Assembly (NCBI RefSeq): GCF_014640975.1
Contig: NZ_BMHO01000001.1
Location: 1,870,166-1,934,165 of the forward strand
Source of the DNA: Microbacterium faecale
Lineage (GTDB): Bacteria > Actinomycetota > Actinomycetes > Actinomycetales > Microbacteriaceae
Length of the DNA: 64,000 nucleotides
Reading direction: 5' to 3'
Both the position numbers and the translations under genes were made by a program. The notes under the pieces are model-generated. The model was not told the origin of the DNA, made no database searches, and saw nothing but the letters and a program-made list of their open reading frames with translations. Positions 1 through 64,000 of this stretch are shown one piece after another; the stretch's first letter is position 1, and every line of letters starts with the position of its first letter.

Positions 1-16
1 AGTTGGTCCTCGCCGT

Positions 17-1108
17 TCAGATCGCGAGATCGCGCACGAGTTGTGCCACTGCCTCACGCCCGGCGCGATTCGCACCGACGGTCGACTGCGAGGGCCCGAA
101 GCCGATGAGGTGCACGCGCGGTTCGCCGAAGACCTGCGTGCCGCGCATCGTCACCCCGCCGATCTCGTTCACGAGGTAGAGCGGATCCAGGTGTCGGATG
201 TCGGCGCGAAACCCCGTCGCCCAGAGGATCGTGTCGATGGGGGTGAGGGATCCGTCCGCTTCGCGGACGCCCTCGGGCTCGATGCGCGTGAACATTGGTC
301 GTCGATCGAGCGCGCCGCGGTCGTGCGCGGCGCGCGCCGCCGGGCTCCAGTTCAGGCCCGTGTAGCTCACGATGCTGCCGGTTGGCCGCCCGGCCTCCGC
401 GTCGGCGGTCACCTTCTCGATCGTGTCGCGTCCGGTCGTCTCGGGCTCGAAGTCGCCCTCGATGAACACGGGTTCGCGGCGGGTGTACCAGAACGTGTCG
501 GCGACGCGGGAGATCTCTTCGAGCAGTTGCACCGCGGAGATGCCGCCGCCGACGACCGCCACCCGCCGGTCGGTGAAATCTTCGAGCCGCGTGTAGTCGC
601 GGGTGTGCAACTGCTCGCCGAGGAATGTGTCGGCGCCCGGGTAGACGGGAAGGACCGGCGCGTTCCACGTGCCCGTGGCGTTGATGACCGCGCGCGTGCG
701 CCAGAGCGTGTCGCGCGTGCGGACGAGAAGGTCGCCGTCCTCCTCGTCGTCTGCGTAGTCGACCCGCTCGACCCGTACGGGACGCACGATGGGTAGCCCG
801 TGGCGTCGTTCGAACTCCGCGAAGTACCGCGGTACCGCCTCTCGGCTGGGGTCGGGTCGATGCGTATCCGGCGGTGGCATGCCGGGCAGCGCGAAAATGC
901 CGTTGAGCTTCGGCACGACGAGTGATTCCCACCGGTGCTGCCAGGCGCCGCCCGGAGCGTCGTTCTCGTCGAGTACGACGAACGAGCGATCAGCCTCCGA
1001 GTGGTCGAGAGCGCTGGCGAACCCTCGCCGGGAGAGGTGATGCGCCGCCGAGAGCCCCGCCTGACCTCCACCGATGACGACGACGGTGGCGAATCGGGAG
1101 GTGGTCAC
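17..1108 (-). CDS. FAD/NAD(P)-dependent flavin monooxygenase-like oxidoreductase
   Basis: A 363-residue two-dinucleotide-binding-fold flavoprotein of the flavin monooxygenase/CzcO type. The FAD-binding GGGQAG motif lies about 12 residues from the start. A second nucleotide-binding motif, VVGGGISAVQL, lies mid-protein, and ATGTWNAP matches the conserved ATG segment of the family. It probably oxygenates a small nucleophilic or carbonyl substrate with NADPH and oxygen in the cytoplasm; the substrate cannot be read from sequence. I chose the GTG at 1108 because the FAD motif follows at once and the upstream extension is low-complexity and overlaps the divergent gene at 1173. The family call is firm; the start is less so. 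Confidence 0.8.
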   Translation of the reverse strand: MTTSRFATVVVIGGGQAGLSAAHHLSRRGFASALDHSEADRSFVVLDENDAPGGAWQHRWESLVVPKLNGIFALPGMPPPDTHRPDPSREAVPRYFAEFERRHGLPIVRPVRVERVDYADDEEDGDLLVRTRDTLWRTRAVINATGTWNAPVLPVYPGADTFLGEQLHTRDYTRLEDFTDRRVAVVGGGISAVQLLEEISRVADTFWYTRREPVFIEGDFEPETTGRDTIEKVTADAEAGRPTGSIVSYTGLNWSPAARAAHDRGALDRRPMFTRIEPEGVREADGSLTPIDTILWATGFRADIRHLDPLYLVNEIGGVTMRGTQVFGEPRVHLIGFGPSQSTVGANRAGREAVAQLVRDLAI

Positions 1109-1172
1109 ATCCTGGCCAACCCGCGAGGCACCGGCACTATTCCGCACCGGCCACGGCACATACCCTGCTCTT

Positions 1173-1742
1173 ATGGACATCGATGTTCGCCCCGCGGTCG
1201 TGTTCGAAGACGTCGCGGCCGTCGTCGGCCCGAAGAAACCGACCTCCAACGTCTGTTTCTGCCTGAGCTATCGTCTCCGAAGCAGAGAGAACAACGCCCT
1301 TCGGGGCCCAGCGCGCGCCGAGCGTGTTCGCGAGCTGTGCGGCGAGGATCCGCCGCCGGGTGTGATCGCCTACCGCGACGGCGAGCCCGTCGGCTGGGCG
1401 GCTGTGCACCCGCGCGCCCGCACGAGCTTTGCGCACAACCGACGGATACCGGCCATCGATGACCTCGACGTCTGGTCACTGTGGTGTCTCCGTGTGCGTC
1501 CCGGCTATCGAAAGCAGGGGATCACCTATGCCCTCGTTCAGGGCGCGGTCGCGCACGCGCGCACCGGCGGAGCGCCGGCGATCGAGGCCTATCCGGTCGA
1601 TAACGGCGACGCGCGTGTCGATCTGACGATGGCGTACGTCGGCACGCGCAAGCTGTTTGAACGGGCGGGCTTCACGAAGGCTGCATCCACCGACTCGGTT
1701 CTCAACGGCTTCCCGCGCGTGCTGATGCGTCTCGCGCTCTGA
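1173..1742 (+). CDS. GNAT family N-acetyltransferase
   Basis: A 189-residue single-domain GNAT protein. The acetyl-CoA pyrophosphate loop is RPGYRKQGI at about residues 109-117, preceded by the beta strand VWSLWCLRV. The C-terminal YVGTRKLFERAGF segment is typical of motif B. It transfers an acetyl group from acetyl-CoA to an unknown amine. The ATG at 1173 is preceded by TACCCT (1161-1166) with six bases between, so the message is probably leaderless. Longer in-frame starts exist but would run into the divergent oxidoreductase. The gene stands alone and ends in a nested hairpin before the convergent cofD. Confidence 0.8.
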   Translation: MDIDVRPAVVFEDVAAVVGPKKPTSNVCFCLSYRLRSRENNALRGPARAERVRELCGEDPPPGVIAYRDGEPVGWAAVHPRARTSFAHNRRIPAIDDLDVWSLWCLRVRPGYRKQGITYALVQGAVAHARTGGAPAIEAYPVDNGDARVDLTMAYVGTRKLFERAGFTKAASTDSVLNGFPRVLMRLAL

Positions 1743-1748
1743 CGCCCT

Positions 1749-1800
1749 GCGAGTGCGATTTCGCCCTCACGGACGTGGAAAAGGGCGGGAGGGCACTCGC
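1749..1800. terminator. nested hairpin between convergent genes
   Basis: GCGAGTGC (1749-1756) pairs with GCACTCGC (1793-1800). Inside it CGCCCT (1762-1767) pairs with AGGGCG (1782-1787), and CAC/GTG closes the loop. It lies between the stops of the acetyltransferase (1742) and cofD (1864). No U-tract follows on either strand. It probably works as a bidirectional terminator or transcript-end stabiliser; this is inferred from position and structure only. Confidence 0.5.
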
Positions 1801-1863
1801 GAACCAGATCGCGGGCCCCGCATTCGCGCGCCTCGTCGCGGAAGGAGGGCGTCGCGGGAGGGG

Positions 1864-2829
1864 TCAGCGCAGCGTGCGCGCGAGGGCGAGCGTGTCGCGG
1901 GCGACCTGCGCGGACGAGTCCGGGTCGCGCATCCACAGCGGAACGGCGCGCGTAGTGATGCCGAGAGCGGTAAGCGGATCCGTCGCGGCCGCGTCGGTCT
2001 CGTCGACGAGCCAGCCGTCGAGGATCCCGCCCGCGCGTCGTGCGCCGTAGTGCTCCGCCACCGCGCGCGCCGAGGTCTCGACACCGATCGCGGTCAGGCA
2101 GGCATCGGCCATTCCGCGCACGACGGATCCGTCGATGATGCCGGAGACGCCGACGATCGGAGCGGCGGCGTCTTTCAGGAGCCCGCGCATCCCCGGAACC
2201 GCGAGAACCGGACCAATCGATACGACGGGGTTCGACGGGGCGACGAGGATCACGTCGGCGTTCTCGATCGCGTCACGGGCGCCCGACGTGACCGAGGCGC
2301 GCTCGATGTCGCTCTGCTTGAACCGGCGTGCCGGCAGCCGCGAGCGATGCCTGACCCACCATTCCTGGAAGTGCATCCGCCCGCTGTCGGTGACGACCTG
2401 CGTGTCGATCTCCGCGTCCGTCGCGGGGTGCAGGGTCGCGCCGAGCGGCCACCGGGATCCAAGGCGCCGGTAGACGTCGCTGACCGAGGCCCCCTCCCGC
2501 AGCCACGCGGTGCGGGCGATGTGCGTGCCGAGGTCGAGATCGCCGAGCGTGAACCAGTCAGGCGCCGTGCCCCATGCGGCCAGCTCCGCGGAGACGCGTT
2601 CGGTCTCTCCGGCACGGCCCCAGCCACGTTCAGTGTCGTTCACGCCCGCGAGAGCATAGAGCAGGCTGTCGTGATCGGGCGCGATCCGCAGCCCCGACAC
2701 CCACCAGTCGTCGGCCGTATTCACGACGACGTCGATGGTGTCATCAGAGCTGTCCCGCGCAATGTGCTCGCGCAGCCCGAGCACGAACCGCGCACACCCC
2801 ACACCCCCGCCGATGACGACAATCCGCAT
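1864..2829 (-). CDS. cofD: CofD/FbiA, 2-phospho-L-lactate (or phosphoenolpyruvate) transferase of F420 biosynthesis
   Basis: A 321-residue CofD-family protein. It carries the N-terminal nucleotide-binding GGGVGCARF loop (residues 7-15) and the family block NTADDWWVSGLRIAPD at about residues 36-51. ERGWGR and LGDLDLGTH follow in the order expected for FbiA rather than for the related YvcK. In actinobacteria FbiA joins a GDP-activated phosphoenolpyruvate-derived unit to the deazaflavin Fo, giving dehydro-F420-0. The ATG at 2829 has TAGCGT (2836-2841) with a six-base gap, so it may be transcribed separately from the upstream acetyltransferase gene on the same strand. No fbiB or fbiC is in the window; a CofE-like gene is 50 kb away at 52233. 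Confidence 0.88.
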   Translation of the reverse strand: MRIVVIGGGVGCARFVLGLREHIARDSSDDTIDVVVNTADDWWVSGLRIAPDHDSLLYALAGVNDTERGWGRAGETERVSAELAAWGTAPDWFTLGDLDLGTHIARTAWLREGASVSDVYRRLGSRWPLGATLHPATDAEIDTQVVTDSGRMHFQEWWVRHRSRLPARRFKQSDIERASVTSGARDAIENADVILVAPSNPVVSIGPVLAVPGMRGLLKDAAAPIVGVSGIIDGSVVRGMADACLTAIGVETSARAVAEHYGARRAGGILDGWLVDETDAAATDPLTALGITTRAVPLWMRDPDSSAQVARDTLALARTLR

Positions 2830-2862
2830 GGATCCACGCTACCCGTTGGCGTCCCGCGATGA

Positions 2863-2917
2863 GGGTCGCCATAGTTTGCAGCTGCGGGGCCCTCCCGCCT
2901 GCAAACTATGGCGACCC
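2863..2917. repeat. 19-bp perfect inverted repeat forming a long hairpin
   Basis: The arm GGGTCGCCATAGTTTGCAG (2863-2881) is matched exactly by its reverse complement at 2899-2917. In the 17-base spacer, GCGGG (2884-2888) pairs with CCCGC (2894-2898) around a five-base loop, so the stem is about 24 bp with a two-base bulge. It lies between the stop of the double-GNAT gene (2923) and the start of cofD (2829), both leftward. It has no U-tract. It may be a terminator, or a copy of a dispersed palindromic element, since its arms are more AT-rich than other hairpins here. Confidence 0.75.
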
Positions 2918-2922
2918 ATTCG

Positions 2923-3999
2923 TTAGGCGAGGCGCTTCTGCCACACGCCCTCCCAGAACCGGGGGACGAAACCCACGCGCTCGTTGACGTCGAGCATGTG
3001 GCGGTTCTCCTCGGCGTTGAAGGTGAAGACACACGGCGATTCGGTCACCGTCTCGTGCCATCCGAGCAGGCCGAGGCACTTCACGACGGTGCCGAGGCGT
3101 CGACCGCGGTGCTCCGTGAGCGCGAGCGTGCCGTAGTTTTCCGTGGGCCGCGTGCGGTCGGCAGGGACGACCAGCTCATTGAATGCGACGATCCTGCCGG
3201 TCGGGCGGTGCACGACCCCGGAGACATTCCAGACCTGACCGGTCTCGTCGACGCGGTCCTCGCGGGCGCGGATACGCGCGGCATCCCACGTCTGCTCCTC
3301 CAGCGTGAGATCGCCCGCGGGGATATCCGTCGACAGGCGCGAGATGGCGTACGCATAGGCGTCGACATACGCATTCGGCGTGCGGCCGGACCACCAGACA
3401 GGCTCGTAGTCGGGTCCTGCCAGGGCGAGCGCGTCGGCAAGAAGCGTCCGCAGCACCGCCGGATCCGACCGTCGCGAGTAGGCGCTCGCACGCTCCACCT
3501 GGCCGAGGGCATACCCACGGGCGGTGAGGAGCTTCGCGTTCTCGTCGGAGCGGGGCACACCGCCGATTCCGGACGACGGGCGAATCACGTCGGCGTCGTC
3601 CATCCCGGATCCGTCGACGGGCGTCGCCTTGAAGTCGATCGCGACCGAACGACCGAGGCGACGCGCCTCGTGCTCGAGGTGCTCGTACAGCGCGTCGTCG
3701 ACGCCTCGACCGTGGTGCGCCGGATACACAGACACCATGAACTCGACGTCGTTCTTCGTCGAGCGGTCGAACTCGAGGGAGGCGGCGCCGATCGTGACGC
3801 CGCCGTCCCGTGCGACGTACGCGTGAATCTCCTGATGCTCCTGTCGCTGCAGGCGCGACAGCAGGTCCACGCGGTCCCAGCTCAGCAGGTCCGTGCCCGC
3901 GTCGTGCGCGTACGCGGCATTGAAGATGTCGACGTACGCGCACCACGCGGCATCATCGGCGGATGCGGGGACCCCCAGCGGCGCGATGTCCGGAGTCAT
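2923..3999 (-). CDS. Double-GNAT-domain acetyltransferase
   Basis: A 358-residue protein with two GNAT folds in tandem. The N-terminal copy contains the SVYPAHHGRGVDDALYEHLEHEARRLG acetyl-CoA region. The C-terminal copy contains LALTEHRGRRLGTVVKCLGLLGW followed by TFNAEENRHMLDVNERVGF, a segment conserved in this actinobacterial family. The architecture recalls mycothiol synthase, but I see no MshD-specific feature, so the substrate is left open. The ATG at 3999 has AAAGGAG about ten bases upstream. The 96-residue protein gene ends 16 bases before it, so the two are probably cotranscribed from the promoter near 4684. Confidence 0.8.
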   Translation of the reverse strand: MTPDIAPLGVPASADDAAWCAYVDIFNAAYAHDAGTDLLSWDRVDLLSRLQRQEHQEIHAYVARDGGVTIGAASLEFDRSTKNDVEFMVSVYPAHHGRGVDDALYEHLEHEARRLGRSVAIDFKATPVDGSGMDDADVIRPSSGIGGVPRSDENAKLLTARGYALGQVERASAYSRRSDPAVLRTLLADALALAGPDYEPVWWSGRTPNAYVDAYAYAISRLSTDIPAGDLTLEEQTWDAARIRAREDRVDETGQVWNVSGVVHRPTGRIVAFNELVVPADRTRPTENYGTLALTEHRGRRLGTVVKCLGLLGWHETVTESPCVFTFNAEENRHMLDVNERVGFVPRFWEGVWQKRLA

Positions 4000-4015
4000 G
4001 GGTGCTCTGCTCCTT

Positions 4016-4306
4016 TCAGCGAGCGAAGGGGTGGTGCGAAAGGCCGTGAGCGGCCAGGGTGCGATCAACGGACCGGCGTGCGTCCGGCGACTTGCCGGCC
4101 ACGCGGTATCCGCTGACGTCGGGCGCGGCACGCCTGTCGGGGCGCGTGCCCCAGATCAGCAGCGCGACCCCGACGCTCATCGCCAGGCGATCCAGCAGCG
4201 CGGTGCGCGGTGCGCGGCGCTGCAGGATCTGCGTGGCGGTGTCGACGGCCGACTGCTCGGCGGGCCGCTCGATACTCGGGGGATGGGTGGGAACAGACAG
4301 TTTCAC
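4016..4306 (-). CDS. Small protein of unknown function with one hydrophobic segment
   Basis: A 96-residue protein starting at GTG 4306, preceded by GGAG with an ideal six-base gap. Its middle, LLDRLAMSVGVALLIWGTRP, is one short amphipathic-to-hydrophobic stretch followed by a polar tail rich in arginine, serine and histidine. I recall similar short proteins with a DRLA...G.AL..WG core from actinobacterial genomes but know of no function. It sits 16 bases upstream of the double-GNAT gene in the same direction and follows a roughly 200-base structured leader and a 31-codon ORF. It could be a small membrane-associated or regulatory protein. Confidence 0.6.
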   Translation of the reverse strand: MKLSVPTHPPSIERPAEQSAVDTATQILQRRAPRTALLDRLAMSVGVALLIWGTRPDRRAAPDVSGYRVAGKSPDARRSVDRTLAAHGLSHHPFAR

Positions 4307-4504
4307 AATGGACTCCAGTGTGTGAAGGACGCATCCGCGCAATCGCGGACACAGGGATCCCGTTGACCGGGACAGGGAGGGGAAATGGTGAGCGGTAGAG
4401 GTGCTCAACCGGGGAGATCGGCGTCGATCACGACGCCAAGGGTCCTCAGAACGGACCGGCGAGAACGGCAGATCGCGAACCTGGGCTCTGCAGCAAAAAC
4501 GGTT
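4307..4504 (-). promoter_or_regulatory. Structured 5' leader with three hairpins
   Basis: This non-coding stretch separates a 31-codon ORF from the 96-residue protein gene on the leftward transcript. Three inverted repeats are visible: GGCGTCG/CGACGCC with loop ATCA (4420-4437), GGTCC/GGACC (4441-4457), and TCCGCG/CGCGGA with loop CAAT (4334-4349). The order of promoter, short ORF, hairpins and main gene resembles an attenuator or another ribosome-responsive leader. I recognise no known riboswitch class. Confidence 0.4.
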
Positions 4505-4600
4505 CTAGCGATTAGCCGTAATGCGGACGCCTGTCGAACCTCGTCGCGCCAGACGCAGAGCGGGGACGGAAGCCGTGATCTGAGACTTTCGAATCATCAT
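4505..4600 (-). CDS. Candidate 31-residue leader peptide or small ORF
   Basis: A short ORF starting with two ATG codons (4600-4595) and ending in TAG. It is preceded by GAGAGGAGGAAGACC, which contains a near-perfect Shine-Dalgarno sequence, one of the strongest in the window. The peptide is basic, with arginines in ALRLARRGS and GVRITANR, and has no run of one amino acid that would mark a classical attenuator. A promoter-like TTGACG/TACTTT pair lies about 60 bases upstream. The strong ribosome site argues that it is translated. Whether it acts in cis on the downstream gene or makes a small protein is unknown. Confidence 0.5.
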   Translation of the reverse strand: MMIRKSQITASVPALRLARRGSTGVRITANR

Positions 4601-4659
4601 GGTCTTCCTCCTCTCGGACCTCTGCGGGCGATGAACCCGGATCGACTAGGTGCTGTCTG

Positions 4660-4689
4660 AAAGTACGCGCAGAGAATGCTCCACGTCAA
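4660..4689 (-). promoter_or_regulatory. Sigma-A-type promoter for the leader/GNAT group
   Basis: Read leftward, TTGACG (4684-4689) is followed after 18 bases by TACTTT (4660-4665). This matches the -35 and -10 consensus well and would start transcription near 4653, about 53 bases before the 31-codon ORF. Confidence 0.5.
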
Positions 4690-4802
4690 GCAGACACGCG
4701 GATATCGGCGTGTCCCGCGCCGTTCCCGAGTCGCGATGGGCGTGCGGAATAGGGTGTGACGAAGGATCCGCGCGCGAGGCGACGACAGGGAAGGAGACCG
4801 AC

Positions 4803-7800
4803 GTGCACCTGAAGAGCCTCACCGTGAAGGGGTTCAAGTCGTTCGCGCAACCGACCACCTTCGTCCTGGAACCGGGCGTGACTGCGATCGTCGGTCCGAA
4901 CGGATCCGGGAAGTCGAATGTCGTCGACGCTCTGGCCTGGGTCATGGGCGAGCAGGGGGCGAAGACCCTCCGTGGCGGAAAGATGGAGGACGTCATCTTC
5001 GCGGGCACCGCGACGCGCGGGCCCCTCGGTCGCGCGGAAGTGCAGCTCACGATTGACAATGCCGACGGCGCACTGCCGATCGAGTACAGCGAGGTCTCCA
5101 TTCGCCGCACGCTGTTCCGCAGCGGCCAGAGCGAGTACGCCATCAACGGCGAGGCGTGTCGTCTGCTGGACGTGCAGGAACTGCTGAGCGATTCCGGACT
5201 CGGGCGTGAGATGCACGTCATCGTGGGTCAGGGCCGCCTCGACAGCGTGCTGCGTGCGACGCCCGAGGAGCGTCGCGGTTTCATCGAGGAGGCCGCGGGG
5301 ATCCTCAAGCACCGCCGTCGCAAGGAAAAGACGCTCCGCAAGCTCGATGCGATGGAGCAGAACCTCATGCGCTTGAGCGACCTGGCGGGGGAGATCCGTC
5401 GACAGCTCAAGCCGCTCGGCCGGCAAGCGGAGATCGCGCGGCAGGCGCAGACGATCGCCGCGGTCGTGCGCGATGCGAAGGCGCGCCTGTACGCGGATGA
5501 CGTCGTACAGCTGCGGCGCCAGCTCGCGGAGCACGCCCGCGGCGAGCAGGAGCGACACACGGAGCGCATCGCGCTCGAGGAACAGGCCTCCGACATCCGA
5601 TCGCGAATCACGCACCTCGAGCGGGAACAGACCGCCCGGGCCGTCGACGAGGCGCAGCGCGTGGTGTTCGGTCTCGAGCAGGTCCAGGAGCGGATCCGCG
5701 GGCTCTACACGCTTGCGAACCAGCGGCTCTCGCTGCTCGGAAGCGACGACGACGCAGGCGAAAACCCCGTGACCGTCTCGCAGCAGGCGATCGATGCCGC
5801 ACACGAGGAGGTCACGCGGCTCGGGGACATCGTGATCGAGGCGCGTGATGCCGTCGAGGGCGCGTCTCGTGAGGTCGTCCACGCCCGCGCCGAGCTCGAC
5901 GCACTCGACGCCGACATCGCCGAGCAGAGCGCGCTCGTGAGCGAGTACGACATGCGGGTGACGACGTTGCGCGGATCCGCGGAGGCGGCGGAGCAGACGC
6001 TCGAGGCCGTGCGGGCAGGCGTGGTGCGGCAGCAGGCCGCACTCGACGCGGCCGAGGAGCGCCGGCGCGAAGCGCAGGACGCGTTCGACCAGCTCGAGGC
6101 GGCCGAGGCGGGGGAGACCGCTGCGGCTGAGCTTCAGTCGGCGTACGAGCAGGCGCAACGCGAGGTCAGCGCTGCGGAGAAGGCCCACGAGGAGGTTCGC
6201 GAGCGCCACCGGGAGGCGGAGCGCGAGGCGGATGCCTTGACCGCGAAGACCGCTGCGCTCAGCTCGGCCCTCGACGTCAAGAACGCCGCCAGCGCGATCA
6301 TCGCGCGCGGTGGGCGGGGCGTCCGCGGGCTCGTGAGCGAGTCCGTGCAGGTGGACGCCGGTTACGAGCGTGCTGTCGAAGCGGTGCTGGGGCCGCTCGC
6401 GGAAGGCGTGCTCGTCGACGACAGAAGCGCGGCATTCGACGTCGCGTCGTCGACGGGCGAGGACGGCGCGGTCGACGTCGTCATCGCCGAGGCCCCGGAG
6501 GGCGACGCGGTTGAGGCGGGTGCGACGGGGCTGGCGCCCGCCGCGGGCGTCGTCCAGGCCCCCAGCGGAGTCATGGGGCTGCTGCGATCGGTGCTGATCG
6601 CCGAGGACCTCGAGCAGGCGCGCGAGGCCGCCGAGCGCGTGCCCGTCGACGCGACGATCGTCACCCGCGTCGGCGAGGTCGTCACCGCCCGAACGATTCG
6701 CGCCGGATCCGGCGATGGCACGTCGCGACTCGCGTTGCAGGCCGAGCGAGACGACGCCTCCGCGCGCCTCGCCGGGATCCGCGACGGCCTCGCGGCACTC
6801 GACGACGAGCGCGCGGCCGGACGGGAACGCGTCGAGGCGGCGAGACGCCGGCAGAAGGAAGCGCTGGCGTCGCTTCGCGAACATGACGCGCAGCTCGCGC
6901 AACAAGCCGAACACGTCAACCGCGTCACGGTGCGTCGTGAGGCGGCGATCGCGGAATGCGAGCGCTTGACGGCGGATCTGGACAAAGCTCGTGCCGCGGT
7001 TGCCGATTCCGAAGGGCGTGTCGCGCAGGCCCGGAAGGAGCTCACGCGCGCGGTCGAGGAACCGCGCCCCATCCTCGACGCGTCATCGCGCGACGGCCTG
7101 CTCGAGGAGCTCGAGAAGGCACGCGAACTCGAGATGGGCGCACGCCTCGAGGTCGAGACGACTCGCGAGCGTGTGCGGGCCGCGGAGGCGCAGGCCGCGG
7201 GCCTGGAACGCCAGCGCACGCGCGAGCAGGAGGCTGCGGCGCAGGCGGCGCGCCGCGCCGTGCTGCGCAGGCGCCAGCGCGAGATCGCGCAGGCCGTCGC
7301 CGACGAGCTTCCGGCGGTGCTTGATTCGGCCGACCGCTCGGTCGCGGAGGCGCGCGCGGCCCTCGGTGAGGCGGAACGCGCGCGCAGCGCCGTGTCGGGA
7401 GAGCTGCGCCAGCTGCGGGAGAGAGACACCTCGATCCGCGAGCGCCTCGCGCGGCTCACCGAGAGCGTTCACGGCCTCGAACTGCAGATCCACGAGAAGA
7501 AGCTGCACCTGACGAGCCTCACCGAGCGCGCGCAGTCCGAGCTGGGGATGGGGGAGGAGATCCTCGTCGCCGAGTACGGGCCGGATCAGCCGGTGCCGCT
7601 CGATCAGGTGCTCGCCGAACAGACCTCGGCCGCGCCGGCGACCGAACCGGACGTCACGCGGGAACCGGATCGCGTCGGCACGGACGCGCCGGCTCCGGGC
7701 GATCTCGGCCCGCCTGAGGAGGCGCCGGCGGGAGAAGATGACGCCCCGGATGGCTCCGAGGCGCCGGAGGACCCCGCCGGCGCCGCGGTCGAGTCGGTGC

Positions 7801-8468
7801 CGTACGACCGCGCGCAGCAGGAGAAGCGCCTGCGCGCCGCGGAGCGCCAGCTGGGCCAGCTCGGCCGGGTGAACCCCCTCGCGCTTGAGGAATTCGACGC
7901 GCTGGAACAGCGACACAAGTTCCTCACGGAACAGCTCGACGACCTCACCCAGACGCGCAAGGACCTGCAGACGATCATCGCCGACCTCGATGAGCGGATG
8001 CAGACGATCTTCGCGGACGCGTTCGAGGACACGAAGCAGGCCTTCGGGGAGGTGTTCCCGATCCTGTTCCCCGGGGGCACGGGATCCATCTCGCTCACCG
8101 ACCCACACGACATGCTCGCCACCGGCATCGAGGTCTCGGTCAAGCCCGCCGGCAAGAAGATCGAGCGCCTCTCGCTGCTCTCCGGCGGCGAGCGGTCGCT
8201 CGCCGCGGTCGCTCTGCTCACCGCGATCTTCAAGGCGCGCCCGAGCCCCTTCTATATTCTCGACGAGGTCGAGGCCGCGCTCGACGATGCGAACCTCGGC
8301 CGGCTGCTGGGCGTGTTCGAAAAGCTGCGGGAGAACAGCCAGCTGATCGTCATCACGCACCAGAAGCGCACGATGGAGATCGCCGACGCTCTGTACGGCG
8401 TCTCGATGCGCCAGGACGGCGTCTCGGCGGTCGTCGGCCAGCGGGTGGGCGACCGCGCCACCGCATGA
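4803..8468 (+). CDS. smc: Chromosome segregation ATPase SMC
   Basis: A 1221-residue SMC protein that dimerises, binds ScpA/ScpB and extrudes DNA loops during chromosome segregation. Walker A GPNGSGKS is at residues 31-38. A long coiled coil runs to the hinge at about 505-640 (VRGLVSES onward), and a second coiled coil follows. The signature LSGGERS is near residue 1126 and Walker B FYILDEVEAALD near 1150. An Ala/Pro/Glu/Asp-rich insert of about 60 residues (roughly 940-1000) interrupts the distal coiled coil and makes the protein slightly longer than usual. GTG 4803 has AAGGAG six bases upstream. A TAGGGT -10-like element is at 4750-4755. The stop overlaps the next start by four bases. Confidence 0.97.
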   Translation: MHLKSLTVKGFKSFAQPTTFVLEPGVTAIVGPNGSGKSNVVDALAWVMGEQGAKTLRGGKMEDVIFAGTATRGPLGRAEVQLTIDNADGALPIEYSEVSIRRTLFRSGQSEYAINGEACRLLDVQELLSDSGLGREMHVIVGQGRLDSVLRATPEERRGFIEEAAGILKHRRRKEKTLRKLDAMEQNLMRLSDLAGEIRRQLKPLGRQAEIARQAQTIAAVVRDAKARLYADDVVQLRRQLAEHARGEQERHTERIALEEQASDIRSRITHLEREQTARAVDEAQRVVFGLEQVQERIRGLYTLANQRLSLLGSDDDAGENPVTVSQQAIDAAHEEVTRLGDIVIEARDAVEGASREVVHARAELDALDADIAEQSALVSEYDMRVTTLRGSAEAAEQTLEAVRAGVVRQQAALDAAEERRREAQDAFDQLEAAEAGETAAAELQSAYEQAQREVSAAEKAHEEVRERHREAEREADALTAKTAALSSALDVKNAASAIIARGGRGVRGLVSESVQVDAGYERAVEAVLGPLAEGVLVDDRSAAFDVASSTGEDGAVDVVIAEAPEGDAVEAGATGLAPAAGVVQAPSGVMGLLRSVLIAEDLEQAREAAERVPVDATIVTRVGEVVTARTIRAGSGDGTSRLALQAERDDASARLAGIRDGLAALDDERAAGRERVEAARRRQKEALASLREHDAQLAQQAEHVNRVTVRREAAIAECERLTADLDKARAAVADSEGRVAQARKELTRAVEEPRPILDASSRDGLLEELEKARELEMGARLEVETTRERVRAAEAQAAGLERQRTREQEAAAQAARRAVLRRRQREIAQAVADELPAVLDSADRSVAEARAALGEAERARSAVSGELRQLRERDTSIRERLARLTESVHGLELQIHEKKLHLTSLTERAQSELGMGEEILVAEYGPDQPVPLDQVLAEQTSAAPATEPDVTREPDRVGTDAPAPGDLGPPEEAPAGEDDAPDGSEAPEDPAGAAVESVPYDRAQQEKRLRAAERQLGQLGRVNPLALEEFDALEQRHKFLTEQLDDLTQTRKDLQTIIADLDERMQTIFADAFEDTKQAFGEVFPILFPGGTGSISLTDPHDMLATGIEVSVKPAGKKIERLSLLSGGERSLAAVALLTAIFKARPSPFYILDEVEAALDDANLGRLLGVFEKLRENSQLIVITHQKRTMEIADALYGVSMRQDGVSAVVGQRVGDRATA

Positions 8469-9631
8469 GCGACGCCGACGATCTCCAGCCCGGGCCCACG
8501 GGCGGCGCCCTGCTCGCCGCGTTCGACGAGCTCGCGCCCCGCCTGCGTCGGTCGCCCGATCTCGAGGCGCCCGACCTCGTCGCCGCCGACGCCAGCGACC
8601 GCCTGATCCTCGCCGAGACGCTCCCGCTCGGGGACGACGTGGTCGTCATCGGTGATCGCTACGGCGGCCTGACGCTGCCGATCCTCGTCGCAGACCCCTC
8701 GGCCCGCGTGCGCGTGCACCAGGACCCCCTCACGAGCGAACGGGCACTCGCGGAGAACGCCGAGCGCCTCGGGATCGAGCTGACCGGCCGCGTGACCTGG
8801 CACGACCTTGGCGCATCCCTCACGCGGGATGCGACGACGGTGCTGTTGCAGCTGCCGCGCGGCCTCGACGCGCTCGACGAGATCGCGCGCGTGGTCGCCG
8901 AGGCCGCGGACCCGTCGGCGCGCGTGATCGCGGGAGGACGGGTGAAGCACATGACGCGCACGATGAACGAGGTATTGGGAATGCACTTCGCGTCGGTGCG
9001 AGCCAGCCGCGGCGTAGGGAAGTCACGCGCGCTGCACGCGGCCGAGCCGGTGCGTGGCGCGGGGGAGCCGTGGCCGCGCCGCCGCCATCACGCCGATGTC
9101 GGCCTCGAGCTCGTGGCGCACGGAGCCGCCTTCGCCGGAACGGACCTCGATATCGGCACGCGTTTCCTGCTGACGCATCTCGAGGATATGCCGCATGCGG
9201 AATCCGTGATCGATCTCGGCTGCGGCACCGGCGCGATCTCCGCGTCGTACGCTCGCGCGCGCCCCGGCGCCCGGCTCATCGCGACCGATCGCTCCGCAGC
9301 CGCCGTCAGCTCGGCGCGGGCCACGATGGCGGCGAACGGCGTGACGGATCGGGTCCAGGTCGTGCGCGACGACGGTCTCGCCGCGCAGCCAGACGGCTCC
9401 CACGATCTCGTGCTGCTGAACCCGCCGTTCCATTCGGGAAACGCGGTCACGGACCGCATCGCGCCGCGCCTGTTCGCCGAGGCGGCGCGAGCTCTGCGCC
9501 CGGGCGGCGAGCTGTGGACGGTCTGGAATAGCCACCTGCGCTACCGCCCGCAGCTCGAGCGACTGGTCGGCCCGACGCGACAGATCGCGCGCAACAGCAC
9601 CTTCACGATCACGGCCTCGACGCGCCGGTAG
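8465..9631 (+). CDS. Class I SAM-dependent methyltransferase, RsmC/RlmG-like
   Basis: A 388-residue protein with the tandem architecture of RsmC/RlmG 23S/16S rRNA guanine-N2 methyltransferases. It has a degenerate N-terminal methyltransferase-like half and a catalytic C-terminal half. Motif I VIDLGCGTGAIS is near residue 249 and the base-flipping/catalytic NPPFH near residue 319. RPGGELWTVWNSHLRY is also typical of the family. It probably methylates a guanine in rRNA with SAM. It overlaps smc by ATGA, which indicates translational coupling. Its TAG stop (9629-9631) is also the first half of the -10 element of ftsY. Whether it is RsmC or RlmG cannot be decided here. Confidence 0.8.
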   Translation: MSDADDLQPGPTGGALLAAFDELAPRLRRSPDLEAPDLVAADASDRLILAETLPLGDDVVVIGDRYGGLTLPILVADPSARVRVHQDPLTSERALAENAERLGIELTGRVTWHDLGASLTRDATTVLLQLPRGLDALDEIARVVAEAADPSARVIAGGRVKHMTRTMNEVLGMHFASVRASRGVGKSRALHAAEPVRGAGEPWPRRRHHADVGLELVAHGAAFAGTDLDIGTRFLLTHLEDMPHAESVIDLGCGTGAISASYARARPGARLIATDRSAAAVSSARATMAANGVTDRVQVVRDDGLAAQPDGSHDLVLLNPPFHSGNAVTDRIAPRLFAEAARALRPGGELWTVWNSHLRYRPQLERLVGPTRQIARNSTFTITASTRR

Positions 9632-9641
9632 GCTGGTCGAC

Positions 9642-10511
9642 ATGGCGGAGAAGTGGTCCCTCGGCCGCGCGTTGCGCGGCATGTTCGTGAAAGAGACGAT
9701 CGACGACGACACGTGGGAGGACCTCGAGACCGCGCTGATCACGGCCGACTTCGGGCCGGACATCACCGAGCAGATCGTCGACGACCTGCGCGAGAAGGTC
9801 GCCCGCTTCCACACGGAGGATCCGAAAGACCTCAAGCGCATGCTCGTCGAGAGCCTCGAGGAGCGGTTCGCCCAGTTCGACACCACCCTGAAACTGACCG
9901 AACGCCCCGCGGTGGTGCTCGTCGTCGGCGTCAACGGTGTCGGCAAGACGACGACGATCGGCAAGTTCGCGCATTTCCTGAAGCGCTTCGGACGATCGAT
10001 CGTGATCGGCGCGGCCGACACGTTCCGCGCCGCGGCGGTGGAGCAGCTCGCGACGTGGGCCGAACGCGCGGACGCGGCGATCGTACGTCCCGAGCGCGAG
10101 GGGCAGGACCCCGCGTCGGTCGCCTATCAGACCATTGATCACGCCAAGACCCACGGCACCGAGATCGTGCTCGTCGACACGGCGGGCCGACTGCACACGA
10201 AGGCCGGCCTGATGGACGAGCTGCAGAAGGTCCGCCGCGTCATCGAGAAGCAGGCACCCGTCAGCGAGGTGCTCCTCGTGCTCGACGCGACGACCGGCCA
10301 GAACGGCGTGATGCAGGCCGAGGCGTTCCTCGAGCACGCCGGCGTGACGGGCCTCGTGATCACGAAGCTCGACGGATCCGCGAAGGGCGGGTTCGTGCTG
10401 AGCGTCCAGGAACGCACGGGGATCCCCGTGAAGCTGCTGGGCGAGGGCGAGGGCATCGGCGACCTCGCGGGTTTCACGCCGCACGCGTTCGCCGCGCAGC
10501 TCGTCGGCTGA
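9642..10511 (+). CDS. ftsY: Signal recognition particle receptor FtsY
   Basis: A 289-residue SRP GTPase that docks the ribosome-SRP complex at the membrane. An N-terminal helical N domain is followed by the G domain. G1 GVNGVGKTT is near residues 97-105, G3 DTAGR near 179 and G4 TKLDGSAKGG near 240. The acidic A domain of some FtsY proteins is absent, so membrane contact relies on the N-terminal amphipathic region. ATG 9642 follows TAGGCT (9629-9634) by seven bases, predicting a leaderless message. The family identity is unambiguous. Confidence 0.97.
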   Translation: MAEKWSLGRALRGMFVKETIDDDTWEDLETALITADFGPDITEQIVDDLREKVARFHTEDPKDLKRMLVESLEERFAQFDTTLKLTERPAVVLVVGVNGVGKTTTIGKFAHFLKRFGRSIVIGAADTFRAAAVEQLATWAERADAAIVRPEREGQDPASVAYQTIDHAKTHGTEIVLVDTAGRLHTKAGLMDELQKVRRVIEKQAPVSEVLLVLDATTGQNGVMQAEAFLEHAGVTGLVITKLDGSAKGGFVLSVQERTGIPVKLLGEGEGIGDLAGFTPHAFAAQLVG

Positions 10512-10550
10512 AGTGTTCCGCCGCCCGCCGAGACGTGATTGAGTGGGCGT

Positions 10551-11051
10551 ATGGCGATCGAACACGACTACTTCGGGCTGCTCGAGACGGGCCCCGACGG
10601 CGCGATCTTCTGGAGCGAGAACGTCGACCTGGGGGACATGCGCGTCACGGTCGATCTCACCGCGCCGGATCAGGACGATGTCACGCTCGACGCGCTCGAC
10701 GCCGCGGCGTCGCTCGTGACGTCGATCGAGGAGATCGATCGTCGCGCGCGCCACGCCATGCTCGCGGAGGTCGACAACCGCGCGAGCGACGTGACGGAGT
10801 TCATCCTCGAGATGACGAAGCGCTACGGCGACGAGCTTGACGACATCCTCGTCGACGTCTCCGGCGACGCGCCGGTCGACGTCATTCGGTCGCTCGAGCT
10901 GATGAGCATGACGATCCTGGCCGACGAGCACGATGGTTCGGATCCGTTCGCGGTGCTCGAGTACGCGCTGGACCCGGATGAGACCGACGACGTGCTTCTC
11001 GTCAACTTCGCGGGTGACGGCACGGTGCAGTCGGTCACGAACGCCGACTGA
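10551..11051 (+). CDS. DUF2004-type protein
   Basis: A 166-residue acidic cytoplasmic protein with no signal peptide or membrane segment. The organisation resembles DUF2004 proteins: an N-terminal beta region (FGLLETGPDGAIFWSENVDLG) and a helical middle with MLAEVDNRASDVTEFILEM. The C-terminal half resembles a short DUF2262-like beta domain (VLEYALDPDETDDVLLVNF). No catalytic motif is evident. The ATG at 10551 was chosen over a start four codons upstream because it begins the conserved region. The TGA stop abuts the stop of the convergent ABC ATPase with no base between. Function unknown. Confidence 0.6.
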   Translation: MAIEHDYFGLLETGPDGAIFWSENVDLGDMRVTVDLTAPDQDDVTLDALDAAASLVTSIEEIDRRARHAMLAEVDNRASDVTEFILEMTKRYGDELDDILVDVSGDAPVDVIRSLELMSMTILADEHDGSDPFAVLEYALDPDETDDVLLVNFAGDGTVQSVTNAD

Positions 11052-12539
11052 TCATCCCGCCGCGGCGATCAGTTCCCGCGTGAACGGGTGCTGTGGATCC
11101 GCGTACACGCGGTCAGTGGGGCCCTCCTCGACGACGCGGCCGTCTCGCATCACCGCGACGTGATCGGCCATGCCGCGAACGACGGCGAGATCGTGCGAGA
11201 TGAAGACCATGGCGAGGCCGTCACGCGTCTGCAGGTCGCGCAGCAGGGCGAGGATTCCGGCCTGCGTCGTGACGTCGAGCGCCGAGACGGGCTCGTCGCA
11301 CACGAGGACCTCCGGCATGGCCGCGAGCGCCCGCGCGATGGCGACGCGTTGGCGCTGCCCGCCCGAGAGTCGAGCGGGGAGGCGGTCGAGCATTCCGGCG
11401 TCGAGGCCCACGCGTTCGAGCAGCTCCGCCGGACGCGGAGCGCTGTCCGCTCGCGCGTCGCGGAGGATGCGGCCGACGGTGCGCCGCGGATCGAACGATC
11501 CGAGCGGATCCTGCGGAACGAGACGCACCCGCGGCTCGCCCGAGCGGTGAACGGATCCGGCGTCGGGCCGCTCCGCGCCGATCAGCACGCGCGCGAGCGT
11601 GGACTTCCCCGAGCCCGACTCGCCGACGACCCCGAGGGTCCGGCCCGCCGTCAGGCGCACGCTGACGCCGTCGAGGGCGGTCACGCGACCGTACCGTCGC
11701 ACCACATCGCGCGCCTCGATTCCCACGCCCGTGCCGTGATCTGCGGGCGGGGCGTCGCGTGGTGCCGCCGCCGTCGGAAGGGCGGCGAGGAGGGCGCGCG
11801 TGACGGGGTGCGACGGCGACGTCAGCACGGATCCGGCAGAGCCGGTCTCGATCGCGCGGCCCGCGTCGAGCACCAGGACGCGGTCGGCGATGCGGCGGGC
11901 GGCCAGCAGGTCGTGGGTGATGAACAGGACCCCCGCGCCGTCATCTGCGAGGCCGCGCAACAGGTCGAGCACGCGCGCCGCCACGGTCGCGTCGAGCGCC
12001 GTCGTCGGTTCGTCCGCGATGAGCATCCGCGCGCCGCCGACGATCGCGGACGCGATGAGCACGCGCTGCCGCATCCCTCCGGACAGTTCGCCGGATCGAC
12101 GGCCGAGCAGCGCCTCTGCATCCGGCAGTCCGGCCCGTTCCAGCGCCTCGATCACCTGACGGCGGCGCTCGCGCCTCCGGACGCCGCGGATCGCGAGGGG
12201 CTCCCCGACCTCGGCTGCGACGGTCCGCAGCGGGTCGAGGGACTGCAGGGCGTCCTGCAGCACGAGGCCGATGTCGGATCCGCGCAGCTGCCGCCACCGA
12301 CGCGGCCGAGCGGAGCGCAGATCCGTGCCGTCGAAGGTGAGCTCGTCGGCGTGCACGCGGGCGAACGGATCCGCCTGCGTGAGACCGAGCAGCGTGCGCG
12401 CCAGGACCGACTTGCCGGCGCCGGATTCGCCAACGATCGCGAGGATCTCGCCGGGAGCGATGTCGAGCGAGACGTCCTCGAGGACGCGACCCGAACCCGG
12501 CAGATCGACGTCGAGCCCGCGCAGGCTCATGAGCGTCAT
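11052..12539 (-). CDS. Dipeptide/nickel-type ABC importer, fused double ATPase
   Basis: A 495-residue fusion of two ABC ATPase domains equivalent to DppD and DppF. The first has Walker A GESGAGKS and signature LSGGMRQRV. The second has GESGSGKS and LSGGQRQRV. Each carries Walker B with a following glutamate (ADEPTTALD, CDEPVSALD). It energises the two permeases encoded just upstream, and the start overlaps the second permease gene by ATGA. The substrate of this importer family ranges from peptides to nickel and opines and cannot be set from the ATPase. It is the last gene of the operon and meets the convergent DUF2004 gene without an intergenic base. Confidence 0.92.
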   Translation of the reverse strand: MTLMSLRGLDVDLPGSGRVLEDVSLDIAPGEILAIVGESGAGKSVLARTLLGLTQADPFARVHADELTFDGTDLRSARPRRWRQLRGSDIGLVLQDALQSLDPLRTVAAEVGEPLAIRGVRRRERRRQVIEALERAGLPDAEALLGRRSGELSGGMRQRVLIASAIVGGARMLIADEPTTALDATVAARVLDLLRGLADDGAGVLFITHDLLAARRIADRVLVLDAGRAIETGSAGSVLTSPSHPVTRALLAALPTAAAPRDAPPADHGTGVGIEARDVVRRYGRVTALDGVSVRLTAGRTLGVVGESGSGKSTLARVLIGAERPDAGSVHRSGEPRVRLVPQDPLGSFDPRRTVGRILRDARADSAPRPAELLERVGLDAGMLDRLPARLSGGQRQRVAIARALAAMPEVLVCDEPVSALDVTTQAGILALLRDLQTRDGLAMVFISHDLAVVRGMADHVAVMRDGRVVEEGPTDRVYADPQHPFTRELIAAAG

Positions 12540-13366
12540 GACGTCGACCCCTTCGATAGCGCCCGGCCGAGGGCGGTGAGTGCGGTCGCCGTGACGATGA
12601 TCGCGAGCCCGGGGAAGAACGTCATCCACCACGCGGTCGCGAGGTACACCCGTCCGGCGTTCAGCATCGAGCCCCACTCGGGCGACGGCGGCTCGGCCCC
12701 GAGGCCGAGGAAGCTCAGGGCGGAGACCCACACGATCGCCTGTCCGACGCCGAGTGTGACGAGAGCGGCGAGTGGCCAGAGCGTGTTGGGTAGCACGTGG
12801 CGAACGAACGCGCGCGGTGCGGAGAGTCCTTCGTGGCGGGCGTAGGCGACGTAGTCGCTCATCGCGACCTGGCGCACCCGCGCGCGGATGACGCGGGCGT
12901 ACCCGGGCGCGGTCGCCAGCCCGACCGCGAGGACGGAGCTGGTCGGGCCGGCGCCGAGCACGGCAACGAAGAGTAGCGCCATGACCAGTGTCGGCAGGGC
13001 GTAGAGCACCTCGACGACGCGGGTGAGCGCCTGGTCGACGAGCCGCGGGCCGAGGCCGGAGGCGAAGCCGATGACGACGCCGAGCCCGATGCCGATTGCG
13101 GTGGCGGCGATGCCGATCCCCGCCGACGCCCCGGCGCCGTGCACGACGCGGGTGAGGACATCTCTGCCCGACTCGTCGGTCCCGAACGGATGGGCGAGGC
13201 TGGGTGGTCGGAAGCCGTCGGCAGGGGAGATGCCGAGGGGATCCCCCGGCGCGATGAGCCCGGGGGCAATGATCGAGACGCCGAGCGCGAGCACGACGAC
13301 CGCGGCGGTGATCCCGGGGGCGCCGAGCGCGGCCGCGGCGTGGCGGACGCGAGGGACTGGTCTCAT
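12536..13366 (-). CDS. ABC importer permease, DppC type
   Basis: A 276-residue inner-membrane permease of the BPD_transp_1 family. It has an N-terminal transmembrane helix (ITAAVVVLALGVSIIAPGLIAPGDP), the family loop HPFGTDESGRDVLTRVVHGA, and about five further helices. The EAA loop, ARHEGLSAPRAFVRHVLPN, contacts the ATPase. The DppC-specific GTDESGRD motif separates it from its partner. ATG 13366 overlaps the upstream permease stop by four bases. Confidence 0.9.
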   Translation of the reverse strand: MRPVPRVRHAAAALGAPGITAAVVVLALGVSIIAPGLIAPGDPLGISPADGFRPPSLAHPFGTDESGRDVLTRVVHGAGASAGIGIAATAIGIGLGVVIGFASGLGPRLVDQALTRVVEVLYALPTLVMALLFVAVLGAGPTSSVLAVGLATAPGYARVIRARVRQVAMSDYVAYARHEGLSAPRAFVRHVLPNTLWPLAALVTLGVGQAIVWVSALSFLGLGAEPPSPEWGSMLNAGRVYLATAWWMTFFPGLAIIVTATALTALGRALSKGSTS

Positions 13367-14352
13367 GATCCCACCGCCACGTCCGGCGCGCGGCGGGCGC
13401 GAGCGGCGCGACGCAGGCGGGGATCCACGACGAGCTCGAGCGCGTCGGTCGCGATCACGACGACGACGTACATGAGCGCGACGATGACAACCGCGCCGAT
13501 GACGACGGGGACATCGCGGGCGAGTGCGGCCTGCTGCAGCAGGCGTCCGAGGCCCGGACGGGCGAACAGCACCTCGACGACGACCGCCCCGCTGAGGAGG
13601 CTGCCGAACGCCCAGCCCGACAGCGAGATCGCCGGCAGGCTCGCGTGCCGAAGGGTGTGGCGCAGCAGGACCCGCAGCTCGCTGGCGCCGCGCGCACGCG
13701 CCGAGGTCGCGAACGGCGCGATATCCGCCGTATCGAGCGCGTCGCGCGAGACCTGCGACAGGAAGCCGGCGATCGGGATGGCCAGCGTGACGACGGGCAT
13801 CGCGAGCGAAGCGGGGTCGTTCCCGGTGCTGGTCGCGGGAAGCCAGCCGGCGCTCGAGGCGAAGATCATGATGAGCACGGCGCCGAGCCAGAACTGCGGG
13901 ACCACACTCGCCACCACTTCCAGCGCGCGCATCACGGATCCGACCGCGCGCCCGAAGCGCCCGCGCGACACGGACTGCACGACGGCGCCCGCGACGGCGA
14001 GGATCCACGCCAGCACGAGGGCGATCGCGGCGAGCAACAGGGTGGACGGCAGGGCAGCCCACAGCAGGTCGGCGACCGGCTGGCGTCGGGCGAACGAGTC
14101 GCCGAGCTGCAGCGTCGCGATATCACGCAGCTGCAGGAGGTACTGCGACACCAACGGCTGATCGAGCGCGTAGGCCTCGACGGCCGCGCGCACGGACTCC
14201 TCGCTCGCCTGCGAGCCGGGGCCGCCGAGAATCGCCTCGAGCGGATCCCCGGACGCACGCAGGGCGAAGAAAACGAGTGTCGCGACGAGCCAGACGACGC
14301 CGATGGCCGCGGCGAGCTTCGCCGCGAGCCACTTCAGCGTCGTCATCGTCAC
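13363..14352 (-). CDS. ABC importer permease, DppB type
   Basis: A 329-residue permease with about six transmembrane helices. The N-terminal helix GVVWLVATLVFFALRASGDP is typical of DppB. The EAA loop is SARARGASELRVLLRHTLRHA. It pairs with the DppC-type protein to form the channel. I chose GTG 14352, which overlaps the stop of the binding-protein gene as GTGA; ATG 14346 is an alternative two codons downstream. Confidence 0.9.
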   Translation of the reverse strand: MTMTTLKWLAAKLAAAIGVVWLVATLVFFALRASGDPLEAILGGPGSQASEESVRAAVEAYALDQPLVSQYLLQLRDIATLQLGDSFARRQPVADLLWAALPSTLLLAAIALVLAWILAVAGAVVQSVSRGRFGRAVGSVMRALEVVASVVPQFWLGAVLIMIFASSAGWLPATSTGNDPASLAMPVVTLAIPIAGFLSQVSRDALDTADIAPFATSARARGASELRVLLRHTLRHASLPAISLSGWAFGSLLSGAVVVEVLFARPGLGRLLQQAALARDVPVVIGAVVIVALMYVVVVIATDALELVVDPRLRRAARARRAPDVAVGS

Positions 14353-15977
14353 TCGGTCAGCTGCGCGTTGACGAACGTCGGCGTCGAGATCGTGTGGAGC
14401 GTGCCGACCCCCGTCACCTGGTTCGTGAGGAAGTGGTTCTGCTGGTCGTACAGCGGCAGGACGGTGAAGCTGTCGAGGATGATCCGCTGGGCGTCGGTAT
14501 AGAGCTGCTGTCGTTCGGCGTCGTCCGTCGTCGCGAGCGCGTCCTCGAGCAGGGCGTCGAGCTCCGGATCGGTCAGCTGGGCGTTGTTCGCGAAGTACCC
14601 GGAGGGTGCCGGCACCGTGCCGTCAGAGTGGTACAGAATGCGCAGGACGTCGGGGCCGACGGTCGTGTACGGCGCCGACACCGCCTCGTACTCGTGGGCC
14701 GCGAGCGCGCCGTACCACGTCGACAGGTCGGTGGGCTGCAGTTCGACGTCGAAGCCGACCGCGGCGGTGTTCGACTGGATCTGCTCGAACAGCGACTGCT
14801 CGGCCGCGGTCGACTGGTTGGTCGAGACGGGGAAGCGCACGGCGAGGCGCTCGCCGTCCTTCATGCGCGTGCCGTCATCGGCGCGCTCGGTCCACCCGGC
14901 CTCGTCGAGCAGGCTCTCCGCCTCGTCGGGATCCGTGCGGAACAGCTCCTCGTCGCTCAGCGCGAACGGCTCAGCGCTCGACAGTGCGGAGTATGAGCGG
15001 CTCGCGGTGCCGGCGAAGAGCGTCTCGATACCGGGGGACGGGTCGGCGGCGCGGATGAACGCCTCGCGCACGAGGGCGTCGTCGAATGGCGCCTGCGCCG
15101 AGTTCAGCTCGATGCGGTTCGCCGCAGCCGGTCGCGGCGCGTCGATGTGTCCGAGACTCTGCGACTCTGCGGCCGCGATGTCGGCCGGCAGGGGATTGTC
15201 GATGACGTGCACCTCGCCCGACGCGAGCGCCGACTGGCGGGTGGCGGCGTCCGGGATGAAGCGCCATTCGATCCGCTCGAGGTGCGCTGCACCCTCGTGG
15301 TCGATCTCCGGGTTCGTCGGGACGTAGTCGTCGTTGCGTACGAGGGTCACCGACTGCTGGGGCGCCCAGCTCTCGACGATGAAGGGACCGGTCCCGATCG
15401 GCGCCTGGCAGTTCTCGTCCATGCCGCGCTCGATGCCCGCGGGTGACTGCATCGCCGACCACTGCTGGCTCAGCACCTCGAGCAAGGCGGACTTCGGGGT
15501 CGACAGGTGCAGCCGTACGTTCGTCTCGTCGACGACCTCGACCTCCTCGACCTGCTCGACCGAGAGGTAGCCGGTCGACGAGGCGGTGTCGGGATCCTGG
15601 AGATGCTCGATGTTGACCTTGACCGCCTCGGCGTCGAACGGGGTGCCGTCGGTGAACGTGATGTCGTCTCGCAGCGCGATGTCCCACGTGAGACCATCCT
15701 CAGAGGCCTCACCGGATTCCGCGAGCCACGGGACGATCTCGCCGTCCGCGTCGCGCCCGAACAACGGCTCGAGGTACTGCGTCGAGATCAGGCCCTGGGG
15801 GTAGTTGCCGCCGACGTGGGGATCGAGGCAGGTCGGCTCCGCATCGCCCGTCGCGTACACGAGGGTGCCGCCCGCGACGGCCTCGGGCTCGGTCTGCGGG
15901 GCGGGCGTGCAGGCGGCGGCGACGAGCGCGACGGACGTGAGAGCGAGTGCCGACACGGCACGACGAAGCAGAGGCAT
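14349..15977 (-). CDS. ABC importer substrate-binding lipoprotein, family 5
   Basis: A 542-residue lipoprotein of the SBP_bac_5 family. It has a positively charged N-terminus, a hydrophobic core and the lipobox VAAAC with the lipidated cysteine at about residue 23. The mature part has family features such as EPLFGRDADGEIVPWLAES and DGLTWDIALRDDITFTDGTPFDAEAV. It delivers a peptide-like or other organic ligand to the permease pair. It is the first gene of a four-gene operon coupled by overlapping stop/start codons. The promoter region holds TAAGCT (16027-16032) and the palindrome at 15998-16010 that recurs beside tetR/lipB, so the operon is probably under that TetR regulator. Confidence 0.92.
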   Translation of the reverse strand: MPLLRRAVSALALTSVALVAAACTPAPQTEPEAVAGGTLVYATGDAEPTCLDPHVGGNYPQGLISTQYLEPLFGRDADGEIVPWLAESGEASEDGLTWDIALRDDITFTDGTPFDAEAVKVNIEHLQDPDTASSTGYLSVEQVEEVEVVDETNVRLHLSTPKSALLEVLSQQWSAMQSPAGIERGMDENCQAPIGTGPFIVESWAPQQSVTLVRNDDYVPTNPEIDHEGAAHLERIEWRFIPDAATRQSALASGEVHVIDNPLPADIAAAESQSLGHIDAPRPAAANRIELNSAQAPFDDALVREAFIRAADPSPGIETLFAGTASRSYSALSSAEPFALSDEELFRTDPDEAESLLDEAGWTERADDGTRMKDGERLAVRFPVSTNQSTAAEQSLFEQIQSNTAAVGFDVELQPTDLSTWYGALAAHEYEAVSAPYTTVGPDVLRILYHSDGTVPAPSGYFANNAQLTDPELDALLEDALATTDDAERQQLYTDAQRIILDSFTVLPLYDQQNHFLTNQVTGVGTLHTISTPTFVNAQLTE

Positions 15978-15997
15978 GGATTCCCTCGACAGTGATG

Positions 15998-16010
15998 TGG
16001 ACGCGGTCCA
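15998..16010. promoter_or_regulatory. TetR-type operator upstream of the ABC importer
   Basis: A perfect 13-bp palindrome, TGGAC GCG GTCCA, 20 bases upstream of the importer's first ATG and downstream of a TAAGCT -10-like element. With its AGAAA-type flank it matches the palindrome at 17729-17741 in all but one central base. Its position between promoter and start codon suits repression by the neighbouring TetR protein. Confidence 0.65.
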
Positions 16011-16078
16011 GAAATAGACCGCACCCAGCTTAACGCCCGGATGCGAGCGGTTGTTCCCGCCTCATTCGGGCGAGGGGA

Positions 16079-17071
16079 TCAGAGTGCCTGCGCGAACTCG
16101 GCCGGCGCGCTGTCGGCGATGTGCTGCAGGTGCGGCGGGATCGGCCGACCCTTCTCGCGCATCGAGCGCGCCCACAGCCGTCCCGCACGGTAGGACGAGC
16201 GCACGAGGGGGCCCGCGAGGACGCCGAGGAACCCCATTTCCTCGGCCGCCTCGCGCAGGTCTACGAACTCGCCCGGTCTGACCCACCGATCGACCGGGAG
16301 GTGGCGCGGTGAGGGGCGCAGGTACTGCGTGAGCGTGATGATGTCGCACCCCGCCTCGCGGAGGTCGGCGAGCGTCTCGAGGATCTCGCGGGGGTCTTCG
16401 CCCATGCCGAGGATGAGGTTGGACTTCGTGATGAGTCCTGCCTCGTGCCCCTGGGTGATCACGCCGAGCGAGCGGTGATAGTCGAACGCCGGGCGGATCC
16501 GCCGGAACACGCGCGCCACCGTTTCGACGTTGTGCGCGAACACCTCGGGCCGCGCGCTGAAGATCTCGCCGAGGAAATCTGGTTCGCCGTTGTGTTCGTT
16601 CGCGAGCAGCTCGACGCCCGTGTTCGGGTTGAGCTCGTGGATTTTCCGCACGGTCTCGGCGTTGAGCCACGCGCCCGTGTCGGGGAGGTCATCGCGCGCG
16701 ACGCTCGTGACGGTGGCGTACCTCAACTCCATCCGGCGCACCGACTCGGCGACGCGACGCGGCTCGTCCGTGTCGTACGCCGCGGGGCGACCGGTGTCGA
16801 TCTGGCAGAAGTCGCAGCGCCTCGTGCACTGCGAGCCGCCGATGAGGAACGTCGCCTCACGATCCTCCCAGCACTCGAAGATGTTCGGGCAGCCCGCCTC
16901 CTGGCACACGGTGTGCAGGTCCTCGTCCTTCACGAGGGAGTGCAGGGCGCGGTACTCCGGACCCTGCTTCACGCGGGTCTTGATCCACTCGGGCTTCTTC
17001 TCGATGGGGGTCTGCGCGTTCCGCACCTCGAGCCGCAGCAGCTTCCTTCCCTCCGGCGCCGCGACGCTCAT
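16079..17071 (-). CDS. lipA: Lipoyl synthase
   Basis: A 330-residue radical-SAM enzyme that inserts two sulfurs into octanoyl groups on E2 and H proteins. The auxiliary cluster motif C-x4-C-x5-C is at C56, C61 and C67. The radical-SAM cluster motif C-x3-C-x2-C is at C82, C86 and C89. The conserved C-terminal RSSYRAG serine segment is present. ATG 17071 overlaps lipB by ATGA. Its product is needed by the E2 protein encoded at 44951-46684. Confidence 0.97.
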
Positions 17072-17709
17072 GCGGTCACCCGCTCGAAGGTGGCGGCGAA
17101 CGCGCGGCGCACGGCCGCCGACATGTCGGCAGGGGAGAGGTCGCGGCCGGTCTCCCGTCGAATCGATGTGACGGACGCGTCCTCGATACCGCACGGAATG
17201 AACTCGTCGTAGGCCTCCAGCGCGTTGTTGCAGTTGAGGGCGAAGCCGTGCAGGGTGACGCCGCGCTCGACGCGCACCCCGATCGCGGCGATCTTCGCCA
17301 GGGAGGATTCGCTGCCGACCCAGACGCCGGTGCGCCCGCGCACGCGGAAGCCGTGGACACCGACCTCGGCGAGCGCGTCGATGAGACAGGCCTCCAGCCG
17401 CCGCACGTGACCGACGACCTCGCGCTGCGCGCCGATGTGAACGATCGGGTAGCCGACGAGCTGTCCGGGGCCGTGCCAGGTGACCTTTCCGCCGCGGTCG
17501 ACGTCCACCACGGGGGTCTCGCCGAGTCCGGGGCGCTCGTGCTCCTCCGTCCGCGAACCCGCGGTGAAGACCGCCTCGTGCTCAAGGAGGATGAGAGTCT
17601 CCTCGCGTGTGCCGGCGACGATCTCCCCGTGGATCCGTCGCTGCAGGTGCCAGCCGGCAGCGTAGGGCACGTACATCGGGCCGTAGCCCGCCTCCAGCAC
17701 GGTGACCAT
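17068..17709 (-). CDS. lipB: Lipoyl(octanoyl) transferase
   Basis: A 213-residue enzyme that moves octanoate from acyl carrier protein to the lipoyl domain lysine. The signature [17 protein letters not shown] spans residues 72-88. The catalytic lysine lies in [12 protein letters not shown] and the catalytic cysteine in EFIPCGI. ATG 17709 was chosen over one five codons upstream because GAAAGGAA precedes it at good spacing. The 79-base gap to the divergent tetR contains the palindrome at 17729-17741 and a leftward TAGGGT (17747-17752), so lipB-lipA expression is probably touched by the regulator. Confidence 0.96.
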
Positions 17710-17728
17710 CGCGTTTCCTTTCAATAGA

Positions 17729-17741
17729 TGGACGCAGTCCA
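17729..17741. promoter_or_regulatory. TetR-type operator in the lipB/tetR intergenic region
   Basis: The palindrome TGGAC GCA GTCCA followed by GAAA. It lies just downstream of a leftward -10-like TAGGGT (17747-17752) and about 35 bases upstream of the rightward TACGCT of tetR. It is the second copy of the motif at 15998. The location suits control of lipB and autoregulation of tetR. Confidence 0.65.
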
Positions 17742-17788
17742 GAAAACCCTAGCGTGTCGCAGAGCGACGGCGGGCCTACGCTGGGGGC

Positions 17789-18361
17789 GTGGCGAAGACG
17801 ACGGGGCCGGGGCGGCCGAAGGCGATCTCTCGGGAGATGCTCGCCGAGGCGGCGTGCGAGCTGTTCCTCGAACAGGGGTACGACGAGACGAACGTGGCCG
17901 AGATCGCCTCGCGCGCGGGAGTGGGGCGCTCGAGCTTCTTCAACTACGCCGCCGGCAAGGCGGATCTGCTGTGGGGCGGGCTCGACGAGCGGATCACGGA
18001 GATCGCCAGCGCGGTCTCCAGCGGCGAGGCGCCGGCCACCGCCCTGCGGCGCCTGGCGGACGGCTTCGCCCCCGACGCCCTGGCGCTCGCGTTCGCGAAC
18101 GCCGAGACGATGCGGATCGAAGCACACCTCGAACGCGAGTCGGCGCTGCGTGCCTGGCGGATCGCCCACATCGCGTCGCGGGGACTGCGTCGTACGGGGA
18201 CCGATCCGCTTGTCGCGGAGGTCACGGCAGGCGCATACGGTGCCGCGGCGCTCGCCGCGATCCGCGCGTGGGCGGCTGCGGGCGCGGGGACGGCGCCGCT
18301 GGCGGACCATCTCGAGCGCGCGCTCGACGTCCTGAGCGGCCCGGGGTCGTCCCTCGACTAG
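17789..18361 (+). CDS. TetR/AcrR family transcriptional regulator
   Basis: A 190-residue one-component regulator. The N-terminal helix-turn-helix covers about residues 26-61 (FLEQGYDETNVAEIASRAGV, then GRSSFFNY). The C-terminal helical ligand domain is rich in alanine and has no assignable ligand motif. It is divergent from lipB. TACGCT (17777-17782) lies six bases before GTG 17789, predicting a leaderless message. Its TAG stop overlaps the -10 element of ffh. Two matching palindromes, one beside it and one in front of the importer operon, are its likely operators. The inducer is unknown; a lipoate- or fatty-acid-related ligand is only a guess from context. Confidence 0.88.
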   Translation: MAKTTGPGRPKAISREMLAEAACELFLEQGYDETNVAEIASRAGVGRSSFFNYAAGKADLLWGGLDERITEIASAVSSGEAPATALRRLADGFAPDALALAFANAETMRIEAHLERESALRAWRIAHIASRGLRRTGTDPLVAEVTAGAYGAAALAAIRAWAAAGAGTAPLADHLERALDVLSGPGSSLD

Positions 18362-18374
18362 AATCGAGGCCACC

Positions 18375-19937
18375 ATGGCTACTTTCGGCACGCTCTCCGA
18401 CCGTCTCGTCGAGACATTCAAGAATCTCCGCACGAAGGGTCGCCTGTCGGCCTCCGATGTCGACGGCACCGTGCGCGAGATCCGGCGCGCCCTGCTTGAG
18501 GCTGACGTCGCGCTGGAGGTCGTGAAGAAGTTCACGGCCGACGTGCGCGAACGCGCGCTGAGCGACGAGGTCAACAAGGCGCTGAACCCCGCGCAGCAGG
18601 TCGTGCAGATCGTCAACGAGGAGCTCGTGGCGATCCTCGGCGGCGAGCAGCGCAAGCTGCAGTTCGCCAAGACGCCGCCGAGCGTCATCATGCTCGCGGG
18701 CCTGCAGGGATCCGGTAAGACGACCTTCGCCGGCAAGCTCGCCAAGAAGCTCAAGGACGACGGCCACACGCCGCTGCTGATCGCGGCCGACCTCCAGCGT
18801 CCCAACGCAGTGAACCAGCTGCAGGTCGTCGGCGAGCAGGCGGGCGCGACCGTCTACGCGCCCGAGCCCGGGAACGGCGTCGGCGACCCGGTCAAGGTTG
18901 CGAGGAGCGGCGTCGAGTTCGCGCGCCAGAAGCAGCACGACATCGTCATCATCGACACGGCCGGCCGCCTCGGCGTCGACGAGGAGCTGATGAAGCAGGC
19001 CTCGAAGATTCGCCGCGCGACGGACCCCGACGAGGTGCTCTTCGTCATCGACTCCCTGACGGGCCAGGACGCCGTCAACACCGCGCGCGCGTTCCAGGAG
19101 GGCGTCGACTTCACCGGCGTCGTGCTCTCGAAGCTCGACGGCGATTCGAAGGGCGGTGCCGCGCTGTCGGTCGCCTCGGTCACCGGCCGTCCGATCATCT
19201 TCGCCTCGAACGGTGAGACTCTCGACGCGCTCGAGGAATTCCACCCCGACCGCATGGCGAGTCGCATCCTCGACCTTGGCGACGTGCTCACCCTCATCGA
19301 GCAGGCGCAGCGCACCTTCGACCAAGAAGAGGCGCAGAAGGTTGCGGAGAAGCTCGCGAAGGAGGCCTTCACGCTCGACGACTTCCTCGAGCAGATGCAG
19401 CAGGTCAAGAAGATGGGGTCCATGAAGAAGATGCTCGGGATGCTCCCGGGCATGGGCTCCCAGATGAAGCAGCAGCTGGAGGGCTTCGACGACAGCGAGA
19501 TCGACCGCACGGAAGCGATCATCCGCGGTATGACGCCGGCGGAGCGCCACAACACCCGGATCCTCAACGGCTCACGCCGGGCGCGCATCGCGCGCGGCTC
19601 CGGTGTCACGGTCACCGAGGTCAACCAGCTCGTGAACCGCTTCGAACAGGCGGCCAAGATGATGAAGAAGGTCGCGCGCGGCGAGTCCACCGGCATCCCC
19701 GGGATGGGGACGATCCCCGGCCAGAAGACGGGAGCGTCGACGAAGCGCGGCAAGAAGGGCAAGAAGGCCAAACACGTCGGCGGGCAGTCGGGCAACCCGG
19801 CGAAGCGCGCGGCGCAGGCGAGCGGACAGCCGCCGGCGCAGCCGAGCGGATCCGGCTTCGGCCTCGGTGCGGCTGCCGCCCCAGAGGCGCCGAACGAGAC
19901 CGATATGGCCGAAATCCAGAAGCTCTTCGGCAAGTAG
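18375..19937 (+). CDS. ffh: Signal recognition particle protein Ffh
   Basis: A 520-residue SRP54 GTPase that binds signal sequences on ribosomes. The N domain is followed by G1 LQGSGKTT near residue 110, DTAGR near 194 and SKLDGDSKGG near 253. The methionine-rich M domain runs from about residue 310 to 440 (MQQVKKMGSMKKMLGMLPGM and the RNA-binding GSRRARIARGSG). The C-terminal tail is lysine-rich, then Pro/Ala-rich, ending in EIQKLFGK. TAGAAT (18359-18364) precedes ATG 18375 by ten bases and reuses the TAG stop of tetR. Confidence 0.97.
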   Translation: MATFGTLSDRLVETFKNLRTKGRLSASDVDGTVREIRRALLEADVALEVVKKFTADVRERALSDEVNKALNPAQQVVQIVNEELVAILGGEQRKLQFAKTPPSVIMLAGLQGSGKTTFAGKLAKKLKDDGHTPLLIAADLQRPNAVNQLQVVGEQAGATVYAPEPGNGVGDPVKVARSGVEFARQKQHDIVIIDTAGRLGVDEELMKQASKIRRATDPDEVLFVIDSLTGQDAVNTARAFQEGVDFTGVVLSKLDGDSKGGAALSVASVTGRPIIFASNGETLDALEEFHPDRMASRILDLGDVLTLIEQAQRTFDQEEAQKVAEKLAKEAFTLDDFLEQMQQVKKMGSMKKMLGMLPGMGSQMKQQLEGFDDSEIDRTEAIIRGMTPAERHNTRILNGSRRARIARGSGVTVTEVNQLVNRFEQAAKMMKKVARGESTGIPGMGTIPGQKTGASTKRGKKGKKAKHVGGQSGNPAKRAAQASGQPPAQPSGSGFGLGAAAAPEAPNETDMAEIQKLFGK

Positions 19938-19959
19938 GCGTCTCGGTAAGCTGAGCGCC

Positions 19960-21819
19960 ATGCCGCACGATACTGCCGCGTCTGATTTCGACGCGTCCAG
20001 CGCCCCGCGGGCGAATCCGCTCTCCTATCCCGGACGCCGCCCGGCTGCATCGGTGGTCATCACCGAAGACGCCATCTGGCAGATTCGTGATCGCGACGGC
20101 GGGGAGCTCCAGTGGCGCTCGGATCACGCACAGCGCCTTCCGAACTGCCGCGTGGAACTCACCGTGACCGAACGCGAACGACTCGGGCTGTCGCGCACCG
20201 CATTCCCACACCTGTCGTCCGTGCTCGAGGAGTCGTACGGAATCGGCCCGGATCCGCGCGTGCCCGTCCTCGCAGTCGGTTCGAACGCGGCGCCGTCGCA
20301 GCTGCGACACAAGTTCTCCGGCACGGCGGTGCCGCTCGTCGTGCCGTCGATCCGCGCGCGTGTCGAGGGCATGATCGCGGGATTCTGTTCGTTCGTCTCG
20401 CCGCTGGGGTACGTCCCGGCGACCGTTGTTCCGGAGGAGGGCGCCGTCACGGAGATGGCGCTGCAGCTGCTCGACGATCAGCAGCTTCGGGAGCTCGATC
20501 GGAGCGAGGCCTCCGCATATCGACGCGTCTGGGTCGAAACGCCGATCCTGCTGGAGACGGGCGAGCGGCTGACCGGCGCCTACGCCTACGTCGCTCGTGA
20601 CGGCTGTCTCGCCGGCGAGGAAGGTCCCTGGATCATGGGCAGCCTCGACCAGGAGCGGCCCGATGCGGTCGCGCCCGAGCGTTGGTTCGCGGATCAGCGT
20701 TCCGTGCTCGAACGAATCGGCGAGGAGCCGGCCGTCGCCGCGGTGGTGGGATCGGAGCCGGAAGAGATCGTCACACGACGGTCCAGCGTCGCGGAGTCCA
20801 CCGAGGCACTGCGCGCGGCCGGACTCGTTCGTGAAGAGAATCCGCTCTGGGACTTGCGCGATGAGATGGGGGCGCGGCCGCGCCGGTACGGCACTCTGAT
20901 CGACGCGAGGATCGTCAAGGAGGAGGACGGCGAGGTCGTCGCGATCTCGGGGCGATCCAACGATTTTCTCGAGCGACGTGGCCGATCGGTGGTGCGCTTC
21001 GGCCGCGAGCTGGATCGGCTGCTCGGACATCCGAGGCACGTCGAGCTGGTGTCGGAGGCATTGCTCGATGTCGCGGGTGATCGAGCCCCGCGCACGATCG
21101 CCACGGTGCTGCGAGGAGGCGATGATGCGCCGCTCCCCGCGGAGGGCATCGAGATCGATCACGTGCTGCGGATGGGCATGGGCGTCGAGGCGGGCGAAGA
21201 GGTGCGCATCCGTCCGGTCGCGGTGAGGCGACAGCGATGGTCGGACGTGATCCTCGGTCCGCCGAACTCGCTCACCATGCGCGTCACCCTCGCCGACACG
21301 GCCTCGACGGAGCGCGATGTCTGCCTCATGAGCCGGCTCTCCTTGCAGCTGCTCGGGGTCTCGAGCGGCGACTACGTCGTGCTCGAAGGCGGTCCCGATG
21401 CGATGGGCGAGGTCCAGACGTTGGCCGTGAAGGCCTTCGAAGTGCCGGAGGATGTGCAGGCCGAGCGCGAACGCGTGTCGAACGGCATCTGGGGGGCGCG
21501 CTTTCCCGGTGTCAGGGAGACGCTCGGCGTCTGGCCGGATATTCCGACCATCTTCGTCGATGCATCGACGCGCGCCCGGCTCGGCATCGCGCCGCAGCAG
21601 TTGGGGACACTGCGCGCACGACCCGCGCGGCTGCAGCAGTTCGGCAGTGAGCTGCGCGAGATGATGCTCCTGCTCGCCGTGGCGCTGATCGGCGTCGTTG
21701 CGATCGTGCCCAGCGTGGTGATCGCGCTCGTGCTGATCGGAGCGCTCGTCGTCGGCACCTTCACCCTCACCGTGGCGAAGCTCCGGCGCCGACTCTCCCA
21801 CCCGAGACAGCGCGCCTGA
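19960..21819 (+). CDS. GGCT-like protein with repeated beta-barrel segments and a C-terminal membrane hairpin
   Basis: A 619-residue protein with no family name I can give with confidence. Residues about 100-195 look like a gamma-glutamylcyclotransferase/AIG2 fold: VLAVGSNAAPSQLRHKF, then GFCSFVSPLGYVPATVVPEEG. Residues about 395-560 hold three segments of similar design ending in LG-V-x2-GD-type turns (MGMGVEAGEEVRI, LLGVSSGDYVVLEG, LGIAPQQLGTLRA), suggestive of a double-psi beta-barrel. Two adjacent transmembrane helices (about 568-586 and 588-606) end the protein. ATG 19960 follows TAAGCT (19947-19952) by seven bases. It stands alone downstream of ffh and converges on glpK. Confidence 0.6.
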   Translation: MPHDTAASDFDASSAPRANPLSYPGRRPAASVVITEDAIWQIRDRDGGELQWRSDHAQRLPNCRVELTVTERERLGLSRTAFPHLSSVLEESYGIGPDPRVPVLAVGSNAAPSQLRHKFSGTAVPLVVPSIRARVEGMIAGFCSFVSPLGYVPATVVPEEGAVTEMALQLLDDQQLRELDRSEASAYRRVWVETPILLETGERLTGAYAYVARDGCLAGEEGPWIMGSLDQERPDAVAPERWFADQRSVLERIGEEPAVAAVVGSEPEEIVTRRSSVAESTEALRAAGLVREENPLWDLRDEMGARPRRYGTLIDARIVKEEDGEVVAISGRSNDFLERRGRSVVRFGRELDRLLGHPRHVELVSEALLDVAGDRAPRTIATVLRGGDDAPLPAEGIEIDHVLRMGMGVEAGEEVRIRPVAVRRQRWSDVILGPPNSLTMRVTLADTASTERDVCLMSRLSLQLLGVSSGDYVVLEGGPDAMGEVQTLAVKAFEVPEDVQAERERVSNGIWGARFPGVRETLGVWPDIPTIFVDASTRARLGIAPQQLGTLRARPARLQQFGSELREMMLLLAVALIGVVAIVPSVVIALVLIGALVVGTFTLTVAKLRRRLSHPRQRA

Positions 21820-21833
21820 GCGTCCGCCTCGCC

Positions 21834-23345
21834 TCAGACGTCGTCGTCGACCCAGCCCATCGACTTCGTCACGGCCTTGCGCCAGAGACGCAGCGTACGG
21901 TTGACTTCGTGCGACGGCAGCTGCGGTTCCCAGCGCCGGTCCTCCTGCCAGTTGCCCCGCAGCTCATCGAGGCTCTCCCACACGCCGACGGCGAGGCCGG
22001 CGGCGTAGGCGGCGCCGAGCGCGGTCGTCTCCGTGACGACGGGACGGACGACCGGCACGCCGAGGACGTCTGCCTGAAACTGCATCAGCGCGTCGTTGGC
22101 GACCATTCCGCCGTCGACCCGCAGCTCCGTCAGATCGAGCCCGGTGTCGGAACCGACGGCGTCGAGGACGTCGCGCGTCTGGAAGGCGACCGCCTCGAGG
22201 GCCGCGCGAGCGATGTGGGCCTTGTTGGCGAACCGGGTGAGACCCACGATCGTGCCGCGGGCGTCGGCGCGCCAGTACGGTGCGTATAGCCCGCTGAAGG
22301 CGGGCACCAGGTAGACGCCGCCGTTGTCCTCGACGCTCGCTGCGAGTTCCTCGACCTCCGGCGCTGACGAGATGATGCCGAGCTGGTCGCGCAGCCACTG
22401 GATGAGCGATCCGGTCACGGCGATGGAGCCCTCGAGAGCGTACTGCACGGGGTCGTCGCCGAGCTTGTAGCCGACCGTCGTCAGCAGCCCGCCGTCCGAG
22501 AGCACCTTCTCCTCGCCGGTCTGGAAGATGAGGAAGTTGCCCGTGCCGTACGTGTTCTTGCTCTCGCCAGCGTCGAACGCGGCCTGTCCGAACGTCGCTG
22601 ACTGCTGATCTCCGAGGATCCCCGCGATCGGGGTCTCGCGCAGGAGCGAGGAATCCTTCGCGTGCCCGTAGATCTCGGACGACGAACGGATCTCGGGCAT
22701 CATCGCGCGCGGCACCTCGAAGGCCTCTAGGATGTCGTCGCGCCACGTCAGTGTGTCGAGATCCATGAACATCGTGCGCGAGGCGTTGGTGACGTCGGTG
22801 GCGTGTATGCCACCGTCCGACCCGCCCGTGAGGTTCCACAGCACCCACGTGTCGGTCGTGCCGAAAAGCAGCTCGCCGGCCTCGGCGCGCTCCCGTGCGC
22901 CCTCGACGTTCTCGAGGATCCACGCGATCTTCGTGCCCGCGAAGTAGGTCGCCAGTGGCAGCCCGACGACGTCGCGGAACCGGTCGGCGCCGCCGTCGGC
23001 GGCGAGGCGATCGACGATGTCCTGTGTGCGCGTGTCCTGCCACACGATCGCGTTCGCGACGGGCGCGCCGGTCGCACGATCCCAGACGACGGTCGTCTCG
23101 CGCTGATTGGTGATGCCGATGCCCGCGATGTGGTGGCGCGTGAGCCCGGCGCGGCTCAGGGCGAGGCCGATCACCTCCTGTACGTTGCGCCAGATCTCGC
23201 TCGCGTCGTGCTCGACCCAGCCCGCGCGGGGCAGGATCTGCTCGTGCTCCTTCTGGCCGCTTGCGACGACGCGACCGTCGCGATCGAAGATGATCGCGCG
23301 CGACGAGGTCGTGCCCTGGTCGATGGCGAGGACGTGATCGGGCAT
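21834..23345 (-). CDS. glpK: Glycerol kinase
   Basis: A 503-residue FGGY-family kinase that phosphorylates glycerol to sn-glycerol 3-phosphate. The N-terminal phosphate loop [13 protein letters not shown] is at residues 8-20. [24 protein letters not shown] and the C-terminal [10 protein letters not shown] segment are diagnostic. Length is standard. ATG 23345 has AAGGAG upstream. It follows glpD by 23 bases on the same strand, so the two form a glycerol operon read from the leaderless promoter of glpD. No glpF facilitator or glpR regulator is adjacent. Confidence 0.97.
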
Positions 23346-23368
23346 GCGGTTCTCCTTCGAACGCGGGG

Positions 23369-25051
23369 TCAGGCAGTGGCGCGCGTGGCGAGGTCGATGC
23401 CGTTGCGGTCACGCAACTCGGCGATGGTCTCGGCGACCTCGTGGCGGCGACGTTCGTCGTCCCAATCGAGCAGGGGAGCCAACGCATCGGCGATCCGCTC
23501 GAGAAGCTCGTGCGTGACGGCGCCGGTGAAGGCGAGGTCGGTGCGTCGCTTCACGACGTCGGAGAGCCGGGTCACGTGTTCCTCGTCGACCATCCACGCG
23601 AGTTCCCGCGTGGACAGCCGATCGCCGGCGATCGGCACGTCGTCGTCGTCTTCGAGTACGCGCCAGACCTCGGCGGCGCGCGTGCCGTAGCGCGACAGCA
23701 GGACGGGACCGCGCGAGCCGGCGCCGGGCAGACGGGATCGCAGCCACACGTCGCGCGCGCGATCCGACGCCGGATAGTCACGACCGCCGCTGATCGCACG
23801 GCCGAGTGTCGTCTCGACGCGTGGCGCCCGAAGCAGGCGCAGCGTCACATCGGACAGCGTCTGGCCGAGGGAGCGGAACGTCGTCCACTTCCCGCCGACG
23901 AGGGTGACGAGGGTGGTGCCACCGTGGTCGGCGACCTCGATTCGGTAGTCGCGCGAGATCTGCCCCGGGTTCGCCGCGTCGCTCGCCGGCAGCGGTCGGA
24001 TCCCACTGAAGCGGTAGACGATCTCGTCGCGGCTGACGGCGATCTCGGGGAAGATCTCGCCGATGAGAGCAAAGAAGTAGTCGACTTCCTCCTCGGTGCA
24101 GCGCACTGGCTCCGCCGGATCGGCGTCGATATCGGTCGTCCCCACCATCGCTCGTCCCTTGAGCGGGTAGATCAGCACGATCCTCCCGTCGGCGTTCTCG
24201 AAGAAGATCTCGCGCCCGCCCGTCGCGGCGACGAGCTCGGGATTGTCGAGCACGATGTGCGAGCCCTTCGTCCCGCCCATGAAGCGCGTGGGGGAGCCGA
24301 GTGCGCTGTTGGTGAGGTCGGCCCACGGACCGGTCGCGTTGATGATCACGTCGCAGGCGACGCGGAACGTCTCGCCGCTGTCTCGGTCGGTCAGGGCGAT
24401 GGAGCCGCCATCGAAACCGGTTGCCTCGACGTAGTTGACGGCGTGAGCGCTGCGGCTTGCGGCGAGCCCGTCGGCCAGAACATCGAGAGCGAGGCGCTCG
24501 GGATCGTGCATCGACGCATCGAAGTACGTGGCGGTCCAGGTGACATCGGGCGCGAGTTTCGGAAGCTCGGCGTGCGAGGCGCGCCGACCGCGGAAGCGGT
24601 GCCAGGGTGTGCGGCGGCCGGTGGTGGCGAACAGGTCGTAGATGATGAGGCCGAGCTTGATCAGCACGGCCCCGCGCTCGGTCGGGCGCCCTGCCCGCCC
24701 CGTCAGGAAACGCAGCGGCGCCTGAATCAGGCCCGACCAGAACCGGCGAATGGGGATCGTGGTGCGCAACGGCCGGACGCGGTGAGGGGCGGTCTTCAGC
24801 AGGTCGTTGCGTTCCCGCACCGACTCGCGCACGAGGCGGAACTCGCCGTTCTCGAGATAGCGAATACCGCCGTGGATCATATGGCTCGACGCCGCGGACG
24901 CGCCCGACGCGAAGTCGTCGCGCTCGACCAGCAGCACGTCGACGCCCTGCAGCGCGAGGTCGCGGAACGCGGCGATGCCGTTGATGCCGCCACCGATGAT
25001 GACGACGTCGGCGCGGCCCCGATCCCGCGCGGCTTCGACGGACTTCCGCAT
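23369..25051 (-). CDS. glpD: Aerobic glycerol-3-phosphate dehydrogenase
   Basis: A 560-residue FAD enzyme that oxidises glycerol 3-phosphate to dihydroxyacetone phosphate and passes electrons to quinone. The FAD loop [18 protein letters not shown] lies at about residues 17-34. The signature [20 protein letters not shown] and INATGPWAD are present, with the C-terminal DAO_C helical domain. TACGCT (25058-25063) precedes ATG 25051 by six bases, so the operon message is probably leaderless. It forms an operon with glpK. Confidence 0.96.
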
Positions 25052-25156
25052 ACCCCCAGCGTAACGACTGTGAGGGGGTGTCGCCTCGGGGTGCGCGCGA
25101 CTGCGGAGGCAGGCCGCGTCAGCGGTCGAGCAGCGTTCGCGAGAGCCTTGGTTCGT

Positions 25157-26074
25157 TCAGGATCCCTCGGCGCGGCCGATGCGCCAATAGCCCATGAAGG
25201 CGACGGCGCGGCGGTCGATTCCGACGTCACGGACGAGGTGACGGCGCAGCGACTTCACCGCGCTGGCCTCACCGGCGATCCAGGCGTACAGCGGGGCCGA
25301 CTTCAGGGCGGCGCCGCCCTTCGCCGTCCGCGGCACCTCCCAGAGCAGGTCGCGGTCGATGTCGATCTCCTCGACGTCGGCGCCGAGGCCGTCCGGGCAG
25401 AGCAGGCCCGCACGCGCCCGCACGGTCGCCTCGAGGTGATCATGACGACCGCCGTCGGTACGGCCAGCGACGAACACGTCGAATCCCGGATGCGGCGGCA
25501 GATAGGCTGCATCGCGCGTGTCGGGCAGCTCCAGCACGACCGTGCCCACGACATCGCGGGGAAGCTGCTCCAGGATCACTGCGATCGCGGGGGCGGCGGT
25601 CTCATCTCCGACGAGGAGCACGTGATCCGTCTGCGCGGGCGGCACGAAATCGATGCCGAGGCTGACGGGCTCGTGGTGGATCGTCGGCGCATAGACGAGG
25701 AGCTCGTCGCCGACGGCGGCGTCCGCGATCCATGCGGAGGCGGGTCCGATCACGTCATGCGCGACCATGTCGATGTCGATCTCGCGGTCGGCGGTCCGCA
25801 CGGCACGGGTCGTGTAGGTGCGGAATGGCGGACGTGAGGTCTCCGGCATCGCGCGCCATTCCGTGTACCAGTCGGCGCCGGTCGGCATCGCGTCGAGGGG
25901 TGCCGATTCCGACGGGAAGACGACCTTGATGCGCTGGTCGTAGCCCGGGTCGCCGTACTCGGAGATGTCGTCGCCCGTCAGCGTGAAGCGACGGAAGCTC
26001 GGCGTGAGGTCCTGGATCTGCGTGACGCGCGTGCGGAAGAACCTCGAGGGTCGCGTGTCGAGGGCGAAGGTCAT
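25157..26074 (-). CDS. Siderophore-interacting FAD reductase (SIP family)
   Basis: A 305-residue ViuB/SIP-family flavoprotein that reduces ferric siderophores in the cytoplasm to release iron. The N-terminal FAD domain has SFRRFTLTGDD and the conserved RTYTTRAVR motif. The C-terminal SIP domain has LLVGDETAAPAI and the family segment WIAGEASAVKSLRRHLVRDVG. ATG 26074 overlaps the ATPase stop by ATGA. It is the last gene of the five-gene iron operon. Confidence 0.93.
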   Translation of the reverse strand: MTFALDTRPSRFFRTRVTQIQDLTPSFRRFTLTGDDISEYGDPGYDQRIKVVFPSESAPLDAMPTGADWYTEWRAMPETSRPPFRTYTTRAVRTADREIDIDMVAHDVIGPASAWIADAAVGDELLVYAPTIHHEPVSLGIDFVPPAQTDHVLLVGDETAAPAIAVILEQLPRDVVGTVVLELPDTRDAAYLPPHPGFDVFVAGRTDGGRHDHLEATVRARAGLLCPDGLGADVEEIDIDRDLLWEVPRTAKGGAALKSAPLYAWIAGEASAVKSLRRHLVRDVGIDRRAVAFMGYWRIGRAEGS

Positions 26075-26898
26075 GCGGTGTCTCCTTGTCGGGCGGGGGC
26101 GCCGGTGTGGTGGCGGCTGCGGGGGATCACGAGTGGGGTCGCGGAGACCGGGTCGTCGATGACCTGGGCGTCGAGTCCGAAGACGTCGGCGATCAGCTCC
26201 GGAGTGACGACGTCGCGCGGCGCGCCGTGCGCGAGGAGGCGGCCATCGCACATCGCGAAGAGATGGTGGGCGTAGCGCGCCGCGAGGTTGATGTCGTGGA
26301 GCACCATCGCGATCGTCGTGCCGCGGTCGCGGTTCAGATCGGCGAGCAGGTCGAGCACATCGATCTGGTGGGCGAGGTCGAGGAACGTCGTCGGCTCGTC
26401 GAGGAGCAGTACGTCCGTGTGCTGCGCGAGCGCCATGGCGATCCAGACGCGCTGCCGCTGCCCTCCGGAGAGCTCGTCCACGGCGCGGTCAGCGAGCTCT
26501 GCGATGCCGGTGACGTCGAGCGCCTCGGCGACGGCGCGGTCATCGGCGGCCGACCACGAGCGGAACATTCGCTGGTGAGGGTGTCGCCCCCGGCCGACGA
26601 GGTCGGCGACGACGATGCCCTCGGGCGCGATCGGCTGCTGCGGCAGCAGGCCGAGCGTCTGCGCGAGCTGCTTCGTGGGCATCGTGCCGATCGCGTGCCC
26701 GTCCAGGAGCACGGATCCGTCGCGCGGCGCGAGCAGGCGCGACATCGTCCGCAGGAGGGTTGACTTCCCACAGGCGTTGGCGCCGACGATCACGCTGATG
26801 CGGCCAGGCGGGAGCAGGAGGTCAACGCCGTCGACGATCGCCCGCCCGCCGTATCCGGCCGACAGCCCGCGTACTTCGAGCAGATGCGTTTCGGTCAC
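26071..26898 (-). CDS. fepC: Ferric-siderophore ABC transporter ATP-binding protein
   Basis: A 275-residue ATPase of the FepC/FhuC class. Walker A is GANACGKST, an uncommon but permissible version of GPNGCGKST. The signature is LSGGQRQRV and Walker B is LLLDEPTTFLD. It pairs with the two FecCD permeases. The GTG start at 26898 overlaps the permease stop as GTGA. The gene symbol is by family; the siderophore is not known. Confidence 0.92.
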   Translation of the reverse strand: MTETHLLEVRGLSAGYGGRAIVDGVDLLLPPGRISVIVGANACGKSTLLRTMSRLLAPRDGSVLLDGHAIGTMPTKQLAQTLGLLPQQPIAPEGIVVADLVGRGRHPHQRMFRSWSAADDRAVAEALDVTGIAELADRAVDELSGGQRQRVWIAMALAQHTDVLLLDEPTTFLDLAHQIDVLDLLADLNRDRGTTIAMVLHDINLAARYAHHLFAMCDGRLLAHGAPRDVVTPELIADVFGLDAQVIDDPVSATPLVIPRSRHHTGAPARQGDTA

Positions 26899-27941
26899 GA
26901 GGATCCTCCGAGACGGCTCGTGCGGATGAGGAGATAGAGCAGGTACGGCGCGCCGACGATGCCGGTGATCACGCCCACGGGGAACGCGGTGTCGAACGCG
27001 TACTGGCCGACGAGATCCGCCGCGAGCACGATGCAGCCGCCGACGAGCGCTGCCGGGACGATCGCGGGACGGCCTGGTCCGACCAGGCGCGCGGCGATCG
27101 GCCCCGAGAGGAACGCGACGAACGCGATCGGTCCGGTCGTGGCGGTGGCGAAGCACGCAAGCGCGACGGCGCCGACGATCAGGAGGATCCGCGAACGGTC
27201 GACCTTCACACCGAGGGCCGTCGCGGACGCGTCGCCGAGCTCGAGCGCACTGAGATCGCGCGACAGGACCATCACGAGCGGCACGATGACGATCACCGCG
27301 ATCGCGAGCGGCGCAAGGTCGTCCATGCCGACGCCGTTGAGGCTGCCGGTGAGCCAGCGCATCGCGACCGCCACGTCCCACTCGGCCGCACGCTGGATCA
27401 GATAGGCGACGACCGCGTCGAGCATGGCGCCGATTCCGATGCCGATCAGGATCAGGCGTCCGCCCGTCGAGTCGCGCCCGCGTGCGGCGAGGGCGATGAC
27501 GGCCGCGGTCGCGATTCCGACGGTGAGCGCGAGGGCCATCGTCGCGCCTGCGGACCAGTGGAGGACGACGAGCGACAGCACGGCCGCGGCGCTCGCGCCG
27601 GAGGTGATGCCGATCACGTCTGGGCTCGCGAGCGGATTGCGGAGCATCGTCTGGAATGTCGAGCCGGCCACGCCGAACGCCAGGCCGGCGAGCACGCCGC
27701 CGATGAGCCGCGGGACGCGCAGCGTGCCGACGGTGAACGAAGCGCCAGGCACGTCCTCGCCGAGCAGAACCGCGACCACGTCGGATGCGGGATAGATCGT
27801 GTTGCCGAGCATCAGCATCGCCCCGGCCAGGGCCACGAGGAGTGCTGTCAGGCCGCCGCACACGATGGCGCGTCGCCGGAGGCGGCGGCGACGGCCGAAC
27901 CGGATGGTGGTCGCGACGGCAGTGGCGGTGGCGGTGCTCAC
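26895..27941 (-). CDS. fepG: FecCD-family iron-siderophore permease
   Basis: A 348-residue integral membrane protein with about ten transmembrane helices. It has the FecCD landmarks RVPRLIGGVLAGLAFGVAGSTFQTMLRNPLASPD-type region, GPIAFVAFLSGPIAARL and a C-terminal TGIVGAPYLLYLL. It forms the channel with the product of the upstream permease gene. The GTG start at 27941 overlaps the upstream stop. Confidence 0.92.
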   Translation of the reverse strand: MSTATATAVATTIRFGRRRRLRRRAIVCGGLTALLVALAGAMLMLGNTIYPASDVVAVLLGEDVPGASFTVGTLRVPRLIGGVLAGLAFGVAGSTFQTMLRNPLASPDVIGITSGASAAAVLSLVVLHWSAGATMALALTVGIATAAVIALAARGRDSTGGRLILIGIGIGAMLDAVVAYLIQRAAEWDVAVAMRWLTGSLNGVGMDDLAPLAIAVIVIVPLVMVLSRDLSALELGDASATALGVKVDRSRILLIVGAVALACFATATTGPIAFVAFLSGPIAARLVGPGRPAIVPAALVGGCIVLAADLVGQYAFDTAFPVGVITGIVGAPYLLYLLIRTSRLGGSS

Positions 27942-28978
27942 AGTGCTCTCATCCGCGTGCGGCGGGCGATCACGACGAGCACGGGCGCACCGAGGAAGGC
28001 GGTGACGATGCCCGCCTCGACCTCACCCGGCGATCCGATGACGCGTCCGAGTGTGTCGGCGAGCGCGAGCAGGGCGGCTCCGCCGAGGGCAGAGAGCGGC
28101 AGGATCGCGCGCTGGTCGGGGCCGACGACGAGGCGGACGGCGTGGGGGATCATGAGGCCGACGAAGGCGATCGGGCCGGCGATCGCGGTGACGGCGGCGC
28201 AGAGCACGACGCCGGCGGACGCCGCGACGGCGCGCGTGAGTCCGACGCGGACGCCCAGTGCCCGCGCGACGTCGTCGCCGAGCCCGAGAGCGTTGAGTCC
28301 ACCCGAGCAGACGGTTGCCACCACCGCCGCGACGATCAGGAGTGGGGCGACGACCGCCATGGCCTCCCAGTCGGCTCCTCCCGTGCCACCGACCTGCCAG
28401 AAGCGGAAGTCGTTCATGGCCGCGAGCCGGGGGAGGAGGACGGCGCTGACGAGGGAGGACAGCGCCGCCGTCATCGCCGCGCCGGCGAGCGCCAGCTTGA
28501 TCGGTGTCGCTCCACCGGGGCCGATCGATCCCACGACGTAGACGATGACGGCGGCGAGCGCGCCGCCGACGAGGGCGAGGCCGAGGTAGTCGAATGTTGT
28601 CGTCGCGCCCAGGAAGGCGATGCCGCAGACGACGAACAGCGCCGCGCCGGTGTTGACACCCAGGATGCCCGGGTCGGCGATGGGGTTCCGGGTGACGGCC
28701 TGCATCACGGCGCCCGAGACGGCGAGCGCCGCTCCCGCCACGATCGACAGGACGGTGCGCGGAATGCGCTCCGCGACCGCAATGGCGCCGATCCGCTCCG
28801 CCACGTCGCTGCGCAGCCATGCGCCGAGCCCCTCGGCGATCTCACCGAGGGTGACGGCCCGCGAGCCGAACGCGAGCGACGCCGCCACGGCGATCACCAC
28901 GAGGACGACACCGCCGATGGCGACGACGATCACCCGCGGCGATCGTGCGACGCGGTGCGGAGCGGGCGCGAGAGTCAC
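27938..28978 (-). CDS. fepD: FecCD-family iron-siderophore permease
   Basis: A 346-residue permease and partner of the next gene. It contains RIPRTVLSIVAGAALAVSGA and QAVTRNPIADPGILGVNTGA, the FecCD signature, then GPIAFVGLMIPHAVRLVVG. About ten membrane helices are visible. The GTG start at 28978 overlaps the stop of the binding-protein gene by four bases. Confidence 0.92.
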   Translation of the reverse strand: MTLAPAPHRVARSPRVIVVAIGGVVLVVIAVAASLAFGSRAVTLGEIAEGLGAWLRSDVAERIGAIAVAERIPRTVLSIVAGAALAVSGAVMQAVTRNPIADPGILGVNTGAALFVVCGIAFLGATTTFDYLGLALVGGALAAVIVYVVGSIGPGGATPIKLALAGAAMTAALSSLVSAVLLPRLAAMNDFRFWQVGGTGGADWEAMAVVAPLLIVAAVVATVCSGGLNALGLGDDVARALGVRVGLTRAVAASAGVVLCAAVTAIAGPIAFVGLMIPHAVRLVVGPDQRAILPLSALGGAALLALADTLGRVIGSPGEVEAGIVTAFLGAPVLVVIARRTRMRAL

Positions 28979-30042
28979 TCGACGTGCGAGGCCGCGTCGT
29001 CGAGCAGTGCGACGTAGTCGTCGAGCATCCACGGGATGGACAGCGCGGTGGGGGTCACGGATCCGCTGAAGGCGTCTCCGGAGCCCACGGCGACGACCGC
29101 GCCGTTCTGCACGGCGGGGACCGTGCTCCACAGGGGGTCGTCCTGCATCTCGGCGAGGACCTGGTCGTCGCCGTAGAGCACCATCACGTCGACGTCGTCG
29201 ATGATGTCGGCATTCTCGGCGGCGATGTCGGTGTAGAACTCGCCCTTCTCCGACACGTTCAGCGCGAGCTGCGGGAAGTCGAATCCGAGGTCGCCGAGGA
29301 ACGCGGTGCGGGCGTCGCCCGTCGCGTAGATCGAGATCACCGACAGGTCGGACGGGGTGACGTAGAAGAACGCGGCGGTCTTGCCCTCGAAGCTGTCGAT
29401 GTCGGCGGTCGCCTCGGCGATGCGCTGATCGAGGTCGGCCACGAGCTCGTCGCCCTCTGCGGCGAGGCCGAGCGCGGCGGAGTCGATCTCGATGGCTTCG
29501 CGCCACGGCGTGTACCAGGGGATCTCCGGGTAGGCGACGGTTGGGGCGATCTTGCTGAGCGTCTCGTACTCGTCGGCCGTCAGCCCCGAGTAGCCCGCGA
29601 GGATGACCTCCGGCTGCGCGTCGGCGATCGCCTCGAAGTCAACGCCATCTGCGGTCTCGAACACGGTGGGTTCGGGGGCGCACAGCTCGTCGTATGCGTC
29701 GAGCGTCCAGTCGTAGAGACCGAGTCCCTCGTCACCCGTCATCGACCACGTCTGATCGTCCGAGCCGACGGGCGCGATGCCGAGCGCGAGCGCGACGTCC
29801 TGGTTCCCCCAGCCGATGGACGCGACCCGTTCGGGGGCCTGTTCGATCGTGGTGGTCCCGAGGGCGTGGTCGATCTCAACCGGGAACGTGCTCGAGGCCT
29901 CGGGATGCGCCGCTGCGTCGCACGCCGCGTCGTTCGCCGAAGGGCCTTCGCCGGCGACCGATGAGCCGGATCCGCACGAGGCGAGGAGGAGGAGCGACCC
30001 GGTGAGCGCGGCCAGCGAGATGACGCGGCGGTGGGGAGACAT
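28975..30042 (-). CDS. fepB: Iron-siderophore substrate-binding lipoprotein
   Basis: A 355-residue lipoprotein with signal core SLAALTGSLLLLA and lipobox LASC (cysteine near residue 23). The mature protein has two lobes of the FepB/FecB helical-backbone class: ERVASIGWGNQDVALALGI in the first and LDDYVALLD at the end. It captures ferric siderophore outside the membrane. It is the first gene of the operon. An IdeR/DtxR-like box at 30096-30114 overlaps the predicted transcription start, so expression is expected to rise when iron is scarce. Confidence 0.93.
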   Translation of the reverse strand: MSPHRRVISLAALTGSLLLLASCGSGSSVAGEGPSANDAACDAAAHPEASSTFPVEIDHALGTTTIEQAPERVASIGWGNQDVALALGIAPVGSDDQTWSMTGDEGLGLYDWTLDAYDELCAPEPTVFETADGVDFEAIADAQPEVILAGYSGLTADEYETLSKIAPTVAYPEIPWYTPWREAIEIDSAALGLAAEGDELVADLDQRIAEATADIDSFEGKTAAFFYVTPSDLSVISIYATGDARTAFLGDLGFDFPQLALNVSEKGEFYTDIAAENADIIDDVDVMVLYGDDQVLAEMQDDPLWSTVPAVQNGAVVAVGSGDAFSGSVTPTALSIPWMLDDYVALLDDAASHVE

Positions 30043-30095
30043 GAGGACCTTTCGAAGGCAACGTGATGTGTATGCGGCGACCGGGTGAGGCCACG

Positions 30096-30114
30096 ATAGG
30101 TAAGGCTTCCCTCA
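30096..30114. promoter_or_regulatory. IdeR/DtxR-like iron box
   Basis: ATAGGTAAGGCTTCCCTCA matches the actinobacterial DtxR/IdeR consensus TTAGGTTAGGCTAACCTAA at 14 of 19 positions by eye. It lies 54 bases before the fepB start, next to a leftward TAAAAT (30114-30119) that would place the transcription start inside the box. This is the classical arrangement for iron-dependent repression. Confidence 0.6.
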
Positions 30115-30187
30115 TTTTACGTCGAGCGCAAGTCTCGTGTCGCGCGGCGTGTTCGCGAATGGTCCGTGCATCTGGCAGAATGGGACG

Positions 30188-30215
30188 TTGGAACGCGCGC
30201 TCGACCCTCTATCCA
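30188..30215 (+). promoter_or_regulatory. Possible promoter of the rpsP operon
   Basis: TTGGAA (30188-30193) and TATCCA (30210-30215) are separated by 16 bases and would give a leader of about 90 bases before rpsP. The match is moderate, but this is the best pair between fepB and rpsP. Confidence 0.3.
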
Positions 30216-30310
30216 GCGCCCGGATCCGACCTTTTGAGCTTCTGTCGGCGTGCATGACCCCACGCGTCCGACGACCAGTTCGTTCACTTCACCGAAACCA
30301 CAGGAGAATC

Positions 30311-30745
30311 GTGGCCGTCAAGATCCGTCTGAAGCGCATGGGCAAGATCCGTGCGCCGTACTACCGCATCGTCGTCGCTGACTCGCGCACCAAGCGCGAT
30401 GGACGCGTCATCGAGGAGATCGGCAAGTACCACCCGACCGAGGAGCCCTCGCTCATCGAGGTCGAGTCCGAGCGCGCGCAGTACTGGCTGTCCGTCGGCG
30501 CTCAGCCGTCGGACCAGGTCCGCACGCTCCTGAAGATCACGGGCGACTGGGGCAAGTTCACGGGCGACAAGGATGCCAAGAGCACGCTCAAGGTCGCCGA
30601 TGAGAAGAAGACCTACGAGGCCGACACCGCCAAGAAGTCGGTCGTCAAGCCCAAGGTCGAGAAGAAGGCCGAGGAGCCCGCTGAGGCTCCCGCCGAGGCG
30701 CCCGCTGACGAGGCGCCCGAGGCCGACGCCGAGAAGTCGGAGTAA
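30311..30745 (+). CDS. rpsP: 30S ribosomal protein S16
   Basis: A 144-residue S16. The conserved core, from [20 protein letters not shown] to about residue 85, is followed by an extension rich in Lys, Glu, Ala and Pro that is usual in actinobacteria. The GTG start at 30311 has AGGAG close upstream. It leads the run rpsP-khpA-rimM-lnt. Confidence 0.96.
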
Positions 30746-30753
30746 TTCCGATC

Positions 30754-30984
30754 GTGTTGGCCGCTGCGCTCGAACACCTCGTGAAGGGCATCGTGGATGC
30801 TGAGGACGAGGTCCGGATCGACGAGGTTTCGACCGGTCGTGGTGACGTGCTCGAGATTCACGTTGCCGAGGCCGATCGTGGACGCGTGATCGGGCGCGGC
30901 GGCCGCACGGCGAAGGCGTTGCGCACGCTCGTGTCGGCGCTTGCCGACGATCGGCGCGTGCGCGTCGACGTGGCCGACGACTGA
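30754..30984 (+). CDS. khpA: KH-domain RNA-binding protein KhpA
   Basis: A 76-residue single KH domain. The RNA-contacting GxxG loop is in RVIGRGGRTAKALR. N-terminal LEHLVKGIVDAEDEVRID is typical of the KhpA/YlqC family, which binds RNA broadly, often with KhpB. The GTG at 30754 lies eight bases after the rpsP stop. The TGA stop overlaps the ATG of rimM by one base. Confidence 0.93.
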   Translation: MLAAALEHLVKGIVDAEDEVRIDEVSTGRGDVLEIHVAEADRGRVIGRGGRTAKALRTLVSALADDRRVRVDVADD

Positions 30985-31538
30985 TGGCGGCCAGTCCCAA
31001 GAACCAGCTTCGCGTCGGCCGTGTGCTCAAGGCGCACGGGCTCAAGGGCGCCCTGAAGCTCGAGCTGTACACCGACGACCCCGAGGCGCGTTTCACGCCG
31101 GGTGCGTCGTTCACGCTGCAGGTGCCGGAGACATCCGAATGGCACCGCAAGACGATCACGGTGCGCGCGTTCCGCTGGATGAACGCAAGCCCTGTCGTAT
31201 TTCTCGAAGGCGTGGAGGACCGCACACAAGCGGAGACGCTCATCAAGGCGATCCTGTGGGTGGACCAGGACGACCTCGGGCCGAACGACGAGCCCGATGC
31301 CTGGTACGACCACCAGCTGATCGGGCTCGACGTCGTCCGCGACGACGCGATCGTCGGGCGCGTCGCGCGCGTCGACCACATGCCGGCGCAGGACCTGCTG
31401 ATCGTCACGGTCGGCGAGACCGAAGTGATGGTCCCGTTCGTCTCCGAGATCGTTCCGGAGGTCGACATCACCGGAGGTCGCGTCGTGATCACGCCGCCTG
31501 CCGGATTGTTCGAGGAGCTCCCCGGCGAGGACGGGTGA
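30984..31538 (+). CDS. rimM: Ribosome maturation factor RimM
   Basis: A 184-residue 16S processing factor that binds S19 and helps assemble the 30S head. The N-terminal beta-barrel begins QLRVGRVLKAHGLKGALKLE. The PRC-barrel C-terminal domain includes DAWYDHQLIGLDVV and MVPFVSEIVPEVD. It overlaps khpA by one base. The next gene is lnt rather than the usual trmD. Confidence 0.95.
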   Translation: MAASPKNQLRVGRVLKAHGLKGALKLELYTDDPEARFTPGASFTLQVPETSEWHRKTITVRAFRWMNASPVVFLEGVEDRTQAETLIKAILWVDQDDLGPNDEPDAWYDHQLIGLDVVRDDAIVGRVARVDHMPAQDLLIVTVGETEVMVPFVSEIVPEVDITGGRVVITPPAGLFEELPGEDG

Positions 31539-33094
31539 CCGCCCCCGCCCCGACCCGTGCGCCGCTCCCGTTGTGGGCGGCGTTCGTCGCCTCCGCGCTC
31601 GGCGGCATCTCGCTTGACGCGTCGTTCCCATCGTTCGGCGTCTGGCCGTTGGCGTTCGTGGCCGTCGCGCTCGCCCTCGTCTCCCTGATCGGCCGCCGGT
31701 CCTGGGCGGCGTTCGGCGTCGGCGCGGCTTTCGGCGCGGCCTTCTACTTTCCGCACATCGACTGGGCGGCGAGCTTTCTCGGCGATCACCCACTCAGCTG
31801 GGTGCCGTGGGCGGCCCTCGCCGGCATCCAGACGTTCTTCACCGCTCTCGGCGCCGTCGTCCTGACGCTGGCCTACCGGTGGAGTCACTCCCTCATTGGG
31901 CGTCCCGGAGTCCGCGTCGCCGCGACCGCGCTCCTCGTCGCGGGGGTCTGGACCGCGCGGGAGCTCATCATGGGGTCGTGGCCGTACGGCGGCTTCCCGT
32001 GGGGTCGGATCGGCATGAGCCCGTCCGAGAGTCCTCTCGCGACGGTGTCGTCGTGGGTGGGGGTGACGGGACTGACCTTTCTCATGGTCGCGATCGTGGC
32101 CCTGGCGATCGAAGCGGTGCGCTGGTCGACCATGGCTCGCGGTCGCTCCTGGTGGTCTCTGAGCGCGCCTGTCGCGCTGCTCGCCATCCTCGTGGCCGTG
32201 CCCGCCTTCCCGACCGAGGTCGTCGGATCCTTGCGGGTCGTCGCCGTGCAGGGCAATGGGCCCACTGCCTACATCGATGAGCACGGTCGCTACGACGTTC
32301 TCGACGCGCAGCTCGCCGCCTCGGCACCGGCAATCGGCGAGGACGCCGACGTCGTGGTGTGGCCGGAGGGCGGGGTCGGTCTGGACCCGGCCACCGACGC
32401 GAACGCCGCTCGTGTGCTCACCGCCGCCGCTGACGCCTTCGACGCCCCGATCCTGCTGAATGCGGCGGTCGCTGACGGCGACGCCGTCTACAACCGATCG
32501 ATGCTGTGGCGCGACGGCGTCGAACAGTCGCACGACAAGCGGTACCCCGTGCCGTTCGGCGAGTACGTGCCGCAGCGCGAGTTCTACGAGGCGATCGTGC
32601 CGTCGCTGATCCAGATGATCGGGCGGGAATACACGCCGGGGACCGATGCACCGACGATGGCGATCGGCGAGGCGACGGTGGGCCTGGCGATCTGCTTCGA
32701 CGTGATCTTCGACGACCACATCGACGAGACGATCGACGGCGGAGCGCAAGCGCTGATGTTCCAGACGAACAACGCCGACTTCCGCGGCACCGACGAGAAC
32801 CTGCAGCAACTCGCCTTCGCGCGGATGCGGGCGATCGAGACCGGCCGCAGCGTCGTCAACGTCTCCACCGTCGGCACGAGCCAGCTGATCCGCGCCGATG
32901 GCACGACGATCGAGCAGATCGGCGTGGCGGAGGCCGGCGCGCTCGTCGCGGATATCGAGCTGCGCGAAGGTGCGACGCCCGCCGTGGTCGCGGGGTCGTG
33001 GATCCGTGGCTTCCTCCTGTGGATGCCGCTTCTCGCGGTCGCCATCATGGGAGCGCTCGTCGACCGGATGAGGCGGTTGCGCCCCGCCGAGTAG
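31535..33094 (+). CDS. lnt: Apolipoprotein N-acyltransferase
   Basis: A 519-residue membrane enzyme that N-acylates the lipid-modified cysteine of lipoproteins. An N-terminal block of about seven transmembrane helices (to roughly residue 225) precedes a nitrilase-like domain. The catalytic glutamate is in VVWPEGG, the lysine in DKRYPVPFGEYVP and the cysteine in LAICFDVIF. A last helix lies near the C-terminus. The GTG start at 31535 overlaps the rimM stop. Lipoproteins at 14349 and 28975 would be substrates. The TAG stop also forms part of the -10 of the next gene. Confidence 0.93.
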   Translation: MTAPAPTRAPLPLWAAFVASALGGISLDASFPSFGVWPLAFVAVALALVSLIGRRSWAAFGVGAAFGAAFYFPHIDWAASFLGDHPLSWVPWAALAGIQTFFTALGAVVLTLAYRWSHSLIGRPGVRVAATALLVAGVWTARELIMGSWPYGGFPWGRIGMSPSESPLATVSSWVGVTGLTFLMVAIVALAIEAVRWSTMARGRSWWSLSAPVALLAILVAVPAFPTEVVGSLRVVAVQGNGPTAYIDEHGRYDVLDAQLAASAPAIGEDADVVVWPEGGVGLDPATDANAARVLTAAADAFDAPILLNAAVADGDAVYNRSMLWRDGVEQSHDKRYPVPFGEYVPQREFYEAIVPSLIQMIGREYTPGTDAPTMAIGEATVGLAICFDVIFDDHIDETIDGGAQALMFQTNNADFRGTDENLQQLAFARMRAIETGRSVVNVSTVGTSQLIRADGTTIEQIGVAEAGALVADIELREGATPAVVAGSWIRGFLLWMPLLAVAIMGALVDRMRRLRPAE

Positions 33095-33103
33095 CCTGGG
33101 CTC

Positions 33104-33289
33104 ATGGCTGAGCACTATTGGTACAACCTCAAGACTGGCGAGGTCGAGTACGGGCGCCTCTCACCGGCAGTCGACCGGGCCGGCCCGTTCGACACGGCCG
33201 AGGAAGCCGCGCGCGCTCCCGAGATCATGGAGCAGCGCACGAAGGCGTGGGAGGAGGACGAGAAGCGCGAAGACGAGTGGGATCAGTGA
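33104..33289 (+). CDS. Small actinobacterial SPOR-domain-like protein
   Basis: A 61-residue acidic protein beginning MAEHYWYNLKTGEVEYG. I recall homologous short proteins, annotated as SPOR domain-containing, next to glutamine synthetase genes in actinobacteria. The only recognisable pattern is the aromatic W-Y-N-L-K-T-G beta start and the PFDTAEEAARAPEIM helix. TAGCCT (33092-33097) is six bases before the ATG. Function unknown. Confidence 0.75.
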   Translation: MAEHYWYNLKTGEVEYGRLSPAVDRAGPFDTAEEAARAPEIMEQRTKAWEEDEKREDEWDQ

Positions 33290-33304
33290 ATTAGGCTCGG
33301 TCTC

Positions 33305-34639
33305 ATGGACAAGCAGCAGGATTTCGTGCTTCGCACGATCGAGGAACGCGGCGTCAAGTTCGTGCGTCTGTGGTTCACGGATGTCGTGGGGACTCTCAAA
33401 TCCGTCGCGATCGCCCCCGCCGAGGTCGAAGGCGCCTTCACCGAGGGCATCGGTTTCGACGGATCCGCGATCGAAGGACTCACCCGCGTGCAGGAGAGCG
33501 ACTTGCTCGCGCGCCCCGACCCGTCGACCTTCCAGTTGCTGCCGTGGCGCGGCGACGTCGACCCGACGGCGCGGATGTTCTGCGATCTCGTCACCCCTGA
33601 CGGGGAACCGGCGGTCGCGGATCCGCGCAACGTTCTGAAGCGCACGCTCTCGAAGGCTGCCGACGCGGGATTCACGTTCTACACGCACCCGGAGATCGAG
33701 TTCTATCTCTTCAAGCCGGGCCCGCGTGATCAGGTCCCCACCCCGGTCGACCAGGCGGGATACTTCGACAACGTGCCGGGCGGTACGGCGCATGACTTCC
33801 GCCGCCGCGCCGTCCGCATGCTCGAGGAGCTCGGCATCTCGGTCGAGTACAGCCACCACGAGGCGGGGCCGGGCCAGAACGAGATCGACCTTCGCTACGC
33901 CGACGGCCTGACGATGGCCGACAACATCATGACCTTCCGCACGGTCGTGAAGGAAGTCGCCATTGAACAGGGCGTGCACGCCACGTTCATGCCGAAGCCG
34001 ATCGCGACTGAGCCCGGAAGCGGCATGCACACCCACATGTCGCTTTTCGAGGGCGACTCGAACGCCTTCTACGACCCGTCGGCGCCTCATCAGCTGTCCA
34101 CCACGGGGCGGCGCTTCATCGCAGGACTCCTGAAGCACGCGGGTGAGATCTCGCTCGTCTTGAACCAGTTCGTGAACTCGTACAAGCGCCTCTGGGGCGG
34201 CGACGAGGCCCCGAGCTACATCACCTGGGGACACAGCAACCGTTCCGCGCTCGTGCGGGTTCCGATGTATAAGCCCGGGAAGGGGCAGTCGGCGCGGATC
34301 GAGCATCGCGGCATCGACTCGGCCGCGAACCCCTACCTCGCGTATGCGCTGTTCGTCGCGGCCGGGCTGAAGGGCATCGAGGAAGAGTACGAGCTCCCCG
34401 CGGAGGCCGAGGACAACGTCTGGGCCCTCAGCGCGGGGGAGCGGCGCGCGCTCGGCTACGAGTCGCTGCCGATGAGCCTCGACTACGCGATCGGCCAGAT
34501 GGAGGACAGCGAGCTCGTCGCCGAGACCCTCGGCGAACAGGTCTTCCGCTATGTCCTCGCGAACAAGCGGCGTGAGTTCGAGCAGTACCGTTCGCAGGTC
34601 ACGTCACTCGAACTGCTCACGACGCTCGACGTGGTGTGA
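33305..34639 (+). CDS. glnA2: Type I glutamine synthetase family protein, GlnA2-like
   Basis: A 444-residue GS-family enzyme with the N-terminal beta-grasp (FVRLWFTDVVGTLKSV), the metal-binding HPEIEFYLF and HHEAGPGQNEID, and GSGMHTHMSLF. Length and its place immediately before glnE match actinobacterial GlnA2. It lacks the [13 protein letters not shown] adenylylation loop seen in the second glutamine synthetase at 40650. Its activity may be true glutamine synthesis or gamma-glutamylation of an amine. TAGGCT (33292-33297) is seven bases upstream of the ATG. Confidence 0.92.
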   Translation: MDKQQDFVLRTIEERGVKFVRLWFTDVVGTLKSVAIAPAEVEGAFTEGIGFDGSAIEGLTRVQESDLLARPDPSTFQLLPWRGDVDPTARMFCDLVTPDGEPAVADPRNVLKRTLSKAADAGFTFYTHPEIEFYLFKPGPRDQVPTPVDQAGYFDNVPGGTAHDFRRRAVRMLEELGISVEYSHHEAGPGQNEIDLRYADGLTMADNIMTFRTVVKEVAIEQGVHATFMPKPIATEPGSGMHTHMSLFEGDSNAFYDPSAPHQLSTTGRRFIAGLLKHAGEISLVLNQFVNSYKRLWGGDEAPSYITWGHSNRSALVRVPMYKPGKGQSARIEHRGIDSAANPYLAYALFVAAGLKGIEEEYELPAEAEDNVWALSAGERRALGYESLPMSLDYAIGQMEDSELVAETLGEQVFRYVLANKRREFEQYRSQVTSLELLTTLDVV

Positions 34640-34646
34640 GCGCGCG

Positions 34647-37631
34647 ATGACGGGATCCGGTCGTCCGGCGACGCGGTCGCGCCTCTCGCGAGCGGGGTTC
34701 GTGGATCTCACGGAGGCGACCCGCGCGCTCGACGAGCTGGTCGAGCTGACCGGTGCCGCGCGCGAGGACCTCATCCGCGGCGGCGCCCGCAGCGCGGATC
34801 CGGATGCCGCGGTCCTCGCGATTCTCGCGATCGCGCGTCGCGACGCACAGGCCGCGCGTCGCGTCATCGACGACGACCGTGCCGCCCGACTGCTCTGGCG
34901 TATCGTCGGGGCGTCGGCGGGGCTGGCCGATTTCCTGCTGCGTCGTCCCGATGCGCTCGCGGAGGTGACAGGATTCACCGGGCGGCTGCCGACCGCCGAG
35001 GAGATGTCGGCGCGAATGCTCGACGCCGTCGCCGGCTCCGGCGACGATCCAACGAACGCCCTGCGCGCCGAGTACCGCCGCCTGCTCCTGCGCATCGCAG
35101 CCGTCGACCTGTCGGCCGCAGATCCCGTCGAGGTCGTCGCCGCCGTGTCCGCGGCACTGTCTGATGCGGCTGCGGCCGCGCTCGACGCCGCACTCGCCGC
35201 CGCCAGAATGACCCTCGTCGCGGAGGGGCAGGCGACCCCGGAGGAGGTCGACGCCACGCGTCTGGCGATCATCGGGATGGGTAAGGCCGGCGCCCGGGAG
35301 CTCAACTATGTCTCCGATGTCGACGTGATCTTCGTCGCCGACGGCGGTGAGGACCTCGACGAGGCCCGCATGATCGAGGTCGCGACGCGCTTGGCGAAGC
35401 GGACGATGCAGGGGATCGGCGAATACGACACCGAGCCGCCGCTGTGGGAGGTCGACGCGAACCTGCGTCCCGAGGGGAGGCAGGGGGCCCTCGTGCGCAC
35501 GCTTGCCTCGCATGTGGCGTATTACGAGCGCTGGGCCGACCTGTGGGAGTTCCAGGCGCTGCTGAAGGCGCGTGCTCTCGCGGGCGATCGCGAGCTCGGC
35601 GCGGCGTACGTCGACGCGATCCGCCCCTTCGTCTGGTCGAGTTCGGAACGCGAGGGGTTCGTCGGCTCCGTGCAGGGCATGCGCAAGCGCGTGAGCGACA
35701 ACATCCCGAAGGACGAGATCGATCGGCAGCTGAAGCTCGGCCCCGGCGGACTGCGCGACGTCGAGTTCACCGTGCAGCTGCTGCAGCTCGTGCACGGGCG
35801 TGGCGATGCGGGCGTCCGGGAGCGGGGCACACTCGCGGCGATCGACAGCCTTGTCGACGGCGGCTATATCGGGCGCGACGACGCGGCATCTTTCTCGACC
35901 GATTATCGGATCCTGCGGTTGCTGGAGCACCGCCTGCAGCTGCAGCAGCTGCGGCGCACGCATCTGATGCCGGCCGATGACGAAGGAAGGCGCGTGCTCG
36001 CGCGCGCGACGGGGCTGTTCGAGGTGGACGGCGCGTTCGCCGGCGGTACCGCCAAGGACGTGATGGCCACGTGGGCGCGCGTGAAGCACGAGGTGCGCGA
36101 CATCCACGTGCGGCTGTTCTACCGCCCGCTGCTGTCCGCTGTCGCGGCCACCGAGTACGACGCGCGCGCCCTAACGGGAGCCGAGGCGCACGACCGGCTC
36201 GCGGCCATCGGATTCCAGGATCCGCGCAGTGCCCTCGCACACATCGGCGCGCTCACGAAGGGCGTGAGCCGCAAGACGACCGTGCAGCGCACGCTCATGC
36301 CGGTGATGCTGCGGTGGTTCGCCGAGGGGGTCGACCCTGACGGCGGTCTCGTCGCCTACCGGCGCATCAGCGAGCGCCTCGGCGACAGCCCCTGGTTCCT
36401 CCGGATGCTCCGCGACTCGGCGGGCGCGGCGGAATCTCTCACGATGCTGCTGAGCGGGTCGCGCTATGTCGGGGACCTCATGGAGTGGATCCCGGAGTCG
36501 GTCGCGTGGCTCGACAGCGGCGAGCAGCTGCGCCCGCGAGCCTTCGAGGTGCTCGATCACGAGGCGCGCGCGATCGTGCGACGGCGCGCGAAGGTCGCCG
36601 ATGCGGCAAAGGGGATCCGCGCGATGCGTCGCCGAGAACTGCTGCGCACGGCGATCGGATCGATGACCGGCGCGCTCACGATCAAGGACGTCACCACGGC
36701 GCTCACGACGATCACGGACGTGACGATCTCGGCGTTGCTCACCGCGGTCTGCCGCGACGTGCTCGGAACCTCCTACGCCTCTGTCGAGTTCGCCGTGATC
36801 GGGATGGGGCGCTACGGCGGTGCCGAGATCGGCTTCGGATCCGACGCGGACGTGCTCTTCGTCTACCGCGCGGGCGAGGTCGAACCGCACGTCGCGGAGC
36901 CGCTCGCGCGGAAGATCGTCTCGGGGCTGCGCGAGGCTTCGGAGGACGCGTTGGTGCCGCTCGAGCTCGACGCCGAGCTGCGACCCGAAGGGCGCAAGGG
37001 CCCCGTGGTGCGCACGCTCGATGCATACGCGAACTACTACGAGAAGTGGTCCGTGTCGTGGGAGGCGCAGGCGCTGCTCCGCGCGCGGCCGGTGGCGGGC
37101 GACGAGCCCCTGCTCGCGGATTTCATGGCTCTCGTCGATGAGGTGCGCTATCCGTCGGATGCGAAGGAAGCCGACGTGCGCGAGATCAAGCGGATCAAGG
37201 CACGCGTGGAAGCCGAGCGGATCCCCGGCAGCGTGGATCCCGCGCGCCACCTGAAGCTCGGACCCGGGGGACTCGCCGATGTGGAATGGCTCGTCCAATT
37301 GATCCAGATGAAGCACGCGCATCGCGTGCCGGAGCTGCGGACGCCTCGGACGTTGCATGCGCTGCAGGCCGCCTTCGACGCCGACCTGCTCGAACGCTCG
37401 GCCGGACGCCGTCTCGGCGCCGCCTGGCGTCTTGCGACGCGCCTGCGCTCCGCGAACACGCTGCTGACGGGCAGGACGAGCGACCTGCTGCCGACCGACT
37501 ATCGGTCGCTCGACGGCATCGGGCGCATCCTGGACCGCCCGGCGGGATCCGGCCAGCTTGTAGAAGAGCAATGGCTGCGCGCCGGACGACGGGCCCGTCG
37601 CACCTATGAGGACGTGTTCTACGATCTGTAG
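34647..37631 (+). CDS. glnE: Bifunctional glutamine-synthetase adenylyltransferase/deadenylase
   Basis: A 994-residue protein with two nucleotidyltransferase domains. The first has GMGKAGARELNYVSDVDVIF near residues 211-230. The second has GMGRYGGAEIGFGSDADVLF near 719-738. Each is followed by a helical domain (LKLGPGGLRDVEFTVQLLQL; LKLGPGGLADVEWLVQLIQ). It adds AMP to, or removes it from, the conserved tyrosine of GlnA1 according to nitrogen state. Length fits the family. It lies seven bases after glnA2. Confidence 0.96.
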   Translation: MTGSGRPATRSRLSRAGFVDLTEATRALDELVELTGAAREDLIRGGARSADPDAAVLAILAIARRDAQAARRVIDDDRAARLLWRIVGASAGLADFLLRRPDALAEVTGFTGRLPTAEEMSARMLDAVAGSGDDPTNALRAEYRRLLLRIAAVDLSAADPVEVVAAVSAALSDAAAAALDAALAAARMTLVAEGQATPEEVDATRLAIIGMGKAGARELNYVSDVDVIFVADGGEDLDEARMIEVATRLAKRTMQGIGEYDTEPPLWEVDANLRPEGRQGALVRTLASHVAYYERWADLWEFQALLKARALAGDRELGAAYVDAIRPFVWSSSEREGFVGSVQGMRKRVSDNIPKDEIDRQLKLGPGGLRDVEFTVQLLQLVHGRGDAGVRERGTLAAIDSLVDGGYIGRDDAASFSTDYRILRLLEHRLQLQQLRRTHLMPADDEGRRVLARATGLFEVDGAFAGGTAKDVMATWARVKHEVRDIHVRLFYRPLLSAVAATEYDARALTGAEAHDRLAAIGFQDPRSALAHIGALTKGVSRKTTVQRTLMPVMLRWFAEGVDPDGGLVAYRRISERLGDSPWFLRMLRDSAGAAESLTMLLSGSRYVGDLMEWIPESVAWLDSGEQLRPRAFEVLDHEARAIVRRRAKVADAAKGIRAMRRRELLRTAIGSMTGALTIKDVTTALTTITDVTISALLTAVCRDVLGTSYASVEFAVIGMGRYGGAEIGFGSDADVLFVYRAGEVEPHVAEPLARKIVSGLREASEDALVPLELDAELRPEGRKGPVVRTLDAYANYYEKWSVSWEAQALLRARPVAGDEPLLADFMALVDEVRYPSDAKEADVREIKRIKARVEAERIPGSVDPARHLKLGPGGLADVEWLVQLIQMKHAHRVPELRTPRTLHALQAAFDADLLERSAGRRLGAAWRLATRLRSANTLLTGRTSDLLPTDYRSLDGIGRILDRPAGSGQLVEEQWLRAGRRARRTYEDVFYDL

Positions 37632-37632
37632 T

Positions 37633-37827
37633 ATGACCGGTTCGACGTCCCGTGGCAGCACCTCGCGCTCGCACGTGGACGTCGGCCGTGACGCCGTGAT
37701 GACGTTCCGCGCGGCGGCGATCGCCGTCGCCGACGCGCTCGTTCGGCAGACGACCCCGCGCTTCGGTGACCGTCGTTACGGCATGTGCGGACGCCTGCGG
37801 ACCTACGACACCTTGCTCGAGCACTGA
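37633..37827 (+). CDS. Candidate small ORF between glnE and ald
   Basis: A 64-codon ORF whose ATG follows the glnE stop by one base and which ends 16 bases before ald. The peptide is Ser/Thr/Arg-rich at the start, then has a helix DAVMTFRAAAIAVADALVRQ. I recognise no family. Operon-like spacing on both sides is the only support, and no clear ribosome site precedes it. It may be untranslated leader of ald. Confidence 0.3.
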   Translation: MTGSTSRGSTSRSHVDVGRDAVMTFRAAAIAVADALVRQTTPRFGDRRYGMCGRLRTYDTLLEH

Positions 37828-37843
37828 GGGAGAGGAGCCCGTC

Positions 37844-38926
37844 ATGCGCATCGCCGTGCCGGCCGAGATCAAGAACAGCGAGAACCGGGTCGCCGCGATC
37901 CCCGCGGGCGTGGACGCGCTCGTGCAGCGCGGGCACGAGGTGTTCGTGCAGGCCGGCGCAGGAGAGGGCTCACGGATCGCGGACGACGAGTACGCCGCTG
38001 CCGGGGCGACGATCCTCACGGGCGCGGAGGAGACATGGCGCGCGGGGGACCTCGTCCTGAAGGTCAAGGAGCCCGAGGCCTCCGAGTACGCGTATCTGCG
38101 AGACGACCTCACGCTCTTCACCTACCTGCACCTCGCCGCGGACCGCCCCTTGACGGAGGCGCTCATGCGCGCCGGGACGACGGCCGTCGCGTACGAGACG
38201 GTACGTGGGGCGGACGGATCGCTTCCCCTGCTCACGCCCATGTCGACGGTCGCCGGGCGGCTGTCGGTGGCCGTGGGCGCCTACCACCTCATGCGCGCTC
38301 AGGGCGGTCGCGGATCACTGCTCGGCGGGGTCCCCGGCGTTCCGCGCGGGAACGTCGTCGTGATCGGCGGCGGCGTCGCGGGGGAGAATGCCGTGGCGAA
38401 CGCACTCGGGCTCGGCGCCCGCGTGACGGTGCTCGACGTGGACATCGACCGTCTCGGAGAGCTGGAGGCGCGGTTCGGCAACGGGCTCGTGACGCGTCAC
38501 TCCACGCGCTTCGCCGTGGCGGATGCCGTGGCGGACGCGGATCTCGTCATCGGGTCCGTCCTCATTCCGGGAGCTGCGGCGCCGAAGCTCGTCACGGATG
38601 ACATGGTGCGTGCGATGCGGCCCGGATCCGTGCTCGTCGATATTGCGATCGATCAGGGCGGCTGTTTCGAGGGGTCGCGTCCGACGACGCACGACGCCCC
38701 GACCTTCACCCGCCACGAGTGCATTTACTACTGCGTGACGAATATGCCGGGCGCGGTGCCTGCCACGTCGACGCATGCGCTCACCAATGCGACGCTCCCG
38801 TACGTCCAGCGTGTCGCCGACCGCGGCTGGGATGCGGCGGCCGACGCGGACTCCGCTCTGGCGGCGGGCCTCAATGTTCGCGGCGGCGAGATCGTCAACG
38901 CGGCGGTCGCCCGCGCGTTCTCGTGA
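37844..38926 (+). CDS. ald: Alanine dehydrogenase
   Basis: A 360-residue enzyme that interconverts L-alanine and pyruvate plus ammonia with NAD. The N-terminal [17 protein letters not shown], active-site VKVKEPE with its lysine, and the histidine in [10 protein letters not shown] are present. The Rossmann motif [20 protein letters not shown] follows. The C-terminal [24 protein letters not shown] is diagnostic. ATG 37844 has AGGAG upstream. It stands beside glutamine synthetase genes and belongs to nitrogen metabolism. It ends in a strong hairpin shared with the convergent catalase. Confidence 0.96.
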
Positions 38927-38937
38927 CGGAGATGACG

Positions 38938-38971
38938 CGGCCGCGCCGCCTCGGTTGAGGAGGCGCGGCCG
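38938..38971. terminator. Bidirectional hairpin between ald and katA
   Basis: A stem of 14 pairs with one G/A mismatch: CGGCCGCGCC-g-CCTC (38938-38952), loop GGTT, and the complementary arm 38957-38971. It lies exactly between the two convergent stops (38926 and 38979). It has no U-tract. Confidence 0.7.
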
Positions 38972-38978
38972 TCAGTCC

Positions 38979-40481
38979 TCAGTCGTCTGCGTCGATGCCC
39001 ATGCCGGGCACGGCCGTATCACCGGGGGCGGCCTTCACCGCATCCTCGATGCGCTGCCCGATGACCGGGTCGACGTTCTTCCAGTACTGGAACGCGTTGG
39101 ACAGCACGGGCTCGGCGACGCCGTCGAGTGCACCGGCGACGGTCTTCACGAACTCGTCGCGCTGGGCATCGTCGAATACCTCGCGCACCAGGGTGCCGGG
39201 CTGGCCGAAGTCGTCGTCGTCGGCGTGCAGGTTGTATGCGTGCCGTGTAAGTTCGCCGTCGGCTTCCCACCCGTTCTCCACCGGGCCCTCCTCGTCCGAC
39301 CACGAGTCGCCGAATGAGTTCGGGGCGTACACGGAGCGCGCACCGGTGTGGTCGTACCACATGTTGCCCTCGAAGTTGTAGGTGTGCACCTCGTTGATGG
39401 GGCGGTTGACCGGCAGTTGCTGGAAGTTGGTGCCGACGCGATAGCGCTGGGCATCCTGGTACGAGAACGTGCGCCCCAGAAGCATCTTGTCCGGCGAGTT
39501 CCCCGTGCCGGGGACCATGTTCGCCGGCGAGAAGCTCGCCTGCTCGATCTGGGCGAAGAAGTTCTCCGGGTTGCGGTTCAGGGTCATCGTGCCGACCCTG
39601 ATGCGCGGGTAGTCCTTCTTCGACCACACCTTCGTCAGGTCGAACGGGTTGAACCGGTACTCCTTGGCCTCGTCGTACGGCATGATCTGGAAGTACAGAT
39701 CCCAGGACGGATGCTCGCCCCGTCCGATGGCCTCGAAGAGGTCCTGCCGATGGAAGTCGGCGTTGGCCCCGGCCATCTGCTCGGCCTCCTCGTTCGTGAG
39801 GTGCTCCATGCCCTGGTTCGTCTGGAAGTGCCACTTCACCCAGAACCGCTCGCCGGCGGCATTGACCAGCGAGTAGGTGTGCGAGCTGTATCCGTTCATG
39901 TGCCGCCAGGTCTTCGGCAGTCCTCGCTCACCCATCAGGTAGGTGACCTGGTGGGCGGACTCGGGGTTGTTGGTCCAGAAGTCCCACTGCATGGTGCCGT
40001 CGCGCAGTCCGCTGTCGGGCAGGCGTTTCTGGGAGCGGATGAAGTGGGCGAACTTCATCGGATCGCGCACGAAGAAGACCGGGGTGTTGTTGCCCACCAT
40101 GTCGAAGTTGCCCTCTTCGGTGTAGAACTTCAGCGCGAAGCCCCGCACATCGCGCCACGTGTCAGGCGAGCCCAGCTCTCCCGCCACGGTGGAGAACCGC
40201 GCCAGCATCTCGGTCTTCTTCCCCGGCTGAAGGAAGTCGGCCTTGGTGTACCGCGAGACGTCCTCGGTGACCTCGAACGTGCCGAAGGCGCCCGCGCCCT
40301 TCGCATGTGGACGGCGCTCTGGGACGTTCATCCGGTTGAAGTGCTGCATGGTCTCGATCAGGTGATGATCGTGCAGCACGACCGGACCATCATTGCCGAC
40401 GGTGAGTGAGTTGCGGTCACTGACGGCCGGGATGCCCGCCTGCGTGGTGGATCCCGTGGCGTTGGGCGTCTTCTTCTCCAT
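38979..40481 (-). CDS. katA: Monofunctional heme catalase
   Basis: A 500-residue small-subunit (clade 3-like) catalase that dismutates hydrogen peroxide. The distal histidine lies in [15 protein letters not shown], the asparagine in [15 protein letters not shown], and the proximal heme tyrosine in [16 protein letters not shown] chose ATG 40481 because GGAGG lies five bases upstream. Two in-frame ATGs further upstream (40520, 40547) lack such a site and precede a non-conserved stretch. No peroxide regulator gene is adjacent. Confidence 0.95.
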
Positions 40482-40649
40482 CTCGTCCTCCTTCTCCTGC
40501 GGATCGGAACCGTGATGCATGACGCTCGACGGCCCCGTGTGGCTCATGCTCTAGTCAAGCCCGGACCGGCTCGGAAGTGAAGGGGTTGACACCGATGCGC
40601 CGTGCGGTCGGCGGAGGCCGCCACTGGCCCATAAACCCGCTAGTTCTCG

Positions 40650-42074
40650 CTACACCCCGTAGTAGAGCTCGAATTCGTAGGGGTGCGGGCGCTGAGCGAG
40701 CGGGAGGATCTCATTCTCGACCTTGTAGTTGATCCAGGTCTCGATCAGCTCTTCGGAGAAAACGCCGCCTTCGAGAAGGAAGGCGTGATCCTGCCGCAGC
40801 GCCTCGAGGGCCTCGGGGAGCGTGGTGGGCAGCTGCGGGATGCCCTTCGCTTCTTCCGGCGGCAGCTCGTAGAGGTCCTTGTCGATCGGCGCCAGCGGCT
40901 CGATGCGGTTCTTGATGCCATCGATTCCCGCCATGAGCTGCGCGGCGAAGGCGAGGTACGGGTTCGACGACGCGTCGGGTGCGCGGAACTCGAGACGCTT
41001 CGCCTTCGGGTTGGCGCCCGTGAGCGGGATCCGGACGGCCGCCGAGCGGTTGCCGGCCGAGTAGACGAGGTTGATCGGCGCCTCGTAGCCCTTCACGAGC
41101 CGGTGGTACGAGTTGATCGTCGGGTTGGTGAAGGCGAGGACGGCGGGCGCGTGGGCGAGGAGACCGCCGATGTACCAGCGCGCGACGTCGGACAGCTGCG
41201 CGTAGCCCTGTTCGTCGAAGAAGAGGGGCTTGCCATCGAGCCACAGCGACTGGTGGGTGTGCATGCCGGAGCCGTTGTCGCCGAAGACGGGCTTGGGCAT
41301 GAAGGTGGCGGTCTTGCCCCACTTGTCAGCGGTGTTCTTCACGATGTACTTGAACTTCAGGACGTCGTCGGCGGCGTGCACCATCGTGTCGAACTTGTAG
41401 TTGATCTCGGCCTGGCCGGGGGCGCCGACCTCGTGGTGGGCACGCTCCAGATCAAGGCCCACCTCGATGAGGTTCAATGAGATGTCGTCACGCAGGTCGG
41501 CCTGCTTGTCCACGGGCGGCACCGGGAAATATCCGCCCTTCGGCTGCGTCTTATTGCCGAGGTTGCCGCCTTCCTCCTCGCGGGCGCTGTTCCACGAGGC
41601 CTCGATGGAGTCGACCTGGTAGAAGCTCTTGCCGCCGCTGACCTCGTAGCGCACGTCGTCGAAGATGTAGAACTCGGCTTCGGGTGCGAAGAACGCGGTG
41701 TCGGCGATGCCCGTCGACTCGAGGTACTTCTCGGCCTTCTTGGCGACCTGGCGCGGATCCTTCGCATAGATCTCGCCGTTACGCGGGTTGTAGATATCGA
41801 AGATCATCACGAGCGTCTTGTGCGTACGGAACGGGTCGACGTACGCCGTTGTGACGTCGGGGATCAGCTGCATGTCTGACTCGTCGATTGACGCAAAGCC
41901 GCGGATCGAGGATCCGTCGAACATCTGGCCGACCGCGAAGAAGTCCTCGTCGACCGTCGACGCGGGGATGTTGAAATGTTGCTGGACGCCGGGGAGGTCG
42001 GTGAACCGGATGTCCAGGAACTTGACGTCCTCCTCCTTGATGAATGCGAGCACTTCGGAAGAGTCAGTGAACAT
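40650..42074 (-). CDS. glnA1: Glutamine synthetase type I, adenylylatable
   Basis: A 474-residue GSI-beta enzyme forming glutamine from glutamate, ammonia and [37 protein letters not shown] and the latch motif are present. Tyr402, in DLYELPPEE, is the target for adenylylation by GlnE. ATG 42074 has a GGAG site. The leader is about 50 bases from a TAGTTT (42129-42134), and a four-element GlnR-type box (42145-42182) lies directly upstream, so transcription is probably nitrogen-controlled. Confidence 0.97.
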
Positions 42075-42144
42075 GAAAGCTCCAGTTATGGGAATTGTCG
42101 GGCGGACCCGAGGCGGGCTGACCCGTCGAAACTACTCCGGGGCC

Positions 42145-42182
42145 GTTGCTCCGGAGTGTCTCGGATGTTTCCCCGATGTTAC
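42145..42182 (-). promoter_or_regulatory. GlnR-type nitrogen-control box upstream of glnA1
   Basis: Read in the direction of glnA1, the order is GTAAC n6 GAAAC n6 GACAC n6 GCAAC. The actinobacterial GlnR consensus is gTnAC n6 GaAAC, usually repeated at 11-bp steps, and here two full sites are in register. The box lies ten bases upstream of a TAGTTT -10-like element. Confidence 0.7.
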
Positions 42183-42264
42183 GGCGCACGCGATCGACGG
42201 GACAAACCGGCATCGCTGGTGTTCTCCCAGACGCGGCACACCGGCGCCTCAATAGGGTGGAGGA

Positions 42265-42666
42265 GTGACCCCCGATTCACGCGAACACGACTATCCCGGT
42301 AAGTCGATCGGGCTGCCGCGCAGTGGACCAGGCAGCATCGCGCCGCTCTCGCGCCGCGTCGGCGCGCTCGCGACGGACTGGATCGCTGTCGTGCTGCTGT
42401 CCGCGGCATTCTTCGACTACGCCTGGTGGTCGACGCTGGCGATCTTCTTCGTGATCCAGGCCGTGTTCATCCTCACGATGGCGGGGAGCCCCGGACACCG
42501 TCTGTGGGGAATGCGCGTGATTCGCCAGGGCGGCGGTTGGGCCGGTGTGTGGCGACCGCTCCTGCGGGCCCTGCTCACGGCGCTGGTGATCCCGGTCGCG
42601 ATCTGGGATGAGGACCACCGCGGGCTTCACGACGTGCTCGCCGGCACGATCCTCGTCCGGCGCTGA
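42265..42666 (+). CDS. RDD-family membrane protein
   Basis: A 133-residue membrane protein. The N-terminal part contains LSRRVGALATDWIAVVLLS, a version of the R-D motif that names the family. Two to three helices follow, ending in WDEDHRGLHDVLAGTILVRR, a typical RDD C-terminus. The role of these proteins is not established. The GTG at 42265 follows TAGGGT (42253-42258) by six bases. It converges on the DUF4191 gene; the two families are often neighbours in actinobacteria. Confidence 0.85.
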   Translation: MTPDSREHDYPGKSIGLPRSGPGSIAPLSRRVGALATDWIAVVLLSAAFFDYAWWSTLAIFFVIQAVFILTMAGSPGHRLWGMRVIRQGGGWAGVWRPLLRALLTALVIPVAIWDEDHRGLHDVLAGTILVRR

Positions 42667-42687
42667 CCTCGCCCGCGGGCGTCAGCG
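42661..42687. terminator. Hairpin spanning both convergent stop codons
   Basis: CGCTGAC (42661-42667) pairs with GTCAGCG (42681-42687), with GCCC/GGGC nested inside. The arms contain the TGA stops of the RDD gene and of DUF4191. No U-tract. Confidence 0.55.
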
Positions 42688-43395
42688 GGGCTTGGGGGCG
42701 CGGACTTTCATCGGGTCGACGCCCTTCGGGATGGGGAGCGAGGACATCGCGCCCTGGGAGATCGAGTCGGTGCGCGCGATCAGCTGGGCCATGCCGCGTC
42801 GGTCGACGACCTTCGGCAGACGCTTGATCGTCTTGGCGAGTCGATCGATCGGCACGCTGTCTTCCTCACGTCCCACGTAGAACACGTTCACCGGCACGGC
42901 GTCGTGGGTGATGCGACGCGCGGTCGTGCGCTCCTTCTTGATGAGCTTCTCGAGGCGCTTGCGCGATCCTTCGCCGACGAGCACCACGCCGCCCCGCCCG
43001 ACGGCGCGATAGACGCCGTCCTTCGACTTGGGGTTGAAGGAGACGGGCTCGTCGCCGCCGCGCCACTTCCGGCCGAGAAGGTTCGACACGACGTGGCCCG
43101 CCGCCCCCATCTGACCGTCGATCTGCGCGTACATCGCCTTCGTCGCGAGCCGGTTGAGCAACAGCATCGCGAAGATCATGCCCGCCATGAGACCCGTGAG
43201 GCCCCAGAAGATGTACGCCCACCAGCTCTGCTGCAGGACGGCGGCGAGACCGATCGCGATGCCGATGCCGGCGACGAGGATCAGGGGCAGGACCCACACG
43301 ACCCACGGGTAGGGCTTGCGGGTGAACCCGATCAGGCTTTTGATCGTGCTGAAGATTCCCGGGCGCTTCTCGGCGGCGGGCGTGCGTGAGGCCAT
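42682..43395 (-). CDS. DUF4191 membrane protein
   Basis: A 237-residue protein. Two transmembrane helices near the N-terminus (about residues 31-55 and 60-80) are followed by a basic cytoplasmic domain with VSNLLGRKWRGGDEPVSFNPKSKD and VLVGEGSRKRLEKLIKKE. This matches DUF4191, an actinobacterial family often beside lipA/lipB and glnA1. TAAACT (43403-43408) lies seven bases before ATG 43395, so the message is probably leaderless. Function unknown. Confidence 0.88.
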   Translation of the reverse strand: MASRTPAAEKRPGIFSTIKSLIGFTRKPYPWVVWVLPLILVAGIGIAIGLAAVLQQSWWAYIFWGLTGLMAGMIFAMLLLNRLATKAMYAQIDGQMGAAGHVVSNLLGRKWRGGDEPVSFNPKSKDGVYRAVGRGGVVLVGEGSRKRLEKLIKKERTTARRITHDAVPVNVFYVGREEDSVPIDRLAKTIKRLPKVVDRRGMAQLIARTDSISQGAMSSLPIPKGVDPMKVRAPKPR

Positions 43396-43533
43396 GGCAG
43401 ACAGTTTACCGGCCCCGCAGGGTGCTTCCGGCGGCGTCGTGCCGCGCCCACAGGGGGCAACCTTCTGGATCCGTCCACAGCGGGGGTCGGGACGCTCGAG
43501 CGAAGCGACCGGGATCCGTCCAGGCTGGGACGC

Positions 43534-44889
43534 ATGACAGTGCTTGCCGCGACGGATGAGGCCCAAGACGCGCTTCTCGGAGACCTGCGACGCATTCGCC
43601 GCATCGCGCCACCCGAGGTCCCTCTTCCGGCGACACGGGCGACGATCGGAGGCGAGACACTTCTGCTGGTGGACGCCGTCGACGCGGCCGGCTGGCCCGG
43701 GTGGAGCTGCGCGGGGGCCGAGCATCTCGCGGGACCGACCGACGTGCTTCGGCGCGACGACGGTCACGACGTCGTGCTCGCGGACCTCGCGGAGACCTGT
43801 GCGCACGCGTGTGGCGTCCGGGAGGAGGGCGGGACCGGCTGGCATCGGGGCGAGGTCGTGACGCTTGTCGTATCGATCCTCCGTGGTGTCGTCGAGGCGT
43901 CGCAGCGCGGACTGGCCGACGATGCTTCGGGCGGCTGGTGGATGACGCGCGATCGGCGCCCCGTCTTCGTTTTCGGCGGCGACGCCCGCGGTGTCGCCCC
44001 CATTGGGGAGGCGTCGCGCGATCTCGTCCGGCAGATCGTCGCCGCGTGCGACGATCGTGTCGTCTCGCGGGTGTGCGACGACATCCTCGTCGCCCTCGAA
44101 CGGCCGGAAGGCGTCGAGCGAGCGATCGAACGCTTCGAACAGACGCTCTTCGATGCAGCCGCCCCGCAGCCCGTGGACCTCGAGCCGTCACGGGCGAGGG
44201 GCCGCGCCGGGCAGGAACCGCGCGTCATCCGGCCGGAGGACCCGGACCCATCGGGGCCGACACAGCGCGTGCGTGCGGTGCTGGAGAACCTGCTCGACGC
44301 GCGCGTCGCGGGGATCGTGGCGGATTCGATGGGATCCCTCGCCCGCCTCGTGGGTCGCCGTCGCAAACGTCGGCGGGAGGCCGCCCGTTCGTCTGCCGAC
44401 GGCGGCCGGGAACGGAATCGCGGCCGCGTGGCGCTGGTCGCGGGGGCGGCCGCGATGATCGTGATCGCCGTCGGTGTGCTGTGGCCGAGCGATGACGCGG
44501 GCCGAGCGCAGGAGCAACCCGACGCTGACGCACGTGCTGCGCGGACCACCGCCCCGACTCCGGACGCCGGGAAGGCGGCCGGGCCTCACGAGGCCGACAA
44601 GACCGATCAGACCGTGGACGCGGCCCGTGTCGAGCTCGAGAACGAGCGACACCACGCCGCGCTCGTCGCGGACGACCCCGTGCGCGCGGCCCGCGCCTTG
44701 CTCGCCGGCACCGCCGGACTGTCGGGCGCCGCCGCCGATCCGGCATCAGACATCGAGCTCGTCGACGATTACGGAGCGGTTGCGCTCTTGGCGGTGCGCG
44801 CTGCAGCACGCGCTCCGCAGCTGCTCGTGATCGAACGTGTCGACGGCACGTGGCGCGTGCGGGATCTGTATCGACAGGGGAGCGCGTGA
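43534..44889 (+). CDS. Single-pass membrane protein of unknown function
   Basis: A 451-residue protein. Residues about 1-215 form a globular domain with LLVDAVDAAGWPGWSCAG, DDGHDVVLADLAETCAHA and WWMTRDRRPVFVFGGDARG. This order of beta and helical elements faintly recalls a kinase-like fold without catalytic motifs. A basic linker (RRRKRRREAARSS) precedes one transmembrane helix (about residues 300-317, VALVAGAAAMIVIAVGVLW). The outer part is an Asp/Ala/Pro-rich linker and a small C-terminal domain ending in VIERVDGTWRVRDLY. The start codon context is weak. No neighbour explains its role. Confidence 0.6.
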   Translation: MTVLAATDEAQDALLGDLRRIRRIAPPEVPLPATRATIGGETLLLVDAVDAAGWPGWSCAGAEHLAGPTDVLRRDDGHDVVLADLAETCAHACGVREEGGTGWHRGEVVTLVVSILRGVVEASQRGLADDASGGWWMTRDRRPVFVFGGDARGVAPIGEASRDLVRQIVAACDDRVVSRVCDDILVALERPEGVERAIERFEQTLFDAAAPQPVDLEPSRARGRAGQEPRVIRPEDPDPSGPTQRVRAVLENLLDARVAGIVADSMGSLARLVGRRRKRRREAARSSADGGRERNRGRVALVAGAAAMIVIAVGVLWPSDDAGRAQEQPDADARAARTTAPTPDAGKAAGPHEADKTDQTVDAARVELENERHHAALVADDPVRAARALLAGTAGLSGAAADPASDIELVDDYGAVALLAVRAAARAPQLLVIERVDGTWRVRDLYRQGSA

Positions 44890-44903
44890 GGCGCGCCGAC
44901 ACG

Positions 44904-44941
44904 ACGACGGCGGTCGCGACCGGAGTCGCGACCGCCGTCGT
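44904..44941. terminator. 17-bp perfect hairpin between convergent genes
   Basis: ACGACGGCGGTCGCGAC (44904-44920), loop CGGA, and its exact complement 44925-44941. It is the strongest simple hairpin in the window, placed between the stops at 44889 and 44951. It has no U-tract. Confidence 0.75.
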
Positions 44942-44950
44942 GCGGAGGTG

Positions 44951-46684
44951 TCAGATGCCGAGATCAGCGGCGAAGTTCGCCTCCTCGAGGCGGTTCTTGA
45001 CCGCTCCGAGGTAACGCGCCGCGTCGGCACCGTCGATCGTGCGGTGGTCGTACGAGAGCGCGAGGTACACGTACGAGCGCACCGCGATCGCGTCCGCGCC
45101 GTCGACCTTCGCGATACCGGGACGCTTGAACACGATGCCGGTTCCGAGGATCGCCGACTGCGGCAGGAAGACCAGCGGGGTGTCGAAGAGCGCGCCGCGC
45201 GATCCCGTGTTGGTGATGGTGAACGTTCCGCCCGACAGGTCATCCGGCTTCAACTTGCTGTCGCGCGTGCGTGCGGCGAGATCCGCGATACCCGCGGCGA
45301 TCTCGGCGAGGTTCTTCGACGAGGCGTCGCGCAGCACGGGCGTGTACAGGCCCTTGTCGGTGTCGACCGCGATCGAGAGGTTCTCGGCGTCGGGGTAGAC
45401 GATCTTGTCGTCTTCCATCGTCGAGTTGATCACCGGGTACGCCTTGAGCGCCTCGACAGCGGCGAGCGAGAAGAACGGCAGGAAGGAGAGCTTGTTGCCC
45501 GTCTTCTCGAGGAACTCGGCCTTCTTCTCGTCGCGGAACTGCGCGAGCTTCGTGACGTCGACCTCGACGACGGTCGTCAGCTGAGCCGTCGTGTTGAGCG
45601 ACTCGACCGCACGGCTGGCGATGACCTTCCGCAGGCGCGACATGGGCTCGGTCGTGCCGCGCAGGGGCGACGTCTCGAGCTTCGTGGCCGGTGCCGACGC
45701 GGTCTGCGTCTGCCCGGCGGAACCGGAGGAGGAAGCCGCGGCCAGCACGTCGTCCTTGCGGATACGACCGCCGACTCCCGAGCCCTTGACCGAGGTGAGG
45801 TCGACACCGTGCTGCGCGGCGAGCTTGCGCACGAGGGGCGTAACGTACACGCGCCCATCCGCGTCCTCGTCGGCAGCGGGCGTCGGTGCCGGCTTCTCCG
45901 CTTCTGCGGGCGTCTCGGGCTCCGACGCCTTCTCGGGCTCCGCGGCCTTTTCAGGCTCGGGGGCCTTCTCGGGTTCCGGAGCCTTTTCGGGCTCGGCAGC
46001 CTTTTCGGGCTCCGGGGCCTCTTCCTTCTCGGCCGGAGCCGCGGATCCGGAGCCGACGCGCGCGAGCACTGCGCCGACCTCGACCGTGTCGTCTTCGGCC
46101 GCCATGTGCTCGAGCACGGTGCCAGCGACGGGCGAGGGCACCTCGGTGTCGACCTTGTCGGTCGAGATCTCGAGGAGCGGCTCGTCGACGTCGACCGTGT
46201 CGCCAACCTGCTTGAGCCAGCGCGTGATCGTGCCCTCCGTGACGCTCTCACCGAGCTCGGGGAGGATCACGTCGGTCGCGTCGCCCGAGTCAGTCGGCGC
46301 GTCGCTCGACGCAGCCTCCTGCTCGGCGGGCTGCTCTTCGGCCTGCTCGGCCTCGGCGGGCGCCTCTTCGGTCTGCTCGGGCTCGGCGGCCTGCGGTGCG
46401 TCGTCTGCGGCAGCGGAGTCGTCGGAGGCGTCGCCGCCCGACCCTTCGCCGTCGCCGACCATCGCGAGTTCCGCGCCGACCTCGGCCGTCTCATCCTCCT
46501 GAACGAGGATCTTCTCGAGCACACCGGCGACGGGCGACGGGATCTCGGTGTCCACCTTGTCGGTGGAGACCTCGAGCAGCGGTTCATCGACCTCGACGGT
46601 GTCGCCGACCTGCTTCAGCCAGCGGGTGACCGTTCCCTCGGTGACGCTCTCGCCGAGAGCGGGGAGGACAACGGAAGTGCTCAT
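44951..46684 (-). CDS. sucB: Dihydrolipoyl acyltransferase, E2 of the pyruvate/2-oxoglutarate dehydrogenase complex
   Basis: A 577-residue E2 with two lipoyl domains; the lipoylated lysines are K43 and K177, both in STDKVDTE. They are joined by Ala/Glu/Pro linkers, including five six-residue E-P-E-K-A-x repeats (about 46020-45920). A peripheral subunit-binding domain follows (YVTPLVRKLAAQHGVDLTSV). The catalytic domain ends with YDHRTIDGADAARYL, containing the histidine and aspartate. In actinobacteria this gene usually encodes the E2 shared by pyruvate dehydrogenase. AAGGAG precedes ATG 46684, and a TAGGCT is at 46722-46727. Its E3 partner is the next gene upstream. Confidence 0.95.
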   Translation of the reverse strand: MSTSVVLPALGESVTEGTVTRWLKQVGDTVEVDEPLLEVSTDKVDTEIPSPVAGVLEKILVQEDETAEVGAELAMVGDGEGSGGDASDDSAAADDAPQAAEPEQTEEAPAEAEQAEEQPAEQEAASSDAPTDSGDATDVILPELGESVTEGTITRWLKQVGDTVDVDEPLLEISTDKVDTEVPSPVAGTVLEHMAAEDDTVEVGAVLARVGSGSAAPAEKEEAPEPEKAAEPEKAPEPEKAPEPEKAAEPEKASEPETPAEAEKPAPTPAADEDADGRVYVTPLVRKLAAQHGVDLTSVKGSGVGGRIRKDDVLAAASSSGSAGQTQTASAPATKLETSPLRGTTEPMSRLRKVIASRAVESLNTTAQLTTVVEVDVTKLAQFRDEKKAEFLEKTGNKLSFLPFFSLAAVEALKAYPVINSTMEDDKIVYPDAENLSIAVDTDKGLYTPVLRDASSKNLAEIAAGIADLAARTRDSKLKPDDLSGGTFTITNTGSRGALFDTPLVFLPQSAILGTGIVFKRPGIAKVDGADAIAVRSYVYLALSYDHRTIDGADAARYLGAVKNRLEEANFAADLGI

Positions 46685-46780
46685 ATTCGAGTCTCCTTCA
46701 GGAAGGGAAAGTGCTTCTTTCAGCCTAATGGATCGGGGTGGACCTCACGCGTCATACGGTGATCCGCGCGCGAGCGTCGA

Positions 46781-48187
46781 TCACATCGTGTGCAGGGGCG
46801 ATCCAGCGAGGGCGAGGAATGCCTCGCCGAGCGCTTCGCTTTGGGAGGGGTGGGCATGGACGAGCGGCGCGATATCAGCCGGGTGCGCCTCCCATGCGAC
46901 GGCGAGCTGCCCCTCCGTGATGAGCTCGCCGACGCGCTCGCCGACGAGGTGAACACCGATGACCGGGCCACCGTCGAGGGCGACAACCTTGACGAATCCT
47001 GAGCGCGCGGTGCTTCCCGCAGAGACGATCTCGGTCTTGGCGTTGCTCGACAGCGGCACCTCCTGCACGACCACCCGGCCGGAGCCGTGGGCCGCGATCG
47101 CCTGCGGTTCGGTCAGTCCCACCGAAGCGATCTCCGGGGTCGAGTAGGTCACCCGGGGGAAGAGGGCGTCGTCGAGCGGAGAGGGGGACAGTCCGGCGAT
47201 CGTCTCGGCGACGAACGCGCCGTGTCGGAAGCCGCGGTGGGCAAGCTGCGGGCCCGCGACGATGTCGCCCACGGCCCACACGTGGGCGCCCGTCGTGCGC
47301 AGGGTGTCGTCGGTCGCGACGAAGCCGCGCTGCGTGTCGATCCCGAGCGTGTCCAGACCGAGTTCGCCGGTGGCAGGGGAGCGGCCGACAGCGACGAGGA
47401 GATAGTCGGCCTCGATGTGAGACGTGACCTCTTCACGCTCGATCGAGACCGTCACGCCCTCGCCGTTCTCCGTCGCGCCCGCGACGCGTGCACCGAGTTC
47501 GAGAGCGATGCCGCGACGACGGAGGGCTTTCTCGAGCGCTGCCGAGGAGGACGGATCCTCGTTCTGGATGAGGCCGTCCAGGGCCTCGACGATCGTGACC
47601 TCGGCGCCGAGGGTGCGCCAGGCGCTCGCGAACTCGACACCGATGACGCCGCCGCCGAGGACGACGACGCGACCGGGGGTCTCATCGAGCGCGAGAGCGG
47701 CGGTCGAGTCGAGGATTCGGCCGCCGAACTCGACACCGGGAACGGTGCGCGGCACCGCGCCGGTGGCGAGCACGACGTCCGTGCCGATCCAGCGATCCTC
47801 GCCGACGGCCACGGCAGGCCGACCGTCGGCGTCGGCGAGTACGCCGCGCCCGGTGACCACGGTGATGCCACGTGCGGCCACGAGCGACGACAGACCGCGG
47901 TGCTTGCCGTCGATCAGCTTCGTTCGCCACGCGCGTGCCGCGGCGGCGTCGATACCCCCGAGCGTCGCCTCGACGCCGACCGTGCCAGCGCGCCGGACGG
48001 TCTCGGCGACCTCCGCGGTATGCAGGAGAGCCTTCGTCGGCACGCACCCGCGGTGCAGGCACGTGCCGCCGAGGAGGTCCGCCTCGATGATGGCAACGGA
48101 GCTGCCGAGCTCAGCCGCGCGCAGCGCGGCCGCGTAGCCGCCGCTGCCGCCGCCGAGCACGACGAGATCGAAGGTGTGGTCGGTCAT
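46781..48187 (-). CDS. lpdA: Dihydrolipoyl dehydrogenase
   Basis: A 468-residue E3 flavoenzyme that reoxidises dihydrolipoyl groups with NAD. FAD loop VVLGGGSGGYAAALRAAELG; redox disulfide C43-C48 in GGTCLHRGCVPTK; NAD loop LGGGVIGVEFAS; and the C-terminal active-site histidine region HAHPSQSEALGEAF. It lies about 100 bases upstream of the E2 gene in the same direction and 26 bases downstream of pepA, so pepA-lpdA-sucB could share a transcript. Confidence 0.96.
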   Translation of the reverse strand: MTDHTFDLVVLGGGSGGYAAALRAAELGSSVAIIEADLLGGTCLHRGCVPTKALLHTAEVAETVRRAGTVGVEATLGGIDAAAARAWRTKLIDGKHRGLSSLVAARGITVVTGRGVLADADGRPAVAVGEDRWIGTDVVLATGAVPRTVPGVEFGGRILDSTAALALDETPGRVVVLGGGVIGVEFASAWRTLGAEVTIVEALDGLIQNEDPSSSAALEKALRRRGIALELGARVAGATENGEGVTVSIEREEVTSHIEADYLLVAVGRSPATGELGLDTLGIDTQRGFVATDDTLRTTGAHVWAVGDIVAGPQLAHRGFRHGAFVAETIAGLSPSPLDDALFPRVTYSTPEIASVGLTEPQAIAAHGSGRVVVQEVPLSSNAKTEIVSAGSTARSGFVKVVALDGGPVIGVHLVGERVGELITEGQLAVAWEAHPADIAPLVHAHPSQSEALGEAFLALAGSPLHTM

Positions 48188-48213
48188 GCGGTGCCGCCCT
48201 CTCGTCAGCGTTC

Positions 48214-49698
48214 CTACGCCGTGCCGCCTGCGGCGACGAACTCGATGAGCGCGCGCGTGGAGGCGCCGGTCGGTCCCTTGTCGGTGAAGCCGAAGGGGCT
48301 CGTCGTGCTCATTCCGGATCCGGCGATGTCGAGGTGGACCCAGTCGATCTGCTCACCGTTCTTGTCGTTGTCGACCCGCCCGATGAAACGCTGCAGGAAC
48401 AGGCCTGCATAGATCGTGCCGGCGGCGCGATTGCCGACGTTCGCGTTCTGCATGTCGGCGACGCGCGAATCGAGTTCGGGCTTCATGTGCTCCGCGAGCG
48501 GCAGGCGCCAGGCAGGCTCGCCCGTGCGCTCGGCGGCTGCGAGGAATGCATCGGGCGCCTCGCCGTGGCCGAGCACGCCGGTGTGGCGCGTGCCGAGGGC
48601 GACGAGGACGGCACCCGTCAGCGTCGCGACGTCCACGATCACATCCGGACTCTCTCGGCTCGCGGCGACGAGACCATCGGCGAGGACCAGCCGCCCTTCG
48701 GCGTCGGTATTGGTGACCTCGACGGTCGTGCCGTCGGCAATCGTCAGCACATCGCCCGGTCGTGTCGCGCGACCCGAGGGCATGTTGTCCGCGATGCACA
48801 ACCAGGCCGTGACGCGCACGGGAAGCTCGAGCTCGGCGGCGGCGCGGACGACGGCGAGCACCTCGGCGGCGCCCGTCATGTCTTCCTGCATGCCGACCAT
48901 GCTGGCGGCGGGCTTGAGGGAGAGTCCTCCCGTGTCGAACGTGATGCCCTTGCCGACGAGCGCAATGTGGCGCTCGGCACCGTCGGGTGCGTAGTCGAGG
49001 CGCACCAGGCGGGGCGGGCGCTCAGACCCGCGACCGACGCCGAGGATTCCGCCGAACCCGCCGTCGGCGAGCGCCTTCTCGTCCCATACGGTTGTCTGCA
49101 CCGGCAGGTCGGCGACCGCGCTCGTCGCGACGTCCGCGAGCTGTTCCGGCGACTGGCGATCGGCGGGCGTCGAGACGAGATCCTTCACCAGGGCGACTGC
49201 CCGTGCGTGCGCACGCACAGGCGCAAGGTCCTCCTCGGACGCCGACTCCGGCGCGTGGACGACGATGCTGCTCGCGCGGCGTCCGTCAGCACGGCCTTCG
49301 TCGGATCCGCTCTTGAGCGAGTCGAATCGGTAGCCGCCGAGCGCGGCGCCCTCGGCAGCGGCGCTCCAGGCGCCATCGACCTCGGAGGCGACGTGAACGG
49401 CGAGGGTGTCGACGCCTGTCAGCTGGCGGACGGCGGCACCGACCTCGTCGCGGATGACGTGCGCGTCGGCGTCAGCTCCGAGCCCCACGACGGCGAGTGG
49501 CGCCGCGGTGAACTCAGGAGCGTAGACCCGCGCGAAGGAGCCCTTCTTGCCCGTGAAGGCGATCGCCTCGAGCGCGGGGCGCAGTCCGTCGAAGCCCTCG
49601 AGCGCGTCATCGTCGAGCGTCGGGACGGCGAGGACCAGCACGTCGGCTTCCTCGGCGGGGAAAGGGACATGGGTGATCGAAATATCCGGAAGGGGCAT
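48214..49698 (-). CDS. pepA: Leucyl aminopeptidase, M17 family
   Basis: A 494-residue zinc/manganese aminopeptidase. The active-site segments are LVGKGITFDTGGLSLKP and the family signature NTDAEGRLVLADGL, in the C-terminal two thirds. It removes N-terminal residues, preferring leucine, in the cytoplasm. ATG 49698 was chosen because TAGGAT (49706-49711) lies seven bases upstream. An in-frame ATG three codons earlier sits inside that promoter element. Confidence 0.95.
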   Translation of the reverse strand: MPLPDISITHVPFPAEEADVLVLAVPTLDDDALEGFDGLRPALEAIAFTGKKGSFARVYAPEFTAAPLAVVGLGADADAHVIRDEVGAAVRQLTGVDTLAVHVASEVDGAWSAAAEGAALGGYRFDSLKSGSDEGRADGRRASSIVVHAPESASEEDLAPVRAHARAVALVKDLVSTPADRQSPEQLADVATSAVADLPVQTTVWDEKALADGGFGGILGVGRGSERPPRLVRLDYAPDGAERHIALVGKGITFDTGGLSLKPAASMVGMQEDMTGAAEVLAVVRAAAELELPVRVTAWLCIADNMPSGRATRPGDVLTIADGTTVEVTNTDAEGRLVLADGLVAASRESPDVIVDVATLTGAVLVALGTRHTGVLGHGEAPDAFLAAAERTGEPAWRLPLAEHMKPELDSRVADMQNANVGNRAAGTIYAGLFLQRFIGRVDNDKNGEQIDWVHLDIAGSGMSTTSPFGFTDKGPTGASTRALIEFVAAGGTA

Positions 49699-49759
49699 GC
49701 GAACCATCCTAGGTTCGCATCCGGAGCCGCGGGGGCGCGGGGGTCTCTAGACTGGGGGC

Positions 49760-50689
49760 ATGGCTTGGAATCCGGAGATCTTCGACCGGGTGGCGAACGC
49801 TCCCGTCGTGCCGCCGCGCCTTCCGCTGGTCGTGCTCCTGACGGGCTTCACCGATGCGGGTGGCACCGTATCGAGCATCGTCGACTACATGCGGGACGAT
49901 CTCGACCCGCAGCCCGTGGCCGTTTTCCGTAATGACGCTCTGCTCGACTACCGGGCGCGTCGCCCCGTGATTACATTCGACCAGGATCACCTGTCGGAGT
50001 TCCGGGCGCCGCGCCTCGAACTGTCGCTGGTGGCCGATGCGCTCGGACAGCCGTTCCTGCTGTTGTCGGGATACGAGCCGGACTTCGGGTGGGAGGGTGT
50101 CGTCGACGTGCTCCTCGCGCTGGCCGACGAGTTCGACGTGTCGACCATGACGTGGGTCCACGCGATCGCGATGCCGGTGCCGCATACGCGCGAGATGACG
50201 ACCACGGTGAGCGGATCGCGCGCCGACCTCGTCCAGGCGCACTCCGTCTGGAAGCCGCGCACGCAGGCGCCGGCGACGCTCGGGCATCTCATCGAGTTCC
50301 GGATGTCGGAGGACGGATACCCGGTCGCGGGATTCGTCATGCTCGTGCCGCACTACCTCGCCGAGACCGACTTCCCTGGAGCGACCCTCGCGGCGCTCGA
50401 CCGCCTCATGACCGCAACGGGCCTCGTCTTTGCGCTCGATGGCGTTCGCGAGGAACATCGCGCATATCTCGGCCGTGTCGAAGACCAGATCGCGAACAAC
50501 GACGAGCTCGCACGCATGGTCGAGGCGCTCGAGGAGCGCTTCGACTCGTACATGGCGGCCGACGGTCAGACGGGCGCGGCAGACGACCAGCGATTCGATG
50601 AGGGCGACCTGCCGAGTGCCGACGAGCTCGCCGCCGAGCTCGAGCGTTTCCTCGCCGACCGTCCCGGAGATGACGAAGGTCTGTTCTAG
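49760..50689 (+). CDS. PAC2-family protein
   Basis: A 309-residue PAC2 protein, a family named after a eukaryotic proteasome assembly chaperone. VVLLTGFTDAGGTVSSIVDYM and the mid-region WVHAIAMPVPHTREMTTTVSG are characteristic. The C-terminal 70 residues are acidic and helical. In actinobacteria it often lies near sigA or pepA, as here. TAGACT (49748-49753) precedes the ATG by six bases. The molecular role is unproved. Confidence 0.9.
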   Translation: MAWNPEIFDRVANAPVVPPRLPLVVLLTGFTDAGGTVSSIVDYMRDDLDPQPVAVFRNDALLDYRARRPVITFDQDHLSEFRAPRLELSLVADALGQPFLLLSGYEPDFGWEGVVDVLLALADEFDVSTMTWVHAIAMPVPHTREMTTTVSGSRADLVQAHSVWKPRTQAPATLGHLIEFRMSEDGYPVAGFVMLVPHYLAETDFPGATLAALDRLMTATGLVFALDGVREEHRAYLGRVEDQIANNDELARMVEALEERFDSYMAADGQTGAADDQRFDEGDLPSADELAAELERFLADRPGDDEGLF

Positions 50690-50722
50690 GGAATACGGGA
50701 GGTCTCGGCGGCGTTGTCACCG

Positions 50723-50754
50723 ATGCGGTGATGACTGGTCGTGAGCCACCGCAT
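50723..50754. terminator. Inverted repeat downstream of the PAC2 gene
   Basis: ATGCGGTG (50723-50730) and CACCGCAT (50747-50754) separated by 16 bases, followed by TTTGTATG. It may end the PAC2 transcript or bind a regulator of sigA. Confidence 0.35.
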
Positions 50755-50812
50755 TTGTATGAGAGAATGATGGCCCGCGCCGTTGTCGGCTCCACGCTTT
50801 CGAGCGTTGGAC

Positions 50813-50842
50813 TTGACAAGGGCCTTAATCGTGTTCGAACAC
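50813..50842 (+). promoter_or_regulatory. sigA upstream region: TTGACA and a 12-bp palindrome
   Basis: A perfect -35 hexamer TTGACA (50813-50818) has no good -10 at the usual distance. Instead the palindrome GTGTTCGAACAC (50831-50842) falls there, 44 bases before the sigA start. A protein bound to the palindrome could block or remodel the promoter. Confidence 0.35.
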
Positions 50843-50886
50843 ACCCGGAGCGCTGGCGCCAGGCGACATCCGGCGAAAGGTGAAGC

Positions 50887-52236
50887 GTGACTCCTGCCAC
50901 GAAGACCACGAAGACCGACGAGAAGATGGCCGAGACGGCCGAGAAGACCACAGCAGCCAAGAAGACCGCGGCCAAGAAGCCGGCCGCGAAGAAGCCTGCG
51001 GCGAAGACAACGGCCGCGAAGACAACGGCCGCGAAGAAGACGACTGCGTCCGCGGAGAAGAAGACCACCGCGGCTGCGGCGAAGAAGACGACTGCGTCGG
51101 CAGCCAAGCGCACGGCGGCGAAGGAGCCGGCCGACAAGGCTAAGCCCGCGCGCAAGCGGAAGACCGACGTCGTCGACGAGATCATCGCCGAGTCGACCCC
51201 CGAGGTCGAAGAGCAGCCGAAGCCGAAGACCGAGCAGAAGGAACCGCTCCCCACCGGCGCGATCGTCATCAGCTCCTCCGAGGAGGAGGACGTGCCGGTC
51301 TACTCGACGCAGATCACGGGCGCGACGGCCGACCCTGTCAAGGACTACCTGAAGCAGATCGGCAAGGTGCCGCTGCTGAACGCGGCCGAAGAGGTCGACC
51401 TGGCGATGCGCATCGAGGCGGGCCTCTTCGCGGAGGAGAAGCTGTCGAAGATGTCGGCGGCCGAGAAGTCCACGCAGCTCGGACTCGACATGCAGTGGGT
51501 GTCCCGCGACGGCAAGCGCGCGAAGAGCCACCTCCTCGGCGCGAACCTCCGCCTCGTCGTCTCGCTGGCGAAGCGCTACACGGGGCGCGGCATGCAGTTC
51601 TTGGACCTCATCCAGGAGGGCAACCTCGGCCTGATCCGCGCCGTCGAGAAGTTCGACTACACCAAGGGCTTCAAGTTCTCGACCTACGCGACGTGGTGGA
51701 TCCGCCAGGCGATCACCCGCGCGATGGCCGACCAGGCCCGCACCATCCGTATCCCGGTGCACATGGTCGAGGTCATCAACAAGCTCGCCCGCGTGCAGCG
51801 CCAGATGCTGCAGGACCTCGGTCGCGAGCCCACGCCTGAGGAACTCGCCCGCGAGCTCGACATGACGCCCGAGAAGGTCGTCGAGGTGCAGAAGTACGGC
51901 CGCGAGCCCATCTCGCTGCATACCCCGCTCGGCGAGGACGGCGACAGCGAGTTCGGCGACCTCATCGAGGACACCGAGGCGGTCGTGCCGGCCGATGCTG
52001 TCGGCTTCACGATGCTGCAGCGGCAGCTCGAGGGTCTGCTCGACTCCCTGTCCGAGCGAGAGGCGGGCGTGATCCGCATGCGCTTCGGGCTCGGTGACGG
52101 ACAGCCGAAGACGCTTGACCAGATCGGCGACACGTTCGGCGTGACACGCGAGCGCATCCGCCAGATCGAGTCCAAGACGATGGCGAAGCTGCGCCACCCG
52201 AGCCGGTCGCAGTCGCTGCGGGACTACCTCGAGTGA
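50887..52236 (+). CDS. sigA: Primary RNA polymerase sigma factor
   Basis: A 449-residue principal sigma factor. The first ~90 residues are a histone-H1-like run of Lys, Ala and Thr ([18 protein letters not shown]). An acidic stretch ([14 protein letters not shown]) and region 1.2 ([22 protein letters not shown]) follow. Region 2 has [20 protein letters not shown] and [16 protein letters not shown]. Region 4 has [20 protein letters not shown]. The GTG start at 50887 has AAAGGTG upstream. The stop overlaps the following CofE-like gene as GTGA, an unusual coupling for a housekeeping sigma factor. Confidence 0.97.
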
Positions 52237-52925
52237 GCGGCGAGGCGAACGAGGGCAAGTCCCTCGAGGTCTCGGTCGACGATAAGACGTACTTGCGGAT
52301 CCCGATCCGCACGCGCGTCATCATGCCGGGGGACCAGCTGGACGACGTCATCCGCGAGTATGCCGAGGGGCACACACAGCGCGGCGACATCCTCTTCGTG
52401 ACCGAGAAGATCGTAGCGATCATGCAGGGACGCTCCTACATGATGAGCGAGATCCGCCCCCGGCGCCTTGCCGCTTTCCTCTCGCGCTTCGTGACGAAGA
52501 CCGCGTACGGCATCGGACTGGGCATTCCCGAGACGATGGAGTTCGCCCTGCGCGAGGTCGGCGCCCCGCGGATCCTGTTCGCTGCCGCCGTCTCGGCCGT
52601 CACGAAGGTGTTCGGTCGCCGCGGCGACTTCTACCGGATCGCCGGTGAGAAGGCTCGCGCGATCGACGGTCCCACGCCGGGCACCATCCCGCCGTACAAC
52701 GAGGCTGTCGTCCTCGGCCCTGAGGATCCGCACGGTGTCGCGCGCGACGTCAAGCGGATCGTCGGCTGCGACGTCGCCGTCGTCGACATCAACGATCTCG
52801 GCGGGAACATTCTCGGGACCACCCTCGACAAGGGCGCCGAGCGTCTGCTCGCGCGGATCCTCAGCGATAACCCCCTCGGGCAGGGACATCAGTCCACGCC
52901 GATGGGGATCATCCGGCGGGCCTAG
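52233..52925 (+). CDS. CofE-like protein (F420-0:gamma-glutamyl ligase family)
   Basis: A 230-residue protein resembling the CofE/FbiB N-terminal ligase domain. [19 protein letters not shown] corresponds to the family's N-terminal strand. [17 protein letters not shown] corresponds to the GDVLVVTSKVVSKAEGR segment. [13 protein letters not shown] resembles the metal-binding block. It diverges from canonical CofE and may ligate glutamate or another amino acid to a substrate other than F420-0. Its GTG start overlaps the sigA stop. With cofD at 1864 it suggests, but does not prove, F420 metabolism. Confidence 0.7.
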
Positions 52926-53227
52926 CTCATTTTTCCTGCGCGCTTCGGTGCGCTGCGGTGCGTTGCGCGGATGGTCTCGCGGCGCCGCAGTCCCCCGGAT
53001 CCGCAGAAGCGGATCCTCCCCGCTGCGCGCCCGTGCACCGCTACGCGGCGCACGGGGACCCCGAACGCGCGGCGTGGGCCCACCGCCAGGCCCGATGCCA
53101 GCGGCGCCGCGAGACCACCCGCTCCGCCTCGTGGCCGGAGTGCATCGGGCGTCGTGAGCGCGAACGTTGCTGCGCTTGTCGCGGGCCGCTTGCCGTTCGT
53201 CGCGGGCGTTCCCGGGCTTCTCGCGCG
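52926..53227. repeat. 302-base non-coding region of nested inverted repeats
   Basis: No gene is evident. An outer 17-bp perfect inverted repeat, TGGTCTCGCGGCGCCGC (52972-52988) and its complement (53101-53117), encloses three smaller structures. These are GGATCCGC-AGAA-GCGGATCC (52997-53016), CCCGTGC/GCACGGG (53030-53056), and the palindrome GTGGGCCCAC. A run of short GGTGCG-type direct repeats precedes the outer arm. It lies between two convergent genes. It could be a folded RNA, a very strong terminator or a miniature palindromic element. Confidence 0.6.
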
Positions 53228-54253
53228 TCAGAATCCGATGGCGGCGCGGTAGCGCGCCTTGTGGCCCGTGCGGATCCCCGACACGCTCGGCTTGTTCTCG
53301 TAGACGCCCGCGCCCCAGTTCCCCTCGACGAGCACGGGGCCGTCGTTCGTGACGACGACGTCCCATCCGGCGTACTGCACGTCGGGGTTGACGCGAGCCG
53401 CCTCGTCGACCAGGGCGATGGCCTCGGCGAAACGGGGCAGCTGGAAGTCCGCGATCCGGTAGCCGGTATCGGGATGTGCCTCGTGGACGTTCGCGTGAGA
53501 GTCGTATCCGGCGCTCATCGCGTGACCCGTATCGGGGTCGAGCATCGTATAGAAGCCGCCGTACGACATCTGGTCGCTGACCTCGCCGCGGCCGAACTTC
53601 TGGGCGATCGCGAGCATATGGACGTCGGTTCCGTCGAAGAACGCCGTAATGCGCGTGGTGTTGACGGTGCCGGGGCAGACGGCAGCGATGTCGTCGTGCT
53701 GCGCGATGACCTCTTCGAGCAGGATCTCGTCGCCCGCGATCAGCCGCGCGTGGAAAGCCGACCAGTCATCGATTTCCTCTGCGCGGTACCGTCGGACGCC
53801 GAGGCCCATGTGGCTGACCGGCACCTTCGCGATGACGGCGCCGTGCTGTTCGACGAAGGCGCGGACCTCCTCGGCGTTGCCGTCCTCGACGACGAGCCAG
53901 GCCCGCTTCAGGAAACGGTCGAACTGACGGTTGAAGGCGATCTTATCTTCGAAGATGCGACGACCGGCGGGGCGCGAGTATGCCTGCGCGAGCTGCATGG
54001 ACACGGGATGCGTCATGAAGGTGGCGCGCTCGGCGGCCGTGAGCGACGCGAAGTCGAAGTCGACGTAGTCCTGGAAGGCGACGTCCTTGCGGGCCGCCTG
54101 CCACAGCATGTCGACGACGACAGCGGGCACCGCCTTGCCGTGCTCGTCACGCACCTCCTTGGCGCGGTCGATGACGGCGCCGATGTCGATGCGTCGGGCG
54201 CGCTCGGCGAGGTAGCGAAGTTTCGGTCCGAGGGCGAGGCCGTTCGCGGGCAT
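53228..54253 (-). CDS. ATP-grasp protein of the sugar-transfer-associated type
   Basis: A 341-residue ATP-grasp enzyme. The N-terminal helical region (to about residue 85) is followed by the grasp fold: FEDKIAFNRQFDRFLKRAWLVV, VIAKVPVSHMGLGVRRY with a nucleotide-contacting lysine, EILLEEVIAQHDDIAAV, and WDVVVTNDGPVLVEGNWGAG, whose acidic residues bind magnesium. It resembles ATPgrasp_ST proteins found with capsule and cell-surface sugar genes. The acceptor is unknown. GGAGGATCC precedes ATG 54253. Its -10 element (TAGACT, 54326-54331) overlaps that of the divergent racemase gene. Confidence 0.8.
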   Translation of the reverse strand: MPANGLALGPKLRYLAERARRIDIGAVIDRAKEVRDEHGKAVPAVVVDMLWQAARKDVAFQDYVDFDFASLTAAERATFMTHPVSMQLAQAYSRPAGRRIFEDKIAFNRQFDRFLKRAWLVVEDGNAEEVRAFVEQHGAVIAKVPVSHMGLGVRRYRAEEIDDWSAFHARLIAGDEILLEEVIAQHDDIAAVCPGTVNTTRITAFFDGTDVHMLAIAQKFGRGEVSDQMSYGGFYTMLDPDTGHAMSAGYDSHANVHEAHPDTGYRIADFQLPRFAEAIALVDEAARVNPDVQYAGWDVVVTNDGPVLVEGNWGAGVYENKPSVSGIRTGHKARYRAAIGF

Positions 54254-54323
54254 GGATCCTCCGGGTCGGCGTCAGGCGGTCGGGCGCGCGCACGGGTTGA
54301 GCGTCCGCGAAGCGGCCGGGTCA

Positions 54324-54331
54324 TAGTCTAG
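54324..54331. promoter_or_regulatory. Overlapping divergent -10 elements
   Basis: The eight bases TAGTCTAG contain TAGTCT (54324-54329) read rightward, seven bases before ATG 54337. They also contain TAGACT (complement of 54326-54331) read leftward toward the ATP-grasp gene. One sequence therefore appears to serve two opposed promoters. Confidence 0.5.
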
Positions 54332-54336
54332 GTGGG

Positions 54337-55005
54337 ATGACCCCGTCCAAACTGGCGAACAGCCGCCCGCGCGTGCGCGTGTCGCGATCGGCGCTCGCGG
54401 ATAACATCGCTCGCGCACGGCAGAGCGAGCCGAGCTCCGCCGTGGATCTGCGTCGCGACGCGTGCGGGCACGGTGCCGCCATCGTCGCCGCCGCGGCGCG
54501 CGAGGCCGGCGTGACGACGGCGATCGTCGACGCGGGCGAACCGCCCCACGGGCTCGACGCCGTGACGGGCCGCGCGCTGTCACTCGAGGCTGTCTTCGGC
54601 ATCGACGGCGAGGGTGTCCCGGCGATGACGTTCGCCGCTCCGGTGCTGCAGACGAAGCCGCTCCTCGCCGGTGACGGCGTTTCGTACGGGTACCTGCATC
54701 GAGCCGAGAAGGCCACGCGCGTCGCTCTTGTCGCCGGTGGGTACGCGCAGGGCGTCGCCCGCGCGATCGGTTCGCGCGCGTCCGTGGTGATCGCCGGATC
54801 CGAGCGCCCGATCATCGGCCGCGTCGCGATGGACGTCTGCGTCGTCGACGTCGGGAACGCGCCCGTGAGCCCGGGGGACGAGGCCGTGTACTTCGGCAGC
54901 GCGGCGCCGCAGTCGCTCGCGCGATGGGCAGAGGCGAGCGGATGGACCATGCTCGAGCTCGTCGCGATCGTGGGCCTCGGAGCCGAGCGGGAAGAGACCC
55001 CGTGA
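54337..55005 (+). CDS. Alanine-racemase C-terminal-domain protein lacking the PLP lysine
   Basis: A 222-residue protein. Residues about 100-215 are an alanine-racemase C-terminal beta domain with the catalytic-tyrosine motif GDGVSYGY (Tyr117), the GGYAQG segment and GRVAMD (161-166). The N-terminal ~95 residues keep only a remnant of the barrel. RVRVSRSALADNIARAR is the first strand and helix. AVDLRRDACGHG (35-46) aligns with the canonical AVVKANAYGHG but has arginine (Arg39) in place of the PLP lysine. Most of the TIM barrel is missing. The gene overlaps the next by four bases, and that gene has the reciprocal loss. A leaderless TAGTCT precedes the ATG. Confidence 0.85.
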   Translation: MTPSKLANSRPRVRVSRSALADNIARARQSEPSSAVDLRRDACGHGAAIVAAAAREAGVTTAIVDAGEPPHGLDAVTGRALSLEAVFGIDGEGVPAMTFAAPVLQTKPLLAGDGVSYGYLHRAEKATRVALVAGGYAQGVARAIGSRASVVIAGSERPIIGRVAMDVCVVDVGNAPVSPGDEAVYFGSAAPQSLARWAEASGWTMLELVAIVGLGAEREETP

Positions 55006-56078
55006 TCTCCGCCGAGCTGCGCGTCGATCTCGACCGGTTGCGACGCAACGTGCGGGCCGTGCGCGCCCGGATGGCTCCCGCCGAACTCCTCGTCGTCATC
55101 AAGGACGATGCGTACGCCCAGGGCGTCGAGCCGATCGTCACGGCGGCCCTCGACGCGGGTGCGGTCTGGTTCGGCGGCATCGACCTGCCGAGCGCGGTCC
55201 GCGCGAAGCGCACGGCGGGCGATCGCGCGCGCGTGCTGTGCTGGATGACGCTGGCGGAGGCGGAAGCCGAGGCCGCCCTCCGCTCAGGACTTGAGGTCGG
55301 CGTCGGCGACGCCGACTACCTCGATCGCATCGCGCGCGCGACCGAGACGACCGCGACGTGCGCCCGCGTGCACCTCAAGATCGACACCGGACTCCACCGC
55401 AACGGCGTCCGACCGGAAGCGTGGAACGCGTTCTGCGCCCGTGCTGCAGCGCTCGAGCGCGCGGGCCGGATCCGCGTGGTCGGTATCTGGACGCACATCG
55501 CCGAGGCGAGCGACGCGGAGGACGACGCCTCTCGGTCGGCCTTCGACGATGCGGTCACCGCGGCCGAGCGCGCGGGGCTCGACGCCGAGGTGCGGCACCT
55601 CTCCGCGAGCGCGGCCGCGTGGCACCGCCCCGAGTTCCGGTACGACCTCGTGCGGATCGGAGCCTTCTGTTACGGGATCCGATCCGAGCACGGCCCCGAC
55701 ATCCCCGGCGTCGCACCGATCTCTTCGCTCGTGGCGCGGGTGACGGAGCTCGGCGACGTCGCCACGGTCGGCGTCGGATCGGTGGACGGGTACCCGTCGT
55801 CCGCCGGCGGCCGGATCAGCGTCGCGACGCCCGGCGGAGTGCGCCAGCTCGTTCGGGTGGATCCGTTCTCGTCACTCGTCGAACTCTGGGATGGCGCAGC
55901 GATCGGCGACGAGGTCATCATGTTCGGCCCCGGCGACGCCGGGGAGCCGACACCCACTGATCTGGGTGAGGCGACCGGAACGGTGGGGGAGGAACCGTTG
56001 CTGCGCGTCTCGCCGCTGGTGCCGCGCGTCTACGACAAGGGCGCCTCCCCGAGCGGGGAGACGCCCTTGTCGAGGTGA
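55002..56078 (+). CDS. Alanine-racemase-like PLP protein lacking the C-terminal tyrosine
   Basis: A 358-residue racemase-fold protein. The PLP barrel is intact. Lys34 in VVIKDDAYAQG matches the PLP lysine, LKIDTGLHRNGV (127-136) supplies Arg133, and HLSASAAA and YDLVRIGAFCYGI follow. In the C-terminal beta domain, VGVGSVDG (256-263) stands where active enzymes have VSYG with the catalytic tyrosine, and LVRVDPF replaces GRVSMD. Alone it should be a poor racemase. With the overlapping upstream gene (GTGA) it would have both catalytic residues. The GTG start is fixed by this overlap. Substrate could be alanine or another amino acid of the cell wall. Confidence 0.85.
   Translation: MISAELRVDLDRLRRNVRAVRARMAPAELLVVIKDDAYAQGVEPIVTAALDAGAVWFGGIDLPSAVRAKRTAGDRARVLCWMTLAEAEAEAALRSGLEVGVGDADYLDRIARATETTATCARVHLKIDTGLHRNGVRPEAWNAFCARAAALERAGRIRVVGIWTHIAEASDAEDDASRSAFDDAVTAAERAGLDAEVRHLSASAAAWHRPEFRYDLVRIGAFCYGIRSEHGPDIPGVAPISSLVARVTELGDVATVGVGSVDGYPSSAGGRISVATPGGVRQLVRVDPFSSLVELWDGAAIGDEVIMFGPGDAGEPTPTDLGEATGTVGEEPLLRVSPLVPRVYDKGASPSGETPLSR
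56033..56072. terminator. 18-bp hairpin inside the 3' end of the racemase gene
   Basis: The arms 56033-56050 and 56055-56072 pair with one mismatch around loop GAGC. The structure ends six bases before the end of the racemase coding sequence and lies 18 bases from the stop of the convergent DUF7455 gene. It therefore encodes the last residues (DKGASPSGETPL) and probably also terminates both transcripts. Confidence 0.65.
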
Positions 56079-56089
56079 CGGGGTGTGCG

Positions 56090-56299
56090 TCAGTCCTGAA
56101 GCTTGGCGGTCTCGTCGTGCCAGTTCGTGGCCACTTCGCGCAGCTTCTCCTCGAACTTTCGTCCGTGGTGTGCGCAGTACAGCAACTCGCTGCCGCCGAC
56201 TTCGGCTGCGATGTAGGCCTGCGCTCCGCAGGCATCGCACCGGTCAAGGGCGGTCAGGCGGTGGGAGACAGAAGCTTCGGCTGTCGTAGTTGCAGTCAT
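56090..56299 (-). CDS. DUF7455-type small zinc-ribbon-like protein
   Basis: A 69-residue protein. One CxxC pair (RCDACGAQAYIAAEVGG) and a later CAHH (LLYCAHHGRKFEEKL) could together bind a metal. It ends in a charged helix. Short proteins of this design are widespread in actinobacteria next to the topoisomerase B gene. ATG 56299 was chosen over one 18 codons upstream because GGAGG precedes it at seven bases. Function unknown. Confidence 0.85.
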   Translation of the reverse strand: MTATTTAEASVSHRLTALDRCDACGAQAYIAAEVGGSELLYCAHHGRKFEEKLREVATNWHDETAKLQD

Positions 56300-56479
56300 C
56301 GGGTTGCCTCCTTCTCGGTTCGTCTCAGGTGAGGCGTTACTCCATACAACCACGGGACACCGTCAGGGATTCCCTGCAAGGCGCGTGTTTCGCGCTGGGC
56401 GTACGCGCCCGGCCTCAGTCGGCGCGACCCGGGTGTGTCCCCGGGGCGCTCGGAGCGTTCGAAGATAAGATCGAATCTT

Positions 56480-58573
56480 GTGACAGCCGAGTATTCCGCC
56501 CATCATCTCCAGGTCCTCGAAGGACTGGAGGCCGTCCGTAAGCGGCCGGGAATGTACATCGGGTCGAACGGATCGCCGGGGCTCATGCACTGCCTGTGGG
56601 AGATCATCGACAACGCGGTCGACGAGGCTGTCGCGGGCAACGGCGACCGAATCGTCGTGGTCCTCCGCGAGGACGGCAGCGTCGAGGTGCAGGACAGCGG
56701 TCGCGGCATCCCCGTTGACGTCGAACCGCGCACGGGGCTGACCGGCGTCGAGGTCGTCTTCACGAAACTGCACGCCGGTGGAAAGTTCGGCGGTGGCTCG
56801 TACGCGGCCTCGGGCGGTCTGCACGGCGTGGGCGCGTCGGTCGTCAACGCGCTCAGCGAGCGTCTCGACGTCGAGGTCGACCGCGGCGGCAAGACGTACG
56901 CGATGAGCTTCCACCGCGGCGAACCCGGCGAGTTCACGGACGCGGGCGAACCGCGTCCTGACGCCCCCTTCGCTCCGTTCCGGAACAGGAGCGAGCTGCG
57001 CGTCGCCGGCAAGGCCAAGAAGGGCGTCAGCGGCACGCGCGTGCGCTATTGGGCGGACGGGCAGATCTTCACGAAGGACGCGGCGTTCCAGTACGACGAG
57101 CTCGTGACGCGAGCGCGCCAGACGGCGTTCCTCGTGCCGGGGCTGGAGATCGTCATCCGCGACGAGCGTCCCGACGCAGACCCCGATGGTGGGGTGCGCG
57201 AGACTTCCTACCGATACGAGGGCGGCCTCGGGGAGTTCGTCGAATTCCTGTCGACGGACGCGCCCGTCACCGACACGTGGCGCCTCGACGGCACGGGAAA
57301 CTTCACCGAGCGGGTGCCGACGCTGCAGCCGGACGGATCCATGATGTCGACCGAGGTCGAGCGCGAGTGCCGCGTCGACATCGCCCTGCGCTGGGGAACG
57401 GGCTACGACACGCACATGCGATCGTTCGTGAACATCATCGCGACACCCAAGGGGGGTACGCACCAGCAGGGCTTCGAACAGGAGCTGACGAAGCAGCTCC
57501 GCGCCGAGGTCGAGAAGAACGCGCGACGACTGAAGGTCGGCAGCGACAAGCTCGAGAAAGACGACGTCCTCGCGGGGCTCACGGCCGTGCTCAACGTCAG
57601 CATCCCGGAGCCGCAGTTCGAGGGACAGACGAAGGAGGTGCTGGGCACGCCCGCCGTGCGCAGCATCGTTGCCAAGGTCGTCCGCGAAGGGATGAAGGCG
57701 CGTTTCACGTCGACGAAGCGCGACGACAAGAACCAGGTCTCGATGCTGCTCGACAAGGTCGTCAGTGAGATGAAGGCGCGCGTCTCGGCGCGCGCCCACA
57801 AGGAGACGCAGCGTCGCAAGAACGCGCTCGAGTCATCGTCGCTGCCCGCGAAGCTCATCGACTGCCGGTCGAACGACATGTCGAACTCCGAGCTGTTCAT
57901 CGTCGAGGGCGATTCCGCCCTCGGCACCGCCCGCAAGGCGCGCGACAGCGAGTATCAGGCGCTGTTCCCGATTCGCGGCAAGATCCTCAACACGCAGAAG
58001 GCCTCGATCGGCGACATGCTGTCGAACGCCGAGTGCGCAGCGCTGATCCAGGTGGTCGGCGCCGGGTCGGGGCGCTCGTTCGACATCGACGCGGCGCGCT
58101 ACGGCAAGGTCATCATGATGAGCGACGCCGACGTTGACGGCGCGCACATTCGCACGCTGCTGCTGACGCTGTTCTACCGCTACATGCGGCCGCTCATCGA
58201 AGCAGGGCGGGTGTACGCCGCCGTTCCGCCGCTGCACCAGGTCATCGTGCAGCACCCCGGCTCGAAGCCCAATGAGACGATCTACACGTACAGCGACCGC
58301 GAGTTGACGGCACTGCTTGCCAAGCTGCGCAAACAGAACAAGAAGTGGCGAGAGCCGATCCAGCGCTACAAGGGCCTCGGCGAGATGGACGCGGATCAGC
58401 TCGCGGACACCACCATGTCGCGCGACGGCCGCCTCCTGCGCCGCGTGCGGATGGAAGACGCGGAGGCCGCCGGTCACGTCTTCGAGATGCTCATGGGCAA
58501 CGAGGTCGCCCCGCGCCGTGAATTCATCGTCCAGGGCGCGGCGCAGCTCGACAAGGAAGCGATCGACGCGTAG
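56480..58573 (+). CDS. parE: DNA topoisomerase IIA subunit B (ParE/GyrB-like)
   Basis: A 697-residue ATPase subunit of a type IIA topoisomerase. The GHKL ATP site has EIIDNAVDEAVAG, DSGRGIPVD and GGLHGVGASVVNALS. The transducer domain follows. The TOPRIM domain has ELFIVEGDSALGTAR and MMSDADVDGAHIRTLLL with the metal-binding acidic residues. It ends in a short C-terminal tail. Pairing with the nearby A subunit at 59913 points to a topoisomerase IV-like enzyme rather than the dnaA-linked gyrase. The GTG at 56480 follows TAAGAT (56466-56471) by eight bases. Confidence 0.93.
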   Translation: MTAEYSAHHLQVLEGLEAVRKRPGMYIGSNGSPGLMHCLWEIIDNAVDEAVAGNGDRIVVVLREDGSVEVQDSGRGIPVDVEPRTGLTGVEVVFTKLHAGGKFGGGSYAASGGLHGVGASVVNALSERLDVEVDRGGKTYAMSFHRGEPGEFTDAGEPRPDAPFAPFRNRSELRVAGKAKKGVSGTRVRYWADGQIFTKDAAFQYDELVTRARQTAFLVPGLEIVIRDERPDADPDGGVRETSYRYEGGLGEFVEFLSTDAPVTDTWRLDGTGNFTERVPTLQPDGSMMSTEVERECRVDIALRWGTGYDTHMRSFVNIIATPKGGTHQQGFEQELTKQLRAEVEKNARRLKVGSDKLEKDDVLAGLTAVLNVSIPEPQFEGQTKEVLGTPAVRSIVAKVVREGMKARFTSTKRDDKNQVSMLLDKVVSEMKARVSARAHKETQRRKNALESSSLPAKLIDCRSNDMSNSELFIVEGDSALGTARKARDSEYQALFPIRGKILNTQKASIGDMLSNAECAALIQVVGAGSGRSFDIDAARYGKVIMMSDADVDGAHIRTLLLTLFYRYMRPLIEAGRVYAAVPPLHQVIVQHPGSKPNETIYTYSDRELTALLAKLRKQNKKWREPIQRYKGLGEMDADQLADTTMSRDGRLLRRVRMEDAEAAGHVFEMLMGNEVAPRREFIVQGAAQLDKEAIDA

Positions 58574-58630
58574 GCGCGCGCGGCCGGTCCGTGGGATGGG
58601 CGCGTGGCTCCGCCCCATAGACTTGTGCTC

Positions 58631-58849
58631 GTGATCCCGCTTTCGGTACTCCTGTTCGTCAACGCCGCGTTCAATCTCCTGACGTGGCCCAACTTCTTCC
58701 GACGTGTGGTGAACGACCCGCGGGCGCGCGATGAGAACGGCAAGGTCACGACGTTCTACACCGTGCACGCGGTCCTGTTCGCGCTGGCCATGGTGATCGC
58801 GCTGATCTCGATCCTGGCCGGCATCGCGGCTCTCGTGGGCGCCCTCTGA
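58631..58849 (+). CDS. SCO4848-family small membrane protein
   Basis: A 72-residue protein with two transmembrane helices (about 1-18 and 45-70) joined by a polar loop TWPNFFRRVVNDPRARDENG. This matches short membrane proteins found beside the topoisomerase B gene in actinobacteria (SCO4848 family). The GTG at 58631 follows TAGACT (58618-58623) by seven bases, which decides the start. Function unknown. Confidence 0.82.
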   Translation: MIPLSVLLFVNAAFNLLTWPNFFRRVVNDPRARDENGKVTTFYTVHAVLFALAMVIALISILAGIAALVGAL

Positions 58850-58873
58850 CCTCTGGAGAATGACGCGTCAGAG
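58844..58873. terminator. Inverted repeat between convergent genes
   Basis: CTCTGAC (58844-58850) and GTCAGAG (58867-58873) with 16 bases between, located at the convergent stops 58849 and 58879. A modest hairpin without a U-tract. Confidence 0.4.
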
Positions 58874-58878
58874 AAGGA

Positions 58879-59808
58879 TCAGCGCAGAAGGTCGGCTAGC
58901 GCAGATTCCAGCGTCGGGTAGCGGAAGGCGAAGCCCCGCTCGGCGAGCACCGACGAAGTCGTGTGTCGGCCGGTGAGGGCGAGGAGCGGATCCGTCCGGA
59001 GGCCGATCGACGCGAGACGCAGCACGAACTCGGGTGTCGGGAGCCCGAACGGCACGCCAATCGCCTCGCGCAGGCGGCGCATCAGCTCCTCGTTGCGCAC
59101 CGGGTTCGGCGTCGCGGCGATGACGGGCGCGTCCGGGAGGGTCACGTCGGAATCCAGGCCCAGGGCCGCGCGGGCGACGCGCAGCCAGTCGTCGATGTGG
59201 ATCCAGCTGAACCACTGACGCCCGCTTGCGATCGGACCGCCGAAGCCGAGCTTCGCGGGCAGCAGCAGGCGGTTCAGAGCCGGCGTTCCGCGATCGAGCA
59301 CGATCGACGTGCGGATCGTGACGCGATGCGTCGCGTTCGCTCCCCGTGCCGCCGCCTCCCACGGCAAGACGACGCCCGTCATCTGGGGGAGGCCCGAGAT
59401 GGGATCCGGCGTCTCCTCGGTGATGTGCTGCTCGCCTGAGTCGCCGTAGATCGCCGTCGTCGACGCCTGCAGCCAGCGGTCGACCGGACGCGTAAGGCGC
59501 CCGGCCGCCTCGACGAGCGCCTCGGTTGCGATGACCCGGGACTCGCGGAGCGCGCGAATGTTCTCCTCGGTCGGGCGGCAGTCCACGAGCTTCCCGGCAA
59601 GGTTCACGACCGCGAGCTCGCCGTCCGTCTCCAGCGCATGCGCCCACGCACCGACGTCGCGCGGATCCCAGCCGACCTCGGTCGTGCCGGTGATGCGGTG
59701 GTGTCCGGGACGGCGTGTGAGGACGACGACCTCGTGCCCGGCGTGCAGGAGGTCCATGGCGAGTGCGCGCCCGAGCGCGCCCGTTCCTCCGGCGATCACG
59801 ACCTTCAT
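58879..59808 (-). CDS. TIGR01777-family NAD-dependent epimerase/dehydratase-like protein
   Basis: A 309-residue short-chain-type oxidoreductase. The N-terminal NAD loop VVIAGGTGALGRALA, the family motif VVNLAGKLVDCRPT, SSTTAIYGD-like STTAIYGDSGEQ and the C-terminal GRQWFSWIHIDDWLR are diagnostic of TIGR01777. The DUF1731 C-terminal helical part contains the PTPEFVLRLA segment. The reaction is not known. TAGCGT (59816-59821) lies seven bases before ATG 59808. Confidence 0.9.
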   Translation of the reverse strand: MKVVIAGGTGALGRALAMDLLHAGHEVVVLTRRPGHHRITGTTEVGWDPRDVGAWAHALETDGELAVVNLAGKLVDCRPTEENIRALRESRVIATEALVEAAGRLTRPVDRWLQASTTAIYGDSGEQHITEETPDPISGLPQMTGVVLPWEAAARGANATHRVTIRTSIVLDRGTPALNRLLLPAKLGFGGPIASGRQWFSWIHIDDWLRVARAALGLDSDVTLPDAPVIAATPNPVRNEELMRRLREAIGVPFGLPTPEFVLRLASIGLRTDPLLALTGRHTTSSVLAERGFAFRYPTLESALADLLR

Positions 59809-59912
59809 AACCGCGACGCTACCGGATCCGCGAACGCATGCGCCCTTCGCAGGCGAACACGCGGCTCCGGCGCCTCGAGCGGAGAACGCGCTGTTCGGCG
59901 GTTGCGTCTTCT

Positions 59913-62354
59913 CTACAGCGTGCGGCCGATCGTGGTGACCGGCGCCTCGAGGGGCTGACCGGATCCGTCGCGTTTCGCGAGTGTCATCGGCAGCTTGCGC
60001 ACGGCTCCCTTGGCGTCGAGGGCGTAGGCAGGATCCGGACCCGCCCAGGCGACCTGCAGCCGGTCTTCGCCCTTCAGGAACGCGTGTGCGCGGACGCCTC
60101 CGGTACCGCGGCCCTTCGCCGGATACTCACCGAAGTCGCTGGTCTTCGCGCGGCCGGCGTCGGTGCCCGCGAGGGTGCCCTCCGCCGCGGAGACGGTCAC
60201 CACGACGTTGCCGTCACCATTGACCGCACCGAAGAACAGCACGGACGCGTTCGCGCTGAGTTTGACGCCCGCCATGCCTGCCGCCGCGGCGCCCTGGGGA
60301 CGTACGGCCGAGGCGGGGAAGCGCAGCAGACGCGCATCGGTCGTGACGAACACGAGGTCGGCCTCGTCGGCCGCAGTCGCGACGCCGACGACACGGTCGC
60401 CGGGCTTGAGCGCGATGACGTCGACGCTCGGGCGAATCGCGACGCCGGACGGTACGACCCGCTTGACGGTGCCCTGCGCGGTGCCGATCGCCACCGGAGC
60501 GTCAGATGTGAGCTCGACGAGGCCGACGATCTCTTCGCCCTTCTCGGTGAGTCCGACGTAATCGCGGAGGCGCTGACCAGCACCGAGCGAGATCGACGTG
60601 GGCGGGACCGACGGCAGGTCGATGGGGGAGAAGCGCACCATCCGCCCGGCGGAGGTGAGGGCGCCGATCTCGCCGCGGATCGTGCCGCGCGCCGTCGACA
60701 GGATCGCGTCGTGCTTGCTGCGACGCGCGGGCGGAGCGATCTCCTCGCCTCCCGGCGTATCCACGCGTACGGCCCGCCCCGTGGTCGACAGCGCGACGAG
60801 CGTCGGCGCGTCGGCGATCTGCAGATCCTGCTCGGTCGCCTTGGCCGATCGCTTCGGCTGCGGCTTGGCATTCATGAGCACCGTGCGGCGGGGGGTTCCG
60901 AGCTCATCCGCGACCTCCTCGAGCTCCGTCGCCACGCGCTGGCGGATGAGCGCGTCGGATCCGAGCAGCTCCTCGAGCGCCGCGATCTCCGCGCGCAGGT
61001 CGTCGCGCTCGGTCTCGAGCTCGATCCGTGAGAACTTCGTCAGCCGACGCAGGCGCAGCTCGAGGATGTACTCGGCCTGCACCTCGTCGAGGTCGAACAC
61101 CTGGCACAGGCGCGTGCGCGCCTCGTCGCTGGTCTCAGACGACCGGATGACCTCGATGACCTCATCGATGTCGAGGATCGCGACGAGCAGGCCCTCGACG
61201 AGGTGGAGGCGATCGCGGCGCTTGGCGAGGCGGTGCACCGTCCGACGGGTGACGACCTCGATCCGATGATTGACGTACACCACGAGCATCTCGCGCAGAC
61301 CGAGCGTGGACGGCTGCCCGTCGACGAGGGCCACGTTGTTGAAGCCGAACGAGTCCTCGAGCGGCGTCAGGCGGTAGAGGCGCTCGAGGACGGCCTCCGC
61401 GTCGAAGCCCGTCTTGATGCCGATGACGAGGCGCAGTCCGTGCTTGCGATCGGAGAGGTCGTTGACGTCGCTGATGCCCTGCAGCTTCTTCGCCTGCACG
61501 GCGTCCTTGAGCTTCTCGATGACGCGTTCCGGACCCACCATGTACGGCAGCTCCGTGACGACGATGCCGGTGCGGCGCGGACCGATCTGCTCGATGCGCG
61601 TCTTCGCACGGACCTTGACGGATCCGCGACCGGTCTCATACGCGTCGCGGATGCCGTCGAGCCCCATGATCACGCCGCCCGTGGGGAAGTCAGGACCAGG
61701 AACGAACTGCATGAGCTCTTCGGTCGTGGCGTCGGGGTTCTCGAGCAGGTGGGTCGCGGCGCTGACGACCTCATTGAGGTTGTGCGGTGCCATATTCGTC
61801 GCCATGCCGACTGCGATGCCCGTCGCACCGTTGACGAGGAGGTTGGGATAGGCGGCGGGCAGCACCTCGGGCTGTGTGTACTGGCCGTCGTAGTTCGGCA
61901 CGAAGTCGACGACATCCTCGTTGAGGTTCTCCGTCATGCGCATCGCGGCGCGGTCGAGGCGCGCCTCCGTGTAGCGCGACGCCGCCGGGCCGTCGTCGAG
62001 GGATCCGAAGTTGCCGTGGCCGTCGACGAGCGGCAGGCGCATCGCGAAGTCCTGCGAGAGGCGCACGAGCGCGTCGTAGATCGCGGTATCGCCGTGCGGG
62101 TGGAGCTTGCCCATCACGTCGCCGACGACGCGTGCGCTCTTGACATGGCCGCGATCGGGCCGCAGGCCCATCTCGGCCATCTGGTAGAGAATGCGTCGCT
62201 GCACCGGCTTGAGGCCGTCGCGCGCGTCGGGGAGCGCTCGCGAGTAGATGACGGAGTACGCGTACTCGAGATAGGAGCCCTGCATCTCGGTCTCGAGCGC
62301 GATGTCCTCGATCCGCTCGTTCGTCGGTGCGGCAGATTCCTGCTTGCGCGCCAT
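59913..62354 (-). CDS. parC: DNA topoisomerase IIA subunit A (ParC/GyrA-like)
   Basis: An 813-residue breakage-reunion subunit. The winged-helix core has [13 protein letters not shown] and the quinolone-pocket segment [15 protein letters not shown], with Thr90 and Asp94 at the usual resistance positions. The catalytic Tyr128 is in [10 protein letters not shown]. The C-terminal beta-pinwheel has six blades and ends in KGRGTGGV, a weak version of the GyrA box. This fits an actinobacterial topoisomerase IV-like subunit paired with the gene at 56480. GAGAGGG precedes ATG 62354. Confidence 0.93.
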
Positions 62355-62417
62355 GCAGCCCTCTCTGGTGGAACGTGGTGAGCCGGGCGAGAAAACGGGT
62401 GTGCCAGACTGGCCCGG

Positions 62418-63545
62418 ATGCCGAAAATCTTACCCGCGCGCCCTGCCAAGGCCCGGAATCTCGCCGGAGTGGCGACCGAGATGGTCCGGTCGCTGGGGGC
62501 GCGAGGTGACTGGCTTGCGCCGGCGGAATCGGCTGTCGCGATCGTCGTCGATGGCCTCGGCGCGATCCAGCTGCGCGCCCACGCGGCGCACGCCCGTCAC
62601 CTGGCACGCGCCATGGGGCGCCGGCAGGTGGCGCAGACGGTGTTTCCCTCGACCACCGCCGCGGCGCTCGGATCGTTCCTGACGGGCGTCTGGCCCGGGG
62701 AACACGGCCTCGTGGGGTACCGCGTGCTCGATCCGGATCGTGACCGGCTGACGAACCAGCTCAACGGCTACGAGAAGGACGGCCTCGAACCCGCGACCTG
62801 GCAGCGCGCGTCGACGGTGTTCGAGCGCGCCGAAGGGATCCGCAGTTATTCCGTGGGTCATTCCGAGTACCGCGCGACGGGGTTCACCCAGGCGCTGCAG
62901 CGTGGCGCCGAGTTCGTCGCGGAAGACGACCTCGCGGGACGCGTGCAGGTGGCCTGCGCACTCGCATCGCAGCACCCCGGGGCGTTCGTGTACTGCTACA
63001 TTCCCGAGCTGGACAAGGCGGGACATCGCCACGGAGTCGACTCTGACGCGTGGCGAAGGACGCTCGAGGCGATCGACAGCGCGATCCGCCCGGTCCTCTC
63101 GCTGCCGCACGACGTCGGCGCCCTCGTGACAGCGGATCACGGCATGGTCGATGTCCCGCGAAGTCGTCATGTGCTGCTGCGCGCGGGCGATTCGCGTCTG
63201 GCCGGTGTGCGGCACCTCGGCGGCGAACCGCGTCTCGTCCACGTCTATGCCGACAGCGGAGTCGACATCGATGACCTCGCGGCGCGGTGGCGCGAGGAAT
63301 CCGGCGCGTACGCGGATGTGTCGACGCGCGACGAGGCGATCGCGGACGGGCTATTCGGGGCATCTGTCGCCCCGCACGTGCGGGGGCGGATCGGGGACGT
63401 GCTCGTCGCCGCGCGTGGTGCCGTCGCGTTCTACGACGATCGACTGCGCAACAAGGATCCGCAGAAGATGATCGGGCAGCACGGATCCGTGACCCCCGAG
63501 GAGATGACGGTGCCCCTCATCCGCTTCGGCGCGTACGCCGACTGA
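62418..63545 (+). CDS. Alkaline-phosphatase-superfamily (nucleotide pyrophosphatase-like) hydrolase
   Basis: A 375-residue metal-dependent phosphohydrolase. Metal-binding VDGLG lies near residue 45 and the nucleophile threonine in [15 protein letters not shown]. The second-metal residues are in LDKAGHRHG and TADHGMVD, and the last histidine in [11 protein letters not shown]. It probably cleaves a phosphodiester or phosphonate bond in a cytoplasmic or nucleotide-like substrate; no signal peptide is visible. It is divergent from parC. Confidence 0.9.
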
Positions 63546-63569
63546 CGGGCGCGACCGGCCGGATCAGTC
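63540..63569. terminator. Inverted repeat across convergent stops
   Basis: GACTGA (63540-63545) and TCAGTC (63564-63569) enclose the palindrome CCGGCCGG. The arms contain the two stop codons. It is a weak candidate terminator. Confidence 0.3.
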
Positions 63570-64000
63570 GTCGCCGCGTGCGCCGAAGACGATCTCGTCC
63601 CATGAGGGCATCGATGGGCGCCCGCGGCGTCGCGAGGAGTCGGCGCGCGGCGCGTCATCGTCCGCGGATGTGGCACGGGGAGGTTCCTCGGGCTGCTCCT
63701 CCCGCGCGGGGGTCTCCTCAGCGGGCGGCGGCGTCTCCTCGAGGTTCGGATCGATCGAGGAGAACATCGCGAGCGGACGGTGCGGGCGGTCCTCGGGCTC
63801 CTCGTCCGAGTCCTCGGCAGCCGACGGGGGCGTCTCGCGCTGGCCGCGCTTGCGGCGCAATGCCTCGAGCAGGTCGGCCGTTTCAGTCGGGCGCTCGGGT
63901 TCGGGTGCGGGGGCGGGGTCCTCTTCGTGGAACGTGTGGTCGTCGAACGACGAGGCGTCCTTCTCGTCCTGTGCCACGTCGAGTGCACGCAGACGGGGGA
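63564..64000 (-). CDS. sepH: SepH (DUF3071) cell-division protein, C-terminal part
   Basis: A partial gene whose 5' end lies beyond the window. The reading frame is open to base 64000, with RLRALDVAQDEKD just before the first internal GTG. The tail is an acidic, Pro/Glu-rich linker ending in the conserved RRRGRPSMPSWDEIVFGARGDD. This C-terminal motif, with its W-D-E-I-x-F-G core, is typical of SepH. SepH is the actinobacterial FtsZ-binding protein that stimulates Z-ring assembly through an N-terminal DUF3071 domain, which is not visible here. Confidence 0.82.
   Translation of the reverse strand, partial: PRLRALDVAQDEKDASSFDDHTFHEEDPAPAPEPERPTETADLLEALRRKRGQRETPPSAAEDSDEEPEDRPHRPLAMFSSIDPNLEETPPPAEETPAREEQPEEPPRATSADDDAPRADSSRRRGRPSMPSWDEIVFGARGDD

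What the first reader, a model, noticed from the sequence alone, without database searches (positions are those of the whole stretch)
54337..56078. Two overlapping racemase genes with reciprocal loss of catalytic residues
Alanine racemases are homodimers whose active site combines the PLP lysine of one subunit with the tyrosine of the other. Here the first protein keeps the tyrosine motif GDGVSYGY (Tyr117) and GRVAMD, but has Arg39 where the PLP lysine belongs and lacks most of the barrel. The second keeps Lys34 and Arg133 in an intact barrel, but has VGVGSVDG and LVRVDPF where the tyrosine and methionine motifs belong. The genes overlap by GTGA. Each lacks what the other has, so I infer an obligate heteromeric racemase, perhaps for a cell-wall amino acid other than alanine.
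Basis: partly seen in the sequence, partly recalled or inferred. Interest (0 to 1): 0.78.

Follow-up and report, generated by a model that had tools for sequence, protein, structure and literature searches.

The report
Two-subunit split alanine-racemase-like enzyme
Two overlapping genes each encode half of an amino-acid-flipping enzyme's working parts, and the same split is kept in related soil bacteria, so the two proteins very probably work only as a pair, perhaps making an unusual mirror-image amino acid for the cell wall.

Summary
ORF1 (54337-55005) and ORF2 (55002-56078) are alanine-racemase paralogues. In this family each active site takes some residues from one chain (cis) and some from the other (trans). 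ORF1 keeps the trans set (Y265', Y284', R290', R309', M312', D313') and has lost the PLP lysine and most of the barrel; ORF2 keeps the cis set (K39, Y43, R136, H166, S204, R219, G221) and has lost the tyrosine loop. This holds in 101 distinct pairs from at least ten Microbacteriaceae genera; 93 of 101 keep a 4-base gene overlap. Both genes are under purifying selection. In 366 Microbacterium genomes they are present or absent together, apart from two incomplete assemblies. Natural fusions and graded decay of ORF1's barrel occur in relatives. A separate ordinary alr is present, so the pair is probably not the D-alanine source. In ORF2 the specificity tyrosine (Y354) is Glu or Asp, suggesting a cationic substrate. 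D-ornithine for the cell wall is the leading guess; M. gubbeenense (L-lysine, yet ORF1 present) speaks against it. No activity is shown and no Tyr-Lys distance was measured. I found no description in the papers searched.

The parts
54337..55005 (+). ORF1 (222 aa): barrel-less subunit; remnant of the PLP-lysine region plus an intact C-terminal domain carrying the trans active-site residues
54451..54453 (+). Arg39 codon of ORF1 at the position of the PLP lysine (R in 73 of 101 pairs, otherwise A, D, T, E, P, S, L, N, G or a gap; K in none)
54685..54687 (+). Tyr117 codon of ORF1, equivalent of catalytic Tyr265' of Geobacillus Alr
   Evidence: 120/120; 41/41 named-locus ORF1s, 40 distinct
54829..54834 (+). 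Met165-Asp166 codons of ORF1 (equivalents of M312'-D313')
55002..55005 (+). 4-base overlap GTGA: ORF2 start and ORF1 stop; a 4-base overlap is kept in 93 of 101 distinct pairs
55002..56078 (+). ORF2 (358 aa): intact PLP barrel with the cis residues; degenerate C-terminal domain with the tyrosine loop deleted
55101..55103 (+). Lys34 codon of ORF2, PLP lysine (K39 equivalent)
55398..55400 (+). Arg133 codon of ORF2 (R136 equivalent)
55989..55991 (+). Glu330 codon of ORF2 at the place of Tyr354, the residue thought to restrict Alr to alanine
   Evidence: role of Tyr354 from PMC3485190 (passages)
53228..54253 (-). divergent neighbour, sugar-transfer-associated ATP-grasp protein (PF14397); beside the pair in many pair-bearing genomes but relatives also kept in pair-less ones
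56435..58573 (+). topoisomerase subunit B (ParE/GyrB type), syntenic neighbour of the pair in several genera; not part of the enzyme

Best explanation
ORF1 and ORF2 are the two obligate subunits of one PLP-dependent amino-acid racemase of the alanine-racemase fold. In ordinary Alr each chain gives its barrel (PLP lysine) to one active site and its C-terminal domain (catalytic tyrosine) to the partner's active site. After a gene duplication in or before the Microbacteriaceae, ORF2 kept the barrel half and ORF1 the C-domain half, so the ORF1-ORF2 complex has one composite site (Lys34 of ORF2, Tyr117 of ORF1) instead of two. ORF1's barrel then had no job and was progressively lost; in several lineages the subunits became fused. 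Shown here: the residue partition, linkage, co-occurrence, selection and fusions. Inferred: the complex, the two-base racemisation, and a substrate other than alanine. Likeliest substrate (inferred, under even odds): ornithine or a related diamino acid for the B-type peptidoglycan cross-bridge.
Against: No biochemical evidence. The partition is not absolute at every site: ORF1 still has Tyr at Y43 in 24 of 101, and ORF2 has Tyr at Y284' in 13, Asp at D313' in 27 and Arg at R290' in 2. In one record (L220) ORF2 is split over two frames. Substrate evidence is mixed: M. gubbeenense is reported as L-lysine type (PMC10757982) but has ORF1 (P0009, P0012); the Agromyces, Cryobacterium and Plantibacter genomes tested, which I recall as diaminobutyrate types, show only matches of full Alr length.
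Confidence: 0.85

Rival explanations
1. ORF2 works alone as a PLP enzyme that needs no trans tyrosine (for example a one-base racemase, aldolase or decarboxylase-like activity), and ORF1 is only a stabiliser or regulator.
Against: ORF1 keeps the catalytic and entryway residues that ordinary Alr supplies in trans (Y265', Y284', R290', R309', M312'), in 101 pairs and 120 relatives; a mere scaffold would not need them. ORF2 without ORF1 was not found in the loci read.
Confidence: 0.08
2. ORF1 pairs with the canonical Alr of the same cell and modulates D-alanine synthesis; ORF2 does something separate.
For: A canonical alr exists in the genome, and ORF1's C-domain is a good match to Alr (99 bits).
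Against: ORF1 tracks ORF2, not alr: 58 of the 64 pair-less genomes were searched and all 58 keep a racemase match at E <= 1e-30, 55 of them exactly one. ORF1 overlaps ORF2 in 93 of 101 pairs and is fused to ORF2 in several genomes.
Confidence: 0.04
3. The pair is a decaying remnant (pseudogene pair) of a former second racemase.
For: Both chains have lost domains or residues, the pair is absent from two groups of Microbacterium, and one record has ORF2 in two frames (L220).
Against: dN/dS 0.06-0.45 (ORF1) and 0.09-0.27 (ORF2), open frames and fixed catalytic residues across at least ten genera.
Confidence: 0.03

Closest known systems
Alanine racemase Alr (TIGR00492; Geobacillus, Streptomyces, M. 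tuberculosis structures)
   Different: Alr is a homodimer with both residue sets in each chain and two sites; here the sets are split between two genes, ORF1 has no barrel, and Tyr354 is replaced. Both ORFs score below the alr equivalog cut-off.
Lysine racemase Lyr and broad-specificity racemase Bar/Bsr
   Same: Same fold; the Alr Tyr354 is replaced (Thr in Lyr, Ala in Bar; PMC3485190, passages), here by Glu or Asp.
   Different: Lyr and Bar are homodimers with Lys and Tyr in one chain; sequence matches to 4dza and 4dyj are weaker than to actinobacterial Alr.
Enzymes that need a catalytically dead paralogue (prozyme of trypanosomal AdoMet decarboxylase, PMC5201418: search listing with the start of the abstract only; deoxyhypusine synthase and serine palmitoyltransferase are recalled)
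   Same: Duplicated enzyme turned into an obligate or activated heteromer with one incomplete subunit.
   Different: There the partner, as far as I recall, acts largely by allostery or keeps its fold; here the partner would supply a catalytic base and has lost most of its fold.
Intact second racemase of Herbiconiux gentiana (L283)
   Same: Branches inside the ORF2 clade and has Asp where Alr has Tyr354.
   Different: Keeps both Lys and Tyr in one chain, so it looks like the undivided form.

Membership tests
Alanine-racemase superfamily (PF01168 / PF00842, fold type III) | Barrel and C-terminal domain profiles over the curated cut-offs | tested here: met
   ORF2 PF01168 161.5 and PF00842 31.8 bits; ORF1 PF00842 99.3 bits, PF01168 only 13.5 (cut-off 24.1): met by ORF2 and by the pair, not by ORF1 alone for the barrel.
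Alanine racemase equivalog (TIGR00492 alr) | Score over the curated cut-off of 168 bits | tested here: not met
   ORF1 85.8, ORF2 127.4 bits.
Alanine racemase equivalog (TIGR00492 alr) | PLP lysine and catalytic tyrosine in one polypeptide | tested here: not met
Alanine racemase equivalog (TIGR00492 alr) | Tyr354, thought to restrict the pocket to alanine | tested here: not met
   Glu in 120/121 database ORF2s; Glu 93, Asp 7, gap 1 of 101 pairs.
Alanine racemase equivalog (TIGR00492 alr) | Interconverts L- and D-alanine as a homodimer | not testable with these tools
   Needs purified protein.
Lysine / broad-specificity racemases (Lyr, Bar) | Tyr354 replaced, larger pocket | tested here: inconclusive
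   Replaced, but by Glu/Asp rather than Thr/Ala (PMC3485190); pocket size not measured.
Lysine / broad-specificity racemases (Lyr, Bar) | Lys and Tyr on one chain, homodimer | tested here: not met
   Not on one chain; oligomer not tested.
Heteromer with a catalytically incomplete paralogue | Two paralogues, each missing catalytic residues the other has, co-inherited | tested here: met
Heteromer with a catalytically incomplete paralogue | Activity only in the complex | not testable with these tools
   Needs enzymology.

The most novel reading that the evidence does not exclude
A heterodimeric, single-site ornithine (or other diamino-acid) racemase of the alanine-racemase fold that supplies the D-diamino acid of the B2-type peptidoglycan cross-bridge in Microbacterium and relatives, evolved by complementary decay of a duplicated homodimer, with the stages of decay (dead barrel, deleted barrel, fusion) still present in living genera.
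Probability: 0.38. Interest if true: 0.86.

Novelty: new variant of a known kind. Interest (0 to 1): 0.74.

Why it matters
It is an unusually clean natural case of a homodimeric enzyme turned, it seems, into an obligate heteromer, with the two halves of one active site sorted to two genes along the chain boundary known from crystal structures, and with intermediate stages preserved in related genera. That makes a general question (how heteromers arise after duplication) testable with a simple assay. If the substrate is ornithine or another diamino acid, it would also supply a source of the D-diamino acid in B-type peptidoglycan, a trait used in the taxonomy of this family.

Tried and rejected
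Considered and dropped: (1) ORF2 as a self-sufficient racemase with Tyr at VGVGSVDG: the alignment puts that stretch at Tyr284', and the Tyr265 loop is deleted. Four ORF2s with a VSYG or GSYG string (L046, L049, L054, L057) were read: the string lies elsewhere and each has an ORF1. (2) The neighbouring ATP-grasp gene as an obligate partner: 305 of 366 Microbacterium genomes have a match at E <= 1e-20, some pair-bearing genomes (for example G009, G012, G015) have none and many pair-less ones keep relatives, so it is not diagnostic. (3) A wider spread in the order: of 218 genomes drawn from the order, 41 have a match at E <= 1e-62; the 22 newly fetched loci (L288-L309, six of them from this family: L288-L292 and L307) all encode racemases with both Lys and Tyr on reading; matches without a fetched locus were not read. 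Absence of the split pair outside the family is only as good as that sample and threshold.

Limits: co-occurrence was read by hand from the best E-values (ORF1 present if below 1e-45, ORF2 if below 1e-68), with the exceptions then read. Only the listed best 120 hits of 708 and of 1545 were used for residue counts. Searches counted 109 pairs; on checking, eight were truncated second copies of the same pairs, so the counts here are those (101 distinct pairs, 93 with overlap). In these pair sets ORF1 candidates were required to hold the Tyr motif and ORF2s to lack it, so the Tyr265' rows are by construction; fusions and the four ORF2s above were left out. For Agromyces, Cryobacterium and Plantibacter the matches were judged by length, not read. 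The structure models gave no coordinates. First alignments for folding were poor (A5, A7, A8: ORF1 rows aligned to ORF2's C-domain) and not folded; A6 was folded before I noticed that its ORF1-only rows were also misaligned.

Literature: searches listed no paper on such a split racemase or on the origin of D-ornithine in Microbacterium; the library is open-access PMC only. Search listings only, unless stated: passages were read in PMC10757982, PMC10978784, PMC6113628, PMC3485190 and PMC3146814; whole sections in PMC10757982 (section 14) and PMC10978784 (section 16).

Full report
WHAT IS THERE. ORF1 (54337-55005, 222 aa) and ORF2 (55002-56078, 358 aa) lie on the + strand and share GTGA. ORF1 has an intact Ala_racemase_C domain and a short leftover of the barrel around the PLP-lysine motif; ORF2 has an intact Ala_racemase_N barrel and a worn C-domain. 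Alignment with the canonical Alr of the same genome shows that ORF1 lacks most of the barrel, with Arg39 at the PLP-lysine site, and that ORF2 has the whole loop with the catalytic tyrosine deleted.

THE PARTITION. Papers on the family state that the active site joins barrel residues of one protomer to C-domain residues of the other, and name them (PMC3485190, PMC3146814, passages). I mapped 14 such positions. In 101 distinct ORF1-ORF2 pairs: ORF2 has K39, Y43, R136, H166 and S204 in 101/101, R219 and G221 in 100/101 (one gap, L220, whose ORF2 is split over two frames); ORF1 has Y265' 101/101 (by selection), Y284' 98 plus 3 Phe, R290' 101/101, R309' 100/101, M312' 101/101, D313' 95 plus 6 Asn. 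The opposite sets are lost, though not at every site in every protein: K39 in ORF1 is R in 73 and never K, but Y43 is still Tyr in 24; in ORF2 M312' is never Met, R290' is S or T in 95 and Arg in 2, Y284' is Tyr in 13, D313' is Asp in 27. The same split is seen in database relatives chosen by similarity alone: 120 ORF1s and 121 ORF2s, and in 41 of 41 ORF1s (40 distinct) of named loci. The one cis residue lost in both is Y354, which in Alr sits on the same chain as the lysine: it is Glu in 93 and Asp in 7 of 101 ORF2s.

LINKAGE, SELECTION, CO-OCCURRENCE. 93 of 101 pairs keep a 4-base stop-start overlap. In 37 comparisons within five groups of relatives dN/dS is 0.06-0.45 for ORF1 and 0.09-0.27 for ORF2. 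In 366 Microbacterium genomes the best E-values fall into two groups: ORF1 299 present and 67 absent, ORF2 300 present and 66 absent; both present 297, both absent 64. Three genomes with ORF2 only by threshold (G274, G275, G325) have an ORF1 on reading, two of them fused to ORF2; two with ORF1 only (G069, G284) are 68% and 72% complete. So no well-assembled Microbacterium genome was found with one gene alone. Among pair-bearing genomes only G223, G232, G243, G293 and G299 (72-94% complete) show a single match to the ORF2 profile; the others show a second one, not each checked to be alr. Of the 64 pair-less genomes, 58 (six of lower quality left out) were searched again: 58 of 58 keep a racemase match at E <= 1e-30, 55 of them exactly one.

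EVOLUTION. The pair sits beside parE in many of the loci read, in several genera. In the 30 pair-less Microbacterium genomes whose parE region was read, DUF7455 and parE lie next to each other; an ATP-grasp motif follows within the 1.5 kb flank in 15 of them. A ParE tree of 106 rows gives 7 parsimony changes of pair presence, with two separate pair-less groups inside Microbacterium (37 rows and 2 rows) (outside Microbacterium mostly the 5 kb beside parE were judged). ORF1 shows stages: a longer barrel without the lysine (genus g58, G325, L227), a remnant (Microbacterium, Leifsonia, Agreia), and the C-domain with a short leader (L095, L100, L107, L109). Natural fusions: five database proteins of about 485 aa, L069/L070, L067, and a 766-codon frame L227 with a longer dead ORF1 followed by ORF2. 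A tree of 46 rows puts all its ORF1s in one clade (100/96) and all its ORF2s in another (100/99) that includes a Herbiconiux copy still holding Lys and Tyr, with Asp at Y354. That copy looks like the undivided form.

SUBSTRATE. A canonical alr is elsewhere in the genome (G000:C2:202075-203145), so D-alanine is probably covered. Tyr354 is thought to restrict Alr to alanine and is Thr in lysine racemase and Ala in Bar (PMC3485190); here it is Glu or Asp, which could pair with a cationic side chain (inference). Microbacterium cell walls hold D-ornithine, L-lysine or diaminobutyrate (PMC10757982). Pair present: M. galbinum (D-Orn), M. schleiferi (Orn; pair elsewhere in the genome), M. testaceum (in a clade stated as D-Orn except M. 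enclense), M. maritypicum (D-Orn clade), and, by ORF1 and/or ORF2 among the named hits, six of the eight D-Orn species of the gubbeenense clade. Pair absent: M. invictum (Lys), M. lacticum (L-Lys recalled), M. paulum (same clade as M. lacticum) and M. oleivorans (type not found). Against: M. gubbeenense is L-Lys in the same paper but has ORF1 (P0009, P0012). Outside Microbacterium, Leifsonia, Labedella and Agreia have the pair; the Agromyces, Cryobacterium and Plantibacter genomes tested show only matches of full Alr length, although I recall them as diaminobutyrate types. The correlation is suggestive and small.

VERDICT. A vertically kept two-gene (sometimes fused) racemase of the Microbacteriaceae whose single active site is assembled from two proteins: 0.85. 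Diamino-acid substrate for the cell wall: about 0.4. It is a new variant of a known kind; no paper listed by the searches under Tried and rejected describes it.

Noticed in passing
window 53228-54253 (-): A sugar-transfer-associated ATP-grasp gene is divergent from the pair and beside it in many pair-bearing genomes; pair-less genomes often keep relatives of it, sometimes two in tandem (L151, L152, L164). It could be a ligase of the same cell-wall step.
   Followed up: partly
L283 (Herbiconiux gentiana): Two full-length racemases in tandem; the second has Lys and Tyr but Asp at the Tyr354 place and branches with the ORF2s.
   Followed up: partly
L220 (Microbacterium sp. Se63.02b): ORF2 is split over two reading frames in this record: a frameshift or a sequencing error.
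   Followed up: no
L080, L081 (genomes G047, G200): Open frames of about 785-900 codons whose last part is a diverged racemase: a possible long fusion protein in pair-less Microbacterium.
   Followed up: no
L294, L297, L306: A genus of another family in the order has a racemase with SYE at the catalytic tyrosine and GDE near the Tyr354 place; in G947 it stands beside a second racemase match elsewhere in the genome.
   Followed up: no
L153: A contig labelled Stenotrophomonas maltophilia P13 carries a Microbacterium-like parE region: probable contamination of that record.
   Followed up: no
L197, L198; genome G333: M. stercoris shows the region on two contigs with the same match scores, and so does G333 (8% contamination listed): duplication or assembly redundancy.
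   Followed up: no
window 56090-56353 (-): A small DUF7455 protein lies between the pair and parE and is still beside parE in the 30 pair-less genomes whose parE region was read.
   Followed up: no
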